Of a stretch of DNA of 64,000 nt, positions 1 through 64,000 are shown piece by piece (the first letter of the stretch is position 1; every line of letters starts with the position of its first letter). The stretch is from Polynucleobacter finlandensis. Its GTDB lineage: Bacteria > Pseudomonadota > Gammaproteobacteria > Burkholderiales > Burkholderiaceae. The position numbers and the translations under genes were made by a program. The notes beneath the pieces were generated by a model. That model ran no database searches. It was given only the letters and a program-made list of their open reading frames with translations, and was not told the DNA's origin. The DNA lies in contig NZ_JACVPS010000003.1 of NCBI RefSeq assembly GCF_018881755.1, positions 1 to 64,000 of the forward strand, read 5' to 3'.

Positions 1-165
1 GGCGGTGAAAATACCCGCCTCTGGTTTGAGTCCACTGGCGATTGCAAACGCCATAGCCAGTGGCAGAGCAACTACACCAACCGTAAGGCCCGCAAAGACA
101 TCCTTAGTAAACAGGGTGCGGTTATAACCCTTAAAGCAACTGAGAATTTTTGGCTCAAAGATCAT
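1..165 (-). CDS. SulP-family anion permease, N-terminal fragment
   Basis: Reading the minus strand from an ATG at 165 gives about 55 residues beginning MIFEPKILSCFKGY and then a hydrophobic stretch with VGVVALPLAMAFAIASG. This is the start of the first membrane helices of SulP (SLC26-like) sulfate/bicarbonate/organic-anion permeases, where a conserved 'ALPLAMAFAIASG' type segment forms helix 1. The rest of the gene lies outside the window to the left. Substrate cannot be told from this piece. It lies 19 bp downstream of the DUF2177 gene on the same strand, so the two may be co-transcribed. Confidence 0.8.
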   Translation of the reverse strand, partial: MIFEPKILSCFKGYNRTLFTKDVFAGLTVGVVALPLAMAFAIASGLKPEAGIFTA

Positions 166-184
166 CTAGGGATTGTCTGCCGAT

Positions 185-586
185 TTAGGAGGCTCGATTA
201 CCTATCCAATAGGCAAGGCTAGAGGCTACAGCGGTAACCAAGCTTCCCCAAGCAATATCAACGAATGCTAGGCGCGTTGGAAAATCACGAATCACGGCTA
301 AGTTAGTGAGATCGTAAGTCATATAGCAAAACAGACCAAACAGTGCGCCGTACTGTAATGCGTAAAGCCAGGATTGTTTTGACAAGGCTGGAATGACAAC
401 AAAAATACACGCGCCAAGTGCATACAAAATATAGAAGCACAGGCCAGCCCAAAGTTTAGGCTCATTCGCCATCAGATCGCCCATATCGTCGCGATAGAGG
501 TTTTTAGCGACTCCTAGTAGCCAGATTAAATCAATCGCAAGAAGGCTAAATAGAAACGTGAGGTAGACCAATAAATACCGGAGCAA
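185..586 (-). CDS. DUF2177-family small membrane protein
   Basis: 133 residues with four hydrophobic segments (about 5-25, 45-65, 75-95, 108-128). The N-terminal pattern LVYLTFLFSLLAIDLIWLLGVAKNLYRDDMG and the central CYMTYDLTNLAVIRDFPTR segment fit the DUF2177 family of inner-membrane proteins. The function of that family is not established. The gene is upstream of a SulP permease on the same strand and divergent from the stress-protein gene at 672. No signal or catalytic residues can be assigned. Confidence 0.75.
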   Translation of the reverse strand: MLRYLLVYLTFLFSLLAIDLIWLLGVAKNLYRDDMGDLMANEPKLWAGLCFYILYALGACIFVVIPALSKQSWLYALQYGALFGLFCYMTYDLTNLAVIRDFPTRLAFVDIAWGSLVTAVASSLAYWIGNRAS

Positions 587-671
587 TTTTTACCCTTTGT
601 ACTTTTATAGCTTGATATTCAGTATTATGATGTAAAGAATGATTAAGTAGTCCAATTTAAAGGGAGTTGAT

Positions 672-1109
672 ATGTTTAAGCATTTATTAGTGCCTGTAGA
701 TGGTTCTGACGTCAGCAAGAAATCTTTAAAAAAGGTTGCCGAGCTTGCTAAGGCTGATGGTGCTGCAGTGACTTTGGTTTATGTATCTGATCCATTGCCT
801 CCAATGGTCTACTCTGATAGCACTATGGCTTATGGTATCAGTGCAAAAGAACATACCAAGGCCTGTGATGCATTTGCGGCAGATGTATTTAAAAAATCAC
901 AAACGCAACTCGGTTCAGTAAAAGCGAAGACACTGCATATCAAGACTTCAAATTTGGCTGAAGGTATTTTGGATGGCGCCAAAAAAGCAAAAGTGGATGT
1001 TATCGTGATGGCTTCACATAAGCGTACTGGCATTAAGAGCATGCTCTTAGGTAGCGAAACTCACGAAGTTATTGTGCACTCCAAGTTGCCTGTTTTAGTG
1101 CTGGGATGA
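672..1109 (+). CDS. Universal stress protein (UspA family)
   Basis: 145 residues, the normal length of a single-domain Usp. It starts MFKHLLVPVDGSDVSKKSLK, the usual first strand and loop. It ends with the ATP-binding signature VMASHKRTGIKSMLLGSETHEVIVHSKLPVLVL, of the G-2x-G-9x-G-(S/T) type seen in ATP-binding Usps. These cytoplasmic alpha/beta proteins bind ATP and aid survival under stress. The start is supported by AGGGAG at 661-666, five bases before the ATG. It is a single gene closed by a clear terminator at 1131. Confidence 0.92.
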   Translation: MFKHLLVPVDGSDVSKKSLKKVAELAKADGAAVTLVYVSDPLPPMVYSDSTMAYGISAKEHTKACDAFAADVFKKSQTQLGSVKAKTLHIKTSNLAEGILDGAKKAKVDVIVMASHKRTGIKSMLLGSETHEVIVHSKLPVLVLG

Positions 1110-1130
1110 TTGCTGTCGTGTCTCAATAGA

Positions 1131-1159
1131 ATAGGGTCCATGAGGACCCTATTTTTTTA
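1131..1159 (+). terminator. Rho-independent terminator after the usp gene
   Basis: A perfect 9-bp stem (ATAGGGTCC / GGACCCTAT) with a 4-nt ATGA loop is followed by seven T residues. It lies 21 bp after the stop codon of the stress protein. Confidence 0.9.
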
Positions 1160-1187
1160 TCTAGCCATTACTGAATTTTGCACTTAA

Positions 1188-2663
1188 TCAAAGCTTCGGC
1201 GGGCTTCCCAGTAGCAAAATTTCTCGGGTGAGCTGACCACTTTCGTTATCGCGCATTGACCACAAATCCAATTGCATGCGCGGAGAGTATGGGTCTACGT
1301 ATACACCATCTTTTCTAAGTTCAAAGTGAAGGTGTGGTCCAGTAGATCTGCCAGTAGATCCAACATAACCAATCTCAAGACCACGTCGAACTTCGTTACC
1401 TAAATCCAATTCAACGTTGTAATTACTTAAGTGGGCGTAATACGTTCGGTAGCCTCCGTCGTGCTCAAGAATGATGAGGTTGCCAAAGGCGCCGTTAAAG
1501 CCAAGATGAACCACTTTGCCATTTGCTACGCTAAATACAGGTGTGCCAATAGGCGCTGCATAGTCAATTCCCATATGGGCGCGGTAGCGTTGCTGGGGTA
1601 CGGCTACAGGGGTTGTGGCATTGGTATTGGCAGCAATCTTAGTCGGCTTCTTGCGAGAGACTGGAACATTACCAACTCCGCGCGAGATGCGTCGATAGCT
1701 CAGAGGGTTAGTCCAGAAAGCGCGCTCAATGGCTTCCCCGCTACCAGTAAAGAAGCCACCGGGAATGTCATCTCGCTCGAGCCAGAACGCACTAGCAAAT
1801 ACTTCCTTATTACTTGGATCTAGAATTTCAGCGGCCCAAATTTGAGCCCAATGATCACGATCTCCGAAGTCGACCAGTAGGCGAACGACGCTGTTGGTAT
1901 TTTCTAGTGAGTTGCTGTCTTCTGGGTAGATTTGTTTAATCAGTGAATTCAGTTCCCATACAAGCTCTACTGGTAACTTGTCGCCGACTTTGCGAGGATC
2001 ATAAAGAATATCTCTTAAGGAAAGTTCAATTTCGGTGTAGCGTTTAGATTCATCTCTTAGATAGTCTTGTTGCACCAAGAAGCCGCCAGCGGAAGATGGA
2101 GTAAAAGTCCAAATCTCTGTTTTGCCATCCTGAGTTTGGCCATTCATGATGCTCAGAGAATCAAAGCGATTGCGGCTTCCTAAAGCAAGTGCATATGGAA
2201 TGCAATTCCCACGCATGCGATCAAAGAAACTGCTGGTTTGATTTTTAAAGAACTCTGAAAACTGGGGGTTATCGATACCCAAATTAGCTGGCAAATTACT
2301 TTCGCTAAAGCTGCGGCGATAGCAACCCCGTTGCACGCGGTAATCTAGATTGCCGGCAGTATCGCCAACAAACTCATTAGCATCTTTGCGCTTAAAGAGT
2401 TCGGGGTTCAGGCTATTGGACTTCGATGACTTGCCAGCAGTGGGATCTTTAAAGCCCACGGATTTATTGCTAGATATGGTGGCCTTTTGACGAATCTGGG
2501 GAGCTTTTTTCTCGGCCGTTTTACTTGTTTGAGCTTGGCTTTCGCCAATTAGTCCTAGATTTGGAAATTGAACTGCCGCAAACAAAGAGATGCAAAAAGA
2601 GGCGCTGACAAAGATCAACTTTCCTCTAGTGAGGAGTTTGAAGTGGTTCACATGTAATTTCAC
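1188..2663 (-). CDS. M23-family metallopeptidase (LytM domain)
   Basis: 491 residues. A hydrophobic segment at about 15-35 looks like a signal peptide or membrane anchor. A long polar middle region follows, and the C-terminal 120 residues form an M23 (lysostaphin/LytM) domain with zinc motifs HMGIDYAAPIGTPV (H-x3-D) and HLHFELRKDG (HxH). Both zinc motifs are intact, so it is probably an active periplasmic peptidoglycan endopeptidase rather than an EnvC/NlpD-type activator; this is inference. The 2663 start is a GTG without a clear Shine-Dalgarno, so the true start is uncertain by some residues. Confidence 0.88.
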   Translation of the reverse strand: MKLHVNHFKLLTRGKLIFVSASFCISLFAAVQFPNLGLIGESQAQTSKTAEKKAPQIRQKATISSNKSVGFKDPTAGKSSKSNSLNPELFKRKDANEFVGDTAGNLDYRVQRGCYRRSFSESNLPANLGIDNPQFSEFFKNQTSSFFDRMRGNCIPYALALGSRNRFDSLSIMNGQTQDGKTEIWTFTPSSAGGFLVQQDYLRDESKRYTEIELSLRDILYDPRKVGDKLPVELVWELNSLIKQIYPEDSNSLENTNSVVRLLVDFGDRDHWAQIWAAEILDPSNKEVFASAFWLERDDIPGGFFTGSGEAIERAFWTNPLSYRRISRGVGNVPVSRKKPTKIAANTNATTPVAVPQQRYRAHMGIDYAAPIGTPVFSVANGKVVHLGFNGAFGNLIILEHDGGYRTYYAHLSNYNVELDLGNEVRRGLEIGYVGSTGRSTGPHLHFELRKDGVYVDPYSPRMQLDLWSMRDNESGQLTREILLLGSPPKL

Positions 2664-2761
2664 TGGGTAATTATCTAATAATGTGAGCCCCGCCCCAGAT
2701 ATTTATGCTGTATCGCAACAATATGACCTACACCCCTTAGGTGTATTAGCTTGGTACTTTA

Positions 2762-3688
2762 TTAACTTTCGTCTGGAGCCAGTTTGAGAACTTCGAAGGC
2801 TGCTTTTAGACGAATTTCGTAGTTCTGCTTCACCTTCGCAGCTTCGTCAGCTGGCCACTTCTTAAAGCCTTCGCCTTTGGCGATGCCGCTCTTACCAGCC
2901 TTTACTAAATCCATCACACAAGCAGGAGGGGCCGTGATGTTCGAAAGGGATGGGTAGATAACCTCGGCAGCTAATGTCATGCCTTCCCAGCCAGAAATTT
3001 CTTTTTGAGTCATCGGACCAACTGCGGCATAGCGAAAACCAAAGCTATAGCGAACAGCAGTATCAATGTCATCAGGAGTGGCGATGCCTTCTTGAACGAG
3101 CGAAAGCGCCTCACGCATGAGGGCATGCTGAATGCGATTTGCTAAAAATCCAGGAATATCTTTTTTAACCAAAACAGGTTTTTTGCCGTGGGCGCGATAG
3201 AACTCGCACACCTTCTCGGCCAAGGCTGGATCAGACTTTTCACCTAGTACCACTTCTACGAGTGGAACTACGTGGGCTGGCATAAAGTAATGCGCATTGA
3301 ACATGCGATTCGCGGTAGTAAGTCCTTTTGCAATATCGCTAATCGGGAAGCCTGAGCTATTGCTACCAATCGGCACATGAGCTGGAACGCGTTTATCTAA
3401 ATCCGCAAATAATTCCTTTTTAAGATCCATGCGCTCTGAAACAGTTTCAATGACAAAGTCAGTATCAGCCCAATCACTCCATCCCGCGATGGTTCCGCCA
3501 ATCAACTGCCCACCAAGATCGCGCCATTTGAGATCAATCGCATCAGCACATGCTTCAACTGCTTTAAAGGTACCATCAGCCTTAGCTTGATCGCGGCCGA
3601 GAATAATCGTCTTTGCGCCATATGCCAAAAATCCAGCTGCGATACCAACGCCCATTGTGCCTGTGCCAATTACGACGACTTTGCTCAT
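2762..3688 (-). CDS. 3-hydroxyacyl-CoA dehydrogenase-family oxidoreductase (paralogue 1)
   Basis: About 308 residues with an N-terminal Rossmann motif VVIGTGTMGVGIAAGF and the family's second domain around residues 185-290. Central motifs SNSSGFPISDIAKGL, FNAHYFMPAHVVPLVEVV and PGFLANRIQHALMREALSLVQEG are typical of the 3HCDH family that includes L-carnitine, L-gulonate and hydroxybutyryl-CoA dehydrogenases. Lacking an attached hydratase it is likely a soluble NAD-dependent dehydrogenase of a hydroxy acid; the substrate is unknown. I chose the ATG at 3688 (MSKVVVIG), since the longer frame would need a TTG at 3706. It is divergent from the enolase-superfamily gene and paralogous to the protein at 12078. 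Confidence 0.85.
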   Translation of the reverse strand: MSKVVVIGTGTMGVGIAAGFLAYGAKTIILGRDQAKADGTFKAVEACADAIDLKWRDLGGQLIGGTIAGWSDWADTDFVIETVSERMDLKKELFADLDKRVPAHVPIGSNSSGFPISDIAKGLTTANRMFNAHYFMPAHVVPLVEVVLGEKSDPALAEKVCEFYRAHGKKPVLVKKDIPGFLANRIQHALMREALSLVQEGIATPDDIDTAVRYSFGFRYAAVGPMTQKEISGWEGMTLAAEVIYPSLSNITAPPACVMDLVKAGKSGIAKGEGFKKWPADEAAKVKQNYEIRLKAAFEVLKLAPDES

Positions 3689-3725
3689 ATCTATTCCATT
3701 AACCAAATTAGTTTGAACCTGAATT

Positions 3726-3742
3726 ATTCCTTATTTAGGAAT
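3726..3742. promoter_or_regulatory. Inverted repeat in a divergent promoter region
   Basis: ATTCCT-TATTT-AGGAAT is a perfect 6-bp inverted repeat centred between the divergent genes starting at 3688 and 3795. It has the shape of a small regulator's operator, but no regulator gene lies next to it. Function is inferred from position only. Confidence 0.35.
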
Positions 3743-3794
3743 GCTCCGATGATTTAAATTCTAGATACAATCATTTTTTGATTAAGGAGCCCAC

Positions 3795-4928
3795 ATGCCT
3801 ATCATCGAGTCCATACAAGTTGCCTCAGTTGCAGTGCCTTTGGATAAGGTCACTTCATTCTCAACTCGGACCGTCTCTGAGCGCCATTATTGTCTTGTGA
3901 AGGTGCGCGGCAAAGATGGCAATGAAGGTATTGGATTTTGCTATGTTGGCAGTGCAGGTGGCGATATTGCCAAAGTTGCTGTTGAGCAACTGCTAGCGCC
4001 AAAACTAATTGGCCAAAATAGTCATCGCAGTGAAGGCTTGTGGATGGATATGTACAACGAATCCATTTTGCAAGGTAGAACAGGCGCTGTCATGCGTGGC
4101 ATCTCTATTTTAGATACGGCACTGTGGGATCTTAATGCGCGCTCCGCAAAACTGCCCTTGCATCACTACCTGGGTTCTGTCGTGGATGATCGCGTACCTG
4201 CTTATGCGAGTGGTGGCTATTACCTAGAAGGTAAGACTCCTGCGAAGTTAGGTAAGGAGATGGAGTCTTATGTGAAGCAAGGTTTTAAGGCTGTCAAAAT
4301 GAAAGTGGGCCGTTTATCTCCTCGCGAAGAAGAAGCGCGCGTGAAAGCTGCTCGTCAGGCGGTTGGTGAAGATGTTCTGCTCACTCTAGATGCAAATAAT
4401 GCATGGCGAGATTTACCGACTGCTCTTGAGTATGTTCGACGCTTTGAAGCTTATAACCCTTACTGGATTGAAGAACCGTTTTCTCCAGATGCGATTGATT
4501 TACATGCTGCCTTAGCTCGCCAAACCAAAATTAATGTGGCAACTGGTGAGATGGAAGCAGGGCGTTGGCGTTTTAGAGAATTGATTGATGCTGGCGGCGT
4601 AGCAATTTTGCAATCAGATGCAGCGGTATGCGGCGGCATTACTGAGTGGCGTCGTATCTCTGCTTATGCAGACCTCAAGGGCATTACGGTTTGCCCACAC
4701 TGGATGCATGATTTGCACGCACCATTGGTGGCAGCGACACCTAATGCGCGTTTTGTAGAGTTCTTCTTGGACGATCAAGTGCTCAATTTCCGTAGACTGA
4801 TTAACAAGCAGTTAACCTTTAAAAATGGTGATTTGATTTTGCACAAAACCCCTGGCCTGGGCTTTGAGTTTGATGAAGCCGCCATTAAAAAATATGCCGG
4901 TAAAGCGGCCTGGACCAAGATTGCATAA
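3795..4928 (+). CDS. Mandelate racemase/muconate lactonizing enzyme-family protein
   Basis: 377 residues, enolase superfamily. A capping domain comes first, then the barrel with the KxK motif (KAVKMKVGR), metal ligands in LDANNAW, IEEPF and GEMEAG, and a C-terminal PHWMHDLH segment carrying a candidate catalytic histidine. Family members abstract a proton next to a carboxylate and act as racemases, cycloisomerases or sugar-acid dehydratases; the K plus H arrangement suits the mandelate racemase subgroup. AAGGAG lies upstream of the ATG. It leads a plus-strand group with the Ldh-type oxidoreductase (5 bp away) and a Bug protein, which suggests a sugar-acid or hydroxy-acid substrate. Confidence 0.87.
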   Translation: MPIIESIQVASVAVPLDKVTSFSTRTVSERHYCLVKVRGKDGNEGIGFCYVGSAGGDIAKVAVEQLLAPKLIGQNSHRSEGLWMDMYNESILQGRTGAVMRGISILDTALWDLNARSAKLPLHHYLGSVVDDRVPAYASGGYYLEGKTPAKLGKEMESYVKQGFKAVKMKVGRLSPREEEARVKAARQAVGEDVLLTLDANNAWRDLPTALEYVRRFEAYNPYWIEEPFSPDAIDLHAALARQTKINVATGEMEAGRWRFRELIDAGGVAILQSDAAVCGGITEWRRISAYADLKGITVCPHWMHDLHAPLVAATPNARFVEFFLDDQVLNFRRLINKQLTFKNGDLILHKTPGLGFEFDEAAIKKYAGKAAWTKIA

Positions 4929-4933
4929 ATAAG

Positions 4934-5992
4934 ATGAGTACAGTCAAAACCATTTCTGTAGCAAAAGCAGAAGCATTTATTGCCCAAGTACTTTGTGCAG
5001 CAGGCGTTCCTGCAGGCGACGCACAGCAAGTGAGTAAGTTAATGGTGCGCTCCGATCTGGCTGGTGCAGATGGCCACGGCATCTTCCGCTTGCCTGCTTA
5101 TATGAAACGGATTAAAGCTGGTGGGGCCAACCTACATCCTAAGATTGAGTTAGAAAAAGATCGTGGTGCATCAGGTTTGCTCAATGGAGATAACGCACTC
5201 GGTCATTTAGTCATGGCCAAATCAGTAGAACTTGCTGTAGAACGTGCACGCCAATTCGGAGTGGCTTGGATTGGTAGTCACCATGGCAACCACTCAGGCG
5301 CTGCCTCTGTTTATGTACGCATGATCGCCGAAGCCGGTCTGGTCGGGATATATATGGCGGTTGGCAATGCGAATCATATGGCCCCTTGGGGTGGTATCGA
5401 TTTACTTCTATCGACCAATCCTATTGCGATTGCGGTGCCTGCCAAAAATCGCCCGATTGTTTTGTTGGATATGGCGACGACGGTTGCTGCTTACGGGAAG
5501 GTGAAACTAGCCGCTCAACGGGGTGAGCAAATGCCCGAAGGCTGGATGATGGATAAGCAGGGCAAGCCCTTGACGGATCCACAGCGCTCTAGTGAAGGCT
5601 CCTTGTTGCCGATTGGGGATTACAAGGGCTACGGTTTAGCTTTGATGGTGAGCTTGCTGGCGGGTTCTTTAAATGGTGCTGCTGCCGGCAAGGATACGAT
5701 TGATTTCAATGCGCATCACGACCTGATAACCAATACAGGACAAGTTGTAATTGCAGTAGACCCATCTGCTTTTGGAGATGTCGATTTATTTTTAGAGCGG
5801 GTGACTAAGGTGGTCGAAGATATTGCCAATTCGACTAAGTTGCCGGGGGTTGAGCGCATTCATATACCTGGTGAGGGTGCTGCAGCTAGTTCTGCTAAAC
5901 GTACTAAAGAGGGCATTCCGATCTCCCCTGAATTACTTGCTAGTCTCAATGCCTGCGCTACTGAGTGGGGCATCCCAGCTTTGGCTTTGTAA
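4934..5992 (+). CDS. Ldh-family (malate/L-lactate dehydrogenase type 2) oxidoreductase
   Basis: 352 residues of the non-Rossmann NAD(P)-dependent Ldh_2 family, which includes malate/L-sulfolactate dehydrogenases, ureidoglycolate dehydrogenase and YbiC-type proteins. Recognisable segments are the N-terminal DLAGADGHGIFRLPAY with a conserved histidine, WIGSHHGNHSGAASVYV, MAPWGGIDLLLSTNPIAIAVP and GDYKGYGLALMVSLLAGSLNG near the end. It reduces or oxidises a 2-keto/2-hydroxy acid in the cytosol; the precise acid is not evident. The 5-bp gap from the enolase-superfamily gene argues for one transcript. Confidence 0.87.
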   Translation: MSTVKTISVAKAEAFIAQVLCAAGVPAGDAQQVSKLMVRSDLAGADGHGIFRLPAYMKRIKAGGANLHPKIELEKDRGASGLLNGDNALGHLVMAKSVELAVERARQFGVAWIGSHHGNHSGAASVYVRMIAEAGLVGIYMAVGNANHMAPWGGIDLLLSTNPIAIAVPAKNRPIVLLDMATTVAAYGKVKLAAQRGEQMPEGWMMDKQGKPLTDPQRSSEGSLLPIGDYKGYGLALMVSLLAGSLNGAAAGKDTIDFNAHHDLITNTGQVVIAVDPSAFGDVDLFLERVTKVVEDIANSTKLPGVERIHIPGEGAAASSAKRTKEGIPISPELLASLNACATEWGIPALAL

Positions 5993-6065
5993 AGACTCGA
6001 GAAGCTGATAAGCTAGTTCTATAAAGTTGCAACAACACATTATAAAAAAGTAATAGGAGACTTAA

Positions 6066-7046
6066 ATGAAGTTGTCATCCCTTGCGGCGCTGAGTCGTCG
6101 AATCATTATTGCCACCGCTTTCACAGTTGCTGCAAGCTCAAGCTTCGCCGCATATCCCGATAAGCCGATCAAGATGTTAATTGGTTATGCGCCTGGAAGC
6201 TCAACCGATATTGTTGGCCGCATGGTTGCACAGGACCTCAGCCTGCTATTGAAGCAGCCCATCATTGTTGAAAATCGCGGAGGGGCTGCCGGCAGCATAG
6301 CGGCTGATGCGGTTGCCAAAGCCACACCTGATGGCTACACCATACTGTTTGCGCAAAATGGCTTAGCGATTAACGTTGCTGCTAATCCTAAACTACCATT
6401 CAATGGCATGAAGGATTTGATTCCAGTGGTAGGTGTTTCTGCTACACCGCATATTCTGATTGTGAATAATAATTCGCCCATCAAAAATGTTGCTGAATTA
6501 CTTGCTGATTTAAGAGCCAATCCAGGTAAGCGGAGTTTTGCTTCTTCAGGGATTAGTAATTCGGACCATATGGCTGGTGAACTATTTCTATCCTTGACCA
6601 ATACCCAGGCTATTCATGTGCCCTACAAAGGCGGCTCTCCTGCGGCGACTGATGTACTTGGCGGTCAAATCGATTTCTATTTCGCTGGAATGCCAGTGGG
6701 TTATCCGTTGTACAAGGCTGACAAAGTTCGCGCGCTGGCAGTGACTAGCAAGCATCGCTTTAGTGGTACGCCTGAGTTACCAACAATCTTGGAGTCTGGG
6801 GTTACTGAATACGATATGGCTTTGTGGCAAGGCGTTTTTGTGCCTGCAGGAACGCCTAAGGATGTAATGAGCACCCTAACTGCTGGAGTGCTTAAGGTAT
6901 TGGATACCCCAGAAATGAAAGACCGCTTCATTAAAGCCGGCGTACAAATTGCGCCACTAAATCAAGCGCGCTTTAGTGATTTATATTTCTCAGACATCAC
7001 TCGCTGGAAGCGAGTGATGGAGAAATCAAATATTAAGTTGGACTGA
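6066..7046 (+). CDS. Bug/TctC-family periplasmic binding protein (1 of 4)
   Basis: 326 residues. A signal peptide (about 1-28, ending SSSFAA) is followed by YPDKPIKMLIGYAPGSSTDIVGRMVAQDL, the hallmark start of Bug (Bordetella uptake gene) receptors. ENRGGAAGSIAADAVAKATPDGYT follows, and the later HVPYKGGSPAATDVLGGQIDFYFAG ligand-binding segment. Bug proteins bind carboxylates or amides for tripartite tricarboxylate transporters, but no TctA/TctB is nearby. AATAGGAGA precedes the ATG. It closes the three-gene plus-strand group and is followed by a strong convergent terminator. Confidence 0.9.
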   Translation: MKLSSLAALSRRIIIATAFTVAASSSFAAYPDKPIKMLIGYAPGSSTDIVGRMVAQDLSLLLKQPIIVENRGGAAGSIAADAVAKATPDGYTILFAQNGLAINVAANPKLPFNGMKDLIPVVGVSATPHILIVNNNSPIKNVAELLADLRANPGKRSFASSGISNSDHMAGELFLSLTNTQAIHVPYKGGSPAATDVLGGQIDFYFAGMPVGYPLYKADKVRALAVTSKHRFSGTPELPTILESGVTEYDMALWQGVFVPAGTPKDVMSTLTAGVLKVLDTPEMKDRFIKAGVQIAPLNQARFSDLYFSDITRWKRVMEKSNIKLD

Positions 7047-7054
7047 TTGAGGCT

Positions 7055-7093
7055 AACAAACTACTGCTTAATTCTTATGCAGTAGTTTGTTTT
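7055..7093. terminator. Bidirectional terminator between convergent operons
   Basis: A perfect 13-bp inverted repeat (AACAAACTACTGC / GCAGTAGTTTGTT) with an 11-nt loop has TTTT at its right end. The stop codon of the minus-strand TRAP permease lies inside the loop, so the hairpin seems to serve both converging transcripts. Confidence 0.75.
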
Positions 7094-9087
7094 GACTTTA
7101 AGTGAGTAATGGTTTGGGTAATCAGCACCAGGCCAAACCCAATAAATCCAAGTAGATCTGCTTCAGTTGATGGATAAGCCAATGCTACTCCGGCGATCAC
7201 CATGATGACGCGTTCAAAGAGTTTGGTTTTTTCAATAAACCATCCCTGAAGCCCGCCTGCCAAACAGATAATGCCAACTACCGCTGTAAATGAAGTCCAG
7301 GCAATTTGCATCCAATCTGCTTGAGCTAGGGCATCCATTGAGCCCATCAATAGGAGTCCTGTGCCCGATTGATCCAACACAAACATGAATGGCACCAAGA
7401 TTGCGGGTGCAACATATTTCCACGTCTGCAAGGTCGTCTTATAGGGATTGCCTTTACATATTGCCGCCGCCGCAAACGGAGAGAGTGCTGTTGGAGGGGA
7501 TACCTCAGAAAGAACAGCGTAATAGAAGATGAACATATGAGCTGCAAATGCTGGCACACCTAAATTAATGAGGGCTGGAGCTGCGATCACTGCGCAAATA
7601 ATGTAAGAGGCAGTGACTGGTACCGCAAGACCTACAACCCACACAACTAGAGCTGTAAAGATAGTTGTCAATAAGAGCGAGCCACCTGCGTACTGAATAA
7701 CTATTGAGCTGAACTTCAGACCCAGACCGGTTAAGGTTACTGTTCCCACAATTAGGCCGGCACCTGCACAAGTTGCTGCAATGGCGAGAACGCTGGTCGA
7801 ACCATTGGCCAAGGCTTTTGTGAGGTTAGAATTATAGAGACCTGAGATAAGAGGTTCCTTGCCCTTGAACCATACCCAAGGAATGATCGCCGTATCTTCG
7901 CGCAACATGCTGGAGGCAGCTGAAACCATCGTTGCCCAAAATACAGACATGGTTGGAGAGAATCCCATCAACATGAAAATCACAATCGAGATCAATGAGA
8001 AAAAGTGGAACCAGTATTTTTTAGTGAGCTGCCATGCAGTTTCGGTTGCCTTGAAGTGAATGTTTTTCATCCCATATTTACGAACATCGATTTCAACCAT
8101 GACAAATAAACCGAGGTAGAAAAGGATGGTTGGAATGGTGGCCATCAAAAGTACATCTAAATACGAAATCTTCAAGAAGTCTGCAATCAGGAATGCAGCC
8201 GCCCCAAGTACTGGAGGTGAAATAATCGCACCTAAGCCGCCTGCAGCCAACAAGCCACCTGCTGCATTTCTTTCGTAACCGACTTTTTCAAGCATGGGAG
8301 CCGCCACAGAACCCACGGTAACCGTAGTGGCTACCCCGGATCCTGATGGGCCGCCCAATAAGAATGATGACAGCACGATGGTTCTGCCAACCCCAGAAGA
8401 CTTGCCACCCATAGCAGCGAAAGAGAAGTCGATAAAGAATTTACCTGCACCAGTAAATTGCAAGAAGGCGCCAAAGATTGTAAATAAAATGATCAAGGTA
8501 GCAGACACATCTACCGCGGTACCGTAGATGCCCTCAAGTGTCATGTACATATAGCCAACTAGACGGTCAAGGTCATAACCTTTATGTGTCCAGGGTGCCG
8601 GCAGGTAATTGCCGAAGAGGGCGTAGAGCAGAAATAAAACAGTAACACCTACCAAAATCATGCCATTTGTTCTTCTCACGGCTTCAAGAATCATGAGGAT
8701 GAGGCAGATGCCTACAAAGACATCCATGTGATTTGGAAAGGTATTTCTATCAAATAATGCATCCCCAGCATTGAGAATGTAATACGCAATGGCAACAGAG
8801 CCGATGGCAATCAATACATCCCACCACATGAGGCGGTTTTTGAAACTGGCAGCAATCGGGAAGCTGAGGAACACGAGGAATAGCACTAGCGCTACGTGTA
8901 TCACTCTGAGTTCTTGGGTGGGGACAATCGAATAAGCCGCATATAAATGAAAGAGAGACATCCCAACTGCCACCAGAGTAATGAACTTAGCGAGCATTCC
9001 CTTGTAGTCATTAGAGTCACCCTCCTCCTGCTTAATGAAAGCGTCTAATTGCGCTTGCGTTTCGTTATCAATTACATTTTCACTCAT
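7075..9087 (-). CDS. TRAP transporter fused permease (4TM/12TM)
   Basis: 670 residues, almost wholly hydrophobic, with about 16-18 membrane segments. The first part (to about 190) is the DctQ-like small subunit, and the rest is the DctM-like large subunit with GGPSGSGVATTVTVGSVAAPMLEKVGY and AAGGLGAIISPPVLGAAAFLIADF. Fusions of this kind pair with TAXI-type binding proteins, and one is encoded immediately upstream (9145-10095). The pair should carry out ion-driven uptake of an organic acid. It is the last gene of the minus-strand operon running from 11994. Confidence 0.92.
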   Translation of the reverse strand: MSENVIDNETQAQLDAFIKQEEGDSNDYKGMLAKFITLVAVGMSLFHLYAAYSIVPTQELRVIHVALVLFLVFLSFPIAASFKNRLMWWDVLIAIGSVAIAYYILNAGDALFDRNTFPNHMDVFVGICLILMILEAVRRTNGMILVGVTVLFLLYALFGNYLPAPWTHKGYDLDRLVGYMYMTLEGIYGTAVDVSATLIILFTIFGAFLQFTGAGKFFIDFSFAAMGGKSSGVGRTIVLSSFLLGGPSGSGVATTVTVGSVAAPMLEKVGYERNAAGGLLAAGGLGAIISPPVLGAAAFLIADFLKISYLDVLLMATIPTILFYLGLFVMVEIDVRKYGMKNIHFKATETAWQLTKKYWFHFFSLISIVIFMLMGFSPTMSVFWATMVSAASSMLREDTAIIPWVWFKGKEPLISGLYNSNLTKALANGSTSVLAIAATCAGAGLIVGTVTLTGLGLKFSSIVIQYAGGSLLLTTIFTALVVWVVGLAVPVTASYIICAVIAAPALINLGVPAFAAHMFIFYYAVLSEVSPPTALSPFAAAAICKGNPYKTTLQTWKYVAPAILVPFMFVLDQSGTGLLLMGSMDALAQADWMQIAWTSFTAVVGIICLAGGLQGWFIEKTKLFERVIMVIAGVALAYPSTEADLLGFIGFGLVLITQTITHLKSKQTTA

Positions 9088-9144
9088 GTCTCAGCCCAAT
9101 TTTCTATTTTTTATGGTGATGCTGCATAGCCCTTACGAGCCTTG

Positions 9145-10095
9145 TTAATTTACTTTTATGTTCTTTTCCTTGAAGTATTTCAAGGCTCCAGGGTGAAAGA
9201 TAATCGGTGTTGATTGCTGCTTTTGATTCTCAAGGTGAACGTTTCTGTATTCCTGATGGGTGCGAACCAGTTCTGCTTGATTCTCAAAAATAGCTTTCAC
9301 AATTTTGTAGGCCTGGTCATCAGGCATGCTCGCGCTTACTACCAAAATATTTGCTACGGCAGATACCTTGTTATCTTTAGTCATGCCGCTATAAGTGGCC
9401 TTCGGAATCACCGTAGTGAAGTAGAGGTTGCCGTACTTCTTATTCATGCTGGCAACTTGTTCATTGGTGTCGATCATAATAATTTTGGTGCCGGGCGTAT
9501 TGGCTAAGTCTGTAACGCCGGCTGTTGGTAATCCACCTACCCAGAAGAACGCATCAATCTTGCGATCTTTAATAGCGTTAACAGATTCAGCAACACTTAA
9601 GCGCTCACGCTTTACATCTTTATCTTTATCGAGCCCAGCTGCCTCAAGTAGACGAAATGCCATTACTTCAGTTGCACTACCGGGAGCACCAGTACTAATG
9701 CGTTTGCCCTTGAGATCTGCCATTGTTTTTACGCCAGCACCCTCAACGCTAACAACGTGCATGAGGTTTGGATAGAGTACTAACAGCGTACGAAGATCCA
9801 CCTTTCTACCTGCAAACTTATCTTGTCCGTCTTGAGCATCTTTTGCTGCATCAGCCATGACAAAGCCAACGTAAGGTTTTCCAGTGCCAATGAGGTTGAG
9901 GTTGTCCACTGAACCACCAGTCACTTCGGCGGTTGCAGACATGCCAGGAACTTTACTGGAGAGTACTGATGCAAGGCCGCCGCCCATTGGGTAGTAAACG
10001 CCGCCTGTACCACCCGTCGCAATAGAAATATTTTGGGCTTGCGCGCCACCACACAGCAGGGCAAGCGATAGAGCAATCATTTTTATAAATTTCAT
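9145..10095 (-). CDS. TAXI-family TRAP transporter solute-binding protein
   Basis: 316 residues. Signal peptide about 1-20 (ends GGAQAQ), then NISIATGGTGGVYYPMGGGLASVL, the start that defines TAXI proteins. ITTGAPGSATEV-like (RISTGAPGSATEVMAFRLLEAAG) and DAFFWVGGLPTAGVTDLA segments also match the family. It binds the substrate in the periplasm and delivers it to the fused permease encoded 57 bp downstream. AGGAGA lies upstream of the ATG. Substrate unknown; neighbours suggest a hydroxy- or keto-acid. Confidence 0.92.
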   Translation of the reverse strand: MKFIKMIALSLALLCGGAQAQNISIATGGTGGVYYPMGGGLASVLSSKVPGMSATAEVTGGSVDNLNLIGTGKPYVGFVMADAAKDAQDGQDKFAGRKVDLRTLLVLYPNLMHVVSVEGAGVKTMADLKGKRISTGAPGSATEVMAFRLLEAAGLDKDKDVKRERLSVAESVNAIKDRKIDAFFWVGGLPTAGVTDLANTPGTKIIMIDTNEQVASMNKKYGNLYFTTVIPKATYSGMTKDNKVSAVANILVVSASMPDDQAYKIVKAIFENQAELVRTHQEYRNVHLENQKQQSTPIIFHPGALKYFKEKNIKVN

Positions 10096-10125
10096 TTTCG
10101 TGTCTCCTATTGGATTGAGTCTTAA

Positions 10126-11052
10126 TTAAAGGCCGGGCATGCTGAAGTTGATTTTTTGAAGTTCGCTTAATAATTTAGCTTGTTGATCTGCATTCAACTG
10201 CATGAGCGGCGGACGCACTCTAAGCCATTCAGAATTCTTGCTGAAATGCGCAACAGCAGTTTTCATGCCGGCAATCATTTGGTACTGGGCAAACACGGCG
10301 CGCACTTTGTCTAAGTCAGCCTGTTTTTGATCGGCATCAGCTGCCTGCCAATTTGCTGCTAGATCTGCAATAGCCTTTGGATTAACGTTTGCTGTTGCAG
10401 AGATGCAACCAACACCGCCAGCGCGTAAAGTGCGCATCAAGAAAGTTTCACTGCCAGCATAGACACGGAAGCCAGATGGAGCCAAGAGTTTAATAACGGA
10501 TTCGGTGTAAGCCCAATCACCGGAGCTATCTTTCATGCCTACTACTGTATTTGGATACTCTTTTACCAAGCGCTCTAACAAAGAGAGGCTCAAAGTAATT
10601 TTGGTAACAGGCGGAATGTTGTAAATGTAGACCTGTAATGCCGCATTACCCACTTTTTGAATGACTTCAGAGTAATAGGCAAAGAGACCATCATCGGTAA
10701 TATCTTTGTAATAGAAGGGCGGCAACATTAATACGCCAGCGCATTTGAGGTTAACTGCGTGACTGGTCATGTTGACCGTGCCATCGATTGATGTCGCTCC
10801 AGTGCCAGGCATCATATGAGCAGGATTGAGTCCGCCCTCAATCAGCGCTGTTAATGTGCTGATTTTTTGGCGAGCAGACATCGAGTTCGCTTCTGAGTTT
10901 GTGCCAAACACTGCTTGGCCAACGCCATTTGCTTCCAGCCACTGACATTGTTTTAGTAGAGCCTTGTTATCAGGGCTGCCGTCTGCATTAAAAGGCGTCA
11001 GTACAGGGGAAAGAACTGCTGGCAATGTAGAAGGGTGCAAAGTGATGGTCAT
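10126..11052 (-). CDS. Dihydrodipicolinate synthase/N-acetylneuraminate lyase-family protein
   Basis: 308 residues forming one class I aldolase barrel. PAVLSPVLTPFNADGSPD opens it, FGTNSEANSMS replaces the usual GTTGE, YIYNIPP carries the conserved tyrosine and VVGMKDSSGDW carries the Schiff-base lysine. Family members cleave or condense pyruvate-type substrates, or dehydrate keto-deoxy sugar acids. As true DapA would normally be a core gene elsewhere, this is more likely a catabolic lyase or dehydratase. It sits 12 bp after a D-2-hydroxyacid dehydrogenase and 30 bp before the TAXI gene, in one operon. GGAG supports the start. Confidence 0.87.
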   Translation of the reverse strand: MTITLHPSTLPAVLSPVLTPFNADGSPDNKALLKQCQWLEANGVGQAVFGTNSEANSMSARQKISTLTALIEGGLNPAHMMPGTGATSIDGTVNMTSHAVNLKCAGVLMLPPFYYKDITDDGLFAYYSEVIQKVGNAALQVYIYNIPPVTKITLSLSLLERLVKEYPNTVVGMKDSSGDWAYTESVIKLLAPSGFRVYAGSETFLMRTLRAGGVGCISATANVNPKAIADLAANWQAADADQKQADLDKVRAVFAQYQMIAGMKTAVAHFSKNSEWLRVRPPLMQLNADQQAKLLSELQKINFSMPGL

Positions 11053-11064
11053 GCTAACTCCAGG

Positions 11065-11994
11065 TTAATTTGGTACTTCAGTAAGAAGTGGCTGTTGGTT
11101 AAAGAAGGCTTCTAAATTATCTACGGCTAAGTTGGTCATGGCTATTCGGGTTTCCGAAGTGGCGCTGCCAATATGTGGCGTTAGTAGAACATTATCTAGA
11201 CTTAGGAAGGCTGGATTCGGGTTGGGTTCATTGTCGAACACATCAAGCGCAGCACCAGCAATTCTTTTATGCTGCAGTGCATATAAAAGTGCCTGCTCAT
11301 CTACGACACTTCCGCGGGCAATATTAATCAAGAAAGAGCTGGGGCCAAGCGCCTCCAAAATTTCCGTGTTCATGATTTTGTCGGTGGCTGAGCTGGCAGG
11401 ACAAGCTAAGAACAGAATGTCAGATTCTTTTGCCAGATCTTTCACATTGGCGATGAAGCGGTATGGCACTGGTTTTTTAGAGGGGCCGCTGTAGATGATT
11501 TCTACCTTAAAGGGCTCGAGCCGTTTTGCAAGATCTTGCCCGATACGACCCATGCCTAAAATACCGACCTTTTTGCCGGCCAAAGTGGTGGTTAAGGGAA
11601 AGAGTCCTTTAGACCACTCCCCGCTTTTCAGAAATTCTTGGGATTGGGGTAGGCGACGTATGAGGCTGAACATCATGCCAATAGCCAGTTCGCAGACTGC
11701 ATCATTTAAGACGCCAGGGGTATTGGTGGCTTTAATGCCTGCTTCCTTAAGGTAGCCCAAGGGTAGGTTGTCGTAACCTACTCCGCAGGTCGTCACCAGA
11801 CGCATGCTGGGGATTTGTTTGACCAGGGCTTCAGGTAGCTTGGTGTTAGAGCGTACCAAAATGGCTTGGAAATTACCTACTGGTGCCGGTGCATTAGGAT
11901 CTAAGAGGCAGGTAGGGCTAAAGCGGCGATTAATTTCCGCCTGCATGAGGTCGGGGAAATATCCGACCTGCAGTACCGAATTGACTGGGATCAT
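11065..11994 (-). CDS. D-2-hydroxyacid dehydrogenase (NAD-dependent)
   Basis: 309 residues. The nucleotide fold motif GKKVGILGMGRIGQDLAKRL is in the middle, then NIARGSVVDEQALLYAL (catalytic Arg), DVFDNEPNPN (Glu) and LLTPHIGSATSET (His), so the catalytic triad is complete. It belongs to the glyoxylate/hydroxypyruvate reductase branch and interconverts a 2-keto acid and its D-2-hydroxy acid. First gene of the minus-strand operon with the DapA-like lyase and TRAP transporter, divergent from the gene at 12078. A second family member is at 19749. Confidence 0.9.
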   Translation of the reverse strand: MIPVNSVLQVGYFPDLMQAEINRRFSPTCLLDPNAPAPVGNFQAILVRSNTKLPEALVKQIPSMRLVTTCGVGYDNLPLGYLKEAGIKATNTPGVLNDAVCELAIGMMFSLIRRLPQSQEFLKSGEWSKGLFPLTTTLAGKKVGILGMGRIGQDLAKRLEPFKVEIIYSGPSKKPVPYRFIANVKDLAKESDILFLACPASSATDKIMNTEILEALGPSSFLINIARGSVVDEQALLYALQHKRIAGAALDVFDNEPNPNPAFLSLDNVLLTPHIGSATSETRIAMTNLAVDNLEAFFNQQPLLTEVPN

Positions 11995-12033
11995 GTCTCA
12001 CTTACTTTTTTATTGAAATAATGTTCACATTGT

Positions 12034-12054
12034 AAGTGGATTTGTAATCCACTT
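12034..12054. promoter_or_regulatory. Perfect palindrome between divergent catabolic genes
   Basis: AAGTGGATT-TGT-AATCCACTT is a 9-bp perfect inverted repeat in the 83-bp gap between divergent starts at 11994 and 12078. Such a site could be an operator for the transporter operon and the dehydrogenase, or a hairpin in the leader of the plus-strand gene. No regulator is encoded in this cluster. Confidence 0.45.
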
Positions 12055-12077
12055 TTACACTTTTAGGAGAAATCGAG

Positions 12078-13019
12078 ATGTTGTTTACCCCAGCTGAAAC
12101 TAAGGTAGTGATTGTAGGAGGCGGCACCATGGGTGCTGACGTGGCAGCTGTATGCGCTCGTGGTGGCTGTGCTGTTCAAGTGGTTGAACTCACAACGGAG
12201 CGACGTGCCCTGTTACCGGATTATTTTGCCAATACCTTGGCCGATTTGGGGTATGAACATCGTACGCATTTGTTATCGGTTGCCGGTACGCTTGAAGAGG
12301 TGGATTGGTCTGATGTTGACTTAGTAATTGAGTGCGTGCCTGAGCGGGTCGATATCAAGCAACAACTCTTTGCAAAACTCGAGCAGCTTGCTAAACCTGA
12401 GACTGTGTTAGCAAGCAACAGCTCTAGCTTTCCGATCAGCGAAATTGCCAAGGGGTTAAAAACATCTGCACGAATGATTGGCCTACACTTTTTTATGCCA
12501 GCGCATTTGGTGCCTTGCGTTGAAGTAGTTTATGGCGAGAAGACCTCTCCCATGGTCGGTGAGAGCTTGTCACGTTTGATGACGGCGTGCGGCATGGTGC
12601 CCGTCACTGTAAAGAAAGACTTGCCAGGTTTCTTGGCTAATCGCTTACAACATGCCTTATCTCGTGAAGCATTTGCCATGGTTGATGCTGGCATAGCAAG
12701 TCTTGAAGATATTGATAAGGCGGTGCGCTTTGGTTTTGGCTTCCGATACTTAGCTGCCGGTCCTGTGATGCAGCGTGATCATGCGGGACTTGAGGTCCAT
12801 GGCGCTGCGGGCGCAAGTATTTACCCATCACTGAATAACTCTCCTAATATTGCTAAGTGTTTGAGTGAGAGAGTGGCTAGCGGTAAGCTGGGTATGAAAA
12901 CCGGAGAAGGATTTTTCCCTTGGACATCCGAGACGATCAAGGCAGAGCGTAAGCGTTATGACAGTTTGTTGCGCGCTGGTTTGAAACTCATTCAGAAAGA
13001 GTTGCCAGAAATTAAGTAA
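12078..13019 (+). CDS. 3-hydroxyacyl-CoA dehydrogenase-family oxidoreductase (paralogue 2)
   Basis: 313 residues, with the same layout as the protein at 2762-3688: Rossmann motif VVIVGGGTMGADVAAVCARGG, ASNSSSFPISEIAKGLKTSARMIGLHFFMPAHLVPCVEVVYGEK, then PGFLANRLQHALSREAFAMVDAGIAS. The shared motifs show the two are paralogues. It is a probable NAD-dependent dehydrogenase of a hydroxylated acid or acyl compound. AGGAGA at 12065-12070 supports the ATG. Its 3' end overlaps the convergent MFS gene by 8 bp. Confidence 0.85.
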   Translation: MLFTPAETKVVIVGGGTMGADVAAVCARGGCAVQVVELTTERRALLPDYFANTLADLGYEHRTHLLSVAGTLEEVDWSDVDLVIECVPERVDIKQQLFAKLEQLAKPETVLASNSSSFPISEIAKGLKTSARMIGLHFFMPAHLVPCVEVVYGEKTSPMVGESLSRLMTACGMVPVTVKKDLPGFLANRLQHALSREAFAMVDAGIASLEDIDKAVRFGFGFRYLAAGPVMQRDHAGLEVHGAAGASIYPSLNNSPNIAKCLSERVASGKLGMKTGEGFFPWTSETIKAERKRYDSLLRAGLKLIQKELPEIK

Positions 13020-14217
13020 TGTCTTGGATGTGAAATTTGCGTAGATGAGGCGCCAACTTATAGGTAATCAAAACGATACCTACGGTTGCAATCCCACCAA
13101 AAATAATGGATGGCACAAGACCCATGAGGCTGGCAGCAATGCCAGACTCTAGGGCGCCCAATTCATTTGATGAGCCAATAAAAATCCCATTGATGGCGCT
13201 AATGCGACCGCGCATGTGATTTGGAGTGGTCAATTGCACAATGCTGCTGCGAACCACTACGGAGATCGAATCGCAGCAGCCCGAGATAAACAGGAAGAAT
13301 GCACAAATCCAGAGGTTTGTGGATAAGCCAAATCCCACTATCGCCAAACCAAACCCAGCAACGGACAGAAGGAGATATTTGCCTGAGTCGCTGAGGATTG
13401 GGTGACTAGCCAAGTAAAGACCCATCAATACCGATCCAGCAGCAGGTGCAGCCCTCAGAATCCCCAGCACTTCCGGTCCGGCATGCAAGACCTCGCTAAC
13501 AAAGGCGGGCAGAATGGATACCGCACCTCCGAACAGCACTGCAAACATATCGAGCGCCATAGTGCTCAGGATCAAATCATGTTTTTTAACGTAGTCAAAT
13601 CCCTCCATGAAACTTTTTAAGAAATGGGTGGGTTGATCTGAGGATTTCTCTTGCTGCGCTTTGATCAGTGTTACGCCATAAAGGCTGACGAGGCCGCACA
13701 CGGCGGCTAGGGCATAGGTCCAAGTTAGACTAGTAAAGCCAATCATGAGGCCACCCAGTCCAGGGCCTGCAACTACACAGATTTGAAAAGAGGCATTTGC
13801 ATAACCCATGTATTTGGTGAGCTGATCGCGCGGAATAATTTGCCCAAAGAGCGCTTGATAGGAGGGGCGCAGTAGGGCTCTTGCGACGCCAATCAAGCCA
13901 ACAGCTGTGTAGATCAACGGTACTGGCGGAGATAGCCAGCCCAATGCAATCGCAGTCAAAAACAAAGCCACCAGAATGTGGATGGTCGATGCAATTGCGG
14001 AAATCAGCTTGCGCGAGTAGTGATCAACCGCATGCCCTGAGTAAAGCGCCAAGGCAAAGTAAGGAACAAGCTCAGCAAGCCCAATGAGGCCAAGCGAAAT
14101 AACACTGTGAGTAATCTCGTAAAGATGCCACCCAACTGCGACCATCATGATTTGATAGCTCAGAGTTGCGCCAATGCGGTAGAGCAACAGGGTTCGAAAG
14201 GCTTTGCTGGTTTTCAT
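13012..14217 (-). CDS. MFS transporter (EntS-like)
   Basis: 401 residues and about 12 membrane segments. The N-terminal RTLLLYRIGATLSYQIMMVAVGWHLYEITHSVISLGLIGLAELVPY and the loop GHAVDHYSRK fit the MFS_3/EntS-type exporter group. The central SMEGFDYVKKH-like loop and RSSIVQLTTPNHMRGRISAING are also typical. It is an inner-membrane drug/metabolite exporter by family; its substrate cannot be told. It is convergent with the dehydrogenase at 12078 and divergent from the cytochrome b gene. Confidence 0.85.
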   Translation of the reverse strand: MKTSKAFRTLLLYRIGATLSYQIMMVAVGWHLYEITHSVISLGLIGLAELVPYFALALYSGHAVDHYSRKLISAIASTIHILVALFLTAIALGWLSPPVPLIYTAVGLIGVARALLRPSYQALFGQIIPRDQLTKYMGYANASFQICVVAGPGLGGLMIGFTSLTWTYALAAVCGLVSLYGVTLIKAQQEKSSDQPTHFLKSFMEGFDYVKKHDLILSTMALDMFAVLFGGAVSILPAFVSEVLHAGPEVLGILRAAPAAGSVLMGLYLASHPILSDSGKYLLLSVAGFGLAIVGFGLSTNLWICAFFLFISGCCDSISVVVRSSIVQLTTPNHMRGRISAINGIFIGSSNELGALESGIAASLMGLVPSIIFGGIATVGIVLITYKLAPHLRKFHIQDIT

Positions 14218-14259
14218 GAATTCCCTTCAGTTTAAGGGATTGTGTTTTATTCTATTGGT

Positions 14260-14943
14260 ATGAAGAAAATCATTCGAATCTGGGACTTGCCCATCCGCCT
14301 CTTTCATTGGCTCTTGGTCATCTGCATCATTGGCAGCATTATCAGCGTCAATATTGGCGGAAACGCAATGCAATGGCATGGCTATTTTGGTTACTCTATT
14401 TTTACTTTAGTGCTCTTCAGAATTGTGTGGGGCTTAGTAGGATCGACCCATGCGCGTTTTGCAAACTTCATTCCCAGCAAAACGACTTTATTAAATCATT
14501 TGAGTGGTAAATCTAAGGCCGTCTTGGGGCATAACCCCTTAGGTGCTTTATCGGTATTGGCGCTAATATTGGCCTTATTGATTCAGACGATCACGGGTTT
14601 ATTTTCTGATGATGAAATTGCCTTCCAGGGTCCGCTAGCTAAATATCTATCGGAAGCTGCTGTGAGCATTTTCTCTGAAATTCACGAAGCGAATTCAGGT
14701 TTGATTTATGGATTGATTGCACTTCATCTCGCAGCTATTTTTTATTATCAAAAAATCAAAGGCGAAAATTTAATTAAGCCAATGTTGGTAGGCGATAAAG
14801 AAATTGACCCAAGCGAGGAGGCTAAATACTCACCTACTGACTTGGGCCAAGCTTCCAAAGATGGAGGTTTGCAACGTGGCTTAGCTTTGTTCTTGCTAAG
14901 CGTGATTGCGGTAGTGGTTGGTTACTTGATTACTTCTTCTTAA
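14260..14943 (+). CDS. Cytochrome b561-type membrane protein
   Basis: About 227 residues. It begins MKKIIRIWDLPIRLFHWLLVICIIGSI, the usual first helix with a heme-ligand histidine. Further histidines lie in MQWHGYFGYSIFTLVLFRIVWGLVGSTHARF, IHEANSGLIYGLIALHLAAI, and the last helix lies near the C-terminus. It is a di-heme b-type electron carrier of the inner membrane. The frame also opens at a GTG (14242), but the purine-rich AAGGGA there is only 2 bp away, and the ATG at 14260 gives the standard N-terminus. It converges with a cytochrome c' gene with 14 bp overlap, and the two are probably functional partners. Confidence 0.87.
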   Translation: MKKIIRIWDLPIRLFHWLLVICIIGSIISVNIGGNAMQWHGYFGYSIFTLVLFRIVWGLVGSTHARFANFIPSKTTLLNHLSGKSKAVLGHNPLGALSVLALILALLIQTITGLFSDDEIAFQGPLAKYLSEAAVSIFSEIHEANSGLIYGLIALHLAAIFYYQKIKGENLIKPMLVGDKEIDPSEEAKYSPTDLGQASKDGGLQRGLALFLLSVIAVVVGYLITSS

Positions 14944-15376
14944 AGTCATCATGGCAGCCCTTACAGGTTTGCCCAGTAGCCCCAAATGCTTTTTTAATGC
15001 TCTCTAAGTCGCCTGATTGCGCGGCTGTATTGAGATTAGCTGCAGCTAACTGCATTTTTTCTGCAGCACTTTTGAATTTGTCGCTCTCTGACCAGACTTC
15101 TGATTTTGCTTTGCCACCTTCTGTACCTGGACCAAAAGCTTGCCATGGCAAAGTAGACATCATCGCAACGATGGCCGCGTTCTTAGCAACCTCATCTTTA
15201 TTGTATGGAGCCTCACCTTTTACTACGGCGCCGATGCGTCCAAAGTGGGTGCCAATGACGGTCATGACGCTCTGACGATAATCTGTTGCTTTTTCTGCAT
15301 TTTGAAATTGGGCAAATGCAGCGCCGCTCATAGTGATCAATGCTGCTGCGCTTAAAACGATGCTTCGTAATTTCAT
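14930..15376 (-). CDS. Cytochrome c' family protein
   Basis: 148 residues. Signal peptide about 1-22 (ends AAFA), then a four-helix bundle sequence. The heme-binding CKGCH motif is in the last ten residues (QTCKGCHDDFKKK), the hallmark of class II cytochromes c. It is a periplasmic heme protein, often linked to NO binding or electron transfer with cytochrome b561. It overlaps the convergent cytochrome b gene by 14 bp. Confidence in the family is high; the partner relationship is inferred. Confidence 0.92.
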   Translation of the reverse strand: MKLRSIVLSAAALITMSGAAFAQFQNAEKATDYRQSVMTVIGTHFGRIGAVVKGEAPYNKDEVAKNAAIVAMMSTLPWQAFGPGTEGGKAKSEVWSESDKFKSAAEKMQLAAANLNTAAQSGDLESIKKAFGATGQTCKGCHDDFKKK

Positions 15377-15446
15377 GAATGGTCTCCGTGGGTTTGTTTG
15401 GGCTACTTAGAGTCAGCATATCCCAGAACAAACTTTCTTGCAGGCG

Positions 15447-16109
15447 CTAGAAAATCATGCGCAAAGGGCTGGTCAGAAGCAAGATGAGCCATTCAAAGAA
15501 AGCCATCAAAGGTGTCATCCACAAACTCCCAATAACACCGGTAAAGACTAAGCCCAGCACGATAAAGAATCCCCAGGGCTCTAGTCTGCCTAAAGCAATG
15601 GACTGGCGGGCAGGTAATAAGCCTGCAAGAATGCGTCCGCCATCTAGCGGGGGCAATGGGAATAGGTTGAAGACTAGTAAGCCAAGATTCCAAGAAATAC
15701 CCGCTTGCGACATGGAAATAAGAAATTTTTCGTTTATTCCTAGGCCTACTAGGACGATCAGCAAAATGAGCCAAATAAGTGCCTGCACGAAATTGGAGCC
15801 TGGTCCAGCAAGTGCCACCCAGATGGAGTCGATTCTGGGATTACGCAGGCGCCCAAAGTTCACTGGTACTGGTTTGGCATAGCCGACCAGAAAGGGGGAT
15901 CCCGTCAGAATGAGTGCTAGCGGAATCAGAATGGTCCCCACCGGATCAATATGTTTGGCGGGGTTAAGGCTAACCCTGCCTAGGGCATAGGCCGTGTTAT
16001 CCCCAAACTTACGGGCCGCATAGCCGTGGGCCGCCTCATGGATCGTGATGGCAAAAATCAGGGGAATCGCATTAATGGCGACAGCTTGGATAGAATAGTC
16101 AGTAATCAT
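15447..16109 (-). CDS. Site-2 protease (M50) family membrane metalloprotease
   Basis: 220 residues with about five membrane segments. The zinc motif HEAAH is in FAITIHEAAHGYAARKFGD near residue 24, and the third ligand is in LFPLPPLDGGRILAGLLP. It is of the short PDZ-lacking group III/IV M50 type, similar to the 'Zn-dependent protease' of many proteobacteria. It should cleave substrates within the inner membrane; targets unknown. Confidence 0.9.
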   Translation of the reverse strand: MITDYSIQAVAINAIPLIFAITIHEAAHGYAARKFGDNTAYALGRVSLNPAKHIDPVGTILIPLALILTGSPFLVGYAKPVPVNFGRLRNPRIDSIWVALAGPGSNFVQALIWLILLIVLVGLGINEKFLISMSQAGISWNLGLLVFNLFPLPPLDGGRILAGLLPARQSIALGRLEPWGFFIVLGLVFTGVIGSLWMTPLMAFFEWLILLLTSPLRMIF

Positions 16110-16137
16110 GGCAATATGATATCTATAGGAGCAAATT

Positions 16138-16305
16138 GTGACTGACGAAAAGAAACCTGAATCAAAAAACCCGGCTAAACCTGTTGTGGCTAAGCCGCCA
16201 GCACGTCCAGCAGCACCAAAAGGCCCTTCAGGCCCAGGGGGACGCCCTCAAGCAGGCTTTGGCGGTGGAAAAGCCATGATGCGCAAGGCTGGCCGCGGCC
16301 GATAG
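16138..16305 (+). CDS. Small basic Pro/Gly/Ala-rich protein (55 aa)
   Basis: This short frame opens at GTG 16138 behind AGGAG (16127-16131, 6-bp spacing) and runs 55 codons to TAG. It begins MTDEKKPESKNPAKPVV and ends GGGKAMMRKAGRGR. It is rich in Lys/Pro/Ala first and Gly/Arg last, has no membrane segment and is likely disordered and possibly nucleic-acid binding (inference). I do not recognise a named family. The good ribosome site and codon-like composition make it more than a chance frame. Confidence 0.65.
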   Translation: MTDEKKPESKNPAKPVVAKPPARPAAPKGPSGPGGRPQAGFGGGKAMMRKAGRGR

Positions 16306-16349
16306 TGGATAATTCAGGGATTAATTAATGCGTTTAACGAGGATTTAGC

Positions 16350-16487
16350 ATGAATGAATGGCACAACGAACCGAAATCAGAAATCAACAAAAAGATCATT
16401 ACATTGATCGTGATGTTGGCGGCTGCTACTAGCTTAGCTATTTTGTTTGCATTAGTTGCAGCGCACACTGGTTACGTATTCGGCTAA
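16350..16487 (+). CDS. Small single-pass membrane protein (45 aa)
   Basis: ATG at 16350 with GAGGA at 16339-16343 (6-bp spacing) opens a 45-codon frame: a charged N-terminus (MNEWHNEPKSEINKK) followed by one hydrophobic helix of about 24 residues and a short HTGYVFG tail. Most likely an inner-membrane microprotein with the N-terminus inside. No family recognised. It lies between the 55-aa ORF and the dioxygenase gene, 12 bp before the latter, so it may share its transcript. Confidence 0.65.
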   Translation: MNEWHNEPKSEINKKIITLIVMLAAATSLAILFALVAAHTGYVFG

Positions 16488-16499
16488 TACCAGTTATTC

Positions 16500-17279
16500 A
16501 TGACTAGCCATCGCCAACCTGCAGTATTTGCTGGCCATGGCAGTCCTATGTATGCCCTCGAGCCCAATCGCTATACAGCGGCTTGGACTCATTTAGGTAA
16601 ATCGCTCAAGCGCCCAGATGCTATTTTGGTTATCTCGGCGCATTGGGTTACCCGAGGCGTTTGGGTTACCGCCATGCCCAAACCAAAAACAATTCATGAC
16701 TTTGGCGGCTTCCCACAAGCCCTGTTTGATATTGAGTACCCCGCGCCAGGGAGTCCTGCGTTAGCTGAGCGCGTAAAAGAATTATTAAGTGTTCCAGTGG
16801 TGATGGAGGAGAACGAGTGGGGTATCGACCATGGTGCTTGGTCCGTACTCAAATACCTTTACCCTGATGCTGATGTCCCTGTTGTGCAGTTAAGTTTAGA
16901 TGGCTCCATGTCTGCTCGCGAGCACTACGAATTAGCCAAACAATTGCGCCCATTGCGCGATGAAAATATCCTGATATTAGCCAGTGGCAATGTTGTACAC
17001 AATCTGCGAACCATTCATTGGCAAGACGGCGCTCAGCCTTTTCCATGGGCTACAGAGTTCAACGATTTTTTTGTATCTGAAATGAATGCCAATCACCATG
17101 AGACATTGATTGATTGGGAGTTGGTTGGTGATGCGGCGCATTTGTCTATACCTACTCCAGAGCATTACTGGCCCGCTTTGTATATGCTTGCTTTACAGTC
17201 TGAGGGTGAGCATGCCAAGGTATTGGTTGACGGAATCGAAATGAGTTCCATTGGCATGTTGAGCTTTTCTATTCAATAG
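16500..17279 (+). CDS. ygiD: DODA-type extradiol ring-opening dioxygenase (YgiD-like)
   Basis: 259 residues of the LigB-fold class III extradiol dioxygenase family. AVFAGHGSPMYALEPN gives the first zinc/iron histidine, ISAHWVTRGVWVT the second, EWGIDHGAWSVLKYLYPDADVPVVQLSLD a conserved His/Asp block, and LASGNVVHNLR another. Length and motifs match E. coli YgiD (4,5-DOPA extradiol dioxygenase). It probably opens catechol-like rings; the physiological substrate is uncertain. No clear Shine-Dalgarno precedes the ATG. CrcB follows 1-10 bp downstream. Confidence 0.88.
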   Translation: MTSHRQPAVFAGHGSPMYALEPNRYTAAWTHLGKSLKRPDAILVISAHWVTRGVWVTAMPKPKTIHDFGGFPQALFDIEYPAPGSPALAERVKELLSVPVVMEENEWGIDHGAWSVLKYLYPDADVPVVQLSLDGSMSAREHYELAKQLRPLRDENILILASGNVVHNLRTIHWQDGAQPFPWATEFNDFFVSEMNANHHETLIDWELVGDAAHLSIPTPEHYWPALYMLALQSEGEHAKVLVDGIEMSSIGMLSFSIQ

Positions 17280-17289
17280 AGTGATTCAT

Positions 17290-17667
17290 ATGTGGCTATC
17301 TATCCTTGCAATCTTTTTTGGCGCCGGCTTAGGGGCACTTCTGCGTGCCGGCTTTAATCTCTTGACTGTGGGTTTTGCATCAGTGATTCCGATGGGTACT
17401 TTGCTATCAAATTTAGTTGGCGGTTACTTGATTGGTATTGCGGTAGCGTACTTTGGCAATAATCCTACCCTCTCTCCGGAGTGGCGCTTATTGGTGATTA
17501 CGGGATTTCTTGGGGGACTCACCACCTTCTCAAGTTTTTCTGCTGAGGTAGTTGCGTTTATGCAGCGTGGTGAGATTACTTGGGCGCTTGGTACAGCACT
17601 GGTTCACCTGATTGGGTCCCTGGCGCTTACTTTTTTAGGTATTTTGACTTACCAAGCCCTGAAGTAA
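17290..17667 (+). CDS. crcB: Fluoride channel CrcB/Fluc
   Basis: About 125 residues and four membrane helices. GAGLGALLRAGFNLL, GTLLSNLVGGYLIGIAVAYF and GFLGGLTTFSSFSAEVV are the conserved CrcB/Fluc signatures, including the Asn and the TTFSSFS loop that line the fluoride pore and Na+ site. It works as an antiparallel dimer exporting fluoride. The frame also opens at GTG 17281, but ATG 17290 has AGAG at a better distance and gives the usual N-terminus. I see no fluoride riboswitch in front. Confidence 0.92.
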   Translation: MWLSILAIFFGAGLGALLRAGFNLLTVGFASVIPMGTLLSNLVGGYLIGIAVAYFGNNPTLSPEWRLLVITGFLGGLTTFSSFSAEVVAFMQRGEITWALGTALVHLIGSLALTFLGILTYQALK

Positions 17668-17686
17668 GAAAAACCAATGCCAGAAA

Positions 17687-18667
17687 TTATTCTGGCTTGA
17701 TATTGGCTGTCTTCACAACAGCACTCCACTTGGCAGATTCTGATTTGATGAGTGTTGCGAAATCAGCCGGCGTGCCACCACCAATTTCATTGCCTTGAGA
17801 CAGCATGAGCTCTCGCAGTTGTGGATCTTTCAGCGCTTCATTTGCTGCGGCATTGAGCTTATCAATAATTGCTTTAGGCGTCCCTTTAGGGGCAATTAAT
17901 CCCTGCCAGTTCAGCACTTCTACCTTGGGATAGCCCACTTCAGCAAAACTTGGAATATTGGGGAGTAGTGGCGAACGTTTCTTGCTAGTGATGGCAATAG
18001 CGCGGAGTTTGTCAGCCTTAATGCTGGGCATTGCAGAGTACATTTGATCAAACATCATCGTGACATTGCCCGCCATCAAATCTGTCAGGCCTGCTGAACC
18101 ACTCTTGTATGGCACATGAATCATATCGATCCCTGCACTTTGTTTGAATAACTCTGCAGAGAGTTGATGACTGCCACCAATGCCGCCAGAAGAGAAAGTG
18201 AGTACACCAGGCTTCGCCTTAGCGGCATCCACAATCTCTTTCACCGTCTTGTATGACGATGCTGGATTGACAACCAAAACTAGCGGACCCTTTTCAATTA
18301 AAACGATCGGTGTGAGGTCGACCTCTGGGTCGTAACGTAAATTACCAAAGAGGGTTTTATTTACAGCCATCGGGGCAAAGTTGCCCATGCCAATGGTGTA
18401 GCCATCTGGCGCCGCTCTGGAGATAAATTCTGTACCGATATTCCCGCCAGCCCCAGGTTTGTTATCCACAATGATGGGTTGATTCAAGATCACACTCATC
18501 TTTTGAGCAATCTGCCGACTACGCGAATCTGCTCCGCCACCTGCGCCATAAGGAACAATAAAATTAATCGGTTTGTTGGGATAGCTAGCTTGAGCGTGAG
18601 CGTTGGATATCCCTAATAGAGTGATACAGAAAACGGCTAGGTGACCTGCAATCCATTTGAAATTCAT
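17687..18667 (-). CDS. Bug/TctC-family periplasmic binding protein (2 of 4)
   Basis: About 326 residues from the ATG at 18667, which has GGAG in front; the longer frame to 18742 would overlap the previous gene. Signal peptide ends NAHAQ, then YPNKPINFIVPYGAGGGADSRSRQIAQ and VDNKPGAGGNIGTEFISRAAPDGYT, both standard Bug signatures, and HVPYKSGSAGLTDLMAGNVTMMFD. Periplasmic receptor for a carboxylate-type ligand. Last gene of a six-gene minus-strand run, directly after the chromate-transporter pair. Confidence 0.9.
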   Translation of the reverse strand: MNFKWIAGHLAVFCITLLGISNAHAQASYPNKPINFIVPYGAGGGADSRSRQIAQKMSVILNQPIIVDNKPGAGGNIGTEFISRAAPDGYTIGMGNFAPMAVNKTLFGNLRYDPEVDLTPIVLIEKGPLVLVVNPASSYKTVKEIVDAAKAKPGVLTFSSGGIGGSHQLSAELFKQSAGIDMIHVPYKSGSAGLTDLMAGNVTMMFDQMYSAMPSIKADKLRAIAITSKKRSPLLPNIPSFAEVGYPKVEVLNWQGLIAPKGTPKAIIDKLNAAANEALKDPQLRELMLSQGNEIGGGTPADFATLIKSESAKWSAVVKTANIKPE

Positions 18668-18681
18668 AACTACACTCCGTC

Positions 18682-19203
18682 TTAAATAAAACCTAGTAAG
18701 CCCAATAGGGCACCCAAGGCAATTAAATACAAAGGATGCCATTTTGTAAACAAGATAATCGTAATGGTGAAAAATGTTAAAGCATATGCTGCATATGTGT
18801 GATTAATTTGCATTGCAATTTGCCAGGCCGATCCGAGTACTAAGCCTACAGCCAATGCACCTGCTGCAAATTGAATCATCATTTTCTTTTGAGGGCTGCG
18901 GATATTTGCGATATACCCCTGAAGAAAATAAATCATGATTGAGGATGGCAGGCAAATGGCGATAGTTGCGACCACAGCTCCAATGACCCCACTGACGTGC
19001 CATCCTATCAGCGTGATTGTCATGAGGTTAGGTCCTGGAGCAGCTTGGGCAATGGCGAAGTAGTCTGCAAATGTTTGGGTATCTAACCAATGCTCTTGGC
19101 TTACAGAAAGATCGTATAGAGCCGGCAATAAAGCGTTGATTCCTCCAAAGGCAACTGCTGAGAATGCCATGAGCTTTAGAAAAAGACTGATCAGCGCGCT
19201 CAT
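18682..19203 (-). CDS. Chromate transporter-family protein, half 2
   Basis: 173 residues from the ATG at 19203, which overlaps the stop of the preceding gene by 4 bp (ATGA). The CHR-domain pattern is seen in FLKLMAFSAVAFGGINALLPALYD, FADYFAIAQAAPGPNLMTITLIGW and later hydrophobic helices. Short CHR proteins come in tandem pairs that assemble in opposite membrane orientation; this is the second of such a pair. Substrate is assumed to be chromate or a related oxyanion by family only. Confidence 0.87.
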   Translation of the reverse strand: MSALISLFLKLMAFSAVAFGGINALLPALYDLSVSQEHWLDTQTFADYFAIAQAAPGPNLMTITLIGWHVSGVIGAVVATIAICLPSSIMIYFLQGYIANIRSPQKKMMIQFAAGALAVGLVLGSAWQIAMQINHTYAAYALTFFTITIILFTKWHPLYLIALGALLGLLGFI

Positions 19204-19739
19204 GAAAGATTGGCCTTTCGCCACGCTAGATACAAAGCGAATGGGGAAGCAATTAAAACAACCCAGCCTAGACCTAGATGAAAAAAGCCTGCTGAAACTA
19301 TTGTCAATACCACTACAACCAGCATAGGTGGGTAGCTAAATTCCGAACGCATCATTTTGAAGCCCGTTCCAGCAATGAGTCCAATCCCCACGGCTGAAAC
19401 CCCGCGCAGCATACCTTGCACTATTGGCATGTAGCTATAGTGTTCATAAAGTATTCCCAGCAAGATCACAACAGCGCTTGGAGCTATTAAGAGCCCTAGC
19501 GCCGCACAGATGGCGCCAGGTATTCCAGAAAATCGCGTGCCAATACAAATTGCTAGATTCACAATGTTTGGCCCTGGAACAACTTGGCAGATCCCAAGCA
19601 TGGCACTAAATTCTTCTGAGCTTAACCACTTCTCTTGTTCAACAATAGTGCGCCTAGCCCATGGTAAGACGCCTCCGAAACCAGAGATACCGATTTTGCT
19701 AAAAGCAATAAAGAGTTGACTTGGTGTGAGTGTTCTCAA
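19200..19739 (-). CDS. Chromate transporter-family protein, half 1
   Basis: 179 residues with about five hydrophobic segments. FIAFSKIGISGFGGVLPWARRTIVEQEKWLSSEEFSAMLGICQVVPGPNIVNLAICIG is the CHR motif block, including GFGG and the PGPN signature. It is translationally coupled to its partner by a 4-bp overlap and lies 9 bp after a hydroxyacid dehydrogenase gene. Its place inside a catabolic operon is unusual for chromate resistance. Confidence 0.88.
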   Translation of the reverse strand: MRTLTPSQLFIAFSKIGISGFGGVLPWARRTIVEQEKWLSSEEFSAMLGICQVVPGPNIVNLAICIGTRFSGIPGAICAALGLLIAPSAVVILLGILYEHYSYMPIVQGMLRGVSAVGIGLIAGTGFKMMRSEFSYPPMLVVVVLTIVSAGFFHLGLGWVVLIASPFALYLAWRKANLS

Positions 19740-19748
19740 GAGAGTTAC

Positions 19749-20726
19749 TTATTGCGGCTTAAATGGATGGGGGACAGGCTTTTGATCGAGCCACGCCTCT
19801 AAAGTTTCAGTAATGCCATTTGAGAAAGCCTCAAAAATCGGTTCAGCAATAAAGCCTAAATGAGGTGTGACTAATAAGTTCGGCGTATTGCGTAAAGGAT
19901 CGTCTACTGGCAGTGGTTCAACATCAAAGACGTCTACTGCTGCTTGGGCTGGACGTCCGGCGATGAGTGCTTTGCGAAGATCTGGCATATCGATCAGCGC
20001 TGCACGTGAGGTATTCACAAGGATAGAGTCGGGGCGCATTAAAGCCAGTTGATCTGCACTAATGATTCCTTTGGTCCCTGGTCCGGCTACCAAATGCATG
20101 GTGACTACTTTAGATGTGCTGAGTAATTCATCTAGGCTAACGGACTTTGCATTTTCAAGAGCGGCCCGCTCTGGAGTCATGCGTGGACTCCAGGTGACTA
20201 CTTCCATGCCAAAGGCGTTACCAACACGGGCAACGCGACTTCCAATAGCACCTAGACCCATTACGCCAAGGCGTTGCCCAGAGAGCATCGGCAGGAGGGA
20301 TAGCTCATCGCGCCAGCCACCAGATGCAATGAGTTTATTTTCTTCTATCAAGCGCTTTGATGCACCCAGAATCAATGCCCACGTTAACTCGGCAGTGGTT
20401 TCTTTTGATGGGCCACCATGGGTGCACGCCATAGGGATATTTCTAGAGACGAGTGCACTGGCTTCTAATGTGCCATTGCGTTCGCCGGTAAACATCAAGA
20501 ACTTCAATTTAGGTAAGCGCGCAATCATGGCCTCGTTAAATGGTGAGCGATCACGCACGATGGCGATAGCATCCGCATCTTTTACGGCTTCGTATAAAGC
20601 CTCGTCACGCAAGGGCTCATGATGAATCTTGAGATTGGCTTGTTGCTCGAGCTTTTCCCATTTGGAGAAACGACGCAGGGCGCGTTCGTAGTCACCAAGG
20701 ATGACGATGTTTGGTAATTGGGCCAT
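19749..20726 (-). CDS. D-2-hydroxyacid dehydrogenase-family protein (second copy)
   Basis: 325 residues. GQRLGVMGLGAIGSRVARVG is the NAD-binding motif, then LVNTSRAALIDMPDLRKAL (Arg), DVFDVEPLPVDDPLR (Glu) and LLVTPHLGFIAEPIFEAF (His). Complete catalytic set of the 2-hydroxyacid dehydrogenase/phosphoglycerate dehydrogenase-like family. N-terminal QLPNIVILGDYERALR with a DADAIAIVRDRSPF segment matches the D-2-hydroxyacid dehydrogenases common in catabolic operons of this group. It is 24 bp downstream of MmgE/PrpD. Confidence 0.9.
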   Translation of the reverse strand: MAQLPNIVILGDYERALRRFSKWEKLEQQANLKIHHEPLRDEALYEAVKDADAIAIVRDRSPFNEAMIARLPKLKFLMFTGERNGTLEASALVSRNIPMACTHGGPSKETTAELTWALILGASKRLIEENKLIASGGWRDELSLLPMLSGQRLGVMGLGAIGSRVARVGNAFGMEVVTWSPRMTPERAALENAKSVSLDELLSTSKVVTMHLVAGPGTKGIISADQLALMRPDSILVNTSRAALIDMPDLRKALIAGRPAQAAVDVFDVEPLPVDDPLRNTPNLLVTPHLGFIAEPIFEAFSNGITETLEAWLDQKPVPHPFKPQ

Positions 20727-20750
20727 GGTACTGAATACTTTCTAGTGAAA

Positions 20751-22124
20751 TTAGTCTGGAGTGCAAAGGCTCAAAATGTGTTTAAGATCCGAGGCGCTAC
20801 CCAATTTCCACAAAGCAGAAATCAGTTGACGGGTTTTTTCTGTGCCAATGATGGGTTCGGCTAGGCTGGTGAACTTTTGTTCTAAGTTTGTGTCACTCAT
20901 TGGGTTCTCAACGGAGCCAATGGCATTCTTCACGAACACATGCACTTCTTTACCATCCTTGAGAATTGCTTTTACATCGACTGAAGCTTCGCTAATTGCA
21001 GTATCGGTAGTTGCGTTGACTTTGGCACGCAAAGCCACAACATCAGCACGATTGACGATGTCATCAGCGTATTCGCCTTCACCTGCTTGACCAAAAATCA
21101 AACCAACAGCACAGCCGTGATACACGCTGAACTTACCTTCCAGACCATCTTTAGGCGTTTTCTTCCCGGTTAACTCGAGTACGAGTGGATGTACGCGTAA
21201 TTCGATGCGCTCAACATCATCTGCCTTAACGCCTTGGGCGCGTAATTGGGCGCAAGCATCGATCGCAGGGTGAATCACAATACCGCAAGCAAATGGCTTG
21301 TAGGTGTTTAATGAAATCTCAAATGATTTACCCAGGGCGCGATCAATTTCTGACCAGTCACACTTGGTGGAAACCGTTTGCATATAACCCCGACCTGCCT
21401 CTAATGCTTTAGGGCTGGCAGTAAAGCCGTGCTTGGCTAAGAGTGCAGAGAGTTGTCCTGCACGGGCTGCGCCACCTGGGTGAAATGGTTTTGTCATCGT
21501 GCCAAATTGCTCGCGCATGCCGACGGGTTGAGATGCAGCAATACCCAGAGCCATCGTGGTTTTTTGTAGATCAAGACCCATCAGGCGAGAACAGGCGGCG
21601 GCTGAACCGAGCATGCCGGTAGAGCCAGTAATATGCCAACCGCGATGGTAGTGGTCTGGGTACATAGCATTGCCAACGCGGCAAGCTACATCAATACCCA
21701 GAATCAGTGAGTCGATGATTTGACGACCGTTGGCATTGAGATGTTCGCCTAAAGCCAAAATAGCTGAAGCTACAGGTCCGGCAGGATGAATCACGGTTTT
21801 AAGGTGAGTGTCATCAAAGTCAAAAGTGTGTGAGCTGATGCCGTTAATCAGAGCTGCGCCACCCATATCAACACGATCTTTGCGGCCGAGAATGCTGGCT
21901 TGAGGTGCTGGCTGGAATTCACGAATGGCTGCCAAAGAAGATTCCACGCTCTCATGATTCGCGGCGCCAATTGCACAGCCGAGCCAGTTTAAGAAGGTGC
22001 GGTGCGCCTCATGGTCAACTTCAGGGGTCCACCCTTGACTTGGGTGCAAGGTAACGAATTCAGCCAAGATCTTGGTAACGGGAGGGGCATTAAGATCTGC
22101 TGCTGCGGCAATAGCTTGAGACAT
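20751..22124 (-). CDS. MmgE/PrpD-family protein
   Basis: 457 residues, the family's standard size. Segments such as HRTFLNWLGCAIGAANHES, ALINGISSHTFDFDDTHLKTVIHPAGPVASAILALGEH and RGWHITGSTGMLGSAAACSRLMGL are the family's signature, including the DFDDTH motif. PrpD itself dehydrates 2-methylcitrate, but homologues in Bug-protein operons probably act on other hydroxy-dicarboxylates (for example cis-aconitate or itaconate-type acids). AGGAAA before the ATG supports the start. Second gene of the six-gene operon. Confidence 0.9.
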   Translation of the reverse strand: MSQAIAAAADLNAPPVTKILAEFVTLHPSQGWTPEVDHEAHRTFLNWLGCAIGAANHESVESSLAAIREFQPAPQASILGRKDRVDMGGAALINGISSHTFDFDDTHLKTVIHPAGPVASAILALGEHLNANGRQIIDSLILGIDVACRVGNAMYPDHYHRGWHITGSTGMLGSAAACSRLMGLDLQKTTMALGIAASQPVGMREQFGTMTKPFHPGGAARAGQLSALLAKHGFTASPKALEAGRGYMQTVSTKCDWSEIDRALGKSFEISLNTYKPFACGIVIHPAIDACAQLRAQGVKADDVERIELRVHPLVLELTGKKTPKDGLEGKFSVYHGCAVGLIFGQAGEGEYADDIVNRADVVALRAKVNATTDTAISEASVDVKAILKDGKEVHVFVKNAIGSVENPMSDTNLEQKFTSLAEPIIGTEKTRQLISALWKLGSASDLKHILSLCTPD

Positions 22125-22154
22125 GTGATTTCCTGTTTCTAGTAAGTGAATGTT

Positions 22155-23153
22155 TTATTCGATTTCAATTTGGCGGCTTTTCGCGACCTTAGTCCAGCGT
22201 GCAATATCTTCTTTGATGTAGGTCCCAAATTGTTGAGGCGTCATCGGCATCAAGGTCATTGCTTCACTTGACATTTCTTGGCTGAACTCTGGACTGGCTA
22301 GCACTTTATTGAGTTCGGTATTGAGCTTAGTCACAATGGCCTCTGGCATATTTGCAGGGCCTGAAATACCATACCACTGTTGCCCATCAAAACCGGCATA
22401 TCCCAATTCTTTAAAAGTAGGGATATTGGGTTCAGCAGAACTGCGTTTCTGACCGGTAACCGCTAATGCATGCACGCGACCTGTTTTCAAATAAGGGATG
22501 GCAGCAAATAAAGTTGGAAGCATGGCATCAGTTTGTCCTCCAAGGAGATCGGTAAATGCTGGTGCGATACCACGATAGGGAACATGAACCATGAAGATTC
22601 CAGAGGCCATCTTGAACTGCTCCATACCTAGATGGGTGAGTGTGCCAGGACCTGAGGTTCCATAAGTTAACTTGGCAGGATTCTTCTTAGCGTAATCAAT
22701 AAATTCTTTAAGATTTTTAATGGGTAAGGCTGGATTGATGATTAAGACATTTGGCGTTGCACCGATCATACCGACGGGCGTGAAGTCTTTGATAGCGTCG
22801 TAAGTCAGTTTACGAACCGCCGGGTTAGTGCCATGCGTGCCAACATAGGCAATCATCAGGGTATAGCCATCGGGCGCAGATTTGGCGGTTACTTGGGACG
22901 CTATGGCACCACCGCCACCACCCATGTTATCCACAATAATCGTTTGACCTAAGTTTTTGGATAGCCGGTCAGCTACTTTGCGAGCAAGGTTATCTAAGCC
23001 TCCGCCAGCAGCGACGGGAGCAATTAACTTAATGGGTTTGCTAGGATAATTGGACGAAGATTGTGCGCTAACAAGGCCAGTCATCAGGCTCAGGCTTACG
23101 GCAAGGAAATAGGACAAAAAAATCGGCGTTTGCCGATTGGGGGTATTAGACAT
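22155..23153 (-). CDS. Bug/TctC-family periplasmic binding protein (3 of 4)
   Basis: 332 residues. The signal peptide ends near SAQSSSN, then YPSKPIKLIAPVAAGGGLDNLARKVADRL, VDNMGGGGGAIASQVTAKSAPDGYT and HVPYRGIAPAFTDLLGGQTDAMLP. First gene of the minus-strand operon, 30 bp before MmgE/PrpD. A second Bug gene ends the same operon, so two receptors bracket the enzymes and the chromate-type transporter. Confidence 0.9.
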   Translation of the reverse strand: MSNTPNRQTPIFLSYFLAVSLSLMTGLVSAQSSSNYPSKPIKLIAPVAAGGGLDNLARKVADRLSKNLGQTIIVDNMGGGGGAIASQVTAKSAPDGYTLMIAYVGTHGTNPAVRKLTYDAIKDFTPVGMIGATPNVLIINPALPIKNLKEFIDYAKKNPAKLTYGTSGPGTLTHLGMEQFKMASGIFMVHVPYRGIAPAFTDLLGGQTDAMLPTLFAAIPYLKTGRVHALAVTGQKRSSAEPNIPTFKELGYAGFDGQQWYGISGPANMPEAIVTKLNTELNKVLASPEFSQEMSSEAMTLMPMTPQQFGTYIKEDIARWTKVAKSRQIEIE

Positions 23154-23245
23154 GTCTCTGGCCCGGGTTATTGTTTTTAGATTAATCTTGTAATACAGGT
23201 GAATTTTACTATTTATGACAGATTTTTTTTGATAAAGGAAAACCC

Positions 23246-23548
23246 ATGATTTTGGAACATTGCGATATTGAGATCGACCCTAGCAAGCAGAAGGAGTTTG
23301 AAGAGGCTATTTTGCGTGGGGTGGAGACGGTGATAGCTAAATCCAAGGGGTTTCAGGGTTTTAAGGTTAATCACAGCATTGAAAGCCCGGCCCGTTACCT
23401 ACTATTTATTTACTGGGATACTCTGGAAAATCACACTGTTGACTTTCGGGGCTCTGCAGCCTTTGCAGACTGGCGCGCCATTGTAGGGCCATTCTTCGCT
23501 AAACCGCCATTTGTGGAGCACTTTACCTTGGTCGGTAAGTCGATTTAA
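23246..23548 (+). CDS. Antibiotic biosynthesis monooxygenase (ABM)-domain protein
   Basis: 100 residues of one ferredoxin-like ABM domain. EHCDIEIDPSKQKEFEEAILRGVETVIAKSKGFQGFKVNHSIESPARYLLFIYWDTLENH is typical, and the C-terminal FRGSAAFADWRAIVGPFFAKPPFVEHF matches ABM proteins too. Members are cofactor-free monooxygenases or heme-degrading enzymes; some have no known activity. AAAGGAAA lies upstream of the ATG. Divergent from the Bug-PrpD operon. Confidence 0.85.
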   Translation: MILEHCDIEIDPSKQKEFEEAILRGVETVIAKSKGFQGFKVNHSIESPARYLLFIYWDTLENHTVDFRGSAAFADWRAIVGPFFAKPPFVEHFTLVGKSI

Positions 23549-23564
23549 TGCGGCCCTAACTCCC

Positions 23565-24335
23565 TTAGCCGGTTTTGAGCTTCTTACGAATAGAGTGCTC
23601 TATCGGTATGGAGTCTAGGGTGGGCTCTAAGGCTTCGCGCTCATCAAAGACAAAGCAACTGCCTTGGTAATGCGCGGAGCCAACCTCTTCAAAGTACTTC
23701 AAGATTCCACCTTCTAATTGGTAGCTATGTTGCATACCAATTTCCCGCATATACAGGCCGGACTTTTCACAACGAATACCGCCGGTACAGAAGCTAACTA
23801 AGGTCTTACCTGCAAGCTCCTCTTTTTTAGCCTTAATCGCCTCAGGAAATTGTGTAAATTTTTCAATATTGAAGTGCAGGGCGTTTTCGAAGGTGCCGTA
23901 ATCCACCTCAAAGGCGTTGCGTGTATCCACCATGACAACCGGGCGACCTAGGTCATCAGTACCTCGATCCAGCCACTCTTGTAATTTCTTTGGGGTAATG
24001 AAGTTCGCACGTCCTTCTTCAGGACGAATGGCAGGGTGATTCATTCGAATAATTTCATTCTTGAGTTTGATGAGCATTTTCTTAAAGGGCTGCTCATCGG
24101 ACCAACTTTCTTTAACTTCGATGATTTTGAAGCGAGTATCTGCACGAAGCCATTCTAAAAAGCTGCGCATCTCTTTTTCTTTGCCCGCCAGGAACATATT
24201 GATTCCTTCGCCGGTGAGCAAAATCGTTCCCTTGAGTTCGAGGGCATTGCAGTGATCCAACATCTTCGCGCGAAGCTCTGCTAAGCCATCAAGGCTGACA
24301 AATAAATACGCGGCGATGTTCAAAATGGGTTTCAT
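23565..24335 (-). CDS. trhO: tRNA uridine(34) hydroxylase TrhO (rhodanese domain)
   Basis: 256 residues with an N-terminal acylphosphatase-like domain (about 1-100) and a rhodanese domain. The latter has VMVDTRNAFEVDYGTFENALHFNIEKFTQFPEA and the catalytic loop SFCTGGIRCEKS with its cysteine. The YceA/TrhO family hydroxylates U34 of certain tRNAs, a precursor step of 5-carboxymethoxy or methoxyuridine, using prephenate-independent O2. Length is slightly short of E. coli TrhO (350), lacking the C-terminal extension, as in many betaproteobacterial homologues (recalled, not checked). Confidence 0.87.
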   Translation of the reverse strand: MKPILNIAAYLFVSLDGLAELRAKMLDHCNALELKGTILLTGEGINMFLAGKEKEMRSFLEWLRADTRFKIIEVKESWSDEQPFKKMLIKLKNEIIRMNHPAIRPEEGRANFITPKKLQEWLDRGTDDLGRPVVMVDTRNAFEVDYGTFENALHFNIEKFTQFPEAIKAKKEELAGKTLVSFCTGGIRCEKSGLYMREIGMQHSYQLEGGILKYFEEVGSAHYQGSCFVFDEREALEPTLDSIPIEHSIRKKLKTG

Positions 24336-24424
24336 GCTAAGTCTCTATTGGCTACACCCTCTATTATCAAACATCAGTCTGCGAGGGGTGGTAATCTTGT
24401 CGTCTTACCTAGAGGAGACGTGGC

Positions 24425-25426
24425 ATGCAGATTTTCTTGAAAATGGCTAAAAAAGCCATATTGTTTAGTTTATTGCTGATTGGAGCATCTGGAGTGGCAA
24501 GCGCCCAGACTGCTGGAGTCGGCACTTGGCCCACCCAAAAACCCATACGATTGATCGCTGTATTCCCACCCGGTGGATCAGTGGATCAGGTGGCGCGCAT
24601 TTTGGCCCCAACTCTGCAAGCTGAGCTAAAGCAAAACGTCATTGTGGAAAACATTGGCGGTGCTTCTGGCGTGATCGGGACTTCAGCAATGACTCGGTCC
24701 GATCCTGATGGTTATACCTTTGCAGTAGTGTTTGATACTCACGGCGTTAATCCAAGCCTCAAAGATAAACTGCCCTACGACACCATTAAAGATATTGCAC
24801 CTGTGACTTTAATTGGTACATCCCCAATGGTGCTCGTTGCTAGCAAAAAATCGGGAATTACGAGTTTTAAGCAGTTAGTAGACCTATCTAAGACCGGTAA
24901 GCAGTTTAGCTATGGTTCGATTGGTATTGGCAGCCTAGGACATCTTGCAATGGCTCGTTTAGCAAAGCAGGCAGGTTTTGATTGGAACCATATTCCGTAT
25001 CGTGGCGGCGGTCCTTTAATGCAGGATGCATTAGGTGGACAAGTTGAGCTGGCTATTGGCTCAGAGTTTTTGGTGAAGCCGCATATTGAGAGCGGCAGCA
25101 TTATTCCTTTGGCAGTCACCACGACCAAAAGAGCACCAGGATTGCCTAATGTCCCAACGGTTGCGGAAAGTGGTTTTCCGGGTTTCAATGCGCCGGCATG
25201 GTGGGCAGTATTGGCACCAGGTAAGACTCCCCCAGCTATCGTGAATGCCATGAATGCCGCTATCACAAAAGCCCTGAAGACTCCGGCTGTAGCTGATAAA
25301 TTCAAGGCGCAAGGCATTGAAATTGTTGCTGGTAATCCTGAGGCATTGCGCGATTTCATTGGCAAACAGATTGCTGTGTGGGGTAAGTTTGTGATTGAGA
25401 ACAATATTAAAGAAACAGCGCAATAA
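24425..25426 (+). CDS. Bug/TctC-family periplasmic binding protein (4 of 4)
   Basis: 333 residues, signal peptide ending SAQT. WPTQKPIRLIAVFPPGGSVDQVARILAPTL and VENIGGASGVIGTSAMTRSDPDGYT are Bug signatures, and HIPYRGGGPLMQDALGGQVELAIG is the ligand-binding strand region. GAGGAGAC lies directly before the ATG at 24425. No TctAB genes follow. It is 35 bp upstream of the CMD-like gene, with a pirin after that, so it could feed a small oxidation pathway; this is inference. Confidence 0.9.
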   Translation: MQIFLKMAKKAILFSLLLIGASGVASAQTAGVGTWPTQKPIRLIAVFPPGGSVDQVARILAPTLQAELKQNVIVENIGGASGVIGTSAMTRSDPDGYTFAVVFDTHGVNPSLKDKLPYDTIKDIAPVTLIGTSPMVLVASKKSGITSFKQLVDLSKTGKQFSYGSIGIGSLGHLAMARLAKQAGFDWNHIPYRGGGPLMQDALGGQVELAIGSEFLVKPHIESGSIIPLAVTTTKRAPGLPNVPTVAESGFPGFNAPAWWAVLAPGKTPPAIVNAMNAAITKALKTPAVADKFKAQGIEIVAGNPEALRDFIGKQIAVWGKFVIENNIKETAQ

Positions 25427-25461
25427 GCAAGTTATCGCACTGAGACATTGAGAAAGTATTT

Positions 25462-26013
25462 ATGACTGAACGTTTAATTCCTTACCAGCCAATGGATTTG
25501 GCTGAGCCTGCTGATTTGGTCGCCGCCATTCGTCAACGTCGTGGCGGTCAGTTTATTAATTTAGATCGCATGCTTTTGCATAGTGTGCCAATCGCAGAAG
25601 GCTGGAATCATTTTATTGGTGAGATTCGCAATAACTTATCCTTGGATCCTAAGCTGCGTGAGTTAGCTATGTGTGGTGTGGCCGTTCTCAATGGTGCCGA
25701 GTACGAGTTCTTCCACCATGCTCCTCCTTTTAAAAAGGCTGGCGGTACCGAAGAGCAAGTTCAAGGCCTGCGTTTAATTGGACAAGCCAGTTTCCCGAAA
25801 AATCTATTTTCACAAGTGGAAAATGATGCGGCAGATTTAACCTTCCAGATGACCCGCAGTATCAAAGTTGATCCAGAGTTAATGAAGCGCTTACAAAAAG
25901 CATTGGGAAGTACCGATACGGTTGAATTGGTTACGGTAATTGCTGCTTACAACATGGTGTCGCGTTTCTTGATCGCTTTGGATGTTAATCCAGAAGATCA
26001 TCCGCCAGCCTAA
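25462..26013 (+). CDS. Carboxymuconolactone decarboxylase-like protein
   Basis: 183 residues. LDPKLRELAMCGVAVLNGAEYEFFHHAPPFKKAGGTEEQVQGLRL is the CMD/AhpD-like helical block. The usual redox cysteine of the AhpD E-x-C-x-x-H motif is absent here (the site reads E-Y-E-F-F-H-H), so a peroxidase role is unlikely. The hydratase/decarboxylase-like activity of the family is possible. It lies between a Bug protein and a pirin on the same strand. Confidence 0.82.
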   Translation: MTERLIPYQPMDLAEPADLVAAIRQRRGGQFINLDRMLLHSVPIAEGWNHFIGEIRNNLSLDPKLRELAMCGVAVLNGAEYEFFHHAPPFKKAGGTEEQVQGLRLIGQASFPKNLFSQVENDAADLTFQMTRSIKVDPELMKRLQKALGSTDTVELVTVIAAYNMVSRFLIALDVNPEDHPPA

Positions 26014-26033
26014 GGGTAAATAGTCAGCAAGAC

Positions 26034-26888
26034 ATGATTCGTAATGTTCAAACCGTTATTCCTGGAATTGCTACATCTGATGGCGCTGGAGTTAAGTTGC
26101 GTCGAAGTTTGGGTGGGCAACAGCAAGTCCGATTAGATCCGTTTTTAATGTTGGATGAGTTTTCATCTAATGATCCAAATGACTATGTTGCTGGCTTTCC
26201 AGCTCACCCTCATCGTGGCTTTGAAACTGTGACCTACATGTTAGAAGGCCACATGTTGCATGAAGATCACCTCGGTAATCAAGGGCATTTAAAAACGGGT
26301 GGAGTGCAGTGGATGACCGCAGGGCGCGGCATTATTCACTCGGAGATGCCTCAGCAGGTGAGCGGAGCGATGCGTGGCTTTCAGCTGTGGATTAATTTGC
26401 CTGCAAAAGAAAAGATGAAGGCAGCGGGTTATCAAGATATTCAAGTGGAAGATATTCCCAAGCTATCTTTGGCTAATGGCGGGTCTGTCAAAGTGATTGC
26501 TGGCTCTTATGAAAGTAAGGGCGAAATCATTCAAGGTCCCATTCAGGGAATTACTACCGCCCCATTATTTTTAGATGTGCATTTACCCCCAGGTGAAGAG
26601 TTTGAGCATGTTGTGCCCGAGGCACATAATGCGTTTCTCTATGTCTACGAAGGCGAGTTGGAAGTGGGCGAGCCCCTAAAAAGCGTTCCTAAGCAAGCTG
26701 CTATAGTGCTTGGTAAGGGCGATCAATTAAAGGTGAAGGCTGGCGCTACTGGCGCGCAATTGATTGTGTTGGCAGCGCTGCCTTTGCATGAACCGATTGT
26801 TCAACATGGCCCTTTTGTCATGAATACCCGTGCCGAGATAGAGCAGGCGATTCACGATTATCAAAACAACCGCTTCGTGGTCTCTTAA
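26034..26888 (+). CDS. Pirin-family protein
   Basis: 284 residues, bicupin. The N-terminal cupin has AHPHRGFETVTYMLEGHMLHEDHLGNQGHLKTGGVQWMTAGRGIIHSEMPQ, with the three histidines and glutamate that bind iron in pirins. FQLWINLPAKEKM follows, then a second cupin. Pirins include quercetin 2,3-dioxygenases (YhaK/YhhW) and redox-sensing regulators. It shares one base with the start of the methyltransferase gene, so the two are coupled. Confidence 0.92.
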   Translation: MIRNVQTVIPGIATSDGAGVKLRRSLGGQQQVRLDPFLMLDEFSSNDPNDYVAGFPAHPHRGFETVTYMLEGHMLHEDHLGNQGHLKTGGVQWMTAGRGIIHSEMPQQVSGAMRGFQLWINLPAKEKMKAAGYQDIQVEDIPKLSLANGGSVKVIAGSYESKGEIIQGPIQGITTAPLFLDVHLPPGEEFEHVVPEAHNAFLYVYEGELEVGEPLKSVPKQAAIVLGKGDQLKVKAGATGAQLIVLAALPLHEPIVQHGPFVMNTRAEIEQAIHDYQNNRFVVS

Positions 26889-28045
26889 TGATTCACTGGG
26901 ATGAAGGTGGACAAGCCTGTTCCGCCAAGTGGCACTCCGAAAATGGGATTGCCCCTCATAAAAAAATTCAGATTGCTGATGACACCTTAACGGCTGATAT
27001 CGCTTACCGTCTGGCGTGTGAGGGTACGGCAATACTGTATCGCGGCGACTTTCAGAATGCCCGCCAACTTTTGCAGGCCTTAGTAAGGCGGGTAGATAAA
27101 CCTACTAAGAAATCTAAAAGGGTTGATAAGCTGAATAAAGAGAAAACTAAGAGTCCGCTGGATACTTTCAATCTGCATCGTTTAGCCCAGTCGCAGCGTG
27201 CTCGCATTTTGGGAATGCTGCTGATTCAAGTCAATACGGATCATTCCATTTCCTTGCGTCGGGCGCCAGATGTCCAGCAAGCCTGTCTTGATGTTTATGG
27301 AGAGCAAGCCGATTCTTATGTGATTTCCTTGCGTGAATTACTTGGGGTCATTAGTGCGCATGAGTGGCGTAAGAATGGTGTGCCGATTCTGGCAAGAGGA
27401 GATGAGCCAATCTGTGTGCATCCGCATTACGGCGTCTTTTCTCCCGTGCGCGGTGAATACATTCAATTGGTTTGCAATGCATCTTGGCCAAAAGCAGTCA
27501 GTACAAATTCTCTTGCGTTCGATATTGGTACGGGGACCGGTGCTCTATCGGTTGTTTTGGCAATGCGCGATATCCAAAAAATTATTGCCACTGATGTGGA
27601 TGATCGTGCGATTGCTTGTGCCCAAGACAATATCGACAGACTGGATCTCTCTTCGCAAATTGAAATCCAGAAAACCGATTTGTTTCCAGAGGGTAGGGCT
27701 GCATTGATTGTGTGCAATCCACCTTGGCTGCCAGCAAGACCGAGTTCACCGCTAGAGCACGCCGTCTATGATCCAGAGAGCCGCATGCTGAAAGGTTTTT
27801 TAGCGGGGCTTAAAGAGCATCTATTACCCGATGGTGAGGGCTGGTTAATTCTGTCAGATCTTGCAGAGCATCTTGGCCTACGCACAAGAGTGGAGTTACT
27901 GGAATGGATTGAGCAAGCAGGACTGCGAGTTCAAAAGCGAGAAGATACCAAGCCGCAACACAAAAAAGTCTTTGATCAAACAGATGCTTTGCATGCTGCT
28001 AGATCTGCCGAGGTCACATCACTTTGGCGATTGTGCTCGAAATAG
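26888..28045 (+). CDS. Class I SAM-dependent methyltransferase (PrmC/HemK-like core)
   Basis: 385 residues. The first 190 form an uncharacterised N-terminal region that includes a Lys-rich linker at about 70-90. Then comes a Rossmann methyltransferase core: AFDIGTGTGALSVVLA (motif I), IATDVDDRAIACAQDNI (acidic loop) and IVCNPPWLPARP (motif IV, NPPW). NPPY/W methyltransferases act on the amide or amino nitrogen of glutamine, adenine or guanine, so the substrate could be protein or nucleic acid. The start ATG overlaps the pirin's TAA by one base. Confidence 0.83.
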   Translation: MIHWDEGGQACSAKWHSENGIAPHKKIQIADDTLTADIAYRLACEGTAILYRGDFQNARQLLQALVRRVDKPTKKSKRVDKLNKEKTKSPLDTFNLHRLAQSQRARILGMLLIQVNTDHSISLRRAPDVQQACLDVYGEQADSYVISLRELLGVISAHEWRKNGVPILARGDEPICVHPHYGVFSPVRGEYIQLVCNASWPKAVSTNSLAFDIGTGTGALSVVLAMRDIQKIIATDVDDRAIACAQDNIDRLDLSSQIEIQKTDLFPEGRAALIVCNPPWLPARPSSPLEHAVYDPESRMLKGFLAGLKEHLLPDGEGWLILSDLAEHLGLRTRVELLEWIEQAGLRVQKREDTKPQHKKVFDQTDALHAARSAEVTSLWRLCSK

Positions 28046-28092
28046 TATTCGTCTGAATATCCCTATACCTTCTACACGTAAGTCTAGAAGGG

Positions 28093-28139
28093 TTGTTAAT
28101 ACAAAGCACCTTCCTTAAAATAAATGAGAACCATTTTCA
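28093..28139 (+). promoter_or_regulatory. Promoter with Fur box for the TonB-HemP-receptor unit
   Basis: TTGTTA (28093-28098), a 17-bp spacer and TAAAAT (28116-28121) form a sigma-70 promoter with 4/6 and 5/6 consensus matches. TGAGAACCATTTTCA at 28125-28139 matches the Fur 7-1-7 palindrome TGATAATnATTATCA in 11 of 14 defined positions and would cover the transcription start. Iron-loaded Fur is expected to shut the operon off. Confidence 0.8.
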
Positions 28140-28152
28140 TTTAGGGTAAATT

Positions 28153-28710
28153 TTGCGCTTTCGCTTAGAGCTTGGTAATTCATCCATTGTTAGTTTGGTA
28201 GTTGGTGTGCACATTCTTGTGTTGCTTGGCATGGCATCATTTAGCAAGGAGAGAACCCCCATCTTTGAGGAGGTCATGATTGCAAATATCATAGATGCAG
28301 GAGCTAGCAAATCCATAAGAGTACAAAAACCTTCGATTTCAGGGCCTGAAAAACAATTACAAGCCACTACATCAGCACAGACTGCTTCTGAGCAGTCTTT
28401 AGAGATCGCCAGTAAGAGCTCTAGTTCTTCCAGTAAATATCCTAGGCAGCAAATTTATAACCCAAGACCAAAATACCCCTTAAGCAGTAGGCGCTTAAAA
28501 GAGGAAGGTGTCGTGACTGCCAAGCTTTGCATCAATCAAACAGGGGCGGTCGATAAGCTCAGCATTCTCCATGGTTCAGGGCATAAGAGTTTAGATGAAT
28601 CAACTCTTCATACTCTTGCACAGTGGAAATTCTTGCCCATTTCTGGGTATGGCAATCGAGTTACCAATGACTGTTTCCAAGTTCCCGTGCAATTTACATT
28701 ACAAGGCTAA
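28153..28710 (+). CDS. TonB-family energy transducer protein
   Basis: 185 residues starting at a TTG (28153) behind AGGGT at 28143-28147. One membrane helix lies near residues 10-30 (SIVSLVVGVHILVLLGMAS). A Ser/Gln-rich periplasmic linker follows, much shorter and poorer in proline than E. coli TonB. The TonB C-terminal domain runs from about 95 (YPRQQIYNPRPKYPLSSRRLKEEGVVTAKLCI) to the end (FQVPVQFTLQG). It should pass proton-motive energy to the receptor encoded downstream. No exbB/exbD is next to it, so those must be elsewhere. Confidence 0.85.
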   Translation: MRFRLELGNSSIVSLVVGVHILVLLGMASFSKERTPIFEEVMIANIIDAGASKSIRVQKPSISGPEKQLQATTSAQTASEQSLEIASKSSSSSSKYPRQQIYNPRPKYPLSSRRLKEEGVVTAKLCINQTGAVDKLSILHGSGHKSLDESTLHTLAQWKFLPISGYGNRVTNDCFQVPVQFTLQG

Positions 28711-28713
28711 GGA

Positions 28714-28893
28714 ATGATTGAGAAAAATATTTCGAGCTCTGAATCTAAATTGAATCAATCAGCCCCAGAAATGCCCAAGACAGTTTTGAGCGATACCCTT
28801 TTAGGCCCCGGAAAATTGGTATTTATATTGCATGATGGTCACCGATATCAATTGCGCGTGACTAAATTAAGAAAGTTAATTTTGACGAAATGA
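28714..28893 (+). CDS. hemP: Hemin uptake protein HemP
   Basis: This 59-codon gene opens at ATG 28714, four bases after the TonB stop with AAGGA at 28708-28712, and ends at TGA 28891. The C-terminal half, FILHDGHRYQLRVTKLRKLILTK, is the HemP signature (hydrophobic strand, R-Y-x-L-R-x-T, K-L-I-L-T-K). HemP is a small Fur-controlled protein linked to heme or iron uptake, reported as needed for induction of heme uptake genes in some Burkholderia-type bacteria. Its position between TonB and a receptor fits that role. Confidence 0.88.
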   Translation: MIEKNISSSESKLNQSAPEMPKTVLSDTLLGPGKLVFILHDGHRYQLRVTKLRKLILTK

Positions 28894-28976
28894 ATTTTAA
28901 GTAATTGTTAGCCAGCAAGAGCATTTTCATATGCATATAGCCAGCGATTTTTTGTTGTTATCACTGGAGATGGTAT

Positions 28977-31055
28977 ATGAAGCATCAAGATGTTTGGCAT
29001 GGTCAAAATAAGCTAGCCTCAGTTTCATTAGCTGCGCTGTTATATGGGGTATCTTTTTCAAATTTAACAAATGCGCAAGATATAGAGCTACCAAGAATAG
29101 ATATTGTCGGGCGTGAAGACAATGCGCTTTCAAAAATTCCCGGCACAGTCGATGTTATTGATCAAAAACAGCTGGATATATTGCAGCCGCAATCATTACA
29201 GGATGCTTTGAAAACTATTCCAGGTATTAATATTCGCGGCGATGAGGGTGGGCTTGGCTCCATCCCGAATATTGGTATTAGAGGATTAAATCCAAGTCGT
29301 AGTTCGAAGGTTTTATTGTTGGAGGATGGCGCTCCGATACAGCCCAGTTTATTTATTTCGAATGCAGCTTATTACAGCCCTCCAGCGGAGAGAATGAGTG
29401 GGATTGAAGTCTTAAAGGGTGCGTCGGGATTGAAGTATGGCCCTGCAAATATTGGAGGCGTGGTTAATTACCTGACAAAAACACCAACCCAGGGCTTTAA
29501 GCTCACTGGGAAAGCTGGCAACTATGGTTATCACTTGGCTGAAATTGAGGCTGGGGGAAGGTCTGACTCAAATGGTGCGGTAGGTGGGTTAAATATTATT
29601 CAATCGGAATCAAATGGATATCAAAACAATGGCTTTAAGATGTACGACATATTACTCAAAGGCGGTATTGAGATTTCTCGAGATCAGTGGCTAAGCCTCA
29701 AATACACTCATTACGATAACAATATCAATACCTCTTATGTTGGCTTGCGACCCAATCAATATGCCAATAAGTCAAGCAGTAATCCGGCTCCGAATGATGA
29801 TTTCATCACACAAAGAAATGCAGTAGATGTAAATCATGCATTAGAGATCAGCGCCGATACCAAGATGAATACATTGGTGTATTGGAGCAGAATAACAAGA
29901 GACTATTGGAGGCAATCGATTGTTAATCGCACGCAAGATGCCACTATTTATAGGGCTTGTAATGCGGGTGTAGATTGTTTAGCTGGTCGCAATCGAGAGT
30001 ATCAAATGCTCGGATTAGACTCTCGATTGTCACACGCTTACAATGCGCTTGGCGTTGAAAACGAGATTGATTTTGGCATTCGCTTACATACCGAATCTCA
30101 ATCCAATCAAGTGGTGACATCTCAAACCTTTGCGCATTCCGGCCGCCTCTCCCTTCATGAGGAAAACAAGGCAAACTCGGTTGCCATGTATGCCGAAAAC
30201 CGATTCTTACTGAGTGAAAATTTCAACTTGATCCCTGGAGTACGCGTTGAGAGCTATAACCAAAATCGCTCGAATGTGATTACCGGCAAGGCTGGTAATG
30301 CTAAAAATATAGAAACTGTCCCGCAAATTGGCGCAACTTGGCAGTTGATGCCACAGGCTCAGATCTATGGCAGCATTTATAAAGGCTTTGCACCTGCACA
30401 GCTATCGACGGCAATTGATGATAAGGGGGTTGATCAGCAATTAGATCCAGAGCGTTCAACCAATATGGAATTAGGTTTACGCGGCCGGTCTGGCCAATTT
30501 TCATTCGACACCGCAGTTTTTAGTATGAACTTTAGCAATCAGATTGTGAACCAAAGTTTGGCGGCGGGAATTACAAAAGCGAATGGAGGTAAAAGCTTGC
30601 ACCAAGGTATGGAGTTGGCCTTGGGCTATGAGCTTAGCTCCAACTGGAGTCTTAAGGGTAATGCTACCTATATTCCAGTAGCGAAATTTATTGGTGCCAG
30701 CTCTTTGGGTAGAGATGGGAATCGCATTCCTTATACCCCTGACCTTACTTCAAACTTTGGAATTAATTACCAAAAGAATCATTTCAATACTCTGTTGAGT
30801 CTAAATTACGTCTCAGCTCAATATGCAGATTCAGCTAATACAGCAGCACAAAATACTATTGGCACATTGGGTCAGATACCTGCTTTTGCTACCGTGAATT
30901 GGAGTGCAAACTATGCCATTAATAAAGACTGGAAAGTATTTGGGGTTGTGAATAATGTATTTGATAAGAGATACATTGCTAGTAGAAGTCCAGATGGAAT
31001 CTTCCCCGGTGCCCCGTTAAACTTTCAGGCAGGGATGAGTTACCAATTTAATTGA
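28977..31055 (+). CDS. TonB-dependent outer-membrane receptor (FecA-like)
   Basis: 692 residues. Signal peptide about 1-34 (ends TNAQ), a TonB box-like start (IELPRIDIVGR), the plug domain with LQDALKTIPGINIRGDEGGLGSIPNIGIRGLNP and LEDGAPIQPS, then a 22-strand barrel ending SYQFN with C-terminal phenylalanine-type signature. The barrel has YKGFAPAQ and LDPERSTNMELGLRG, as in FecA-like ferric siderophore/citrate receptors. I do not see the FRAP and NPNL boxes of heme receptors. The gene is 83 bp after hemP and likely on the same Fur-controlled transcript. Confidence 0.92.
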   Translation: MKHQDVWHGQNKLASVSLAALLYGVSFSNLTNAQDIELPRIDIVGREDNALSKIPGTVDVIDQKQLDILQPQSLQDALKTIPGINIRGDEGGLGSIPNIGIRGLNPSRSSKVLLLEDGAPIQPSLFISNAAYYSPPAERMSGIEVLKGASGLKYGPANIGGVVNYLTKTPTQGFKLTGKAGNYGYHLAEIEAGGRSDSNGAVGGLNIIQSESNGYQNNGFKMYDILLKGGIEISRDQWLSLKYTHYDNNINTSYVGLRPNQYANKSSSNPAPNDDFITQRNAVDVNHALEISADTKMNTLVYWSRITRDYWRQSIVNRTQDATIYRACNAGVDCLAGRNREYQMLGLDSRLSHAYNALGVENEIDFGIRLHTESQSNQVVTSQTFAHSGRLSLHEENKANSVAMYAENRFLLSENFNLIPGVRVESYNQNRSNVITGKAGNAKNIETVPQIGATWQLMPQAQIYGSIYKGFAPAQLSTAIDDKGVDQQLDPERSTNMELGLRGRSGQFSFDTAVFSMNFSNQIVNQSLAAGITKANGGKSLHQGMELALGYELSSNWSLKGNATYIPVAKFIGASSLGRDGNRIPYTPDLTSNFGINYQKNHFNTLLSLNYVSAQYADSANTAAQNTIGTLGQIPAFATVNWSANYAINKDWKVFGVVNNVFDKRYIASRSPDGIFPGAPLNFQAGMSYQFN

Positions 31056-31084
31056 TGTGATGGCTATCAGTGTGACTATTTGTA

Positions 31085-31114
31085 AAGAAAAACGCCACCC
31101 TGGTGGGTGGCGTT
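31085..31114 (-). terminator. Orphaned ssrA terminator
   Basis: A perfect 10-bp stem (AACGCCACCC / GGGTGGCGTT, loop 31101-31104) is followed on the minus strand by TTTTTCTTT, while on the plus strand no T-run follows. It therefore ends minus-strand transcription. It lies 20 bp from the ssrA 3'-end fragment at 31134, so it is most simply the tmRNA's original terminator, cut off by the element. Confidence 0.8.
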
Positions 31115-31133
31115 GGACTGTTACATACTTCAA

Positions 31134-31149
31134 AATGGTGGAGTCGGCG
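31134..31149. repeat. attL: 16-bp direct repeat of the ssrA 3' end
   Basis: AATGGTGGAGTCGGCG is identical to 44928-44943, where it is the 3' end of tmRNA (minus strand). Similarity stops immediately after it (TCAATTG here, GGAATCG at ssrA). The repeats delimit the integrated element. Confidence 0.92.
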
Positions 31150-31214
31150 TCAATTGAATCTAAATTGTAACTATATGATTTTATTGAAATAAATTCGTTA
31201 CTTAAATTACAATG

Positions 31215-31234
31215 TTCCCCTATTTGTTCCCCTA
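31215..31234 (+). repeat. Paired TTCCCCTA motifs near attL
   Basis: TTCCCCTA occurs at 31215-31222 and 31227-31234, a 12-bp period. The same pair with the same period and orientation recurs near the other end (44796-44815). These are candidate integrase arm-binding sites; function inferred from symmetry of position. Confidence 0.5.
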
Positions 31235-31247
31235 AGTGCTTTATGTA

Positions 31248-31276
31248 CCTACTTACTCTCTTGATAAGTAAGTAGG
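31248..31276. repeat. Inverted repeat inside the left element end
   Basis: CCTACTTAC and GTAAGTAGG form a perfect 9-bp stem (one more T-A pair inward) around an 11-nt centre. It lies between attL and the downstream end of the octapeptide-repeat gene. It may be a terminator lacking a strong T-run or a binding site; I cannot decide. Confidence 0.45.
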
Positions 31277-31309
31277 ATGTTTAGCGCTCTTTTTGGTGCA
31301 AGCTAAATA

Positions 31310-31693
31310 TTATTGACAGTTTGGGTTTCTCCAGTTGCTAGGACCATTTGAGCATCCACCGCCGGGTCCAGTAGACATGCCACCACCAGGTCCAGTAGAC
31401 ATGCCACCACCAGGTCCAGTAGACATGCCACCACCAGGTCCGGTGGAGAGACCACCGCCAGGACCTGTAGAGAGTCCACCGCCGGGTCCAGTAGACATGC
31501 CACCGCCGGGACCAGTAGACATGCCACCACCAGGTCCGGTTGATAAACCGCCACCAGGACCAGTAGAGAGACCACCACCGGGTCCAGTGGAACAGGGTCC
31601 TCCAGGACCGGAATAGCCTACGCAGCCCGCATAGACATTCATTGAGCTTATTAGCACACCAAAGATCAAAACTACCTTTTTAAATGTATTCAT
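31310..31693 (-). CDS. Secreted protein with ten STGPGGG-x octapeptide repeats
   Basis: 127 residues. Signal peptide about 1-22 (MNTFKKVVLIFGVLISSMNVYA), a short Cys-containing head GCVGYSGPGGPC, then ten tandem STGPGGG-x units (residues 35-114; x = L, L, M, M, L, L, M, M, M, C) and a tail ending NPNCQ. Four cysteines flank the repeat block. I know no family for it; the composition (Gly, Pro, Ser, Thr) suggests an extended or polyproline/collagen-like exported filament or surface coat protein, by inference only. It is cargo of the ssrA element, with an AGAGAC before the ATG. Two other frames over the same repeats also stay open but lack a signal peptide. Confidence 0.75.
   Translation of the reverse strand: MNTFKKVVLIFGVLISSMNVYAGCVGYSGPGGPCSTGPGGGLSTGPGGGLSTGPGGGMSTGPGGGMSTGPGGGLSTGPGGGLSTGPGGGMSTGPGGGMSTGPGGGMSTGPGGGCSNGPSNWRNPNCQ
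31352..31591 (-). repeat. Ten 24-bp tandem repeats coding the octapeptides
   Basis: The stretch consists of ten 24-bp units that differ by a few third-position and one codon change (Met/Leu). Because the period is a multiple of three, copy number can change by slippage without breaking the reading frame. Confidence 0.9.
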
Positions 31694-31785
31694 AGCGTCT
31701 CTTTTTATTAATAAAGGATTGAATCTAGTTACTGTTTATTAAGGAAAGCATATACCTATTTATTATAAAAAATAGATCCATTTCC

Positions 31786-32250
31786 ATGAATAACTCATTA
31801 ACAGCGAAATCAAGGGGTAGACTCAGTCTTCCCCAATGCATCAGCATAAGAATAGATCCAAAGACCAAGATGAGTGACGCAGAGTTCTTTGCCAAAGTAA
31901 TCCCCAAAAGACTTACTTCGTTAGCGGAGGATTTTAAGCAGTCCCAAGAAGAGTTCCGTAAGGATGAAAAAGATAGGGGGCTAAGAAGGGCGGGCAAAGT
32001 ACCTGAGCCTGAAGTTACTCGAGAAAGACTTTCCCATGAAGTAATTGATAAACAAGACCTCAGGACTCTTCTAAGGTCAGGGCAAGTACTTCCTGCATCT
32101 GAGTTAGCTAAACAAAAGGAAGATGCCGTGAGGCTTGCTAAAGATCTTGAGGAGGCGGTAAGGTCGGAGTTATCTCATCGTAGGACGAAGATCCAAACAG
32201 ATCCCGATAAGACTGTGGTTCATTACACCCGTGAGCCTTTTGAGGAATAG
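31786..32250 (+). CDS. Hypothetical polar protein (154 aa)
   Basis: 154 residues, highly charged, no signal peptide or membrane segment. Mostly helical with heptad-like runs (about 45-60 SLAEDFKQSQEEFRKDEKD and 108-132 SELAKQKEDAVRLAKDLEEAV) that may form coiled coil. No family recognised. A second ATG at 31870 (MSDAEFFAKV) could be the real start, as neither has a strong ribosome site. It is 59 bp upstream of the anchored protein at 32309 on the same strand. Confidence 0.55.
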   Translation: MNNSLTAKSRGRLSLPQCISIRIDPKTKMSDAEFFAKVIPKRLTSLAEDFKQSQEEFRKDEKDRGLRRAGKVPEPEVTRERLSHEVIDKQDLRTLLRSGQVLPASELAKQKEDAVRLAKDLEEAVRSELSHRRTKIQTDPDKTVVHYTREPFEE

Positions 32251-32308
32251 AGTTTGTAGCCAACACATGAGGATATAGTCGATAGAATAAGAATAAAGAA
32301 AGCTAAAA

Positions 32309-33025
32309 ATGGACAATAAACTTATTAAGCGTGCAGTTTGGATTATTGCAATCCTTGGCATATTTTTAGCCTTCGAATTGGTTGGGGACAAATTTAAAGT
32401 GGGAGGTACAGAGAGCTCCTACAAGTCTCAAGTGTCAACTTTTTCTGCCGAGGGTTCAGAGCAAAACCCCTCTACCGCTAATAAAGTAGAAATGTTGAAT
32501 TCCATTAACGCTCGTATTGAGGGCGAAACCGCTAAAGAATTAAAGCAGAACCCCAATCAAACCAAGAGCGAAGCGTCAGCTACAGCCGCTATAAGGGCTG
32601 GCGGTGAGGATCTACAGAGTGGCAATGGCGTTAGAACAAGAATTGAAAAAGCGTCAGACCAATTCCTTGGATTTTATTCAATGAATGCTATTTTTAGGGC
32701 TCGTTATTGTGAGAAGTTGGGTGTGCCAATTCCAGCTTTTGTAATGGCATTTAAAAAAGTTAATGATGATGAATACCAAATTGCCTCTGCTCAGTGGATT
32801 AAAGACACGCCAAGACTTGGAACGGCTGAGGAGAGGATAAAGTTTGGCTCACCAATTTTAATGCCAGCACTAGAGCAAGACATGCTCGATGTTACAAGGA
32901 TGATGAAGCTCTCATCACCAAAACAAGCTTGTGTAGAAATGCAACGGCAGGGCGATCTTTACGGAGATGACATGGCACTTCAAAAAGTTAATCCAGTCTT
33001 GTATGCCGCACTGCATGGTCGCTAA
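32309..33025 (+). CDS. Hypothetical membrane-anchored protein (238 aa)
   Basis: 238 residues with one N-terminal membrane helix (about 9-25, VWIIAILGIFLAFELVG). A polar low-complexity linker (about 30-110) follows, then a compact domain from about 115 (FLGFYSMNAIFRARYCEKLGVPIPAFVMAFKKVNDDEYQIASAQW) to the end. Two cysteines (about 132 and 211) could pair in the periplasm. Not recognised. It is cargo of the ssrA element between the hypothetical gene at 31786 and the restriction gene at 33146. Confidence 0.6.
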   Translation: MDNKLIKRAVWIIAILGIFLAFELVGDKFKVGGTESSYKSQVSTFSAEGSEQNPSTANKVEMLNSINARIEGETAKELKQNPNQTKSEASATAAIRAGGEDLQSGNGVRTRIEKASDQFLGFYSMNAIFRARYCEKLGVPIPAFVMAFKKVNDDEYQIASAQWIKDTPRLGTAEERIKFGSPILMPALEQDMLDVTRMMKLSSPKQACVEMQRQGDLYGDDMALQKVNPVLYAALHGR

Positions 33026-33145
33026 CTATAAAAGAGGCGGTGAAGTTAAGGTTTTAAAGTCCTTAAATCTCTTAATTCCATCGTCTAGTTAGGTTGGTAC
33101 GCATGGTAATCTAATGAAATACAAAAATTACCAAAAAACCCACAT

Positions 33146-36100
33146 ATGACAGCTTTAAGAGACGTTTTAGACTCATTCCGTGTCACCTCGCAGTCTGAGC
33201 GTGAAAAGGGAAATTATTTTGAAAACCTCAGTAAGCTTTATTTTCAAAATGAGCCCAAATACAAGGATCTTTATGAAAATGTCTGGCTATGGGAAGAATG
33301 GCGCAAGTATTGGATAGAGCAAGGTAATCCTGATCCTGGCACAGATACCGGAATTGATTTGGTTGCAAGAACAAAACAGACCGATGAGTATCACGCTATT
33401 CAGGCAAAGTTTTACGACTCTGAATCTACGCTTTATAAGCGACACATAGATTCATTTTTTACAGCATCCGGTAAGAAGCCTTTTACGCAGCGTTTATTGA
33501 TTTTGACTACAGATAATGTCAGTCATCACGTAGATGATGCCATGCAGGGTCAAAACACTCCTACGCAGAAGATAACCCTTAGTGATCTAGAAAACAGCAA
33601 GATTGACTGGGCTGAAACTTTTAATAAAAAAGAAGTTGTCTTAACAGAGGCAAAAACGCTTAGAGACTACCAGCGTAACGCCATTAGTAATGTTAGTTAT
33701 GGATTAGAAACTGCTGATAGGGGCAAGCTGATTATGGCTTGCGGTACTGGTAAAACTTTTACTGCTTTACGCCTGGCGGAAGAGGTGGCTGGCAAAGGCG
33801 GAAATGTCCTATTTCTTGTTCCATCACTTTCGTTACTGTCACAGACTCTAACTGAGTGGACCCAGGAATCTACCTTGCCGATGCATAGCTTTGCCGTTTG
33901 CTCTGATAGTGAAGTAGGTAAAAAGCGCGATAAAGACGATGACTACCAAATGTTGGTTCACGAACTACGCTATCCAGCCACTACCAACCCAAAAGCGTTA
34001 TCTCATGAATTTAATAAACGTAAAGATGGCGATCATCTAAACGTAATCTTCTCTACCTATCATTCAATCCAAGTCATTTCAGACGCCCAAAAGAAGCAAG
34101 ATTTACCAGACTTTGATTTAATCATTTGCGATGAGGCGCATAGAACAACTGGCGCTGTATATGACGGTGATGATGAGTCGGCGTTTGTAAAAATTCATAA
34201 CGCCGACTTCATTAAGTCTAGGAAGCGTGTCTATATGACCGCTACACCAAGGGTATACGGCGTTGCTGCAAAGGCTAAGGCTGAGAATGACAGCGTTGTT
34301 CTGTATGACATGGACAATGAAGATCAATATGGCAAGACATTGCATACACTCTCGTTCTCTGAGGCTGTTAAGCGTGGAATATTAGTAGATTACAAGGTCA
34401 TTGTTCTTACTATTAGCGAAGATCACATTAGTAAAAATCTACAAAAGGTATTAGCAGATGAAAACAATAGCCTGCGTGTAGATGATGCAGCAAAGATCGT
34501 TGGATGCTGGAGGGCGCTCTCTAAGCAGGATACTAAGGTAGATTTAGAGCTCGATCCAGAGCCCATGAAGAGAGCAGTTGCTTTCTGCCAAGTTATTGAA
34601 ATCAATAAAGGCGCTAAAACTCATAAAGTTAGTAGTAAAAATATTGCAAGCATGTTTCAAAAAGTAGTTGATGAATATCGCGCTGCTTTGATGAAAGAAA
34701 ACCCGGACCATGAGGATGCAGTTAGTCAATTAATTTGCGAAGCTGCACACGTAGACGGCAGTATGAATGCCTCTCAAAAAGAAGAAAAGCTCGATTGGTT
34801 AAAAGCCGAGATTCCAGAAAATACTTGCCGTGTTCTCAGTAATGTTCGCTGCCTATCTGAAGGTGTTGATGTCCCAGCTTTGGATGCAGTTTTGTTTCTC
34901 ACTCCAAGAAATTCACAGGTTGATGTAGTGCAGTCTGTTGGTCGTGTAATGCGTAAGCCAAAAGATAGTAAGAAGCAGCTTGGCTATGTCATCCTTCCAG
35001 TAGTTATTCCCGGAGGCATGACCCCTGAGGAAGCCTTAAACGATAACAAGAGTTACAAGGTAGTTTGGGAGGTATTGCAAGCCTTGCGTTCCCATGATGA
35101 TCGCTTTGATGCAATGATTAATAAGTTAGATCTTGCTGGTCAAGACAAAACAAAGATGGAAGTAATCGCCATCACTGACAAGATCCCTCCCAGGAAAATA
35201 ACTGAACCTGGCGCCGATATTGGTAAGGGTAAACCGAAGCTTAAGAAGGGTAAGGGCGGTGTAATTGGTGGCGTTCCCAAGGATTACGAAGATCCTAAGC
35301 AGGCAGAGCTCCCCATCGAAATTACCGAAATAGAGCGAGCCATCATGGCTAAGGTGGTTAAAAAATGTGGAAATAGGTTGTATTGGGATGAGTGGGCATC
35401 GGATATAGCAAGGATTGCTCAGACCCATGTCAGCCGGATTACTGCCATATTAGAGAATACGGAGCATAAGGCAGAAATAAAAGCATTTAATAAGTTCCTA
35501 AAGGATCTTAAAGAAGATCTTAATGACAGCATCAGCCGCGAAGAGGCTATAGAAATGCTGGCACAACATATTATTACTAAGCCGGTGTTTGATGCTTTAT
35601 TTGAGGGTTATAGTTTTGCTCAAAACAATCCAGTCTCGAAGGCTATGCAGGATGTTCTTAATGCACTCAATGAACATAATTTAGATAAAGAGGTTGATAC
35701 CTTAGAGAAGTTCTATGCCAGCGTGAAGATGCGAGCACAAGGCATTGATGATCTTGGAGCTAAGCAAAAAATCATAGTTGAGTTATACGATAAGTTTTTC
35801 AGAAATGCATTCCCCAAAATGACAGAGAAGTTGGGAATTGTCTATACCCCAGTGGAAGTGGTTGATTTTATTATTCATAGTATTAATGACGCATTAAGGA
35901 ATGAGTTTGGTCAAACCCTTGGAGATAGGAATGTACATATTCTTGATCCATTTACCGGAACCGGAACTTTTATTACCCGCTTATTGCAAAGTGGGCTAAT
36001 TGATAGAGAGCAGTTAGCCTATAAGTATAAAAACGAGATACATGCAAATGAAATTGTTCTACTGGCTTATTACATTGCAGCTATCAACATTGAGCAGGTA

Positions 36101-38098
36101 TACCACTCTATCGAAGGGGGTGACTACGTTCCATTTGATGGTATTTGTTTGACTGATACTTTTGCTTTATATGAAAAAGAAGATCTAGTCTCAGAATCAT
36201 TACGTGATAACAATGAACGTCTGAAAAAGCAGAAGGCATTAGATATTCGCGTGATCATGGGGAATCCCCCTTACTCTATCGGTCAGCGCAGCGAGAATGA
36301 TGGAAATGCAAATATTGAATACCCGTCACTAGATGGGCGCATTAAGGATACTTATGCACATTGCTCAAGTGCTACTTTGCAGAAAGGGTTATATGACAGC
36401 TACATCCGAGCATTGCGTTGGGCTAGCGATCGGATTGGTGATTGTGGCGTCATTGGATTTGTAAGTAATGCAGGATGGCTAGATGCTAATGCATGCGATG
36501 GGCTGAGAAAATGCTTAGCCGAAGAATTTAGTAGTATTTACGTATTTCATTTGAGAGGGAATCAAAGAACATCTGGGGAGCTCTCAAGAAAAGAAGGTGG
36601 AAAGATTTTTGGTGGTGGTAGTAGGACGCCAATCTCAATCTCCATCTTAATCAAGAACTCCGAAGCTAATGAGCATGGAAAAATATACTTTCATGACATT
36701 GGAGACTATCTAAGTCGTGAAGAAAAGCTGGAGAAAATTGATTTATTTAAAAGTACAGCTGGAATATCTGAAGCTAATAAATGGGTCCAAATCACGCCCG
36801 ATAAACACTGCGATTGGATAGGTCAGAGAGATGATAGTTTTAGTGAGCATATCAGCTTGGGAGACAAGAAAGATAAAAATTCTATAACGATATTTGATAA
36901 TTTCTCTCTTGGTGTGGCTACAAATCGTGATGCCTGGGTATATAACTTTTCGAAGAATCAGCTTTCAAAAAATATGGGTCGGATGATCGATTTTTATAAT
37001 TCTGAAGTCGAGAGATATAAGGATGCATGTAATGGGTTGAATAAAGCGAGCTATCCAATTGTGGAGTCTTTTATTAATACCGACAAAACTAAAATAAGTT
37101 GGTCAAGCAATTTGATTGCTGATTTAACTAGAAATAAGCTCGGTAATTTTACTGCCCAAAATATTGTCTTAAGTACTTATCGACCATTTCAAAAGCAATG
37201 GCTATATTTTAATAATTTGTTTAATAGCAGAATGGGTCAAATTCCTAAGATTTTTCCAAACTCTCATGCTAAAAATTTAGTGATTTGTGTTACGGGTCAG
37301 GGTGCTAAGCAATTTAGTGCACTAGTTTCTAATTCAATTCCCGATCTACAGGTTTTATTTAATGGGCAGTGCTTCCCTTTGAAGTTATACGAACCCCTGC
37401 CAGATAATATTTCAACTGATGGTGATTTGTTCTCATCAACTACGTTGGGCGAGATTTCTGAAGATGGAAGGTTTTCTCTTCGAGATGGCGTTAGTGATTC
37501 GGGTTTAAACCATTTTTTAGAAAGATACCCCGATCAAAATATCAGCAAGGAAGATCTGTTTTATTACATTTATGGAATTTTGCACAGCACTGATTATCGT
37601 GAAAAATATTCTGATAATTTAAGCAAGGAATTGCCACGAATTCCTGCAGTTAAATCCCCAAGTGATTTTTGGTTGCTCAGTAACGCTGGAAGGAGGCTTT
37701 CTGACTTGCATCTTAACTATGAGACTGCTTCACTCTACCCGGTCCGCTTTGAAAATCAAATGGACGGATTGACTGAGTCAGACTATCGAGTTACACAGAT
37801 GAAGTTTCTAGTAAGGGGTGATAAGTCTCGTGTTGCATATAACCCAAAAATCACCATTTTAGATATACCACTTGAGGCTTATGACTATGTAGTTAATGGC
37901 AAGCCTGCATTGGAGTGGGTAATGGAACGTCAATCTATCTCTACAAATAAAGATAGCGGTATCGTCAATGATGCTAATGAATGGGCTAATGAAACAATTC
38001 ACGATCCAGCTTATCCATTAAAACTATTTCAACGTGTAATTACGGTTAGCTTGGAAACAATGAAGATTGTTAATAGCCTTCCTAGGCTGAATATATAG
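33146..38098 (+). CDS. Single-chain restriction-modification enzyme (type ISP-like)
   Basis: 1650 residues in one chain. The N-terminal Mrr/PD-(D/E)xK-like nuclease shows GIDLVA (D71) and the QAK at 86-88. The SF2 helicase has the Walker A GTGKT (200-204), DEAH (329-332) and arginine-finger motif VI QSVGRVMRK (596-604). The methyltransferase has DPFTGTGTF (about 932-940) and the adenine-N6 motif NPPYS at 1040-1044; a C-terminal target-recognition-like region follows. This order (nuclease, translocase, N6-MTase, specificity) is that of type ISP enzymes such as LlaGI/LlaBIII, which cleave after translocation from two converging sites. All key motifs are intact, so it should be active. The PIF1-like gene follows 13 bp later. 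Confidence 0.9.
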   Translation: MTALRDVLDSFRVTSQSEREKGNYFENLSKLYFQNEPKYKDLYENVWLWEEWRKYWIEQGNPDPGTDTGIDLVARTKQTDEYHAIQAKFYDSESTLYKRHIDSFFTASGKKPFTQRLLILTTDNVSHHVDDAMQGQNTPTQKITLSDLENSKIDWAETFNKKEVVLTEAKTLRDYQRNAISNVSYGLETADRGKLIMACGTGKTFTALRLAEEVAGKGGNVLFLVPSLSLLSQTLTEWTQESTLPMHSFAVCSDSEVGKKRDKDDDYQMLVHELRYPATTNPKALSHEFNKRKDGDHLNVIFSTYHSIQVISDAQKKQDLPDFDLIICDEAHRTTGAVYDGDDESAFVKIHNADFIKSRKRVYMTATPRVYGVAAKAKAENDSVVLYDMDNEDQYGKTLHTLSFSEAVKRGILVDYKVIVLTISEDHISKNLQKVLADENNSLRVDDAAKIVGCWRALSKQDTKVDLELDPEPMKRAVAFCQVIEINKGAKTHKVSSKNIASMFQKVVDEYRAALMKENPDHEDAVSQLICEAAHVDGSMNASQKEEKLDWLKAEIPENTCRVLSNVRCLSEGVDVPALDAVLFLTPRNSQVDVVQSVGRVMRKPKDSKKQLGYVILPVVIPGGMTPEEALNDNKSYKVVWEVLQALRSHDDRFDAMINKLDLAGQDKTKMEVIAITDKIPPRKITEPGADIGKGKPKLKKGKGGVIGGVPKDYEDPKQAELPIEITEIERAIMAKVVKKCGNRLYWDEWASDIARIAQTHVSRITAILENTEHKAEIKAFNKFLKDLKEDLNDSISREEAIEMLAQHIITKPVFDALFEGYSFAQNNPVSKAMQDVLNALNEHNLDKEVDTLEKFYASVKMRAQGIDDLGAKQKIIVELYDKFFRNAFPKMTEKLGIVYTPVEVVDFIIHSINDALRNEFGQTLGDRNVHILDPFTGTGTFITRLLQSGLIDREQLAYKYKNEIHANEIVLLAYYIAAINIEQVYHSIEGGDYVPFDGICLTDTFALYEKEDLVSESLRDNNERLKKQKALDIRVIMGNPPYSIGQRSENDGNANIEYPSLDGRIKDTYAHCSSATLQKGLYDSYIRALRWASDRIGDCGVIGFVSNAGWLDANACDGLRKCLAEEFSSIYVFHLRGNQRTSGELSRKEGGKIFGGGSRTPISISILIKNSEANEHGKIYFHDIGDYLSREEKLEKIDLFKSTAGISEANKWVQITPDKHCDWIGQRDDSFSEHISLGDKKDKNSITIFDNFSLGVATNRDAWVYNFSKNQLSKNMGRMIDFYNSEVERYKDACNGLNKASYPIVESFINTDKTKISWSSNLIADLTRNKLGNFTAQNIVLSTYRPFQKQWLYFNNLFNSRMGQIPKIFPNSHAKNLVICVTGQGAKQFSALVSNSIPDLQVLFNGQCFPLKLYEPLPDNISTDGDLFSSTTLGEISEDGRFSLRDGVSDSGLNHFLERYPDQNISKEDLFYYIYGILHSTDYREKYSDNLSKELPRIPAVKSPSDFWLLSNAGRRLSDLHLNYETASLYPVRFENQMDGLTESDYRVTQMKFLVRGDKSRVAYNPKITILDIPLEAYDYVVNGKPALEWVMERQSISTNKDSGIVNDANEWANETIHDPAYPLKLFQRVITVSLETMKIVNSLPRLNI

Positions 38099-38111
38099 CC
38101 CCTTATAAGCA

Positions 38112-39542
38112 ATGAGCTTCCTAAAGAAACTTGAGGAATTTGTTGGCTCAAAGAAGGCTAATGTAGATGAGTTGAGGAAGGCGTCAGCGAGGACTCCGAC
38201 TAAGTCTTATGTTGCTAGCAGCGTATTTCCCGCTCAAAACTATGAAGAGATAGAGGTTACGCCTGATTACTTAGAGGTAATCAAGGCTATAGATGCGCAT
38301 GATCCGTTTATCTTTGTCAGTGGTAAAGCTGGAACAGGAAAAACTACTTTAATTGGGTATTTAAGGGAAAAAGTTGCGGGTAACGTAGTAGTAGTTGCTC
38401 CTACTGGAGTTGCCGCACTGCAGGTGAGGGGAGTAACAATCCATTCCTTTTTTCGCTTGCCACCAAGAATCATTTTCCCTGAGGAGGACATCAAGACCGT
38501 TAAAGATAGGCGAATGTATGAAGGCATACGCCTACTTATTATTGATGAGATATCAATGGTGAGGGCTGACATCGTAGATGCCATTGATTTGTTTCTTCGT
38601 ATCAACGGTCCTCAGCAAGGAAAGCCTTTTGGTGGTGTTCAGGTCATGTTTGTGGGCGATCTCTTCCAGTTACCGCCTGTAATCAACACCATCGAGATGG
38701 CATTGCTAAGAGATAGAGGCTATGAACAAGCCCATTTCTTTAATGCTATGGCTTTAACTGGCAAAGAAATGACGATGATTGAGCTGCAAAAGATCTTTCG
38801 TCAAAAGGATAAGCAATTTGTAGACATTCTTAACCATATTCGAGTTAATGAAGATATTGATGAAGCAATTGAGATTCTAAATAGGGAGTGTTATGAAAAA
38901 TACGCCTCCGACAGCTCGTATGCAATAACGCTGACGACTACCAATGCTAAAGCCGACTCAATCAATGAGTCTGAGCTAGAGGCGATTTCAGGTTCGCCGA
39001 CTATGTTTATTGGCTTACTAGACGGTAAATTTAATGTAGATGAGCGAAATCTACCATCACCGATGAATTTGACATTAAAGGTAGGTGCTCATGTCATGTT
39101 TACAGCTAACGATAAAGCGATGCCAAAACGTTGGGTTAATGGAACGATTGGGTTTGTTAGGGAATTTATTGGTGAAATGGTGCGGGTTGAAATTAAGACT
39201 CAGTCTGGGTCGCATATTGTTGATGTAACTAGCCATAAGTGGGAGTCTTACAAATATGAGTTGGATGCTACTACTGGGAAAATTAGTCCAGTAGTCATAG
39301 GTAGTTATCAGCAAATCCCCTTGATGCTTGCTTGGGCTGTCACCATCCATAAAAGCCAAGGTAAAACGATGGATCAAGTAAATGTAGATCTATCTGCTGG
39401 TGCATTTGCTTCTGGGCAGGTATATGTTGCTTTAAGCAGATGCAGAACTTTGAATGGAATTAGATTGAAGCGACCCATCAAGCAAAATGATGTACGTTGT
39501 GAGCCTGAAATCAAGAGATTTTATGAAGCACTAATTAATTAA
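38112..39542 (+). CDS. PIF1-like DNA helicase (AAA/SF1)
   Basis: 476 residues. Walker A is GKAGTGKTT (71-79), Walker B IIDEISMV (143-150), and the PIF1-type VGDLFQLPPV and the C-terminal AVTIHKSQGKTMDQVNVD (about 409-426) follow. It is the single-subunit SF1B helicase type of Pif1/RecD2 families, moving 5' to 3'. The first 50 residues are polar and unlike the core. The 13-bp gap from the restriction gene suggests co-transcription. A role in unwinding cut or replicating phage DNA is possible; this is inference. Confidence 0.88.
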   Translation: MSFLKKLEEFVGSKKANVDELRKASARTPTKSYVASSVFPAQNYEEIEVTPDYLEVIKAIDAHDPFIFVSGKAGTGKTTLIGYLREKVAGNVVVVAPTGVAALQVRGVTIHSFFRLPPRIIFPEEDIKTVKDRRMYEGIRLLIIDEISMVRADIVDAIDLFLRINGPQQGKPFGGVQVMFVGDLFQLPPVINTIEMALLRDRGYEQAHFFNAMALTGKEMTMIELQKIFRQKDKQFVDILNHIRVNEDIDEAIEILNRECYEKYASDSSYAITLTTTNAKADSINESELEAISGSPTMFIGLLDGKFNVDERNLPSPMNLTLKVGAHVMFTANDKAMPKRWVNGTIGFVREFIGEMVRVEIKTQSGSHIVDVTSHKWESYKYELDATTGKISPVVIGSYQQIPLMLAWAVTIHKSQGKTMDQVNVDLSAGAFASGQVYVALSRCRTLNGIRLKRPIKQNDVRCEPEIKRFYEALIN

Positions 39543-39543
39543 T

Positions 39544-39771
39544 CTAATCATTGAGTCTACTAGCCAAGCTCCTAGAGAAGGGCTTGGCGAGCCTCTTGAA
39601 TAACTTTAGCCATAGGATTGGCTTGACGTTAGAAGTCTCGCTACGAGGCTCTCTGCAGCCACAGTTAGCACCACAAACAATAGTTATCCCCTTATTACCG
39701 TAATCAATATGTGAAGCATTGATTTGCTTTTGAGTTGGTTGCTCTTCAAATGGATTATTCATAGACTTCAT
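39544..39771 (-). CDS. Small hypothetical protein with CGANCGC cluster
   Basis: 75 residues, convergent with the PIF1-like gene (1 bp gap). Mid-chain ITIVCGANCGCREPRSE has three cysteines in a CxxxCxC pattern that could bind a metal. The C-terminus is basic. No family recognised; it might also be a chance frame, as no strong ribosome site precedes it. Confidence 0.4.
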   Translation of the reverse strand: MKSMNNPFEEQPTQKQINASHIDYGNKGITIVCGANCGCREPRSETSNVKPILWLKLFKRLAKPFSRSLASRLND

Positions 39772-39949
39772 CTCAGTTTATAGGGACTAGTTATTTCAAG
39801 TCTAGCCTTTACCTTTTGTCTATCAAGATGATCATTTCTGTAGCGAGGGTTCTGCATAGCCAAGATGGCTTCCCAGATCCCATTAAATGGATAGATGGAG
39901 GATTGGTTTAATTTTTCAGAGAAGGGCATTTATAAGATCGTACAGAATG

Positions 39950-40708
39950 TTAGTTGCCCTGTTTATAAGAAGATGTTAATTCAAGACATTTTCTAAGGCT
40001 TATTTTTGAGGGTCCTTCAATGAAGCCTTCCCGAACCGCCCACTTTTCTGTATTACCTAAGGGATGCATCTTTTCCTTGGCTATATTGCGCTCCTCTTCA
40101 CCTCTCAAACAGATCTGTAATGGTGTCATATAGATTTGCAGCCAGGAAATGAATGCTACTGTTATGCAAACCATAGTTACGCATGCAAGCAGTGGTTTCC
40201 CAGTGATCAACTTCTTCAGACGCTGAGACCACTGTCTTGTTAGTATTAATGGCTTTGAGTAATTAGCGTTCGATGTTATCTCTTCGCGCTTCTTATGCCC
40301 ATCTTCCGCGGACTTTATTTGTCTCTGAAAGAATTTCATGAATGAATAAAAGACCGCTAGACCGAATATCGTCATCAAAATATATTCAATTGTGGGAAGA
40401 TCACCAGCGCTATTTTCTTCAAAGCCATATTTGTTGAAAAATATAAGAATGAAGGCAGCCCCACCAACTCCGGTAATTATTAGCAGGGCTTTAAAGAATG
40501 TAACAAGACTCGCATTTTTCTGCTTATGCATCAAATACGCAACATAGCCCCAAATAACGGGTCCAATGAGCACTTTCGATTGTGTGGCTATGCTAGATAC
40601 AAATGTCAGAAAGATCATTGCGATAGCAAAAATATAAACCCAAAGATAAGAACCTTGCATAGGGATATTTCTTATTACAACAACTTTCTCATCAACTGGA
40701 TTGGGCAC
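39950..40708 (-). CDS. Hypothetical multi-pass membrane protein
   Basis: 252 residues with about five hydrophobic segments (near 17-37, 43-60, 70-90, 108-125, 172-192) and a polar C-terminal domain (195-252, with cysteines in ICLRGEEERN and KCLELTSSYK). No family recognised. It is cargo of the ssrA element in a stretch between the helicase and the XRE regulator. A membrane partner of the defence genes or an unrelated gene are both possible. Confidence 0.6.
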   Translation of the reverse strand: MPNPVDEKVVVIRNIPMQGSYLWVYIFAIAMIFLTFVSSIATQSKVLIGPVIWGYVAYLMHKQKNASLVTFFKALLIITGVGGAAFILIFFNKYGFEENSAGDLPTIEYILMTIFGLAVFYSFMKFFQRQIKSAEDGHKKREEITSNANYSKPLILTRQWSQRLKKLITGKPLLACVTMVCITVAFISWLQIYMTPLQICLRGEEERNIAKEKMHPLGNTEKWAVREGFIEGPSKISLRKCLELTSSYKQGN

Positions 40709-40830
40709 TATGAAGTCCTATCTATTTAGAGCTATTGCATAAGAATCCCGCTTTGACGCTTAACTTTTGCGCTAACAGGTATTACTGGTCGCCTAGCTAT
40801 CGCCTTGAATTAAAGGCTCACTTTTCAATA

Positions 40831-40881
40831 CTACGTTTTACGTAGAGACTAAGCAAGGTGATTCTGCGATCTTCGTAGAAT
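40831..40881. promoter_or_regulatory. Two palindromes in front of the XRE gene
   Basis: CTACGT-TTT-ACGTAG (40831-40845) is a perfect 6-bp inverted repeat. ATTCTGCG-ATCTT-CGTAGAAT (40861-40881) is one mismatch short of perfect and covers the regulator's start codon. Both carry TCGTAG/CTACG-like half-sites and are good candidates for autoregulatory operators. Confidence 0.55.
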
Positions 40882-41212
40882 GCCCAGCAAAGAGACTGAA
40901 ACTACCAATAACCTGATCGGCACGCGCTTGCGTGAGGCTAGGTTGAGGGCGAATCTTCCTCAAGATAAGCTAGGTGTACTCATTGGCTTAGATGAGGGCT
41001 CCAGTAGCGCTCGAATCAGCCGCTACGAGACTGGTATCCATGAGCCAGCACTAGCAACAGCTCAAAAATTAGCTGAGATACTTAATTTACCCCTGTGCTA
41101 CCTGTACTGTGAAGATGATGAGATGGCTGAGCTCATCTTGGTATTGCATGCGCTAAAGAAATCAGAGCTTCAGAAGCTCCTGCGTCAGTATGAGATACCT
41201 AAAGTAAGCTAG
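40880..41212 (+). CDS. XRE-family transcriptional regulator
   Basis: 110 residues. The helix-turn-helix spans about 10-65: GTRLREARLRANLPQDKLGVLIGLDEGSSSARISRYETGIHEPALATAQKLAEILNLPLCYLY. A short helical C-terminus follows. It is a small repressor of the element-control type. The ATG lies inside a palindrome, suggesting autorepression. Its position near the centre of the element and next to a gene-poor stretch suits an element regulator, possibly of the integrase or defence genes. Confidence 0.87.
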   Translation: MPSKETETTNNLIGTRLREARLRANLPQDKLGVLIGLDEGSSSARISRYETGIHEPALATAQKLAEILNLPLCYLYCEDDEMAELILVLHALKKSELQKLLRQYEIPKVS

Positions 41213-41716
41213 TGCGCGTGAGTAGGTATGTGTATGGAGTCCTCATGCCCCCGGGGTCTTTTGTTTTTTGGTCCGCATGGGGGTGTGACTCGCGTGTTAC
41301 CCCCTGTTTTAAGAGTATTTACTGCTCTTACTTTACATAACGCGTCTTACACGCATCATTCGCAAGCCCGCTAAGTCATTGTCTATATAGGTTTGTTAAG
41401 TACGTATTGCATTACTTTGATTTGCATTTTCCAAAAGGCAATACCCGGCAGTAGTAAATGCACCACAGACTTATTAAATCATTTCGTGCGCGCGCGTACC
41501 GATGTGTTTATTAAACCCTATTTCGCATCATTATTTAAATCGATTCTAAAGGGCTTTGCACTCATCGAGAGCTCTTTAATTATTTAGGCTACCTCGATCA
41601 GTGACTCGTACTAAGAGTGCTCCAGAGTCTATTTATAAGACTCTGGAATGTCCTTTTGCATTACTAGTTGACAAATGATCCTTCCTGAACGTCTTCAAAG
41701 AAATCTCATTCATGCA
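41213..41716. other. Gene-poor stretch inside the ssrA element
   Basis: About 500 bp without a convincing gene. A 64-codon frame at 41393-41587 lacks a ribosome site and recognisable features. The notable structure is a perfect 10-bp hairpin TCCAGAGTCT-ATTTATA-AGACTCTGGA at 41621-41647, with only a weak T-run (CCTTTT) after it. An alternating GCGCGCGCGT run lies near 41489-41498. Confidence 0.6.
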
Positions 41717-42358
41717 TTAGCGTCCTTTAGATTGATGTAAGTATTCGCTTGATACGTCACTACTAAAACATGCTTTGATAAACGGATCCTCTTCATCCAC
41801 TGATACTTCCTTTACTACAAGTGCATTTGACTTTAAAGAATTTGAATTAATAGAAGTTGACTTAATAGAATTTAAAGAACCTTCAGGTACACCTTTAGGT
41901 AGACCTTGGGATTGTTTTTGCTGTTCAATACTCGCTTCACCCTTTATAGCCAAAGCCTTCGCTTTAGCTTCAGCTTTTGTTGCCTTACGTAATGCGCCTT
42001 CAATACCACCAAGGGACTGTGCTTCACGCTTGGCTAGAAAGCCTGCGCGATATTCATCTAACTCTAGGCTGTGCAACTGATTATTTGTCTCCTTAAAATA
42101 GTGCAGCACATTGTTAGTTAACCCACTCTCAACCTCCTTATCCTGAATACCAAGAATTTTGGCTAGATTGGCGGAATTGCGGGGCGCATTGGTATTAACC
42201 CAGCACTCAAGATAAAGGCTCAGTAATAAACCTCTTTCCACCAAACTCATGAGCCTATAACTTCGATCGGCGATGATGTTGGCTGCATAGAGTGGGAAGT
42301 AGGGAACGGGCTTAAGTGCGACTTGGCGGTGTAGTTTTGTGGCATCGTGGGTCTTCAT
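41717..42358 (-). CDS. Hypothetical element protein (DUF1376-like N-terminus)
   Basis: 213 residues. The N-terminal YFPLYAANIIADRSYRLMSLVERGLLLSLYLECWVN resembles the DUF1376-type winged-helix start of phage replication proteins, but the match is from memory. From about 120 the chain is Ala/Lys/Glu-rich, then Ser/Asn-rich and low in complexity. Second gene of a minus-strand group (AlpA-like, this) running towards the centre of the element. A replication or element-control role is possible. Confidence 0.5.
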   Translation of the reverse strand: MKTHDATKLHRQVALKPVPYFPLYAANIIADRSYRLMSLVERGLLLSLYLECWVNTNAPRNSANLAKILGIQDKEVESGLTNNVLHYFKETNNQLHSLELDEYRAGFLAKREAQSLGGIEGALRKATKAEAKAKALAIKGEASIEQQKQSQGLPKGVPEGSLNSIKSTSINSNSLKSNALVVKEVSVDEEDPFIKACFSSDVSSEYLHQSKGR

Positions 42359-42361
42359 GAT

Positions 42362-42604
42362 TTATCCCTCGACTTGATAGTTCAAAGGATCGGCTAACCA
42401 GCGATGAATCTCACGATTGTTCTGAAAGGAACAGCGAATACCCATACGAATAATCTTAGGGGCTTTGCCAACCTTTTCTAGTTGACGCCATTTTTCTCGG
42501 CTAACGGGAATGATATTTTTTAAATCACTCCAGCGACTCAATCCATCTGCTGGTAAAGTTTCTGGCAAAGGAATTACTGGTGATCCGTTGTTAATCCTAG
42601 TCAT
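42362..42604 (-). CDS. AlpA-like DNA-binding protein
   Basis: 80 residues. SDLKNIIPVSREKWRQLEKVGKAPKIIRMGIRCSFQNNREIHRWLADP follows the winged-helix pattern of AlpA/excisionase (MerR-like) proteins: helix 'sr.tw.rl...g.fP....l..r...w....v..Wl'. In P4-like elements AlpA turns on the integrase or acts as the excision factor. It starts 129 bp downstream of the gene at 42734, on the same strand as the integrase. Confidence 0.75.
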   Translation of the reverse strand: MTRINNGSPVIPLPETLPADGLSRWSDLKNIIPVSREKWRQLEKVGKAPKIIRMGIRCSFQNNREIHRWLADPLNYQVEG

Positions 42605-42733
42605 TTTTATTACTCCTAATGCGCCGGTTGCTCAAGATGGGCAATCAAGGCTTAGAAGTAATTTATTTCTATTGAGCCTTGGCGAGAAGGTGTGTGCCAG
42701 CAAGATGCGCACCCTGCTAGCAAACTGACATTC

Positions 42734-43528
42734 TTATATTTGCCTGCCCCATTCTCTACACCAATCGGTGATGACCTTTTCACTAGTAAGAGACTCAAAT
42801 TTCCCCAACATGTCATTAGCAAAAGTAGTTTTATTCTTGTAGCGCCTTGGATCGGCTTGCCATAGATCCCAGCATTCTTTGACATTTACTTTGTCTAATT
42901 GCTTGGGATCCTTACGATAGCGTAAGCTTGCTTTCCTCTTAGCTGACTCGCTGTTCTCGCGCACCATTGATTCCCACCCAAAGCAATAGTTAGCTAAGCT
43001 GCGAGATTCCATCACATCATAAAATTGCTCTACCAAATATTTAGATTCCCCCCTGCCGATAGACTGATCAATCTGCACTAAATTGCATAGAGCAAAGGCA
43101 TCGAGCATGACCTCGATGATGTCTGAATCTTTAATCTGAGGGAGTTGGTCTTTTATTCTCTTGGTGGTTATCCCATCGGCAAGATGCTCATAAAAGGCTT
43201 GGGTCTTTGAGCCAGAATCAATCCACCACTTAGCTCCAGAGATTGATTCCTGTGTTGATTTGGTATTTTCAACAGCACCAGCCTTAAGGGAGAGATCCCA
43301 CCAAATACGGGATTGGAACTCTGTGATCTGAAGCTCTGTTAATGCAATATTAACTATTAGATCAACGACATCAATTGCTTGTAACTTGTGGTAACTCTTT
43401 ACGTACATGTCATTAAACCCATCCCCAAAATGCAGGATATTATTTGCTAGCTTCAGCTTGGGTAGCTTAGGCTGCAACTCTACTTGCTTGAGAGCCAGCT
43501 TCAGTGATTGGGTGGCAATATCATCCAC
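42734..43528 (-). CDS. Hypothetical protein next to the integrase
   Basis: 264 residues, no membrane segments. The C-terminal part (about 205-262) has VKECWDLWQADPRRYKNKTTFANDMLGKFESLTSEKVITDWCREW, a pattern I associate with uncharacterised proteins beside P4-type integrases. The first 200 residues are helical and unfamiliar. It is 5 bp downstream of the integrase gene and so is probably co-transcribed with it. A role in integration control or replication is guesswork. Confidence 0.6.
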   Translation of the reverse strand: MDDIATQSLKLALKQVELQPKLPKLKLANNILHFGDGFNDMYVKSYHKLQAIDVVDLIVNIALTELQITEFQSRIWWDLSLKAGAVENTKSTQESISGAKWWIDSGSKTQAFYEHLADGITTKRIKDQLPQIKDSDIIEVMLDAFALCNLVQIDQSIGRGESKYLVEQFYDVMESRSLANYCFGWESMVRENSESAKRKASLRYRKDPKQLDKVNVKECWDLWQADPRRYKNKTTFANDMLGKFESLTSEKVITDWCREWGRQI

Positions 43529-43533
43529 AGTAT

Positions 43534-44754
43534 TTATTTGCCTTTAAGTTCGTCAAGATAGTCCGCCCAACGCTGCATGATTGGACCCCTTTGTTTAATG
43601 TAGATTGCACGGTTGTAGGATGTCCCATTGGCATCCTTTACCGCATGTGCTAATTGGGCTTCCAGGTGCTCTATCGGCTCGTTTAGTTGTTCGGCTAGCA
43701 TTGTTCTGGCGCTAGCCCTAAACCCGTGCCAGCTTTGCGATTCACCAAAGCCCAAGGAGTAAAGAGCGCTACGAACACTGTTGTCACTAATTGGCTTACT
43801 TGCTTGCCTTTCGCCCCTGAAAACATATTCGCTGTTGCCGATATAGGGCTTTAGTTCGTTAAGCAATTTGATTGCTTGAGTGGGGAGGGGAACATAATGG
43901 GACTGCCCATTTTCCTTACCTTCTAGTGTGCGCTTCATCTCTGATGCTGGGATAGTCCAGAGTTGTTCGTCAAAATCAATTTGTGACCATCTCATGGTGC
44001 GTAGATTTTGTGGTCGCTGAAAAAGAATGGGCGCTAATTTCAAAGCAGTCTTTACAACAATTCCACCGTGGTAAAGGTCGATTGCTTTTAGTAGTTCACT
44101 AAAACGCTTTGGGTCAGTTATTGCAGGAAAATTTTTACCGCGATAAGTTTGTAATTTCGCTTTGATTCCACGAGTGACATCAGGGATTTGATCAAGGGCA
44201 ACAAAGTCATAGACTTGCCTGCAAATCATTAATCCTCTGTCTGCAGTCTCAATTGCACCGCGTTCCTCCACTTTCTTTAACGCTTGAAGTATTTCTAGCC
44301 CAGTTAGCTCTTTTATAGGGCGAGTGCCGAGCACTGGGAATAAATCCCGCTCCATTTGCCTAAGCGTTCGTTTAGCGTGCTCGATACTCCAGCCTGCCTC
44401 TTTATTTTTATACCAAGCGAGAGCCACGGTCGAGAAGGTCGGGTCATCGGGAAGGCTCCTGGTCTGTTTCAGGAGTTTCTTTATTGAGTTAGGGTCCTGT
44501 CCAGCTTGGTGTTGCTGCTTTAATCTATCCCTCTCGATTCGAGCATTTTTAAGGGAAACTTTGCTATAGCTACCAATAGCAGCTCTTTTTTCCTTACCTT
44601 CAAACCAGTACTTCCAGAACCATGATTTGTTACCTGAAGGCAATACCTCAAGGTATAGGTTCTCAGCGTCATAAAGCCTATGACGTTTTTTATCGGCAGG
44701 GCATAAGGCGCTTTTACAGAGCGGGTCGGTTAGCATCCCATCAGGATAGTCCAT
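43534..44754 (-). CDS. P4-type tyrosine integrase
   Basis: 406 residues. The N-terminal DUF4102-like domain starts at LTDPLCKSALCPADKKRHRLYDAENLYLEVLPSG. Then the SAM-like core-binding domain (about 105-190) and the catalytic domain with FQRPQNLRTMRW (Arg I), HGFR (His 343, Arg 346) and the nucleophile Tyr 380 in GTSYNRAIYI follow. All catalytic residues are present, so it should be active. It lies 176 bp from the 3' end of ssrA and reads away from it, the usual arrangement. The ATG at 44736 (MLTDPL) may be the true start, as it matches P4-type integrases better. Confidence 0.95.
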   Translation of the reverse strand: MDYPDGMLTDPLCKSALCPADKKRHRLYDAENLYLEVLPSGNKSWFWKYWFEGKEKRAAIGSYSKVSLKNARIERDRLKQQHQAGQDPNSIKKLLKQTRSLPDDPTFSTVALAWYKNKEAGWSIEHAKRTLRQMERDLFPVLGTRPIKELTGLEILQALKKVEERGAIETADRGLMICRQVYDFVALDQIPDVTRGIKAKLQTYRGKNFPAITDPKRFSELLKAIDLYHGGIVVKTALKLAPILFQRPQNLRTMRWSQIDFDEQLWTIPASEMKRTLEGKENGQSHYVPLPTQAIKLLNELKPYIGNSEYVFRGERQASKPISDNSVRSALYSLGFGESQSWHGFRASARTMLAEQLNEPIEHLEAQLAHAVKDANGTSYNRAIYIKQRGPIMQRWADYLDELKGK

Positions 44755-44815
44755 TAGGGGAACAATATGGAATATTTATAAAGAGATTTGCTTTATGCCC
44801 CTATTTATTCCCCTA
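44755..44815. repeat. TTCCCCTA-type motifs near attR
   Basis: TAGGGGAA at 44755-44762 (inverted), TGCCCCTA at 44796-44803 and TTCCCCTA at 44808-44815 lie beside the integrase start. The last two share the 12-bp period and orientation seen at 31215-31234. Candidate arm-type integrase sites that could also regulate the integrase promoter. Confidence 0.5.
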
Positions 44816-44859
44816 ATTTTGTATTCTTCCCATGGTTTACTGAGGTTTGCAATAGACAA

Positions 44860-44895
44860 CAAAAAACCCCTTAAGTCTTTATTCTATAAGGGGTT
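44860..44895 (-). terminator. Element-supplied terminator of ssrA
   Basis: On the minus strand AACCCCTTA and TAAGGGGTT form a 9-bp stem around a 13-nt loop, followed by TTTT and GTTG. It lies 35 bp after the tmRNA 3' end, inside the integrated element, so it would have taken over from the displaced original. Confidence 0.85.
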
Positions 44896-44927
44896 AGTTG
44901 CTGTTGCTAGGTAATGCTACTACTAAT

Positions 44928-44943
44928 AATGGTGGAGTCGGCG
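44928..44943. repeat. attR: ssrA 3'-end direct repeat
   Basis: AATGGTGGAGTCGGCG is the same 16 bp as 31134-31149. It encodes the CGCCGACTCCACCA 3' end of tmRNA on the minus strand. Confidence 0.92.
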
Positions 44944-45288
44944 GGAATCGAACCCGCGTCCGCAAATCCTCTACAGCAAGTTCTACATACTTAGTCGTGT
45001 CATTTAATTTAGCTAGCTAGTCACAGACTGACATGTTCCACGCTCGCGATTCACTAAATTTTCGAACCATTCCCCGTGACATGAAATGGTCTTATCTCTT
45101 GTAAATGACCCTGATCTAGCTTTCGCTAGCTGACCCAAGAGAGAATCAGTTCAGGGGCAACCGCAATTAAGCGGCTAGTGCGAAACGTTCGTCGTTTGCA
45201 GTTATTACATTCCCATTGATTTACGAGATAACGGGTCCTCGGTATGCCCTTGATGCTTTGTAATCCACGTCGAAACCATGTCGACCCC
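44930..45288 (-). ncRNA. ssrA: Transfer-messenger RNA (tmRNA)
   Basis: 359 nt on the minus strand. The 5' GGGGTCG (from 45288) pairs with the 3' CGACTCC-ACCA in a tRNA-like acceptor stem, and the T-arm GGTTCGATTCCCGCC is near the 3' end. An internal frame encodes the tag ANDERFALAA. tmRNA rescues stalled ribosomes by adding the tag for proteolysis. Its 3' end is the integration site of the 13.8-kb element and stays intact. Confidence 0.95.
45167..45199 (-). CDS. tmRNA tag-encoding frame
   Basis: On the minus strand GCA AAC GAC GAA CGT TTC GCA CTA GCC GCT TAA gives ANDERFALAA, the degradation tag common in betaproteobacteria. It is translated after trans-translation, without its own start codon. 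Confidence 0.92.
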   Translation of the reverse strand, partial: ANDERFALAA

Positions 45289-45313
45289 GGAGTTCATGCA
45301 CTGGAATGTCTAT

Positions 45314-45334
45314 TTTAAGGCCGCTGGCCTTAAA
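45314..45334. promoter_or_regulatory. Perfect hairpin between gph and ssrA
   Basis: TTTAAGGCC-GCT-GGCCTTAAA is a 9-bp perfect inverted repeat in the 72-bp gap between the gph stop and the tmRNA 5' end. It may end gph transcription, although no good T-run follows, or mark processing of a gph-ssrA transcript. Confidence 0.5.
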
Positions 45335-45360
45335 TTGCTCAATATCTTGAGGATTGCTAA

Positions 45361-46047
45361 CTAAGCCCTACTGGGGAAGATGATTTGGAGTAATTCTTGT
45401 GGGGTGTGGATGATGAAATCCGCTCCCCAGGCTTCTGGGGGCTCTTCACATCCACAGTAGCCATATGCAGCTGCCACAGTCTTCATTCCCGCTGCCTTAC
45501 CAGCAATGACGTCTCTTATGTCGTCCCCAACATAAAGGGACTTGTTTGGATCGAGATTGGCGATTCTGGCAGCATGCAGAATGGGTTCTGGATGGGGTTT
45601 TGAGTGCGGTGTTGTATCGCCAGAAACAGTTGAGATGGATCTTTGGCTCAGCCCCATGAGATCAACCAAGGGGTTCGTAAAGCGCTCACTTTTGTTGGTG
45701 ACAATTCCCCAAGGAAGTTGTGCGCTCTCGAGCTGATTTAGCAGGTGTTCCATACCTTCAAATAACTTGCTATGAACAAATAAGGCTTTTTCATAGTTGG
45801 CGAAAAATTCATCACGCAAGGCAATGAAGTCGGGATGCTTGGTATCAATACCAAAGGCACCGCCAATCAATCCACGGGCTCCTGCAGAGGCGCAAGGGCG
45901 CAATTGCTCATAAGGCTTCAAAGGAAGATTGCGAGCGCTCAGGAGTTGATTGGTGGCAGCCACTAAATCAGGTGCGGTATCGGCTAATGTGCCGTCTAAA
46001 TCAAAAAAGACCCCGTGATAAGGGCTTTGATGCTGACTCTGACTCAT
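45361..46047 (-). CDS. gph: Phosphoglycolate phosphatase (HAD family)
   Basis: 228 residues. HAD motif [16 protein letters not shown], motif [10 protein letters not shown], and motifs [44 protein letters not shown] are all present. Dephosphorylates 2-phosphoglycolate formed during DNA repair. Its start overlaps the ubiG stop by 4 bp (ATGA), so the two are translationally coupled. Confidence 0.9.
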
Positions 46048-46733
46048 TTACTTACGGCAATCATGTAGTTCACATCCACATCATCACCAAGGCTATAGAC
46101 CTGACTTAAGGGGTTGTAGCTCAAACCCTTCATGCCAATCATCTCTAGAGCAGCCTGACGGGTAAATCCCACTAGTTCAGAAGGCTTGATAAATTTTGCG
46201 TATTCGTGAGTGCCTTTAGGGAGCAGTCGAAGTAGGTACTCAGCGCCAATAATGGCAAATAAGTAGGACTTCGGGCTGCGATTTAAAGTGCTAAAGAAAA
46301 GCGTGCCACCTGGTTTGCAGAGTTTGGCGCAGGCACGTACTACAGAAGCTGGGTCTGGAACATGTTCGAGCATTTCCATGCAAGTGACCACGTCATATTG
46401 TTCTGGCTGTTCTTCGGCTAAAGCTTCTACTGCGATCGATCGGTATGACAGAGTAGCTCCGACCTCGAGAGCATGTAGCTCAGCAACTTTTAATGCTTTT
46501 TGAGACAGATCAATGCCGCAGGTATCTGCGCCTGATTGCGCAATAGATTCCGCGAGAATGCCGCCACCACAACCCACATCCAATACTTTTTTGCCATTCA
46601 GATCTACAAAGGATTTAATCCAAGATAGGCGCAGCGGATTGATGGCATGTAGTGGCTTAAATTCACTCTCTGGATCCCACCAGCGATGGGCTAGGGCGCT
46701 AAATTTATCAATTTCAGATTGGTCGACGTTCAT
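46044..46733 (-). CDS. ubiG: Ubiquinone biosynthesis O-methyltransferase
   Basis: 229 residues. [36 protein letters not shown] is the UbiG start signature, then SAM motif [29 protein letters not shown] and [33 protein letters not shown]. UbiG makes two O-methylations in ubiquinone synthesis and is membrane-associated. First gene of the ubiG-gph pair. Confidence 0.95.
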
Positions 46734-46787
46734 GTGTTTACTCGGGTAGTACTGGTATTTTGGGCTTGTTACGAATATAGCGGAAAT

Positions 46788-46817
46788 AAAAAAGCCCGCA
46801 AGAAGCGGGCTTTTTTA
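46788..46817. terminator. Bidirectional terminator after the OmpA-like gene
   Basis: AAAAGCCCGC-AAGAA-GCGGGCTTTTTT: a 9-bp stem with T-runs in both directions. It ends the minus-strand OmpA gene (stop at 46831) and faces the ubiG promoter region. Confidence 0.9.
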
Positions 46818-46830
46818 CAAGTAAAAAGAA

Positions 46831-47406
46831 TTACTTAGCAGCTGTACCAACAACTTCGATGTCGGTACGGCGGTTTTTAGCGCGGCCTTCAGCAGTTGCA
46901 TTGCTTGCAACTGGATTGCTCTTGCCTTTTGATTCTGTGTAAATACGGCTACCGTCAACACCTTTGCTTGTCAGGTAAGACTTAACTGACTGAGCACGAC
47001 GTTGGCCAAGAGCCATGTTGTATGCATCTGTACCAACGCTATCAGTGTTACCAACAGCGATGATCACTTCTAATTTGATCTTGCTCAAGTCAGCAGCGAT
47101 TTTGTCCAGAGTAGCTTTACCTTCTGGTTTCAAATCAGACTTGTTGAAGTCATAGAGTGTGTCAGCTTGCAAAGTGATTTTGCTTTGGCTAACACCAGCA
47201 GCGGCAGGAGCAGCGGATTGCAATGCACCGTCACAACCTTTAGCAGCAGTTGCTGGAGTCCAGCTGTTATCACGCCAGCACAATGTGCCGTCGCCATTTT
47301 TCCAGTTTAGGGCGCCGTCGCCGTTTTGCCAGTTATCAGATGCCATTGCTGCGGTTGCAGAAACGGTAATAACAGAAGCGAGCAACAGTTTTAGGGTTTT
47401 GTTCAT
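46831..47406 (-). CDS. OmpA-family outer-membrane/peptidoglycan-binding protein
   Basis: 191 residues. Signal peptide about 1-22 (TAAMA). Next comes a short stretch with three N-G-D-G/W-type repeats and two cysteines (LCWRDNSW, KGCDGAL). The OmpA C-terminal domain covers about 75-190: LQADTLYDFNKSDLKPEGKATLDKIAADL and NTDSVGTDAYNMALGQRRAQSVKSYL. There is no beta-barrel, so it is probably anchored in the periplasm or outer membrane through peptidoglycan. Divergent from gyrA, as in related genomes. Confidence 0.92.
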   Translation of the reverse strand: MNKTLKLLLASVITVSATAAMASDNWQNGDGALNWKNGDGTLCWRDNSWTPATAAKGCDGALQSAAPAAAGVSQSKITLQADTLYDFNKSDLKPEGKATLDKIAADLSKIKLEVIIAVGNTDSVGTDAYNMALGQRRAQSVKSYLTSKGVDGSRIYTESKGKSNPVASNATAEGRAKNRRTDIEVVGTAAK

Positions 47407-47565
47407 TTTTAGTCCTCAAAAATCTCTTTTTAATTAAAGTCAAACTTAAATGTAATTCGCCCTACTTTGAAGCAAAAGACCGCAAAGCGACACATCTCAA
47501 TTTCGTACAAACTGACAGAATCTTAGCATAGGGGCTACCTGTCATCAAAATGATATTATTTCCAA

Positions 47566-50274
47566 ATGGAACAAGCCGCTAAAGAAACACTACCAATATC
47601 CCTCGAAGACGAAATGCGGCGGTCCTATTTGGACTACGCAATGAGCGTCATCGTCGGCAGAGCCCTGCCAGACGTGCGTGACGGTCTGAAGCCGGTTCAT
47701 CGCAGGGTCTTATTTGCGATGTATGAATTAAACAACGATTGGAACCGAGCTTACAAAAAATCTGCCCGTATAGTTGGCGATGTCATCGGTAAATACCATC
47801 CGCATGGCGATTCTGCGGTCTACGACACCATTGTTCGTATGGCACAGGATTTCTCTTTGCGCTATATGTTGGTTGATGGACAGGGTAACTTTGGCTCCGT
47901 GGACGGCGATAACGCTGCTGCGATGCGGTATACCGAGATCCGCCTACGCAAGATAGCCCATGAGCTTTTGGCTGATTTGGACAAGGAAACAGTCGATTTT
48001 GGGCCAAATTACGATGGTAGTGAGAAAGAGCCCCTGATTCTTCCTGCAAAAGTGCCTAATTTGCTGATTAACGGCAGTTCAGGCATTGCGGTGGGTATGG
48101 CGACCAACATCCCCCCCCATAACTTGGATGAGGTGGTTACAGCCTGCTTACACGTGCTGCATAACCCAGAGTGCACGATCGATGAGTTGATTGAAATCAT
48201 TCCGGCACCGGATTTTCCAACGGCTGGAATCATTTACGGCGTTCAAGGTGTGCGCGAAGGCTATCGCACTGGCCGTGGCCGTGTGGTGATGCGTGCCAAG
48301 ACTCACTTCGAAGATCTTGATAAAGGTGCACGCCAGGCCATCATCGTTGATGAGCTGCCATATCAAGTGAATAAAAAGAACTTGCTTGAGCGTATTGCTG
48401 AGTTAGTGAATGAGAAAAAAGTAGAAGGTATTTCTGATTTGCGTGACGAGTCAGACAAGTCAGGTATGCGCGTTGTGATTGAGCTCAAGCGTGGTGAAGT
48501 TCCAGAGGTGGTTCTAAACAACCTCTATAAGAGCACACAACTGCAAGATAACTTCGGTATGAATATGGTGGCCCTGGTTGATAACCAACCACGCCTACTG
48601 AACTTGAAGCAGATGCTTGAGTATTTCTTGCAGCATCGCCGCGAAGTAGTAACGCGTCGTACGATTTTTGAATTACGTAAAGCGCGTGAGCGTGGTCACG
48701 TATTAGAAGGTTTGGCAGTTGCATTGGCCAATATTGATGAGTTCATTGCCATTATTAAAGCTGCTGCTAATCCGGTAGTTGCTAAACAAGAGTTAATGGG
48801 CAAGCCATGGGATTCTTCAATGGTGCGTGAGATGTTAGCGCGCGCTGAGACGGATACTCTTGGTGGACGTAATGCCTATCGCCCTGAAGGTTTGTTGCCT
48901 GAGTACGGGATGCAGACGACTGGCTTGTATCGTTTATCCGATAGCCAAGCACAAGAAATTCTGCAGATGCGTCTGCAACGCTTGACTGGCCTTGAGCAAG
49001 ACAAGATTGTGAATGAGTACAAAGAAGTCATGTCAGAGATTTTTGATCTGCTTGATTTACTTGCCAAGCCAGAGCGCGTTACTTCTGTGATTGAGACTGA
49101 GCTTAAAGAAGTGCAAGCTGAGTTCGGTATTGCAGGTGGTGATAGCGGTCGCCGTTCATTCATTGAAATGAATGCGACTGAGTTGTTCACTGAAGATTTG
49201 ATCACGCCGCAAGATATGGTGGTGACACTTTCCAATACTGGCTATATGAAGAGCCAGCCATTGAGTGAGTACCGTGCGCAAAAACGCGGTGGCCGCGGTA
49301 AGCAAGCTGCTGCAACGAAGAATGAAGATTGGATTGAAACTTTATTCGTTGCCAATACGCACGACATCATTCTTTGCTTCTCCGATCGTGGTCGCATGTA
49401 TTGGTTGAAAGTATGGGAAGTGCCGCAAGGTAGTCGCAACTCACGTGGCAAACCGATCGTCAATATGTTCCCACTAATTGAAGGTGAAAAGATCACTGTG
49501 ATTTTGCCAATTAAAGGCTACCAAGATGATCATTACGTATTCATGGCAACCAGTTTAGGTACCGTGAAGAAGACGCGCTTGTCTGATTTCTCTAATCCAC
49601 GTAAAGCCGGCATCATTGCGGTTGACTTGAATGAGAATGACTTCTTAGTTGGCGCAGCGATAACAGACGGTCAACATGATGTGATGCTGTTCTCTGATGC
49701 TGGTAAAGCAGTTCGCTTTGATGAGAATGATGTGCGTCCTATGGGTCGTACTGCCCGCGGTGTTCGCGGTATGAACTTGGTCGCTGGTCAACAAGTTATC
49801 GCTATGTTGGTCGCTCCTGCTGAAGCAACTGAAGGCGCAGAGGCTAGTACTGTGGATTCAGAAGGCAATCCAATTCCAACGAGCGTATTAACGGCTACTG
49901 AAAATGGCTTCGGTAAACGTACTCCAATTGGCGAATACACACGTCATGGACGTGGTACCAAAGGCATGATTGCGATTCAGACATCTGAGCGTAACGGTAA
50001 AGTGGTTGCTGCTGCTTTGGTATCTCCTGAAGATCAAATTATGTTGATCACCACTGGCGGAATATTAGTGCGCACACGCGTGTCTGAGATTCGTGAGATG
50101 GGTCGCGCCACACAAGGTGTGACTTTAATTAACGTTGATGAGGGCACTCGTTTATCCGGTTTGCAGCGTATTGCTGAAAGCGATTCGGATGAAGAAGGTG
50201 ATGATGCGGAAGAGGGTGATGTATCTGCTGATCCAGCGCTTGATTCTGATTCCGATGCTGCTGGTGATGCCTAA
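47566..50274 (+). CDS. gyrA: DNA gyrase subunit A
   Basis: 902 residues. The catalytic tyrosine is Tyr122 ([11 protein letters not shown]), matching E. coli numbering, and the quinolone-resistance region reads GDSAVYD with Ser83 and Asp87, the susceptible residues. The C-terminal domain carries the GyrA box QKRGGRGK at about 568-575. An insertion of about 30 residues near 768-795 ([20 protein letters not shown]) sits inside the C-terminal wheel, and the protein ends in an acidic Asp/Glu/Ser tail. Together with GyrB it introduces negative supercoils. It leads the run of core genes to aroA. Confidence 0.98.
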
Positions 50275-50305
50275 GCTAGCATCGATTAAAGACTAGTAAG
50301 CCATC

Positions 50306-51403
50306 ATGACGTTTGACCGCCGCATCTTTAATTTCGCAGCGGGGCCTGCTACCTTGCCTGAAGAGGTGTTGAAGCAGGCTGCCGATGAAATGCTCAACTG
50401 GCAAGGGCTCGGCACTAGTGTGATGGAGATTAGTCACCGTAGCAAAGAGTTCATGGCGGTCTATGAAGAAGTGTTGCAAGACCTGCGCACTTTAATGAAC
50501 ATTCCTGATACTTACGAGATCTTGTTGCTACAAGGTGGTGGTATTGGTCAGAATGCAGCTATTCCAATGAATTTAATGCCCTTGGCTAAGAAGGGCCCTA
50601 AAGCGGATTTCATTGTGACGGGCGTTTGGTCTGAGAAATCTTTTAAAGAGGCACAGAAATACGGTACAGCAAATCTTGCTGCTTCATCTGCCGCTGAAAA
50701 ATTCAACACCATTCCCGCCCGATCAACATGGCAACTCTCTGATGATGCAGCGTATGTGCATTACTGCGCCAATGAAACGATTGGTGGCGTGGAGTTTCCT
50801 GATGTGCCCAATGTTGGCAATACAACATTGGTTGCCGATATCTCTAGCAACATTCTCTCTAAAGAGATGGATATTACGAAGTGCGGCGTTTGGTTTGGGG
50901 GCGCCCAAAAAAATATTGGCCCCTCAGGCGTGACGATAGTAATCGTTCGCAAAGATTTGCTGGGCCACAGTATGGGTATCACTCCGACAATTTGGGATTG
51001 GTCCGTACAGGCAAATACCCAGTCCATGATTAATACCCCGCCAACTTTCTCGATCTATATGGCTGGGCTGGGATTCAAGTGGCTACTGAAGCAGGGTGGC
51101 GTCAAGGCGATTGAGAAGCGCAATCAAGCAAAAGCAGATTTGCTCTATAACTTCCTTGATCAAAGTAGCTTGTATGAGAATCGCGTGACAAAGCAATATC
51201 GCTCTAGAATGAATGTCACCTTCTTCTTGAAGGATGAGAATTTAAACGCAGAGTTCTTGGCTCAATCGAATGCTGCTGGTTTGGCTGCTTTGCGCGGTCA
51301 TAAGGCTGCTGGCGGAATGCGAGCCAGTATTTACAATGCAATGCCCTTAGAAGGCGTACAAGCCTTGATTGAATTTATGCGCGACTTTGAAAGGCGGGCT
51401 TAA
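50306..51403 (+). CDS. serC: Phosphoserine aminotransferase
   Basis: 365 residues. It begins RRIFNFAAGPATLPEEVLKQAADEMLNWQGLGTSVMEISHRSKEF, the SerC signature, and the PLP lysine is Lys202 in GGAQKNIGPSG. Converts phosphohydroxypyruvate to phosphoserine, and serves pyridoxine synthesis. Its stop shares a base with the pheA start (TAATG). Confidence 0.97.
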   Translation: MTFDRRIFNFAAGPATLPEEVLKQAADEMLNWQGLGTSVMEISHRSKEFMAVYEEVLQDLRTLMNIPDTYEILLLQGGGIGQNAAIPMNLMPLAKKGPKADFIVTGVWSEKSFKEAQKYGTANLAASSAAEKFNTIPARSTWQLSDDAAYVHYCANETIGGVEFPDVPNVGNTTLVADISSNILSKEMDITKCGVWFGGAQKNIGPSGVTIVIVRKDLLGHSMGITPTIWDWSVQANTQSMINTPPTFSIYMAGLGFKWLLKQGGVKAIEKRNQAKADLLYNFLDQSSLYENRVTKQYRSRMNVTFFLKDENLNAEFLAQSNAAGLAALRGHKAAGGMRASIYNAMPLEGVQALIEFMRDFERRA

Positions 51404-52485
51404 TGAGTACGGAAGAACAGCGTCTCGCACCCTTACGAGAAAAAATTGATGCCTTAGATGCCCAGATTCTGGAGCTTTTAAGTCAGCGGGCAAAAGCTGC
51501 TCAAGACGTTGGACATGTCAAAGGCGGGTTCTCATCACCAGTATTTCGGCCTGAGCGTGAGCGTCAGGTTGTGACAAGACTGCAGGACATTAATGTGGGC
51601 CCTTTATTGCCTGATGGCATTGCTGCTATCTGGCGCGAGATTATGTCGGCATGTAGAGCGCTTGAAGCTCGCCAAACGATTGCCTATTTAGGCCCAGTTG
51701 GGACCTTTTCCGAGCAAGCTGCCCAAACCTATTTTGGAACTTCCATTGCTGGCTTGCCTTGCGTCAGTCTTGATGAGGTATTCAAGGCAGTAGAAAAAGG
51801 TGCCGCACAATTTGGCGTAGTTCCTGTAGAGAACTCCAGTGAAGGTGCCATCTCGCGTACATTAGATTTGCTCTTGGATTCTCCAATGCAAATTAGTGGT
51901 GAGGTTGTATTGCCGATTCATCATCATTTACTCAGTAAGAGCGGCAACTTAGATGGTGTTACGACTGTTTGTGCGCACGCTCAAGCTTTGGCGCAATGTC
52001 AGCAATGGTTGAGTCAGCACGCGCCTCAGTTAAAGCGTCAAGCGGTCAGTAGTAATGCTGAAGCTGCTCGCATGGCTGCAGCAGATCCTAGTTTGGCCGC
52101 GATTGCCGGCGATCCCGCTCAAATAGCTTACGGTTTGCAAGCGGTTGCCTTGCAGATTCAGGATGACCCACACAATCGCACACGCTTTGTGGTGATTGGC
52201 GATTATTTATGTCAGCCTACAGGTGACGACCAAACCTCTTTGGTGTTATCAGTGGATAACCAACCAGGTGCGGTACATAGTTTATTAGCGCCTTTAGCGA
52301 AGCATGGTGTATCCATGAATCGCTTTGAATCACGCCCAGCTCGTAAAGGCACTTGGGAGTATCACTTTTATATTGATATTGCTGGTCATGCTGATGATGC
52401 AAAGGTGGTCAAGGCTTTAGAAGAATTAAAAAATACAGCTGCTTTCTATAAGAAGTTGGGCTCTTATCCTCGCTCAGCGGTTTAA
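51403..52485 (+). CDS. pheA: Chorismate mutase/prephenate dehydratase (P-protein)
   Basis: 360 residues. Chorismate mutase domain about 8-90 (LREKIDALDAQILELLSQRAKAAQDVG), prephenate dehydratase about 95-275 (AYLGPVGTFSEQAA, ENSSEGAISRTLD, NRTRFVVIG), and a C-terminal ACT domain with ESRP at 309-312 for phenylalanine binding. Converts chorismate to phenylpyruvate, with expected feedback inhibition by Phe. Coupled to serC by one shared base. Confidence 0.97.
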   Translation: MSTEEQRLAPLREKIDALDAQILELLSQRAKAAQDVGHVKGGFSSPVFRPERERQVVTRLQDINVGPLLPDGIAAIWREIMSACRALEARQTIAYLGPVGTFSEQAAQTYFGTSIAGLPCVSLDEVFKAVEKGAAQFGVVPVENSSEGAISRTLDLLLDSPMQISGEVVLPIHHHLLSKSGNLDGVTTVCAHAQALAQCQQWLSQHAPQLKRQAVSSNAEAARMAAADPSLAAIAGDPAQIAYGLQAVALQIQDDPHNRTRFVVIGDYLCQPTGDDQTSLVLSVDNQPGAVHSLLAPLAKHGVSMNRFESRPARKGTWEYHFYIDIAGHADDAKVVKALEELKNTAAFYKKLGSYPRSAV

Positions 52486-52511
52486 CGAATTTATAACGTA
52501 CGTTATTGGTA

Positions 52512-53636
52512 ATGACTTCAAAACTGGGTTTAAAACATATTCAAGCAATTGCACCGTATGTCGGTGGACGCCCTATTAGTGAGGTGGCGCGTGAGTATGG
52601 TTTGGATGAAAGCAAAATTGTGAAGCTCGCTTCCAATGAAAATCCGCTAGGCATGCCAAAGTCAGCGCAAGACGCCATGCTGGCTGCCGCAGGTGATTTA
52701 GGGCGCTACCCAGACTCCAATGGCTTTGAACTAAAAAAGGTATTGTCTGAGCGTCTAGATGTCCCTGCTGATTGGATTACTTTAGGTAATGGCAGCAATG
52801 ACATTTTGGAGTTAGCTGCTCGTGCGGTTGCGCAACTGGGTGACGATATTATTTTTTCACGCCATGCGTTTGCCGTATACCCACTAGCTTCGCAAGCAGT
52901 TGGTGCGCGCGCTATAGAAGTAGCACCTACTGCAAGCTACGGCCACGATTTGCCAGCAATGCTCAAAGCGGTTCAGTCCTCTGGTGATAAAGCGAAGTTG
53001 GTTTTTGTGGCAAACCCGAATAATCCTACTGGCAGTTATTTGCAGCCAGCCGAGATTGAATCATTCTTACAAGCTGTGCCAGCCAATGTTGTGGTCGTGT
53101 TGGATGAGGCTTATAACGAGTATCTTGCGCCTGAGCAACGCTATGACGCCATTGCCTGGGTGAAGCGTTTCCCCAATATGATTTTGTCGCGTAGCTTTTC
53201 TAAGGCCTACGGTTTAGCCGGTTTACGGATAGGCTATGGCGTTGCGCAACCTGCGTTAACGGATTTACTCAATCGCATTCGCCAACCCTTTAATGTCAAC
53301 AGCCTTGCTCAAGCTGCAGCAATTGCTGCATTTCAAGACAGCGCGTTTTTACAACAAGGTTATGAGGTCAATCGCGCTGGTTATCTGCAGTTAACTCAGG
53401 CATTTACTGAGATGGGGCTGACTTATCTTCCATCGGCTGGTAACTTTGTCTTGGTTAAAGTGGGCGAAGATGATGAGGCAGGTGTGAGAGTCAATTTAGC
53501 CTTACTCAAACGCGGCATCATTGTTCGGCCAGTTGGTAATTATGGCCTGCCAAAATGGTTGCGTATTTCCATTGGCCTGCCAGAAGAAAATGCTGCCTTC
53601 ATCAATGCTTTCCGTGAAATTTTGGCTAAATCATGA
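52512..53636 (+). CDS. hisC: Histidinol-phosphate/aromatic aminotransferase
   Basis: About 374 residues from the ATG at 52512; the frame also includes an upstream TTG at 52506. PLP motifs are SNENPLGMPKSA, NPNNPTGSYL and SRSFSKAYGLAGLRIGYG (Lys231). In this position, between pheA and tyrA, it may work as the aromatic aminotransferase for Phe/Tyr as well as in histidine synthesis. It overlaps tyrA by 4 bp. Confidence 0.93.
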   Translation: MTSKLGLKHIQAIAPYVGGRPISEVAREYGLDESKIVKLASNENPLGMPKSAQDAMLAAAGDLGRYPDSNGFELKKVLSERLDVPADWITLGNGSNDILELAARAVAQLGDDIIFSRHAFAVYPLASQAVGARAIEVAPTASYGHDLPAMLKAVQSSGDKAKLVFVANPNNPTGSYLQPAEIESFLQAVPANVVVVLDEAYNEYLAPEQRYDAIAWVKRFPNMILSRSFSKAYGLAGLRIGYGVAQPALTDLLNRIRQPFNVNSLAQAAAIAAFQDSAFLQQGYEVNRAGYLQLTQAFTEMGLTYLPSAGNFVLVKVGEDDEAGVRVNLALLKRGIIVRPVGNYGLPKWLRISIGLPEENAAFINAFREILAKS

Positions 53637-54508
53637 CTACAACTAAAGCTCAGTTTGGTACCGTCACCATTGTGGGTGTTGGACTGATTGGTGCCTCTTT
53701 GGGGTTAGCTCTGAAACAAGCTGGTGTAGTGACTAAGGTCTTGGGTGTTGGCCGTAGTAAAGAAAATCTAGATCAAGCGCAAAAGATGGGCGCGATTGAT
53801 GGCGTAGTGGATTTAGTGGACGCCGCTAAACAATCCGATGTGATTGTTTTGTGTGTGCCGGTTGCTCAGATGCGAGCTGCATTTGAAGCTATTGAGCCGC
53901 ATCTTGAATCGAAGACCATGATTACCGACGCTGGCAGCACCAAAGGTGATGTGATCTTGGCTGCTAAAGAAGTGTTGGGCAAGAAGGCGTGTCAGTTTGT
54001 GCCGGCCCATCCCATCGCTGGTGGCGCTCAGCATGGTGCTGGTGCCGCTAAGGCGGATTTATTTCAGGGTAAACAAACAATTGTTTGCTCCATACAAGAA
54101 AACTCTCCAGAAGATACTGCACTGATTGTTGGTTTTTGGGAGTCTGTTGGCTCAGTTGTAAAAAAGATCTCAAACGTACAACATGATGCAATCTATGCGG
54201 CAGTTTCTCATTTGCCCCATATTCTTTCTTATGCCTTAATGGCTAGCGTAGTTAACTCAGAAGATGTTGATCAAAAACTCAGTCATGTGGGTGCAGGCTT
54301 TAAAGATTTCACACGCATTGCTGCATCGAGCCCTGAGATGTGGCGCGATATTTGCTTAGGTAATCGCACCGCTATTCTGAAAGAGTTGGATCAGTATATT
54401 TTGATCGTGAACCATATGCGCAAATTGATCTCTGAAAACGATGGTGCTGGTTTAGAAAAATTATTCAATAAGGCGAGTAAAGCGCGCCAAGATTTGGATG
54501 CACTTTAA
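53633..54508 (+). CDS. tyrA: Prephenate dehydrogenase
   Basis: 291 residues. Rossmann motif [18 protein letters not shown], then [19 protein letters not shown] and [23 protein letters not shown], and the conserved [12 protein letters not shown] helix. Converts prephenate to hydroxyphenylpyruvate using NAD(P). Start overlaps the hisC stop (4 bp) and stop overlaps the aroA start (1 bp). Confidence 0.95.
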
Positions 54509-55848
54509 TGAGTGTCTTAATCAGTGCGTTACCCAGTATTGAAATAGGACCATTTACTCGAGCTCAAGGCTCGATTGTTTTACCTGGATCTAAAAGTATC
54601 TCTAATCGTGCCCTACTTTTGGCGGCACTCTCATCAGGTCAAACTACCCTCACCAATTTATTGGACGCTGATGACACGCAGGTTATGCGTAATGCTTTGC
54701 GTACCCTGGGCTTGTCTGTGATTGACCAGCCAAATAATGTTTGCATCGTCAATGGTTGTGGTGGTCAGTTCCCGGTGCGCGAGGCTGATCTCTTTATGGG
54801 CAATGCTGGTACCGCTATTCGCCCCCTTACGGCTGCATTAGCTATGCAGGGCGGTAACTACCGTTTATCAGGGGTAGCGCGGATGCATGAACGCCCCATT
54901 CGCGACCTAGTAGATGGTTTGCGACAGGTTGGCGCCGATATTGCTTACGAATTGCAAGAAGGCTACCCACCAATCCAAATTTCTTCAGCGAATATTCAGA
55001 TTAAAGATGTCGTGAAGGTCCGCGGAGATGTATCTAGTCAATTTCTCACGGCATTGTTAATGGCTTTGCCTTTAGTCGCAACAGAGCCAGTGCGTATTGA
55101 AGTGATTGGCGAACTCATTTCTCGTCCTTATATTGAAATCACACTGAAATTAATGGCACGCTTTGGCGTGAATATTGCATGTCCTGATGCGCAGTCTTTC
55201 GTGATTCCTAAGAAGACTTCTGATGCAGTCTATAAGAGTCCTGGTCAATTATCTGTTGAAGGCGATGCGTCTTCGGCATCCTACTTCTTGGCGCTTGGCG
55301 CTATTGGTGGTGGACCGGTTCGCGTTCTAGGCGTTGGTAAAGATAGTATTCAGGGGGATGTTGCTTTTGCAGATGCCCTCGCTCTGATGGGTGCAGATAT
55401 TACCGCTGGTGAAGATTGGATTGAAGTGTCAGGCGTCAAGAATGCAGATGGCAAACTGAATGGCATCACGATTGATTGCACAGAGATTCCGGATGCGGCA
55501 ATGACATTGGCAGTCGCCGCTCTGTTTGCTGACGGTGAGACTCGCTTAAATGGCATTGCCAGTTGGCGCGTTAAAGAAACCGATCGTATTGCAGCGATGG
55601 CAAAAGAATTAAAGAAGGTAGGAGCCATTGTTGAGGAGGGTGCGGACTATATTGTTGTTAGCGCCCCCAAGAAGCTGGATGATTGGCGCTCGCCTTCTGA
55701 AGGTATTGATACCTACGATGACCATCGCATGGCAATGTGTTTTTCTTTGGCTGCCCTTGGCCCAAATACTTTAAAGATTAATGATCCAAACTGTGTTGCC
55801 AAAACTTTCCCAACTTACTTTGCAGAATTTGCAAAGATAGTCAGTTAA
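54508..55848 (+). CDS. aroA: 3-phosphoshikimate 1-carboxyvinyltransferase (EPSP synthase)
   Basis: 446 residues. [36 protein letters not shown] (the glyphosate/PEP site, with Gly intact) and the second half with [14 protein letters not shown] and [14 protein letters not shown] are all present. Joins shikimate-3-phosphate and PEP. The Pro/Thr pattern suggests the glyphosate-sensitive class I type. Last gene of the tightly coupled serC-to-aroA block. Confidence 0.97.
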
Positions 55849-55866
55849 TACTTACTTGTTAATTTA

Positions 55867-56529
55867 ATGACATTAGCCCCGGTTATCGCGATTGACGGAC
55901 CTACCGCCTCTGGAAAAGGGACGGTTGCGTCTTTAGTGGCGGAGAAGTTGGGTTTTCATTATCTGGATAGCGGGGCACTTTATCGTCTGGTAGCCCTGGC
56001 AAGTGAGAAAGAGGGAATCGATGTAAAAAATGGTCCAGAGTTAGGTTTTTTAGTGCCTAAGTTATTGATTTCATTCGAAAAAGGGCAAATCCTCTTAAAT
56101 GGGGAGGATGCAACCGAAAGTATTCGGACTGAAGCGATTGGTTTAAGGGCTTCGGCTTTAGCAGCTCATCCAGAGGTAAGACGTGCTTTAGTGGGCCTCC
56201 AGCGTGGATTTCGCAAGGCTCCGGGCCTCGTAGCTGATGGCAGAGATATGGCAAGCGTCATATTCCCAGACGCAGTTTTGAAGGTTTTTTTGACTGCAAC
56301 TGCCGCTGCCAGGGCAGAGCGTCGTTATAAGCAATTGATAGCTAAGGGAATTCCTGCTAAACTTGACGACTTACTGCGAGATTTGCAGGAGCGCGATGCC
56401 CGCGATAGTAGTCGAGGCACCGCACCCTTGCTAGTTGCAGAAGGCGCACAAGTGCTTGAAACATCAGATTTATCGATAGATCAAGCAGTTAAGACGGTTT
56501 TGGATTGGTATCAATCAAAAATTGCTTAA
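55867..56529 (+). CDS. cmk: Cytidylate kinase
   Basis: 220 residues. P-loop [33 protein letters not shown] near the N-terminus, then [37 protein letters not shown], and [17 protein letters not shown]. Phosphorylates CMP and dCMP. It is 18 bp after aroA and directly precedes rpsA, the standard proteobacterial order. Confidence 0.97.
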
Positions 56530-56667
56530 ACCTTGAGAGCAGTAGAAGTAGCAGTAGTTTTTGGTGTTTTGAGGAACTCTACAACGCGATGATCAAATTA
56601 GCGTGTTTCTTGAGACTTTTTTAACCTAACCCGTCAGGTCTTCTGGCGGCAAAAAGTGAATATATAA

Positions 56668-58341
56668 ATGTCTGAATCATTTGCAGAATTATTTGAAGAA
56701 TCATTAACCCGATCGAATATGAAGACCGGCCAAGTTATTTCGGCTGAAGTCCTTCGCATCGACCATAACTTCGTCGTTGTTAACGCTGGCTTAAAGTCTG
56801 AAGCGTTTATTCCTGTGGAAGAATTCCATAACGATGCTGGCGAGATTGAAGTAGCTCCTGGCGATTTCGTTTCTGTTGCTATTGATGCCCTTGAAAATGG
56901 CTATGGCGACACCATCCTCTCCCGTGATAAAGCGAAACGCTTGGCATCATGGATGAACTTGGAAAAAGCGCTCGAGCAAGCCGAGATCGTTACTGGTACT
57001 GTTACTGGTAAGGTTAAAGGCGGCTTGACAGTGATGGTGAACGGTATCCGCGCATTCTTGCCTGGCTCACTCGTTGACACACGTCCAATCAAAGACACTA
57101 GCCCTTACGAGGGCAAGACCATGGAGTTCAAGGTTATTAAGCTTGATCGTAAGCGTAACAACGTAGTGTTGTCACGTCGTGCGGTTGTTGAAGCTAGCCA
57201 AGGTGAAGAGCGCGCTAAGTTGATGTCTAACCTTAAAGAAGGTAGCGTTGTTCAAGGTATCGTTAAGAACATCACTGACTACGGCGCATTCGTGGACCTC
57301 GGTGGTATCGATGGCCTCTTGCACATTACCGATTTGGCATGGCGTCGTGTGCGTCACCCAAGCGAGATGTTGACTGTTGGTCAAGAAGTTACTGCTAAGA
57401 TTTTGAAGTTCGACCAAGAGAAGAATCGTGTTTCACTCGGTGTGAAACAGCTTGGCGATGATCCATGGGTTGGTATCGCACGTCGTTACCCACCAAACAC
57501 CCGTTTATTCGGCAAAGTAACCAACTTGACTGACTACGGTGCGTTCGTTGAAATCGAGTCTGGCATTGAAGGTTTGGTACACGTATCCGAAATGGACTGG
57601 ACTAACAAGAACGTTGCTCCAAGCAAAGCCACCGCATTAGGAACCGAGGTTGAAGTAATGGTTCTGGATATTGATGAAGACAAGCGTCGTATTAGCTTGG
57701 GCATCAAACAGTGCAAAGCCAATCCTTGGGAAGAGTTCTCACGTGCTCAGCAAAAAGGCGACAAGCTTACTGGCGCAATCAAGTCAATTACTGACTTTGG
57801 TGTGTTCATTGGTTTGCCTGGCGGCATCGACGGTTTAGTTCACCTCTCAGACCTTTCATGGAATGAGCCTGGTGAAGAAGCCGTTAAGAAATTCAAAAAA
57901 GGTGATGAAATTGAAGCCACCGTATTGGCAATTGATGTTGAGAAAGAGCGTATCTCTCTCGGTATCAAGCAATTGTCTGGTGACCCATTCAATAACTACA
58001 CATCCGTTAGCGACAAGGGTAGCCTTGTAACTGGCACTGTGAAAGCTGTTGATGCTAAGGGTGCAACGATTCACTTGGCTGACGAAGTTGAAGCTTATTT
58101 GCGCGCTTCTGAGATCTCAACCGATCGCGTTGAAGATGCACGCAATGTATTGAAAGAAGGCGATAGCGTAACTGCCATGATCATTAACATTGATCGTAAG
58201 TCACGCGTTATCAATCTTTCAATCAAAGCAAAAGACAGCTCTGATCAACAAGATGCTATGAGCAAGCTCCAAGGTGATGCGCAGTCTGGCACAACCAATT
58301 TGGGCGCTTTGTTAAAAGCAAAAATGGACAATCAAGGCTAA
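56668..58341 (+). CDS. rpsA: 30S ribosomal protein S1
   Basis: 557 residues with six S1 RNA-binding domains in series (for example [104 protein letters not shown]). The last domain is more diverged. It binds mRNA and helps translation start on structured or weak ribosome sites. Its own start has no Shine-Dalgarno (AAAAAGTGAATATATAA before ATG), as for E. coli rpsA, which relies on S1-dependent autoregulation. Confidence 0.98.
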
Positions 58342-58349
58342 ATCAATAT

Positions 58350-58381
58350 CGCCGCTTTCCACTAGGAGAGCGGCGGTTTTT
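58350..58381 (+). terminator. Terminator between rpsA and ihfB
   Basis: CGCCGCTTTCC-ACTA-GGAGAGCGGCG (one G-T wobble) followed by GTTTTTATT. Lies 9 bp after the rpsA stop and 12 bp before the ihfB start. Confidence 0.85.
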
Positions 58382-58392
58382 ATTGATAGATC

Positions 58393-58737
58393 ATGACAGA
58401 TCAAGAGCAACAAGCAATCACCCGCTCCGAACTAGTGGAGAGCTTAGCGGAACAGTTTCCGCAGCTTCTACCTAGGGATGTGGAGTTGGCGGTAAAAACT
58501 TTATTAGATACGATGACTCACGCTTTGGCCGAAGGCAAGCGGATTGAGTTGCGTGGCGTTGGCAGTTTTGTATTGCATCATCGTCCTGCGCGTACTGGCC
58601 GTAACCCAAAGTCTGGCGAAAAAGTATTGATCCCAGAAAAACGAGTTCCACACTTTAAGCCTGGCAAGGAGTTGCGTGAGCGCGTTGATTACAAGCCACT
58701 AAAGCAGGCGGGCCCTAAAGAGGGTTCTGGTGCTTAA
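58393..58737 (+). CDS. ihfB: Integration host factor subunit beta
   Basis: 114 residues. Residues 9-100 are the HU/IHF fold: [89 protein letters not shown]. The DNA-intercalating P in NPKSG is present. It bends DNA with IHF-alpha and would also assist the integrase of the ssrA element. A terminator follows at 58754. Confidence 0.97.
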
Positions 58738-58753
58738 TCAGCAAGCACGTCAG

Positions 58754-58776
58754 TGGTCCGTTTGGACCATTTTTTA
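58754..58776 (+). terminator. Terminator after ihfB
   Basis: TGGTCC-GTTT-GGACCA is a 6-bp stem directly followed by TTTTTTTA, 17 bp after the ihfB stop. Confidence 0.88.
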
Positions 58777-58806
58777 TTTAAGCCCTTCATTTAAGTTATC
58801 TCCACG

Positions 58807-60018
58807 ATGATTCAAATTGCAACATCCTGGCTATTGTTATTACCCATCTTGTTTGGATTGGGTTGGTTGGCATCACGCTGGGATTTGCGTCTTGAGAATC
58901 GCATGGATGAACGCGAGCGTATGCGTCAGCAACGCTCGACCTTTAAAGGTTTAAGTCTTCTCTTGAATGAGCAGCCCGATCAAGCCATCGAGACTTTGGT
59001 CAAGATTGCACAGCTAGACCCAGAAACTATTGAACTACATTTTTCTTTGGGTAATTTATTCCGTCGCCGTGGTGAAACAGAGCGTGCAATTCGGGTGCAT
59101 CAACACTTGGCTAACCGTGATGATTTAAAACCACGTGATCGTGATCATGCCGCTTATGAGCTGGGACGTGATTTCTTGCGCGCAGGTTTATTAGATCGTG
59201 CAGAAGCTTCTCTCAATCGGGTGGGTGATGGAAAATATGCAGCTCCCGCTAAAGAGAGTCTCTTGGAGATGTATCAAGTAGAGCGGGATTGGAAAAAGGC
59301 CATCATTGCCGCCGCTGAGCTTGAAGGTTTACAAGGTAAATCCCATCAAACTGAGATCGCCCAGTTTCATTGTGAGTTGGCACAAGAGGCTCTGCGTCGT
59401 AAGGATTTAGTAGAAGCTGAGCAGTCTATTGAACGGGCACTTCAGGCCGTCCCAAATCACGCGCGTGCATTGATATTGCAAGGCGACTATTTAGTGGCGT
59501 CGGATCGCCCTGGTCAAGCTATAGCAGTTTGGAGTGTTGTTGCAGACACTCATCCGGCTTATATGCATTTACTTGCTGATCGTTGGATGGCTGCACATAC
59601 TGCGCTGGATAAAGCAGAGCCTGGTCTAGAGAGACTTTGCGAGTTGTTAAAGACACAAGCTTCTGGTGAATTGCTGGAGATTGTTCAGAAACACGTGACT
59701 CAGATGCGTGGGCCTCAAGCAGCCGAGCTAATGCTGGTAGACGTGATGCAACATTCTCCGAGCTTAAGCGCTTTATCAAAATTGGCTGAGACACGTTTAA
59801 CTCTCGCTGAAAGTAATGGGACTCCTGAGAAGATTTCAGAAATCCAATCTATCCTAGGCTTGTTAAAGCAACGAACCAATAGTTTGGCGCGCTATACCTG
59901 CGGGAATTGTGGTTTCCGTGCGAGACGTTTTTATTGGCAATGCCCTGGCTGCAATCATTGGGAGGCCTATTCCCCAAGACGCAGTGAGGGTGCTGTACCC
60001 AGCGGACCTTCAATGTAA
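58807..60018 (+). CDS. lapB: Lipopolysaccharide assembly protein B
   Basis: 403 residues. One N-terminal membrane helix (about 6-22), then TPR repeats (ELHFSLGNLFRRRGETERAIRVHQHLANRDD and similar from about 75 to 240) and a C-terminal rubredoxin-like zinc/iron knuckle, YTCGNCGFRARRFYWQCPGCNHWEAYSP, with two CxxC pairs. LapB/YciM couples LPS synthesis to LpxC degradation by FtsH. Follows ihfB as in E. coli and is followed by LPS sugar genes. Confidence 0.95.
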   Translation: MIQIATSWLLLLPILFGLGWLASRWDLRLENRMDERERMRQQRSTFKGLSLLLNEQPDQAIETLVKIAQLDPETIELHFSLGNLFRRRGETERAIRVHQHLANRDDLKPRDRDHAAYELGRDFLRAGLLDRAEASLNRVGDGKYAAPAKESLLEMYQVERDWKKAIIAAAELEGLQGKSHQTEIAQFHCELAQEALRRKDLVEAEQSIERALQAVPNHARALILQGDYLVASDRPGQAIAVWSVVADTHPAYMHLLADRWMAAHTALDKAEPGLERLCELLKTQASGELLEIVQKHVTQMRGPQAAELMLVDVMQHSPSLSALSKLAETRLTLAESNGTPEKISEIQSILGLLKQRTNSLARYTCGNCGFRARRFYWQCPGCNHWEAYSPRRSEGAVPSGPSM

Positions 60019-60089
60019 TACATTAACAAGACCGTAATGAATTTTGTGTTTAATAGCAGTAGATCAATTAGAAATATATTGGAGTTCAC

Positions 60090-61454
60090 TTGAAAGTCAC
60101 CATTATTGGTAGTGGGTATGTTGGTTTAGTGACCGGCGCTTGTCTTGCTGAGCAGGGCAACAATGTCTTTTGTGTAGACGTGGATCCTAAAAAGATTGAG
60201 ATTCTCAATTCTGGTGGTGTGCCGATTTACGAGCCCGGTCTTAAGGAAATGATTGAGCGCAATCGCGCAGCAGGACGCTTACAGTTTTCTACTGATATAG
60301 CGGCTTCAGTAGCTCATGGTGATGTTCAGTTTATTGCTGTTGGTACACCTCCCGATGAAGATGGTTCTGCAGATTTGCAATATGTAGTGGCTGCAGCTCG
60401 CAATATTGGCCGCCATATGACCACTCCTAAAGTGATCGTAGACAAATCCACTGTTCCCGTAGGTACTGCAGATAAGGTTACCGCCGCTATCAAAGAAGAG
60501 TTGGCTCAGCGCAATCTCGATCCAGAGCTTTGCTCAGTAGTCTCTAACCCAGAGTTCTTAAAAGAAGGCGCTGCAGTCGAAGATTTTATGCGTCCAGATC
60601 GCATTGTGATCGGTACTGAGAGCACACCATCTGGTTTGCATGCCAAAGAGCAAATGCGCAAACTCTATGCACCATTTAATCGTCACCATGAGCGTACCTA
60701 TTACATGGATGTGAAGAGTGCGGAGTTAACAAAGTATGCAGCCAATGCTATGTTAGCCACCCGCATCTCCTTTATGAATGAATTGGCGAACTTAGCTGAT
60801 CTCGTTGGTGCTGATATTGAATCTGTACGTCAGGGAATTGGCTCAGACTCTCGTATTGGTTATGGTTTCTTGTACTCCGGTACGGGTTACGGCGGCTCAT
60901 GCTTTCCAAAAGATGTTTCCGCGCTCTCCAAGACTGCTATGGAGTTCGGCAGAGACCTCAAGATTCTGGATGCAGTTGAAGCAGTTAACGAAGCGCAAAA
61001 GACCATTTTGGTTGAAAAGATTGAAAAGCGTTTTGGTAAAGACCTTTCTAATATGAAATTTGCCTTATGGGGCTTAGCCTTCAAGCCAAATACGGACGAC
61101 ATGCGCGAAGCGCCAAGCCGCATCATCATTGGTGAATTAGTGAAGCGTGGCGCCTCAGTAGTGGCCTATGATCCCGTTGCGATGCCAGAGGCAAAGCATT
61201 GCCTTGAGCAGGACTTTAAAGGCAATCCCGAGGGCTTAAAGAAGATTTCAATGGTGGAAGACCCCATGGCAGCAGTTGATGGTTGCGATGCTCTCGTGAT
61301 TGTGACTGAGTGGAAGGCGTTCCGCAGTCCAGATTTTGATGCGCTCATGCAAAAGCTCAAGCGACCTATTATTTTTGATGGCCGCAATCTCTATGAGCCT
61401 TCAGCTATGCAAGAATTGGGTATTGAGTACCAAGGCATTGGCCGTCATAATTAA
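60090..61454 (+). CDS. ugd: UDP-glucose 6-dehydrogenase
   Basis: 454 residues. It starts at a TTG (60090) behind GGAG at 60081-60084. NAD motif [30 protein letters not shown] and catalytic Cys271 in YGGSCFPKD, with [32 protein letters not shown] and [17 protein letters not shown] all intact. Oxidises UDP-glucose to UDP-glucuronate for surface polysaccharide. Lies 30 bp before the heptose kinase gene. Confidence 0.97.
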
Positions 61455-61484
61455 AAGTAATTTAATCAAAGAAAAAGTCTGCCT

Positions 61485-62414
61485 GTGGAAAAAGCTAACC
61501 GAGAACAGTTCTCCAAAACCCGCTTACTTGTGGTTGGCGATGTCATGTTGGATCGCTACTGGTTTGGTGATACCCATCGCATTTCTCCAGAAGCGCCAGT
61601 TCCTGTGGTTCAGGTTGGTAAAATTGATGAGCGTTTAGGTGGCGCCGCCAACGTAGCTCGTAACGTAGCTGCGTTGGGTGCTAAGACCACGATTCTGGGT
61701 GTCATTGGCAATGATGAGGCTGGTCGTCGCGTTACTGAATTGCTTAAATCTAGCGGCGTTGATAGCCAGTTAGAAATTGATAGCAAAGTTCCAACGATAG
61801 TAAAGTTGCGTGTGATTGCACGGCAGCAGCAACTGATTCGTTTGGACTTTGAAGAGGCACCTAGTGAAACTGCTTTAGCTCATAAGCTGGAGCGTTTTGA
61901 AAAATCACTCGGTGACGCTGATGTTGTGATTTTGTCCGACTACGGCAAGGGTGCTTTGGGCCAAGTTGCTTTGATGATTGAGCAGGCTCGTGCAAAAAAT
62001 AAAGTCATTCTTGTAGACCCTAAGGGTGAGGATTATGAGAAGTATCGTGGGGCCACAGTCTTAACCCCAAATCGTAGTGAATTACGTCAGGTAGTGGGGC
62101 AGTGGACCAGCGAAGAGGATTTAACGCGTAGAGCACAAGATCTCCGAAAATCTTTGAACCTACAAGCCTTGTTGCTGACAAGATCTGAAGACGGCATGAG
62201 TTTGTTTACGGATGCTGGTGTCAGTCATGTGAAAGCCCAGGCGCGTGAAGTATTTGATGTATCTGGCGCTGGCGATACTGTGATTGCCACCTTGGCTGTT
62301 GCGCTAGCCTCTCAGTGGCCTTTAGAAAAGGCCATGGCACTAGCGAATCGCGCTGGCGGTATTGTGGTTGGTAAGCTGGGAACGGCAACTGTTACTTCTG
62401 AGGAATTGCAATGA
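61485..62414 (+). CDS. hldA: D-glycero-beta-D-manno-heptose-7-phosphate kinase (HldE domain I type)
   Basis: 309 residues, PfkB-type kinase only; the nucleotidyltransferase half of E. coli HldE is absent, so that step must be a separate gene. It starts at GTG 61485. [50 protein letters not shown] is the HldA start and [45 protein letters not shown] is the catalytic end (GAGD). Makes the bisphosphate precursor of ADP-heptose. Overlaps hldD by 4 bp. Confidence 0.95.
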
Positions 62415-63439
62415 CCATCATCGTTACTGGCGCAGCTGGTTTTATTGGCGCCAATATTGTTCAAGCCCTAAATGCGCGTGGTGAGAAAAATATCATTGCG
62501 GTTGATGATCTACGTCCTGCTGATAAGTATCGCAACTTAGCGGATTTAGACATCATTGATTACTTGGATAAAGATGAGTTTTTAGAAGCCTTTAGAAGTG
62601 GTCGCTTTGGCAAGGTGAAGGCAGTGTTTCATGAGGGGGCTTGCTCCGATACGATGGAAACTGACGGCATCTTCATGATGGCGAATAATTATCGTTACAC
62701 AATGGATTTGTTGGATATCTGCACAGAGCAAAAGGTACAGCTTTTGTACGCATCATCTGCCGCAACCTATGGTGGTTCAGATGTCTTCGTCGAGAGCCGC
62801 GAACATGAGAAGCCATTAAATATTTACGGCTATTCCAAATTCCTCTTTGATCAGGTGATGCGTAAGCGTTTTGCTGAGAATGCCAATAGCGCTCAAGTAG
62901 TGGGTTTCCGCTACTTCAACGTTTATGGCCCACGTGAATCCCATAAGGGACGCATGGCATCAGTCGCTTTTCATCAATACCATCAGTACAAAGCCAATGG
63001 CCAAGTCAAATTATTTGGTGAGTATGGCGGCTATGCTGCTGGCGAGCAAAGCCGTGACTTTGTTTCTGTTGAAGATGTCGTCAAAGTAAATCTATTTTTC
63101 TTGGACCATCCAGAAATCAGTGGCATATTTAACTTAGGTAGTGGTCGTGCACAGCCATTTAATGATGTGGCTCATGCAGTGGCTAATGCCATGCGTAAGC
63201 TTGATAAAGCCAACCCAGCCAGCTTGGAAGAGTTGATAAAAGAAAAGGCTATTGAGTACATTCCATTTCCAGAGGCGCTCAAAGGTAAATATCAATGCTT
63301 CACACAAGCTGACTTAACTAAGCTACGCGCTGCTGGATATCAAGAGCCCTTCCTCAATGTCGAGCAGGGTGTTAGCCGCTACATTAACTGGTTAGTGACT
63401 AATGCGGATTTCTTGGCGAGCCCTCTAGATACGAAATAA
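62411..63439 (+). CDS. hldD: ADP-L-glycero-D-manno-heptose-6-epimerase
   Basis: 342 residues. NADP motif [43 protein letters not shown] (Ser), then Tyr139 and Lys143 of the YxxxK pair in [10 protein letters not shown], and [16 protein letters not shown]. Last step of the ADP-heptose pathway for LPS inner core. Starts 4 bp within hldA's end. Confidence 0.97.
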
Positions 63440-63451
63440 GAGGCAGATAGG

Positions 63452-64000
63452 GTGAGTAAATTCTGGATTGCGCTCATCTTTTTCTTTGTTGCTAGAGGCG
63501 TGAGTGCTCAGCTTATGAGCATTCCCCATGGAAGCGATCCACCTACCCAAACCCTTTTAGTTGAAGCACTTAAACCTAAAGCGCTAGTGTTGCTTTTTCC
63601 TGGTGGTGGCGGAATGGCGAAGATTCAAGATGATGGCTCAGTCATCAGTCGTCACACCTTCGTGCGATCTCAAGAGCTTTGGGCTCAATACAATATCGAT
63701 GCTGTACTCGTAGACAGTCCATATGACTTGGGCGACTTGCGGAGAAGTAATTTACGGGGTCGAGAAGATCACCTTACAAGGGTTGCTGAGGTGGTGAATT
63801 TTTATAAAACCAAAACGAATTTGCCGATTTGGATATTTGGCCATAGCATGGGCTCATCTACTGCAACCTACTTTGCTAATAAACATTTCAAAGACCGGCC
63901 GATTTCCGGAATTATTATTGCGGGAACAATCACGACGGCATCTTTGGATGATGAGGTTACCCTTCCGGTACTAGCGATTCACCATCGACAAGATTCTTGT
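63452..64000 (+). CDS. Exported alpha/beta hydrolase-fold protein, 5' portion
   Basis: The frame opens at GTG 63452 with AGGC upstream and runs 183 codons to the window edge with no stop. It has a signal peptide (about 1-20, LIFFFVARGVSAQ), a LVLLFPGGGGMAKIQDDGS strand with oxyanion-hole glycines, and the nucleophile elbow GHSMGSS at about 132-138. This is an alpha/beta hydrolase; the substrate is not evident. It is 12 bp after hldD and may be the next gene of that transcript. The rest lies outside the window. Confidence 0.8.
   Translation, partial: MSKFWIALIFFFVARGVSAQLMSIPHGSDPPTQTLLVEALKPKALVLLFPGGGGMAKIQDDGSVISRHTFVRSQELWAQYNIDAVLVDSPYDLGDLRRSNLRGREDHLTRVAEVVNFYKTKTNLPIWIFGHSMGSSTATYFANKHFKDRPISGIIIAGTITTASLDDEVTLPVLAIHHRQDSC

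Follow-up and report, generated by a model that had tools for sequence, protein, structure and literature searches.

A Type ISP restriction enzyme and an extra PIF1 helicase encoded side by side in Polynucleobacter finlandensis

In the 64,000-nucleotide stretch of Polynucleobacter finlandensis DNA analysed here (the window), the gene for a full-length Type ISP restriction-modification enzyme is followed directly, on the same strand, by one for an extra copy of a PIF1 helicase. A second pair with the same layout occurs in another class of the phylum and appears to have formed independently. We consider it possible, at a little under an even chance, that this helicase is an optional accessory to the Type ISP enzyme, working on DNA which the latter has nicked or cut; its activity, co-transcription, joint action and substrate are what we infer from the genes and their arrangement. 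The two genes are as follows.

33146 to 38098, plus strand: Type ISP restriction-modification enzyme, 1650 aa (open reading frame, domains, PADLOC, PDB, motifs)
38112 to 39542, plus strand: PIF1 helicase, 476 aa, an extra copy whose N terminus is longer than those of the chromosomal copies measured (open reading frame, Pfam, PDB, motifs)

The restriction enzyme and the linked helicase

The product of 33146-38098 is a full-length Type ISP enzyme of the LlaBIII family, with activity predicted from its sequence. Pfam matches along the chain are Mrr_cat_2, ResIII/Helicase_C, ISP_coupler (PF22240), N6_Mtase and Type_ISP_C (PF18135, E=6.9e-111), which is the single-chain order of Type ISP enzymes: Mrr-type nuclease, SF2 ATPase, coupler, N6 methylase and ISP C-terminal domain. 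The full-length PADLOC model, there named REase_MTase_IIG, matches residues 1-1650 with 2315 bits, and the top solved structures in a PDB search are LlaBIII (4xqk, 1222.6 bits over residues 12-1649) and LlaGI (5ffj). A motif search found the nuclease, Walker A, DEAH and NPPY motifs all intact. This is the sole Type ISP enzyme of the P. finlandensis genome.

The linked helicase matches PF05970 (E=3e-29), and its best PDB relatives are solved PIF1-type helicases (8bnv, 7bil, 6s3e, 5fhd). The motif search identified a stretch conforming to PFGG.Q and the motifs that mark SF1B, placing the protein among the PIF1 helicases. Pfam and PADLOC revealed helicase/AAA domains only, with no nuclease, toxin or sensor domain, and its PADLOC matches are partial and to longer proteins. 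Its predicted structure has a mean pLDDT of 42.6 and was left out of the argument. It thus shares the helicase core and motifs of the solved bacterial PIF1 enzymes but differs from them in being linked to a restriction enzyme, in being an extra copy and in its longer N terminus.

Only 13 bp separate the stop codon of the restriction enzyme from the ATG of the helicase, and no terminator-like match was found at the junction. The first-pass annotation had described a 1650-aa nuclease-DEAH-N6 methylase fusion followed at this distance by a PIF1-type helicase; both open reading frames, their domains and the spacing are confirmed. The borders of the carrier element, the second PIF1 of the genome and the exchangeable cargo are additions of the present analysis. 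The window enzyme is related over its whole chain to LlaBIII and LlaGI, with which it shares nuclease, SF2 ATPase, coupler, N6-adenine methylase and specificity domains in one polypeptide. However, these two are described as single-chain enzymes (PMC7049714, PMC4666363), whereas the window enzyme has a helicase gene directly behind it.

An extra PIF1 copy with its own history

The second PIF1 of P. finlandensis is chromosomal, lies on another contig and is 67% identical to the linked copy. Among 151 genomes of the genus, this is the only one with two full-length PIF1 copies; in four others with two matches, these are fragments or include one very weak match. Differences between the linked and chromosomal genes at the three codon positions are 0.28, 0.18 and 0.61 (456 codons), and the excess at third positions is a sign that the linked gene is under purifying selection.

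PIF1 is a common gene of this genus, with matches in 119 of the 151 genomes, one of them at just 37% identity, and the closest PIF1 relatives among named records are from Polynucleobacter. In the family-level draw, 44 of 299 genomes gave a PIF1 match; the 32 strong ones all belong to this genus, and the 12 from other genera are weak and partial. The gene beside PIF1 in locus L049 recurs in 47 of the 60 PIF1 loci examined (L049 included), which indicates that PIF1 is mostly chromosomal and sits in a common neighborhood. In the tree, the linked copy groups with the PIF1 proteins of the genus (support 99/97), branching outside the main genus clade, inside which the chromosomal copy of P. finlandensis falls. 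The linked gene is therefore not a recent duplicate of its own chromosomal counterpart. An origin in phages is also not favored, since all 575 matching phage records are below 60% identity and, in the tree, the window copy falls among those of the genus. One record among the viral_contigs (L128) is 69% identical to the linked PIF1 and by eye resembles genus DNA adjoining an integrase-like open reading frame.

A second pair in another class

The other pair is found in genome G931 (about 0.9 Mb, 100% complete), which is labelled as the same phylum and hence represents another class. Its Type ISP gene ends at position 6508 of locus L275 and PIF1 starts at 6510, leaving 1 bp between them, with order and strand as in the window. 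The two restriction enzymes are 46% identical. As in P. finlandensis, a further PIF1 is encoded elsewhere in the genome. The linked G931 helicase is 51% identical to this second copy and 38% identical to the linked helicase of the window, and the two G931 copies join in the tree with support of 100/100. Because each linked PIF1 groups with the PIF1 of its own host lineage, the arrangement seems to have arisen twice, each lineage placing its own kind of PIF1 behind a Type ISP enzyme, as judged from these sequence relationships.

Both linked helicases also have long N termini, with 70 residues before Walker A in the window and 66 in G931. The median is 34 in 96 PIF1 copies of the genus, none of which reaches 65, and the second G931 copy has at most 38 (counted by eye). 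The two extensions are not significantly alike, as 448 of 5000 shuffles score as high.

A second, apparently independent pair with the same layout, in a genome that holds a further PIF1, favors a functional link. By a rough estimate, the number of cases of this kind expected by chance among the 82 other loci compared is well below 0.05, a figure that was obtained after the fact for one case and that rests on two PIF1 genes among perhaps 900 in G931, PIF1 being rare or absent in most of the groups sampled. A serine recombinase gene lies upstream of the G931 pair on the other strand. Behind the pair is an 869-aa open reading frame (L275, 7947-10556, minus strand) that gives no Pfam match and appears primase-like by eye only.

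How often the two genes adjoin

A conserved two-gene system would be expected to keep the genes adjacent in most relatives, whereas, among 83 distinct ISP-type loci whose downstream sequence is 600 bp or longer, PIF1 is present in only two, namely the window and G931. This count is pooled from 426 loci tested; some of the 83 distinct C-termini belong to relatives that match in the C-terminal part only and may be Type IIG, near-identical relatives are counted apart, and at many loci the flank is limited to about 1.5 kb.

The genus, family, class and phylum samples, which are draws rather than full sets, give a similar picture. Some Type ISP match is present in 13 of the 151 genus genomes and a full-length enzyme in two, the window's and that of G073, beside which there is no PIF1. 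Seven further full-length and two broken Type ISP genes came from 299 genomes of the family, with PIF1 in none of the fetched stretches. Among 321 genomes of the class, the enzyme (E<=1e-100) occurs in 15 and PIF1 (E<=1e-30) in five, and both occur together only in P. finlandensis. At the level of the phylum, eight of 299 genomes have the enzyme (E<=1e-150).

Approaching the pair from the helicase side gave no further case. No Type ISP gene lies within the fetched flank of 80 PIF1 loci from the genome_contigs (80 kept of 88), beside 80 from the viral_contigs (80 kept of 356) or beside 23 mixed loci, 16 of which are plasmid regions (of 30 plasmid records). Likewise, PIF1 is present at none of 40 Type ISP loci from the viral_contigs, and a joined query of the two proteins reached at least 80% coverage in none of 338 matching plasmid records. 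Searches of the open-access literature gave no report of the pair; the passages on PIF1 consulted there concern the WYL-domain PIF1 of Thermotoga or its reference. The first-pass annotation had named rare adjacency of the homologues as an observation that would undo the proposed system, and the counts largely show such rarity, but a pair in a second class exists.

Possible roles of the linked helicase

Type ISP enzymes are described in PMC7049714 as translocating from unmodified sites, converging head to head and nicking both strands at positions some 30 bp from each other; additional nicks lead to a break. PIF1 enzymes are 5'-3' Superfamily 1 helicases whose bacterial roles are called less known (PMC9964779). 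A combined pathway can be envisaged in which the window enzyme would, as expected of its type, methylate its target adenine on one strand and, on unmodified DNA, two enzymes would translocate towards each other, collide and introduce nicks with this spacing, further nicking producing a break. The extra PIF1 might then open the duplex between the staggered nicks or strip away stalled complexes. Such an activity could complete the destruction of invading DNA, or could allow accidental events on the host chromosome to be cleared and repaired.

In favor of such an accessory role we count the repetition of the layout in G931, the further PIF1 in both genomes (with P. finlandensis alone among the 151 of the genus in having two full-length copies), the apparently separate recruitments, purifying selection, the longer N termini and the nick spacing of Type ISP enzymes. 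Against it stand the two occurrences in 83 loci, the failure of the joined query to find an adjacent pair in plasmids, the Type ISP gene of G073 with no PIF1 beside it, the diversity of close downstream reading frames, the dissimilarity of the two extensions and the fact that independent recurrence amounts to one case besides the window.

Nearly as likely, and to us a serious if somewhat less probable candidate, is that PIF1 is cargo that landed behind the restriction gene by chance. Its work would then be unconnected with restriction and lie in the general replication or repair of either the element or its host. The rarity of the adjacency speaks for this. PIF1 is moreover a chromosomal gene in the genus, occurs in phages (575 records) and is found without a Type ISP gene in the 16 plasmid regions read of 30. 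The diverse close reading frames behind Type ISP genes and the exchange of cargo among related elements, both presented below, also fit a passenger. However, the second, apparently independent pair with the same layout, estimated to be unlikely by chance, counts against this alternative.

In a stronger form of the accessory-helicase hypothesis, a PIF1 of the host lineage would have become the dedicated partner of a Type ISP enzyme on two or more occasions. This helicase would open the roughly 30-bp duplex between nicks and thereby make restriction irreversible, or would shield host replication forks from the restriction motors, its longer N terminus serving as a docking part. We regard this version as rather unlikely. 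If true, it would give a system so far known as single-chain a variant made of two genes, and would exemplify a broader tendency for the site behind the enzyme to take up exchangeable helper or backup genes. A helicase recruited twice to one place would show that Type ISP enzymes can gain a processing partner. The pair would also make the events after nicking testable, and could give a function to a bacterial PIF1.

Genes directly behind Type ISP enzymes

An open reading frame of at least 100 aa starts within 60 bp of the stop codon at 13 of 36 chosen Type ISP loci, including the window and G931, and these reading frames are of many kinds, several of them defence-like. Among viral_contigs, 16 of 40 loci have a close downstream reading frame of at least 90 aa. 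The tables cover the 36 chosen loci (23 of which are in two tables) and 40 of 55 viral_contigs loci, the other 15 having matched the enzyme only partly; broken or split genes (L169, L206, L220, L221) were left out, and the reading frames are mechanical calls, some of which will not be genes. By Pfam, the close downstream products include putAbiC (L162), CAP12/Pycsar TIR (L267), Mrr_cat with a below-cutoff AbiJ_NTD5 stretch (L216), ankyrin (L217), a borderline TPR (L159) and a YkgJ-like CxxCxxCC protein (L190), while the AbiTii gene at L160 is farther away, at a distance of some 490 bp. Given this diversity, close spacing alone is a weak argument for a joint function. The position behind the enzyme can be a variable site for helper or backup genes, or one of plain cargo turnover.

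The abortive-infection-like genes close behind some enzymes (L162, L267, and Mrr_cat/AbiJ_NTD5 at L216) bring to mind a guard or second defence layer, in which PIF1 would be triggered when a phage inhibits the restriction enzyme and would then block the phage or the cell, as PrrC does alongside a Type I enzyme. Guardians of restriction-modification systems are known (PMC12707154), and EcoprrI-PrrC, a Type I system with an embedded guard gene, resembles the window in coupling a restriction system to a closely linked second gene. However, PrrC is an anticodon nuclease, whereas the toxic effector domain expected of such a guard was not found in the linked PIF1, whose domains are those of a helicase, whose partial PADLOC matches are to longer proteins and which is not known to act as a guard. 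Both linked copies moreover derive from host-lineage helicases. The first-pass annotation had raised this idea, which gained no support, and we consider it improbable.

The record annotation of one downstream reading frame in the set L162, L216, L267, L190, L217, L159, L266 and L160 is TcmP. In four genus loci (L224-L227), the Type ISP match is limited to the N-terminal nuclease and ATPase; three of these reading frames are 928-995 aa long, and the fourth lies at a contig end.

The carrier element

A 16-bp stretch at the 3' end of the tmRNA gene, from 44928, is repeated exactly at 31134. On the basis of these repeats and an adjoining tyrosine integrase gene, the element was taken to span about 31134-44943 (~13.8 kb). 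Besides the pair, its features are:

31134 to 31149: left att repeat, 16 bp identical to the 3' end region of the tmRNA gene
31786 to 32250, plus strand: 154-aa open reading frame, with weak relatives in elements L245, L246 and L254 and, in L034, next to an ISP-like N-terminal gene
32309 to 33025, plus strand: 238-aa open reading frame, with no match in family searches
39950 to 40708, minus strand: 252-aa open reading frame, membrane-like by eye
40880 to 41212, plus strand: HTH regulator, also present in element L245, where no Type ISP gene was found
41717 to 42358, minus strand: 213-aa open reading frame common to related elements
42362 to 42604, minus strand: 80-aa open reading frame common to related elements, AlpA-like by eye, with no Pfam match
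42734 to 43528, minus strand: 264-aa open reading frame common to the window element and L245
43534 to 44754, minus strand: tyrosine integrase of the element
44928 to 44943: right att repeat at the tmRNA 3' end
44930 to 45288, minus strand: tmRNA gene, the integration site

A related integrase (E<=1e-60) is encoded in 12 of the 151 genus genomes, including that of the window, and elements from 10 of the 11 others were compared. Neither the restriction enzyme nor PIF1 was found in these ten by tblastn with the window proteins, several of the stretches stopping at contig ends, and the pair is thus best regarded as element cargo. PIF1 as a core gene of the element, with no link to defence, had been named as an observation that would undo the proposed system; the helicase is not core by this comparison, yet PIF1 is a chromosomal gene in the genus.

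Two neighbors were considered as partners of the enzyme. The 154-aa reading frame is not favored, as the elements with its weak relatives gave no Type ISP gene, although its relative in L034 lies directly upstream of an ISP-like nuclease-ATPase gene. The HTH protein matches a PADLOC model of restriction-modification control proteins, but its 75% identical copy lies in L245, where again no Type ISP gene was found.

L245 and the window element share the integrase (89% identity), three neighboring genes (59-90%) and the HTH gene (75%), and differ in their remaining cargo. L248 carries a Type I restriction-modification system, and in L247 there are methylase and specificity genes of Type I, AbiEii and a gene whose relatives include PADLOC Orf5 and Type IV enzymes. 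These appear as an integrative element family with exchangeable cargo, the tmRNA gene being the site in the window, L247 and L248. Two viperin-like reading frames (weak match) are present in L245. Within the left border of the window element (31310-31693, minus strand) is a 127-aa open reading frame with a repeated Gly/Ser-rich unit (STGPGGG).
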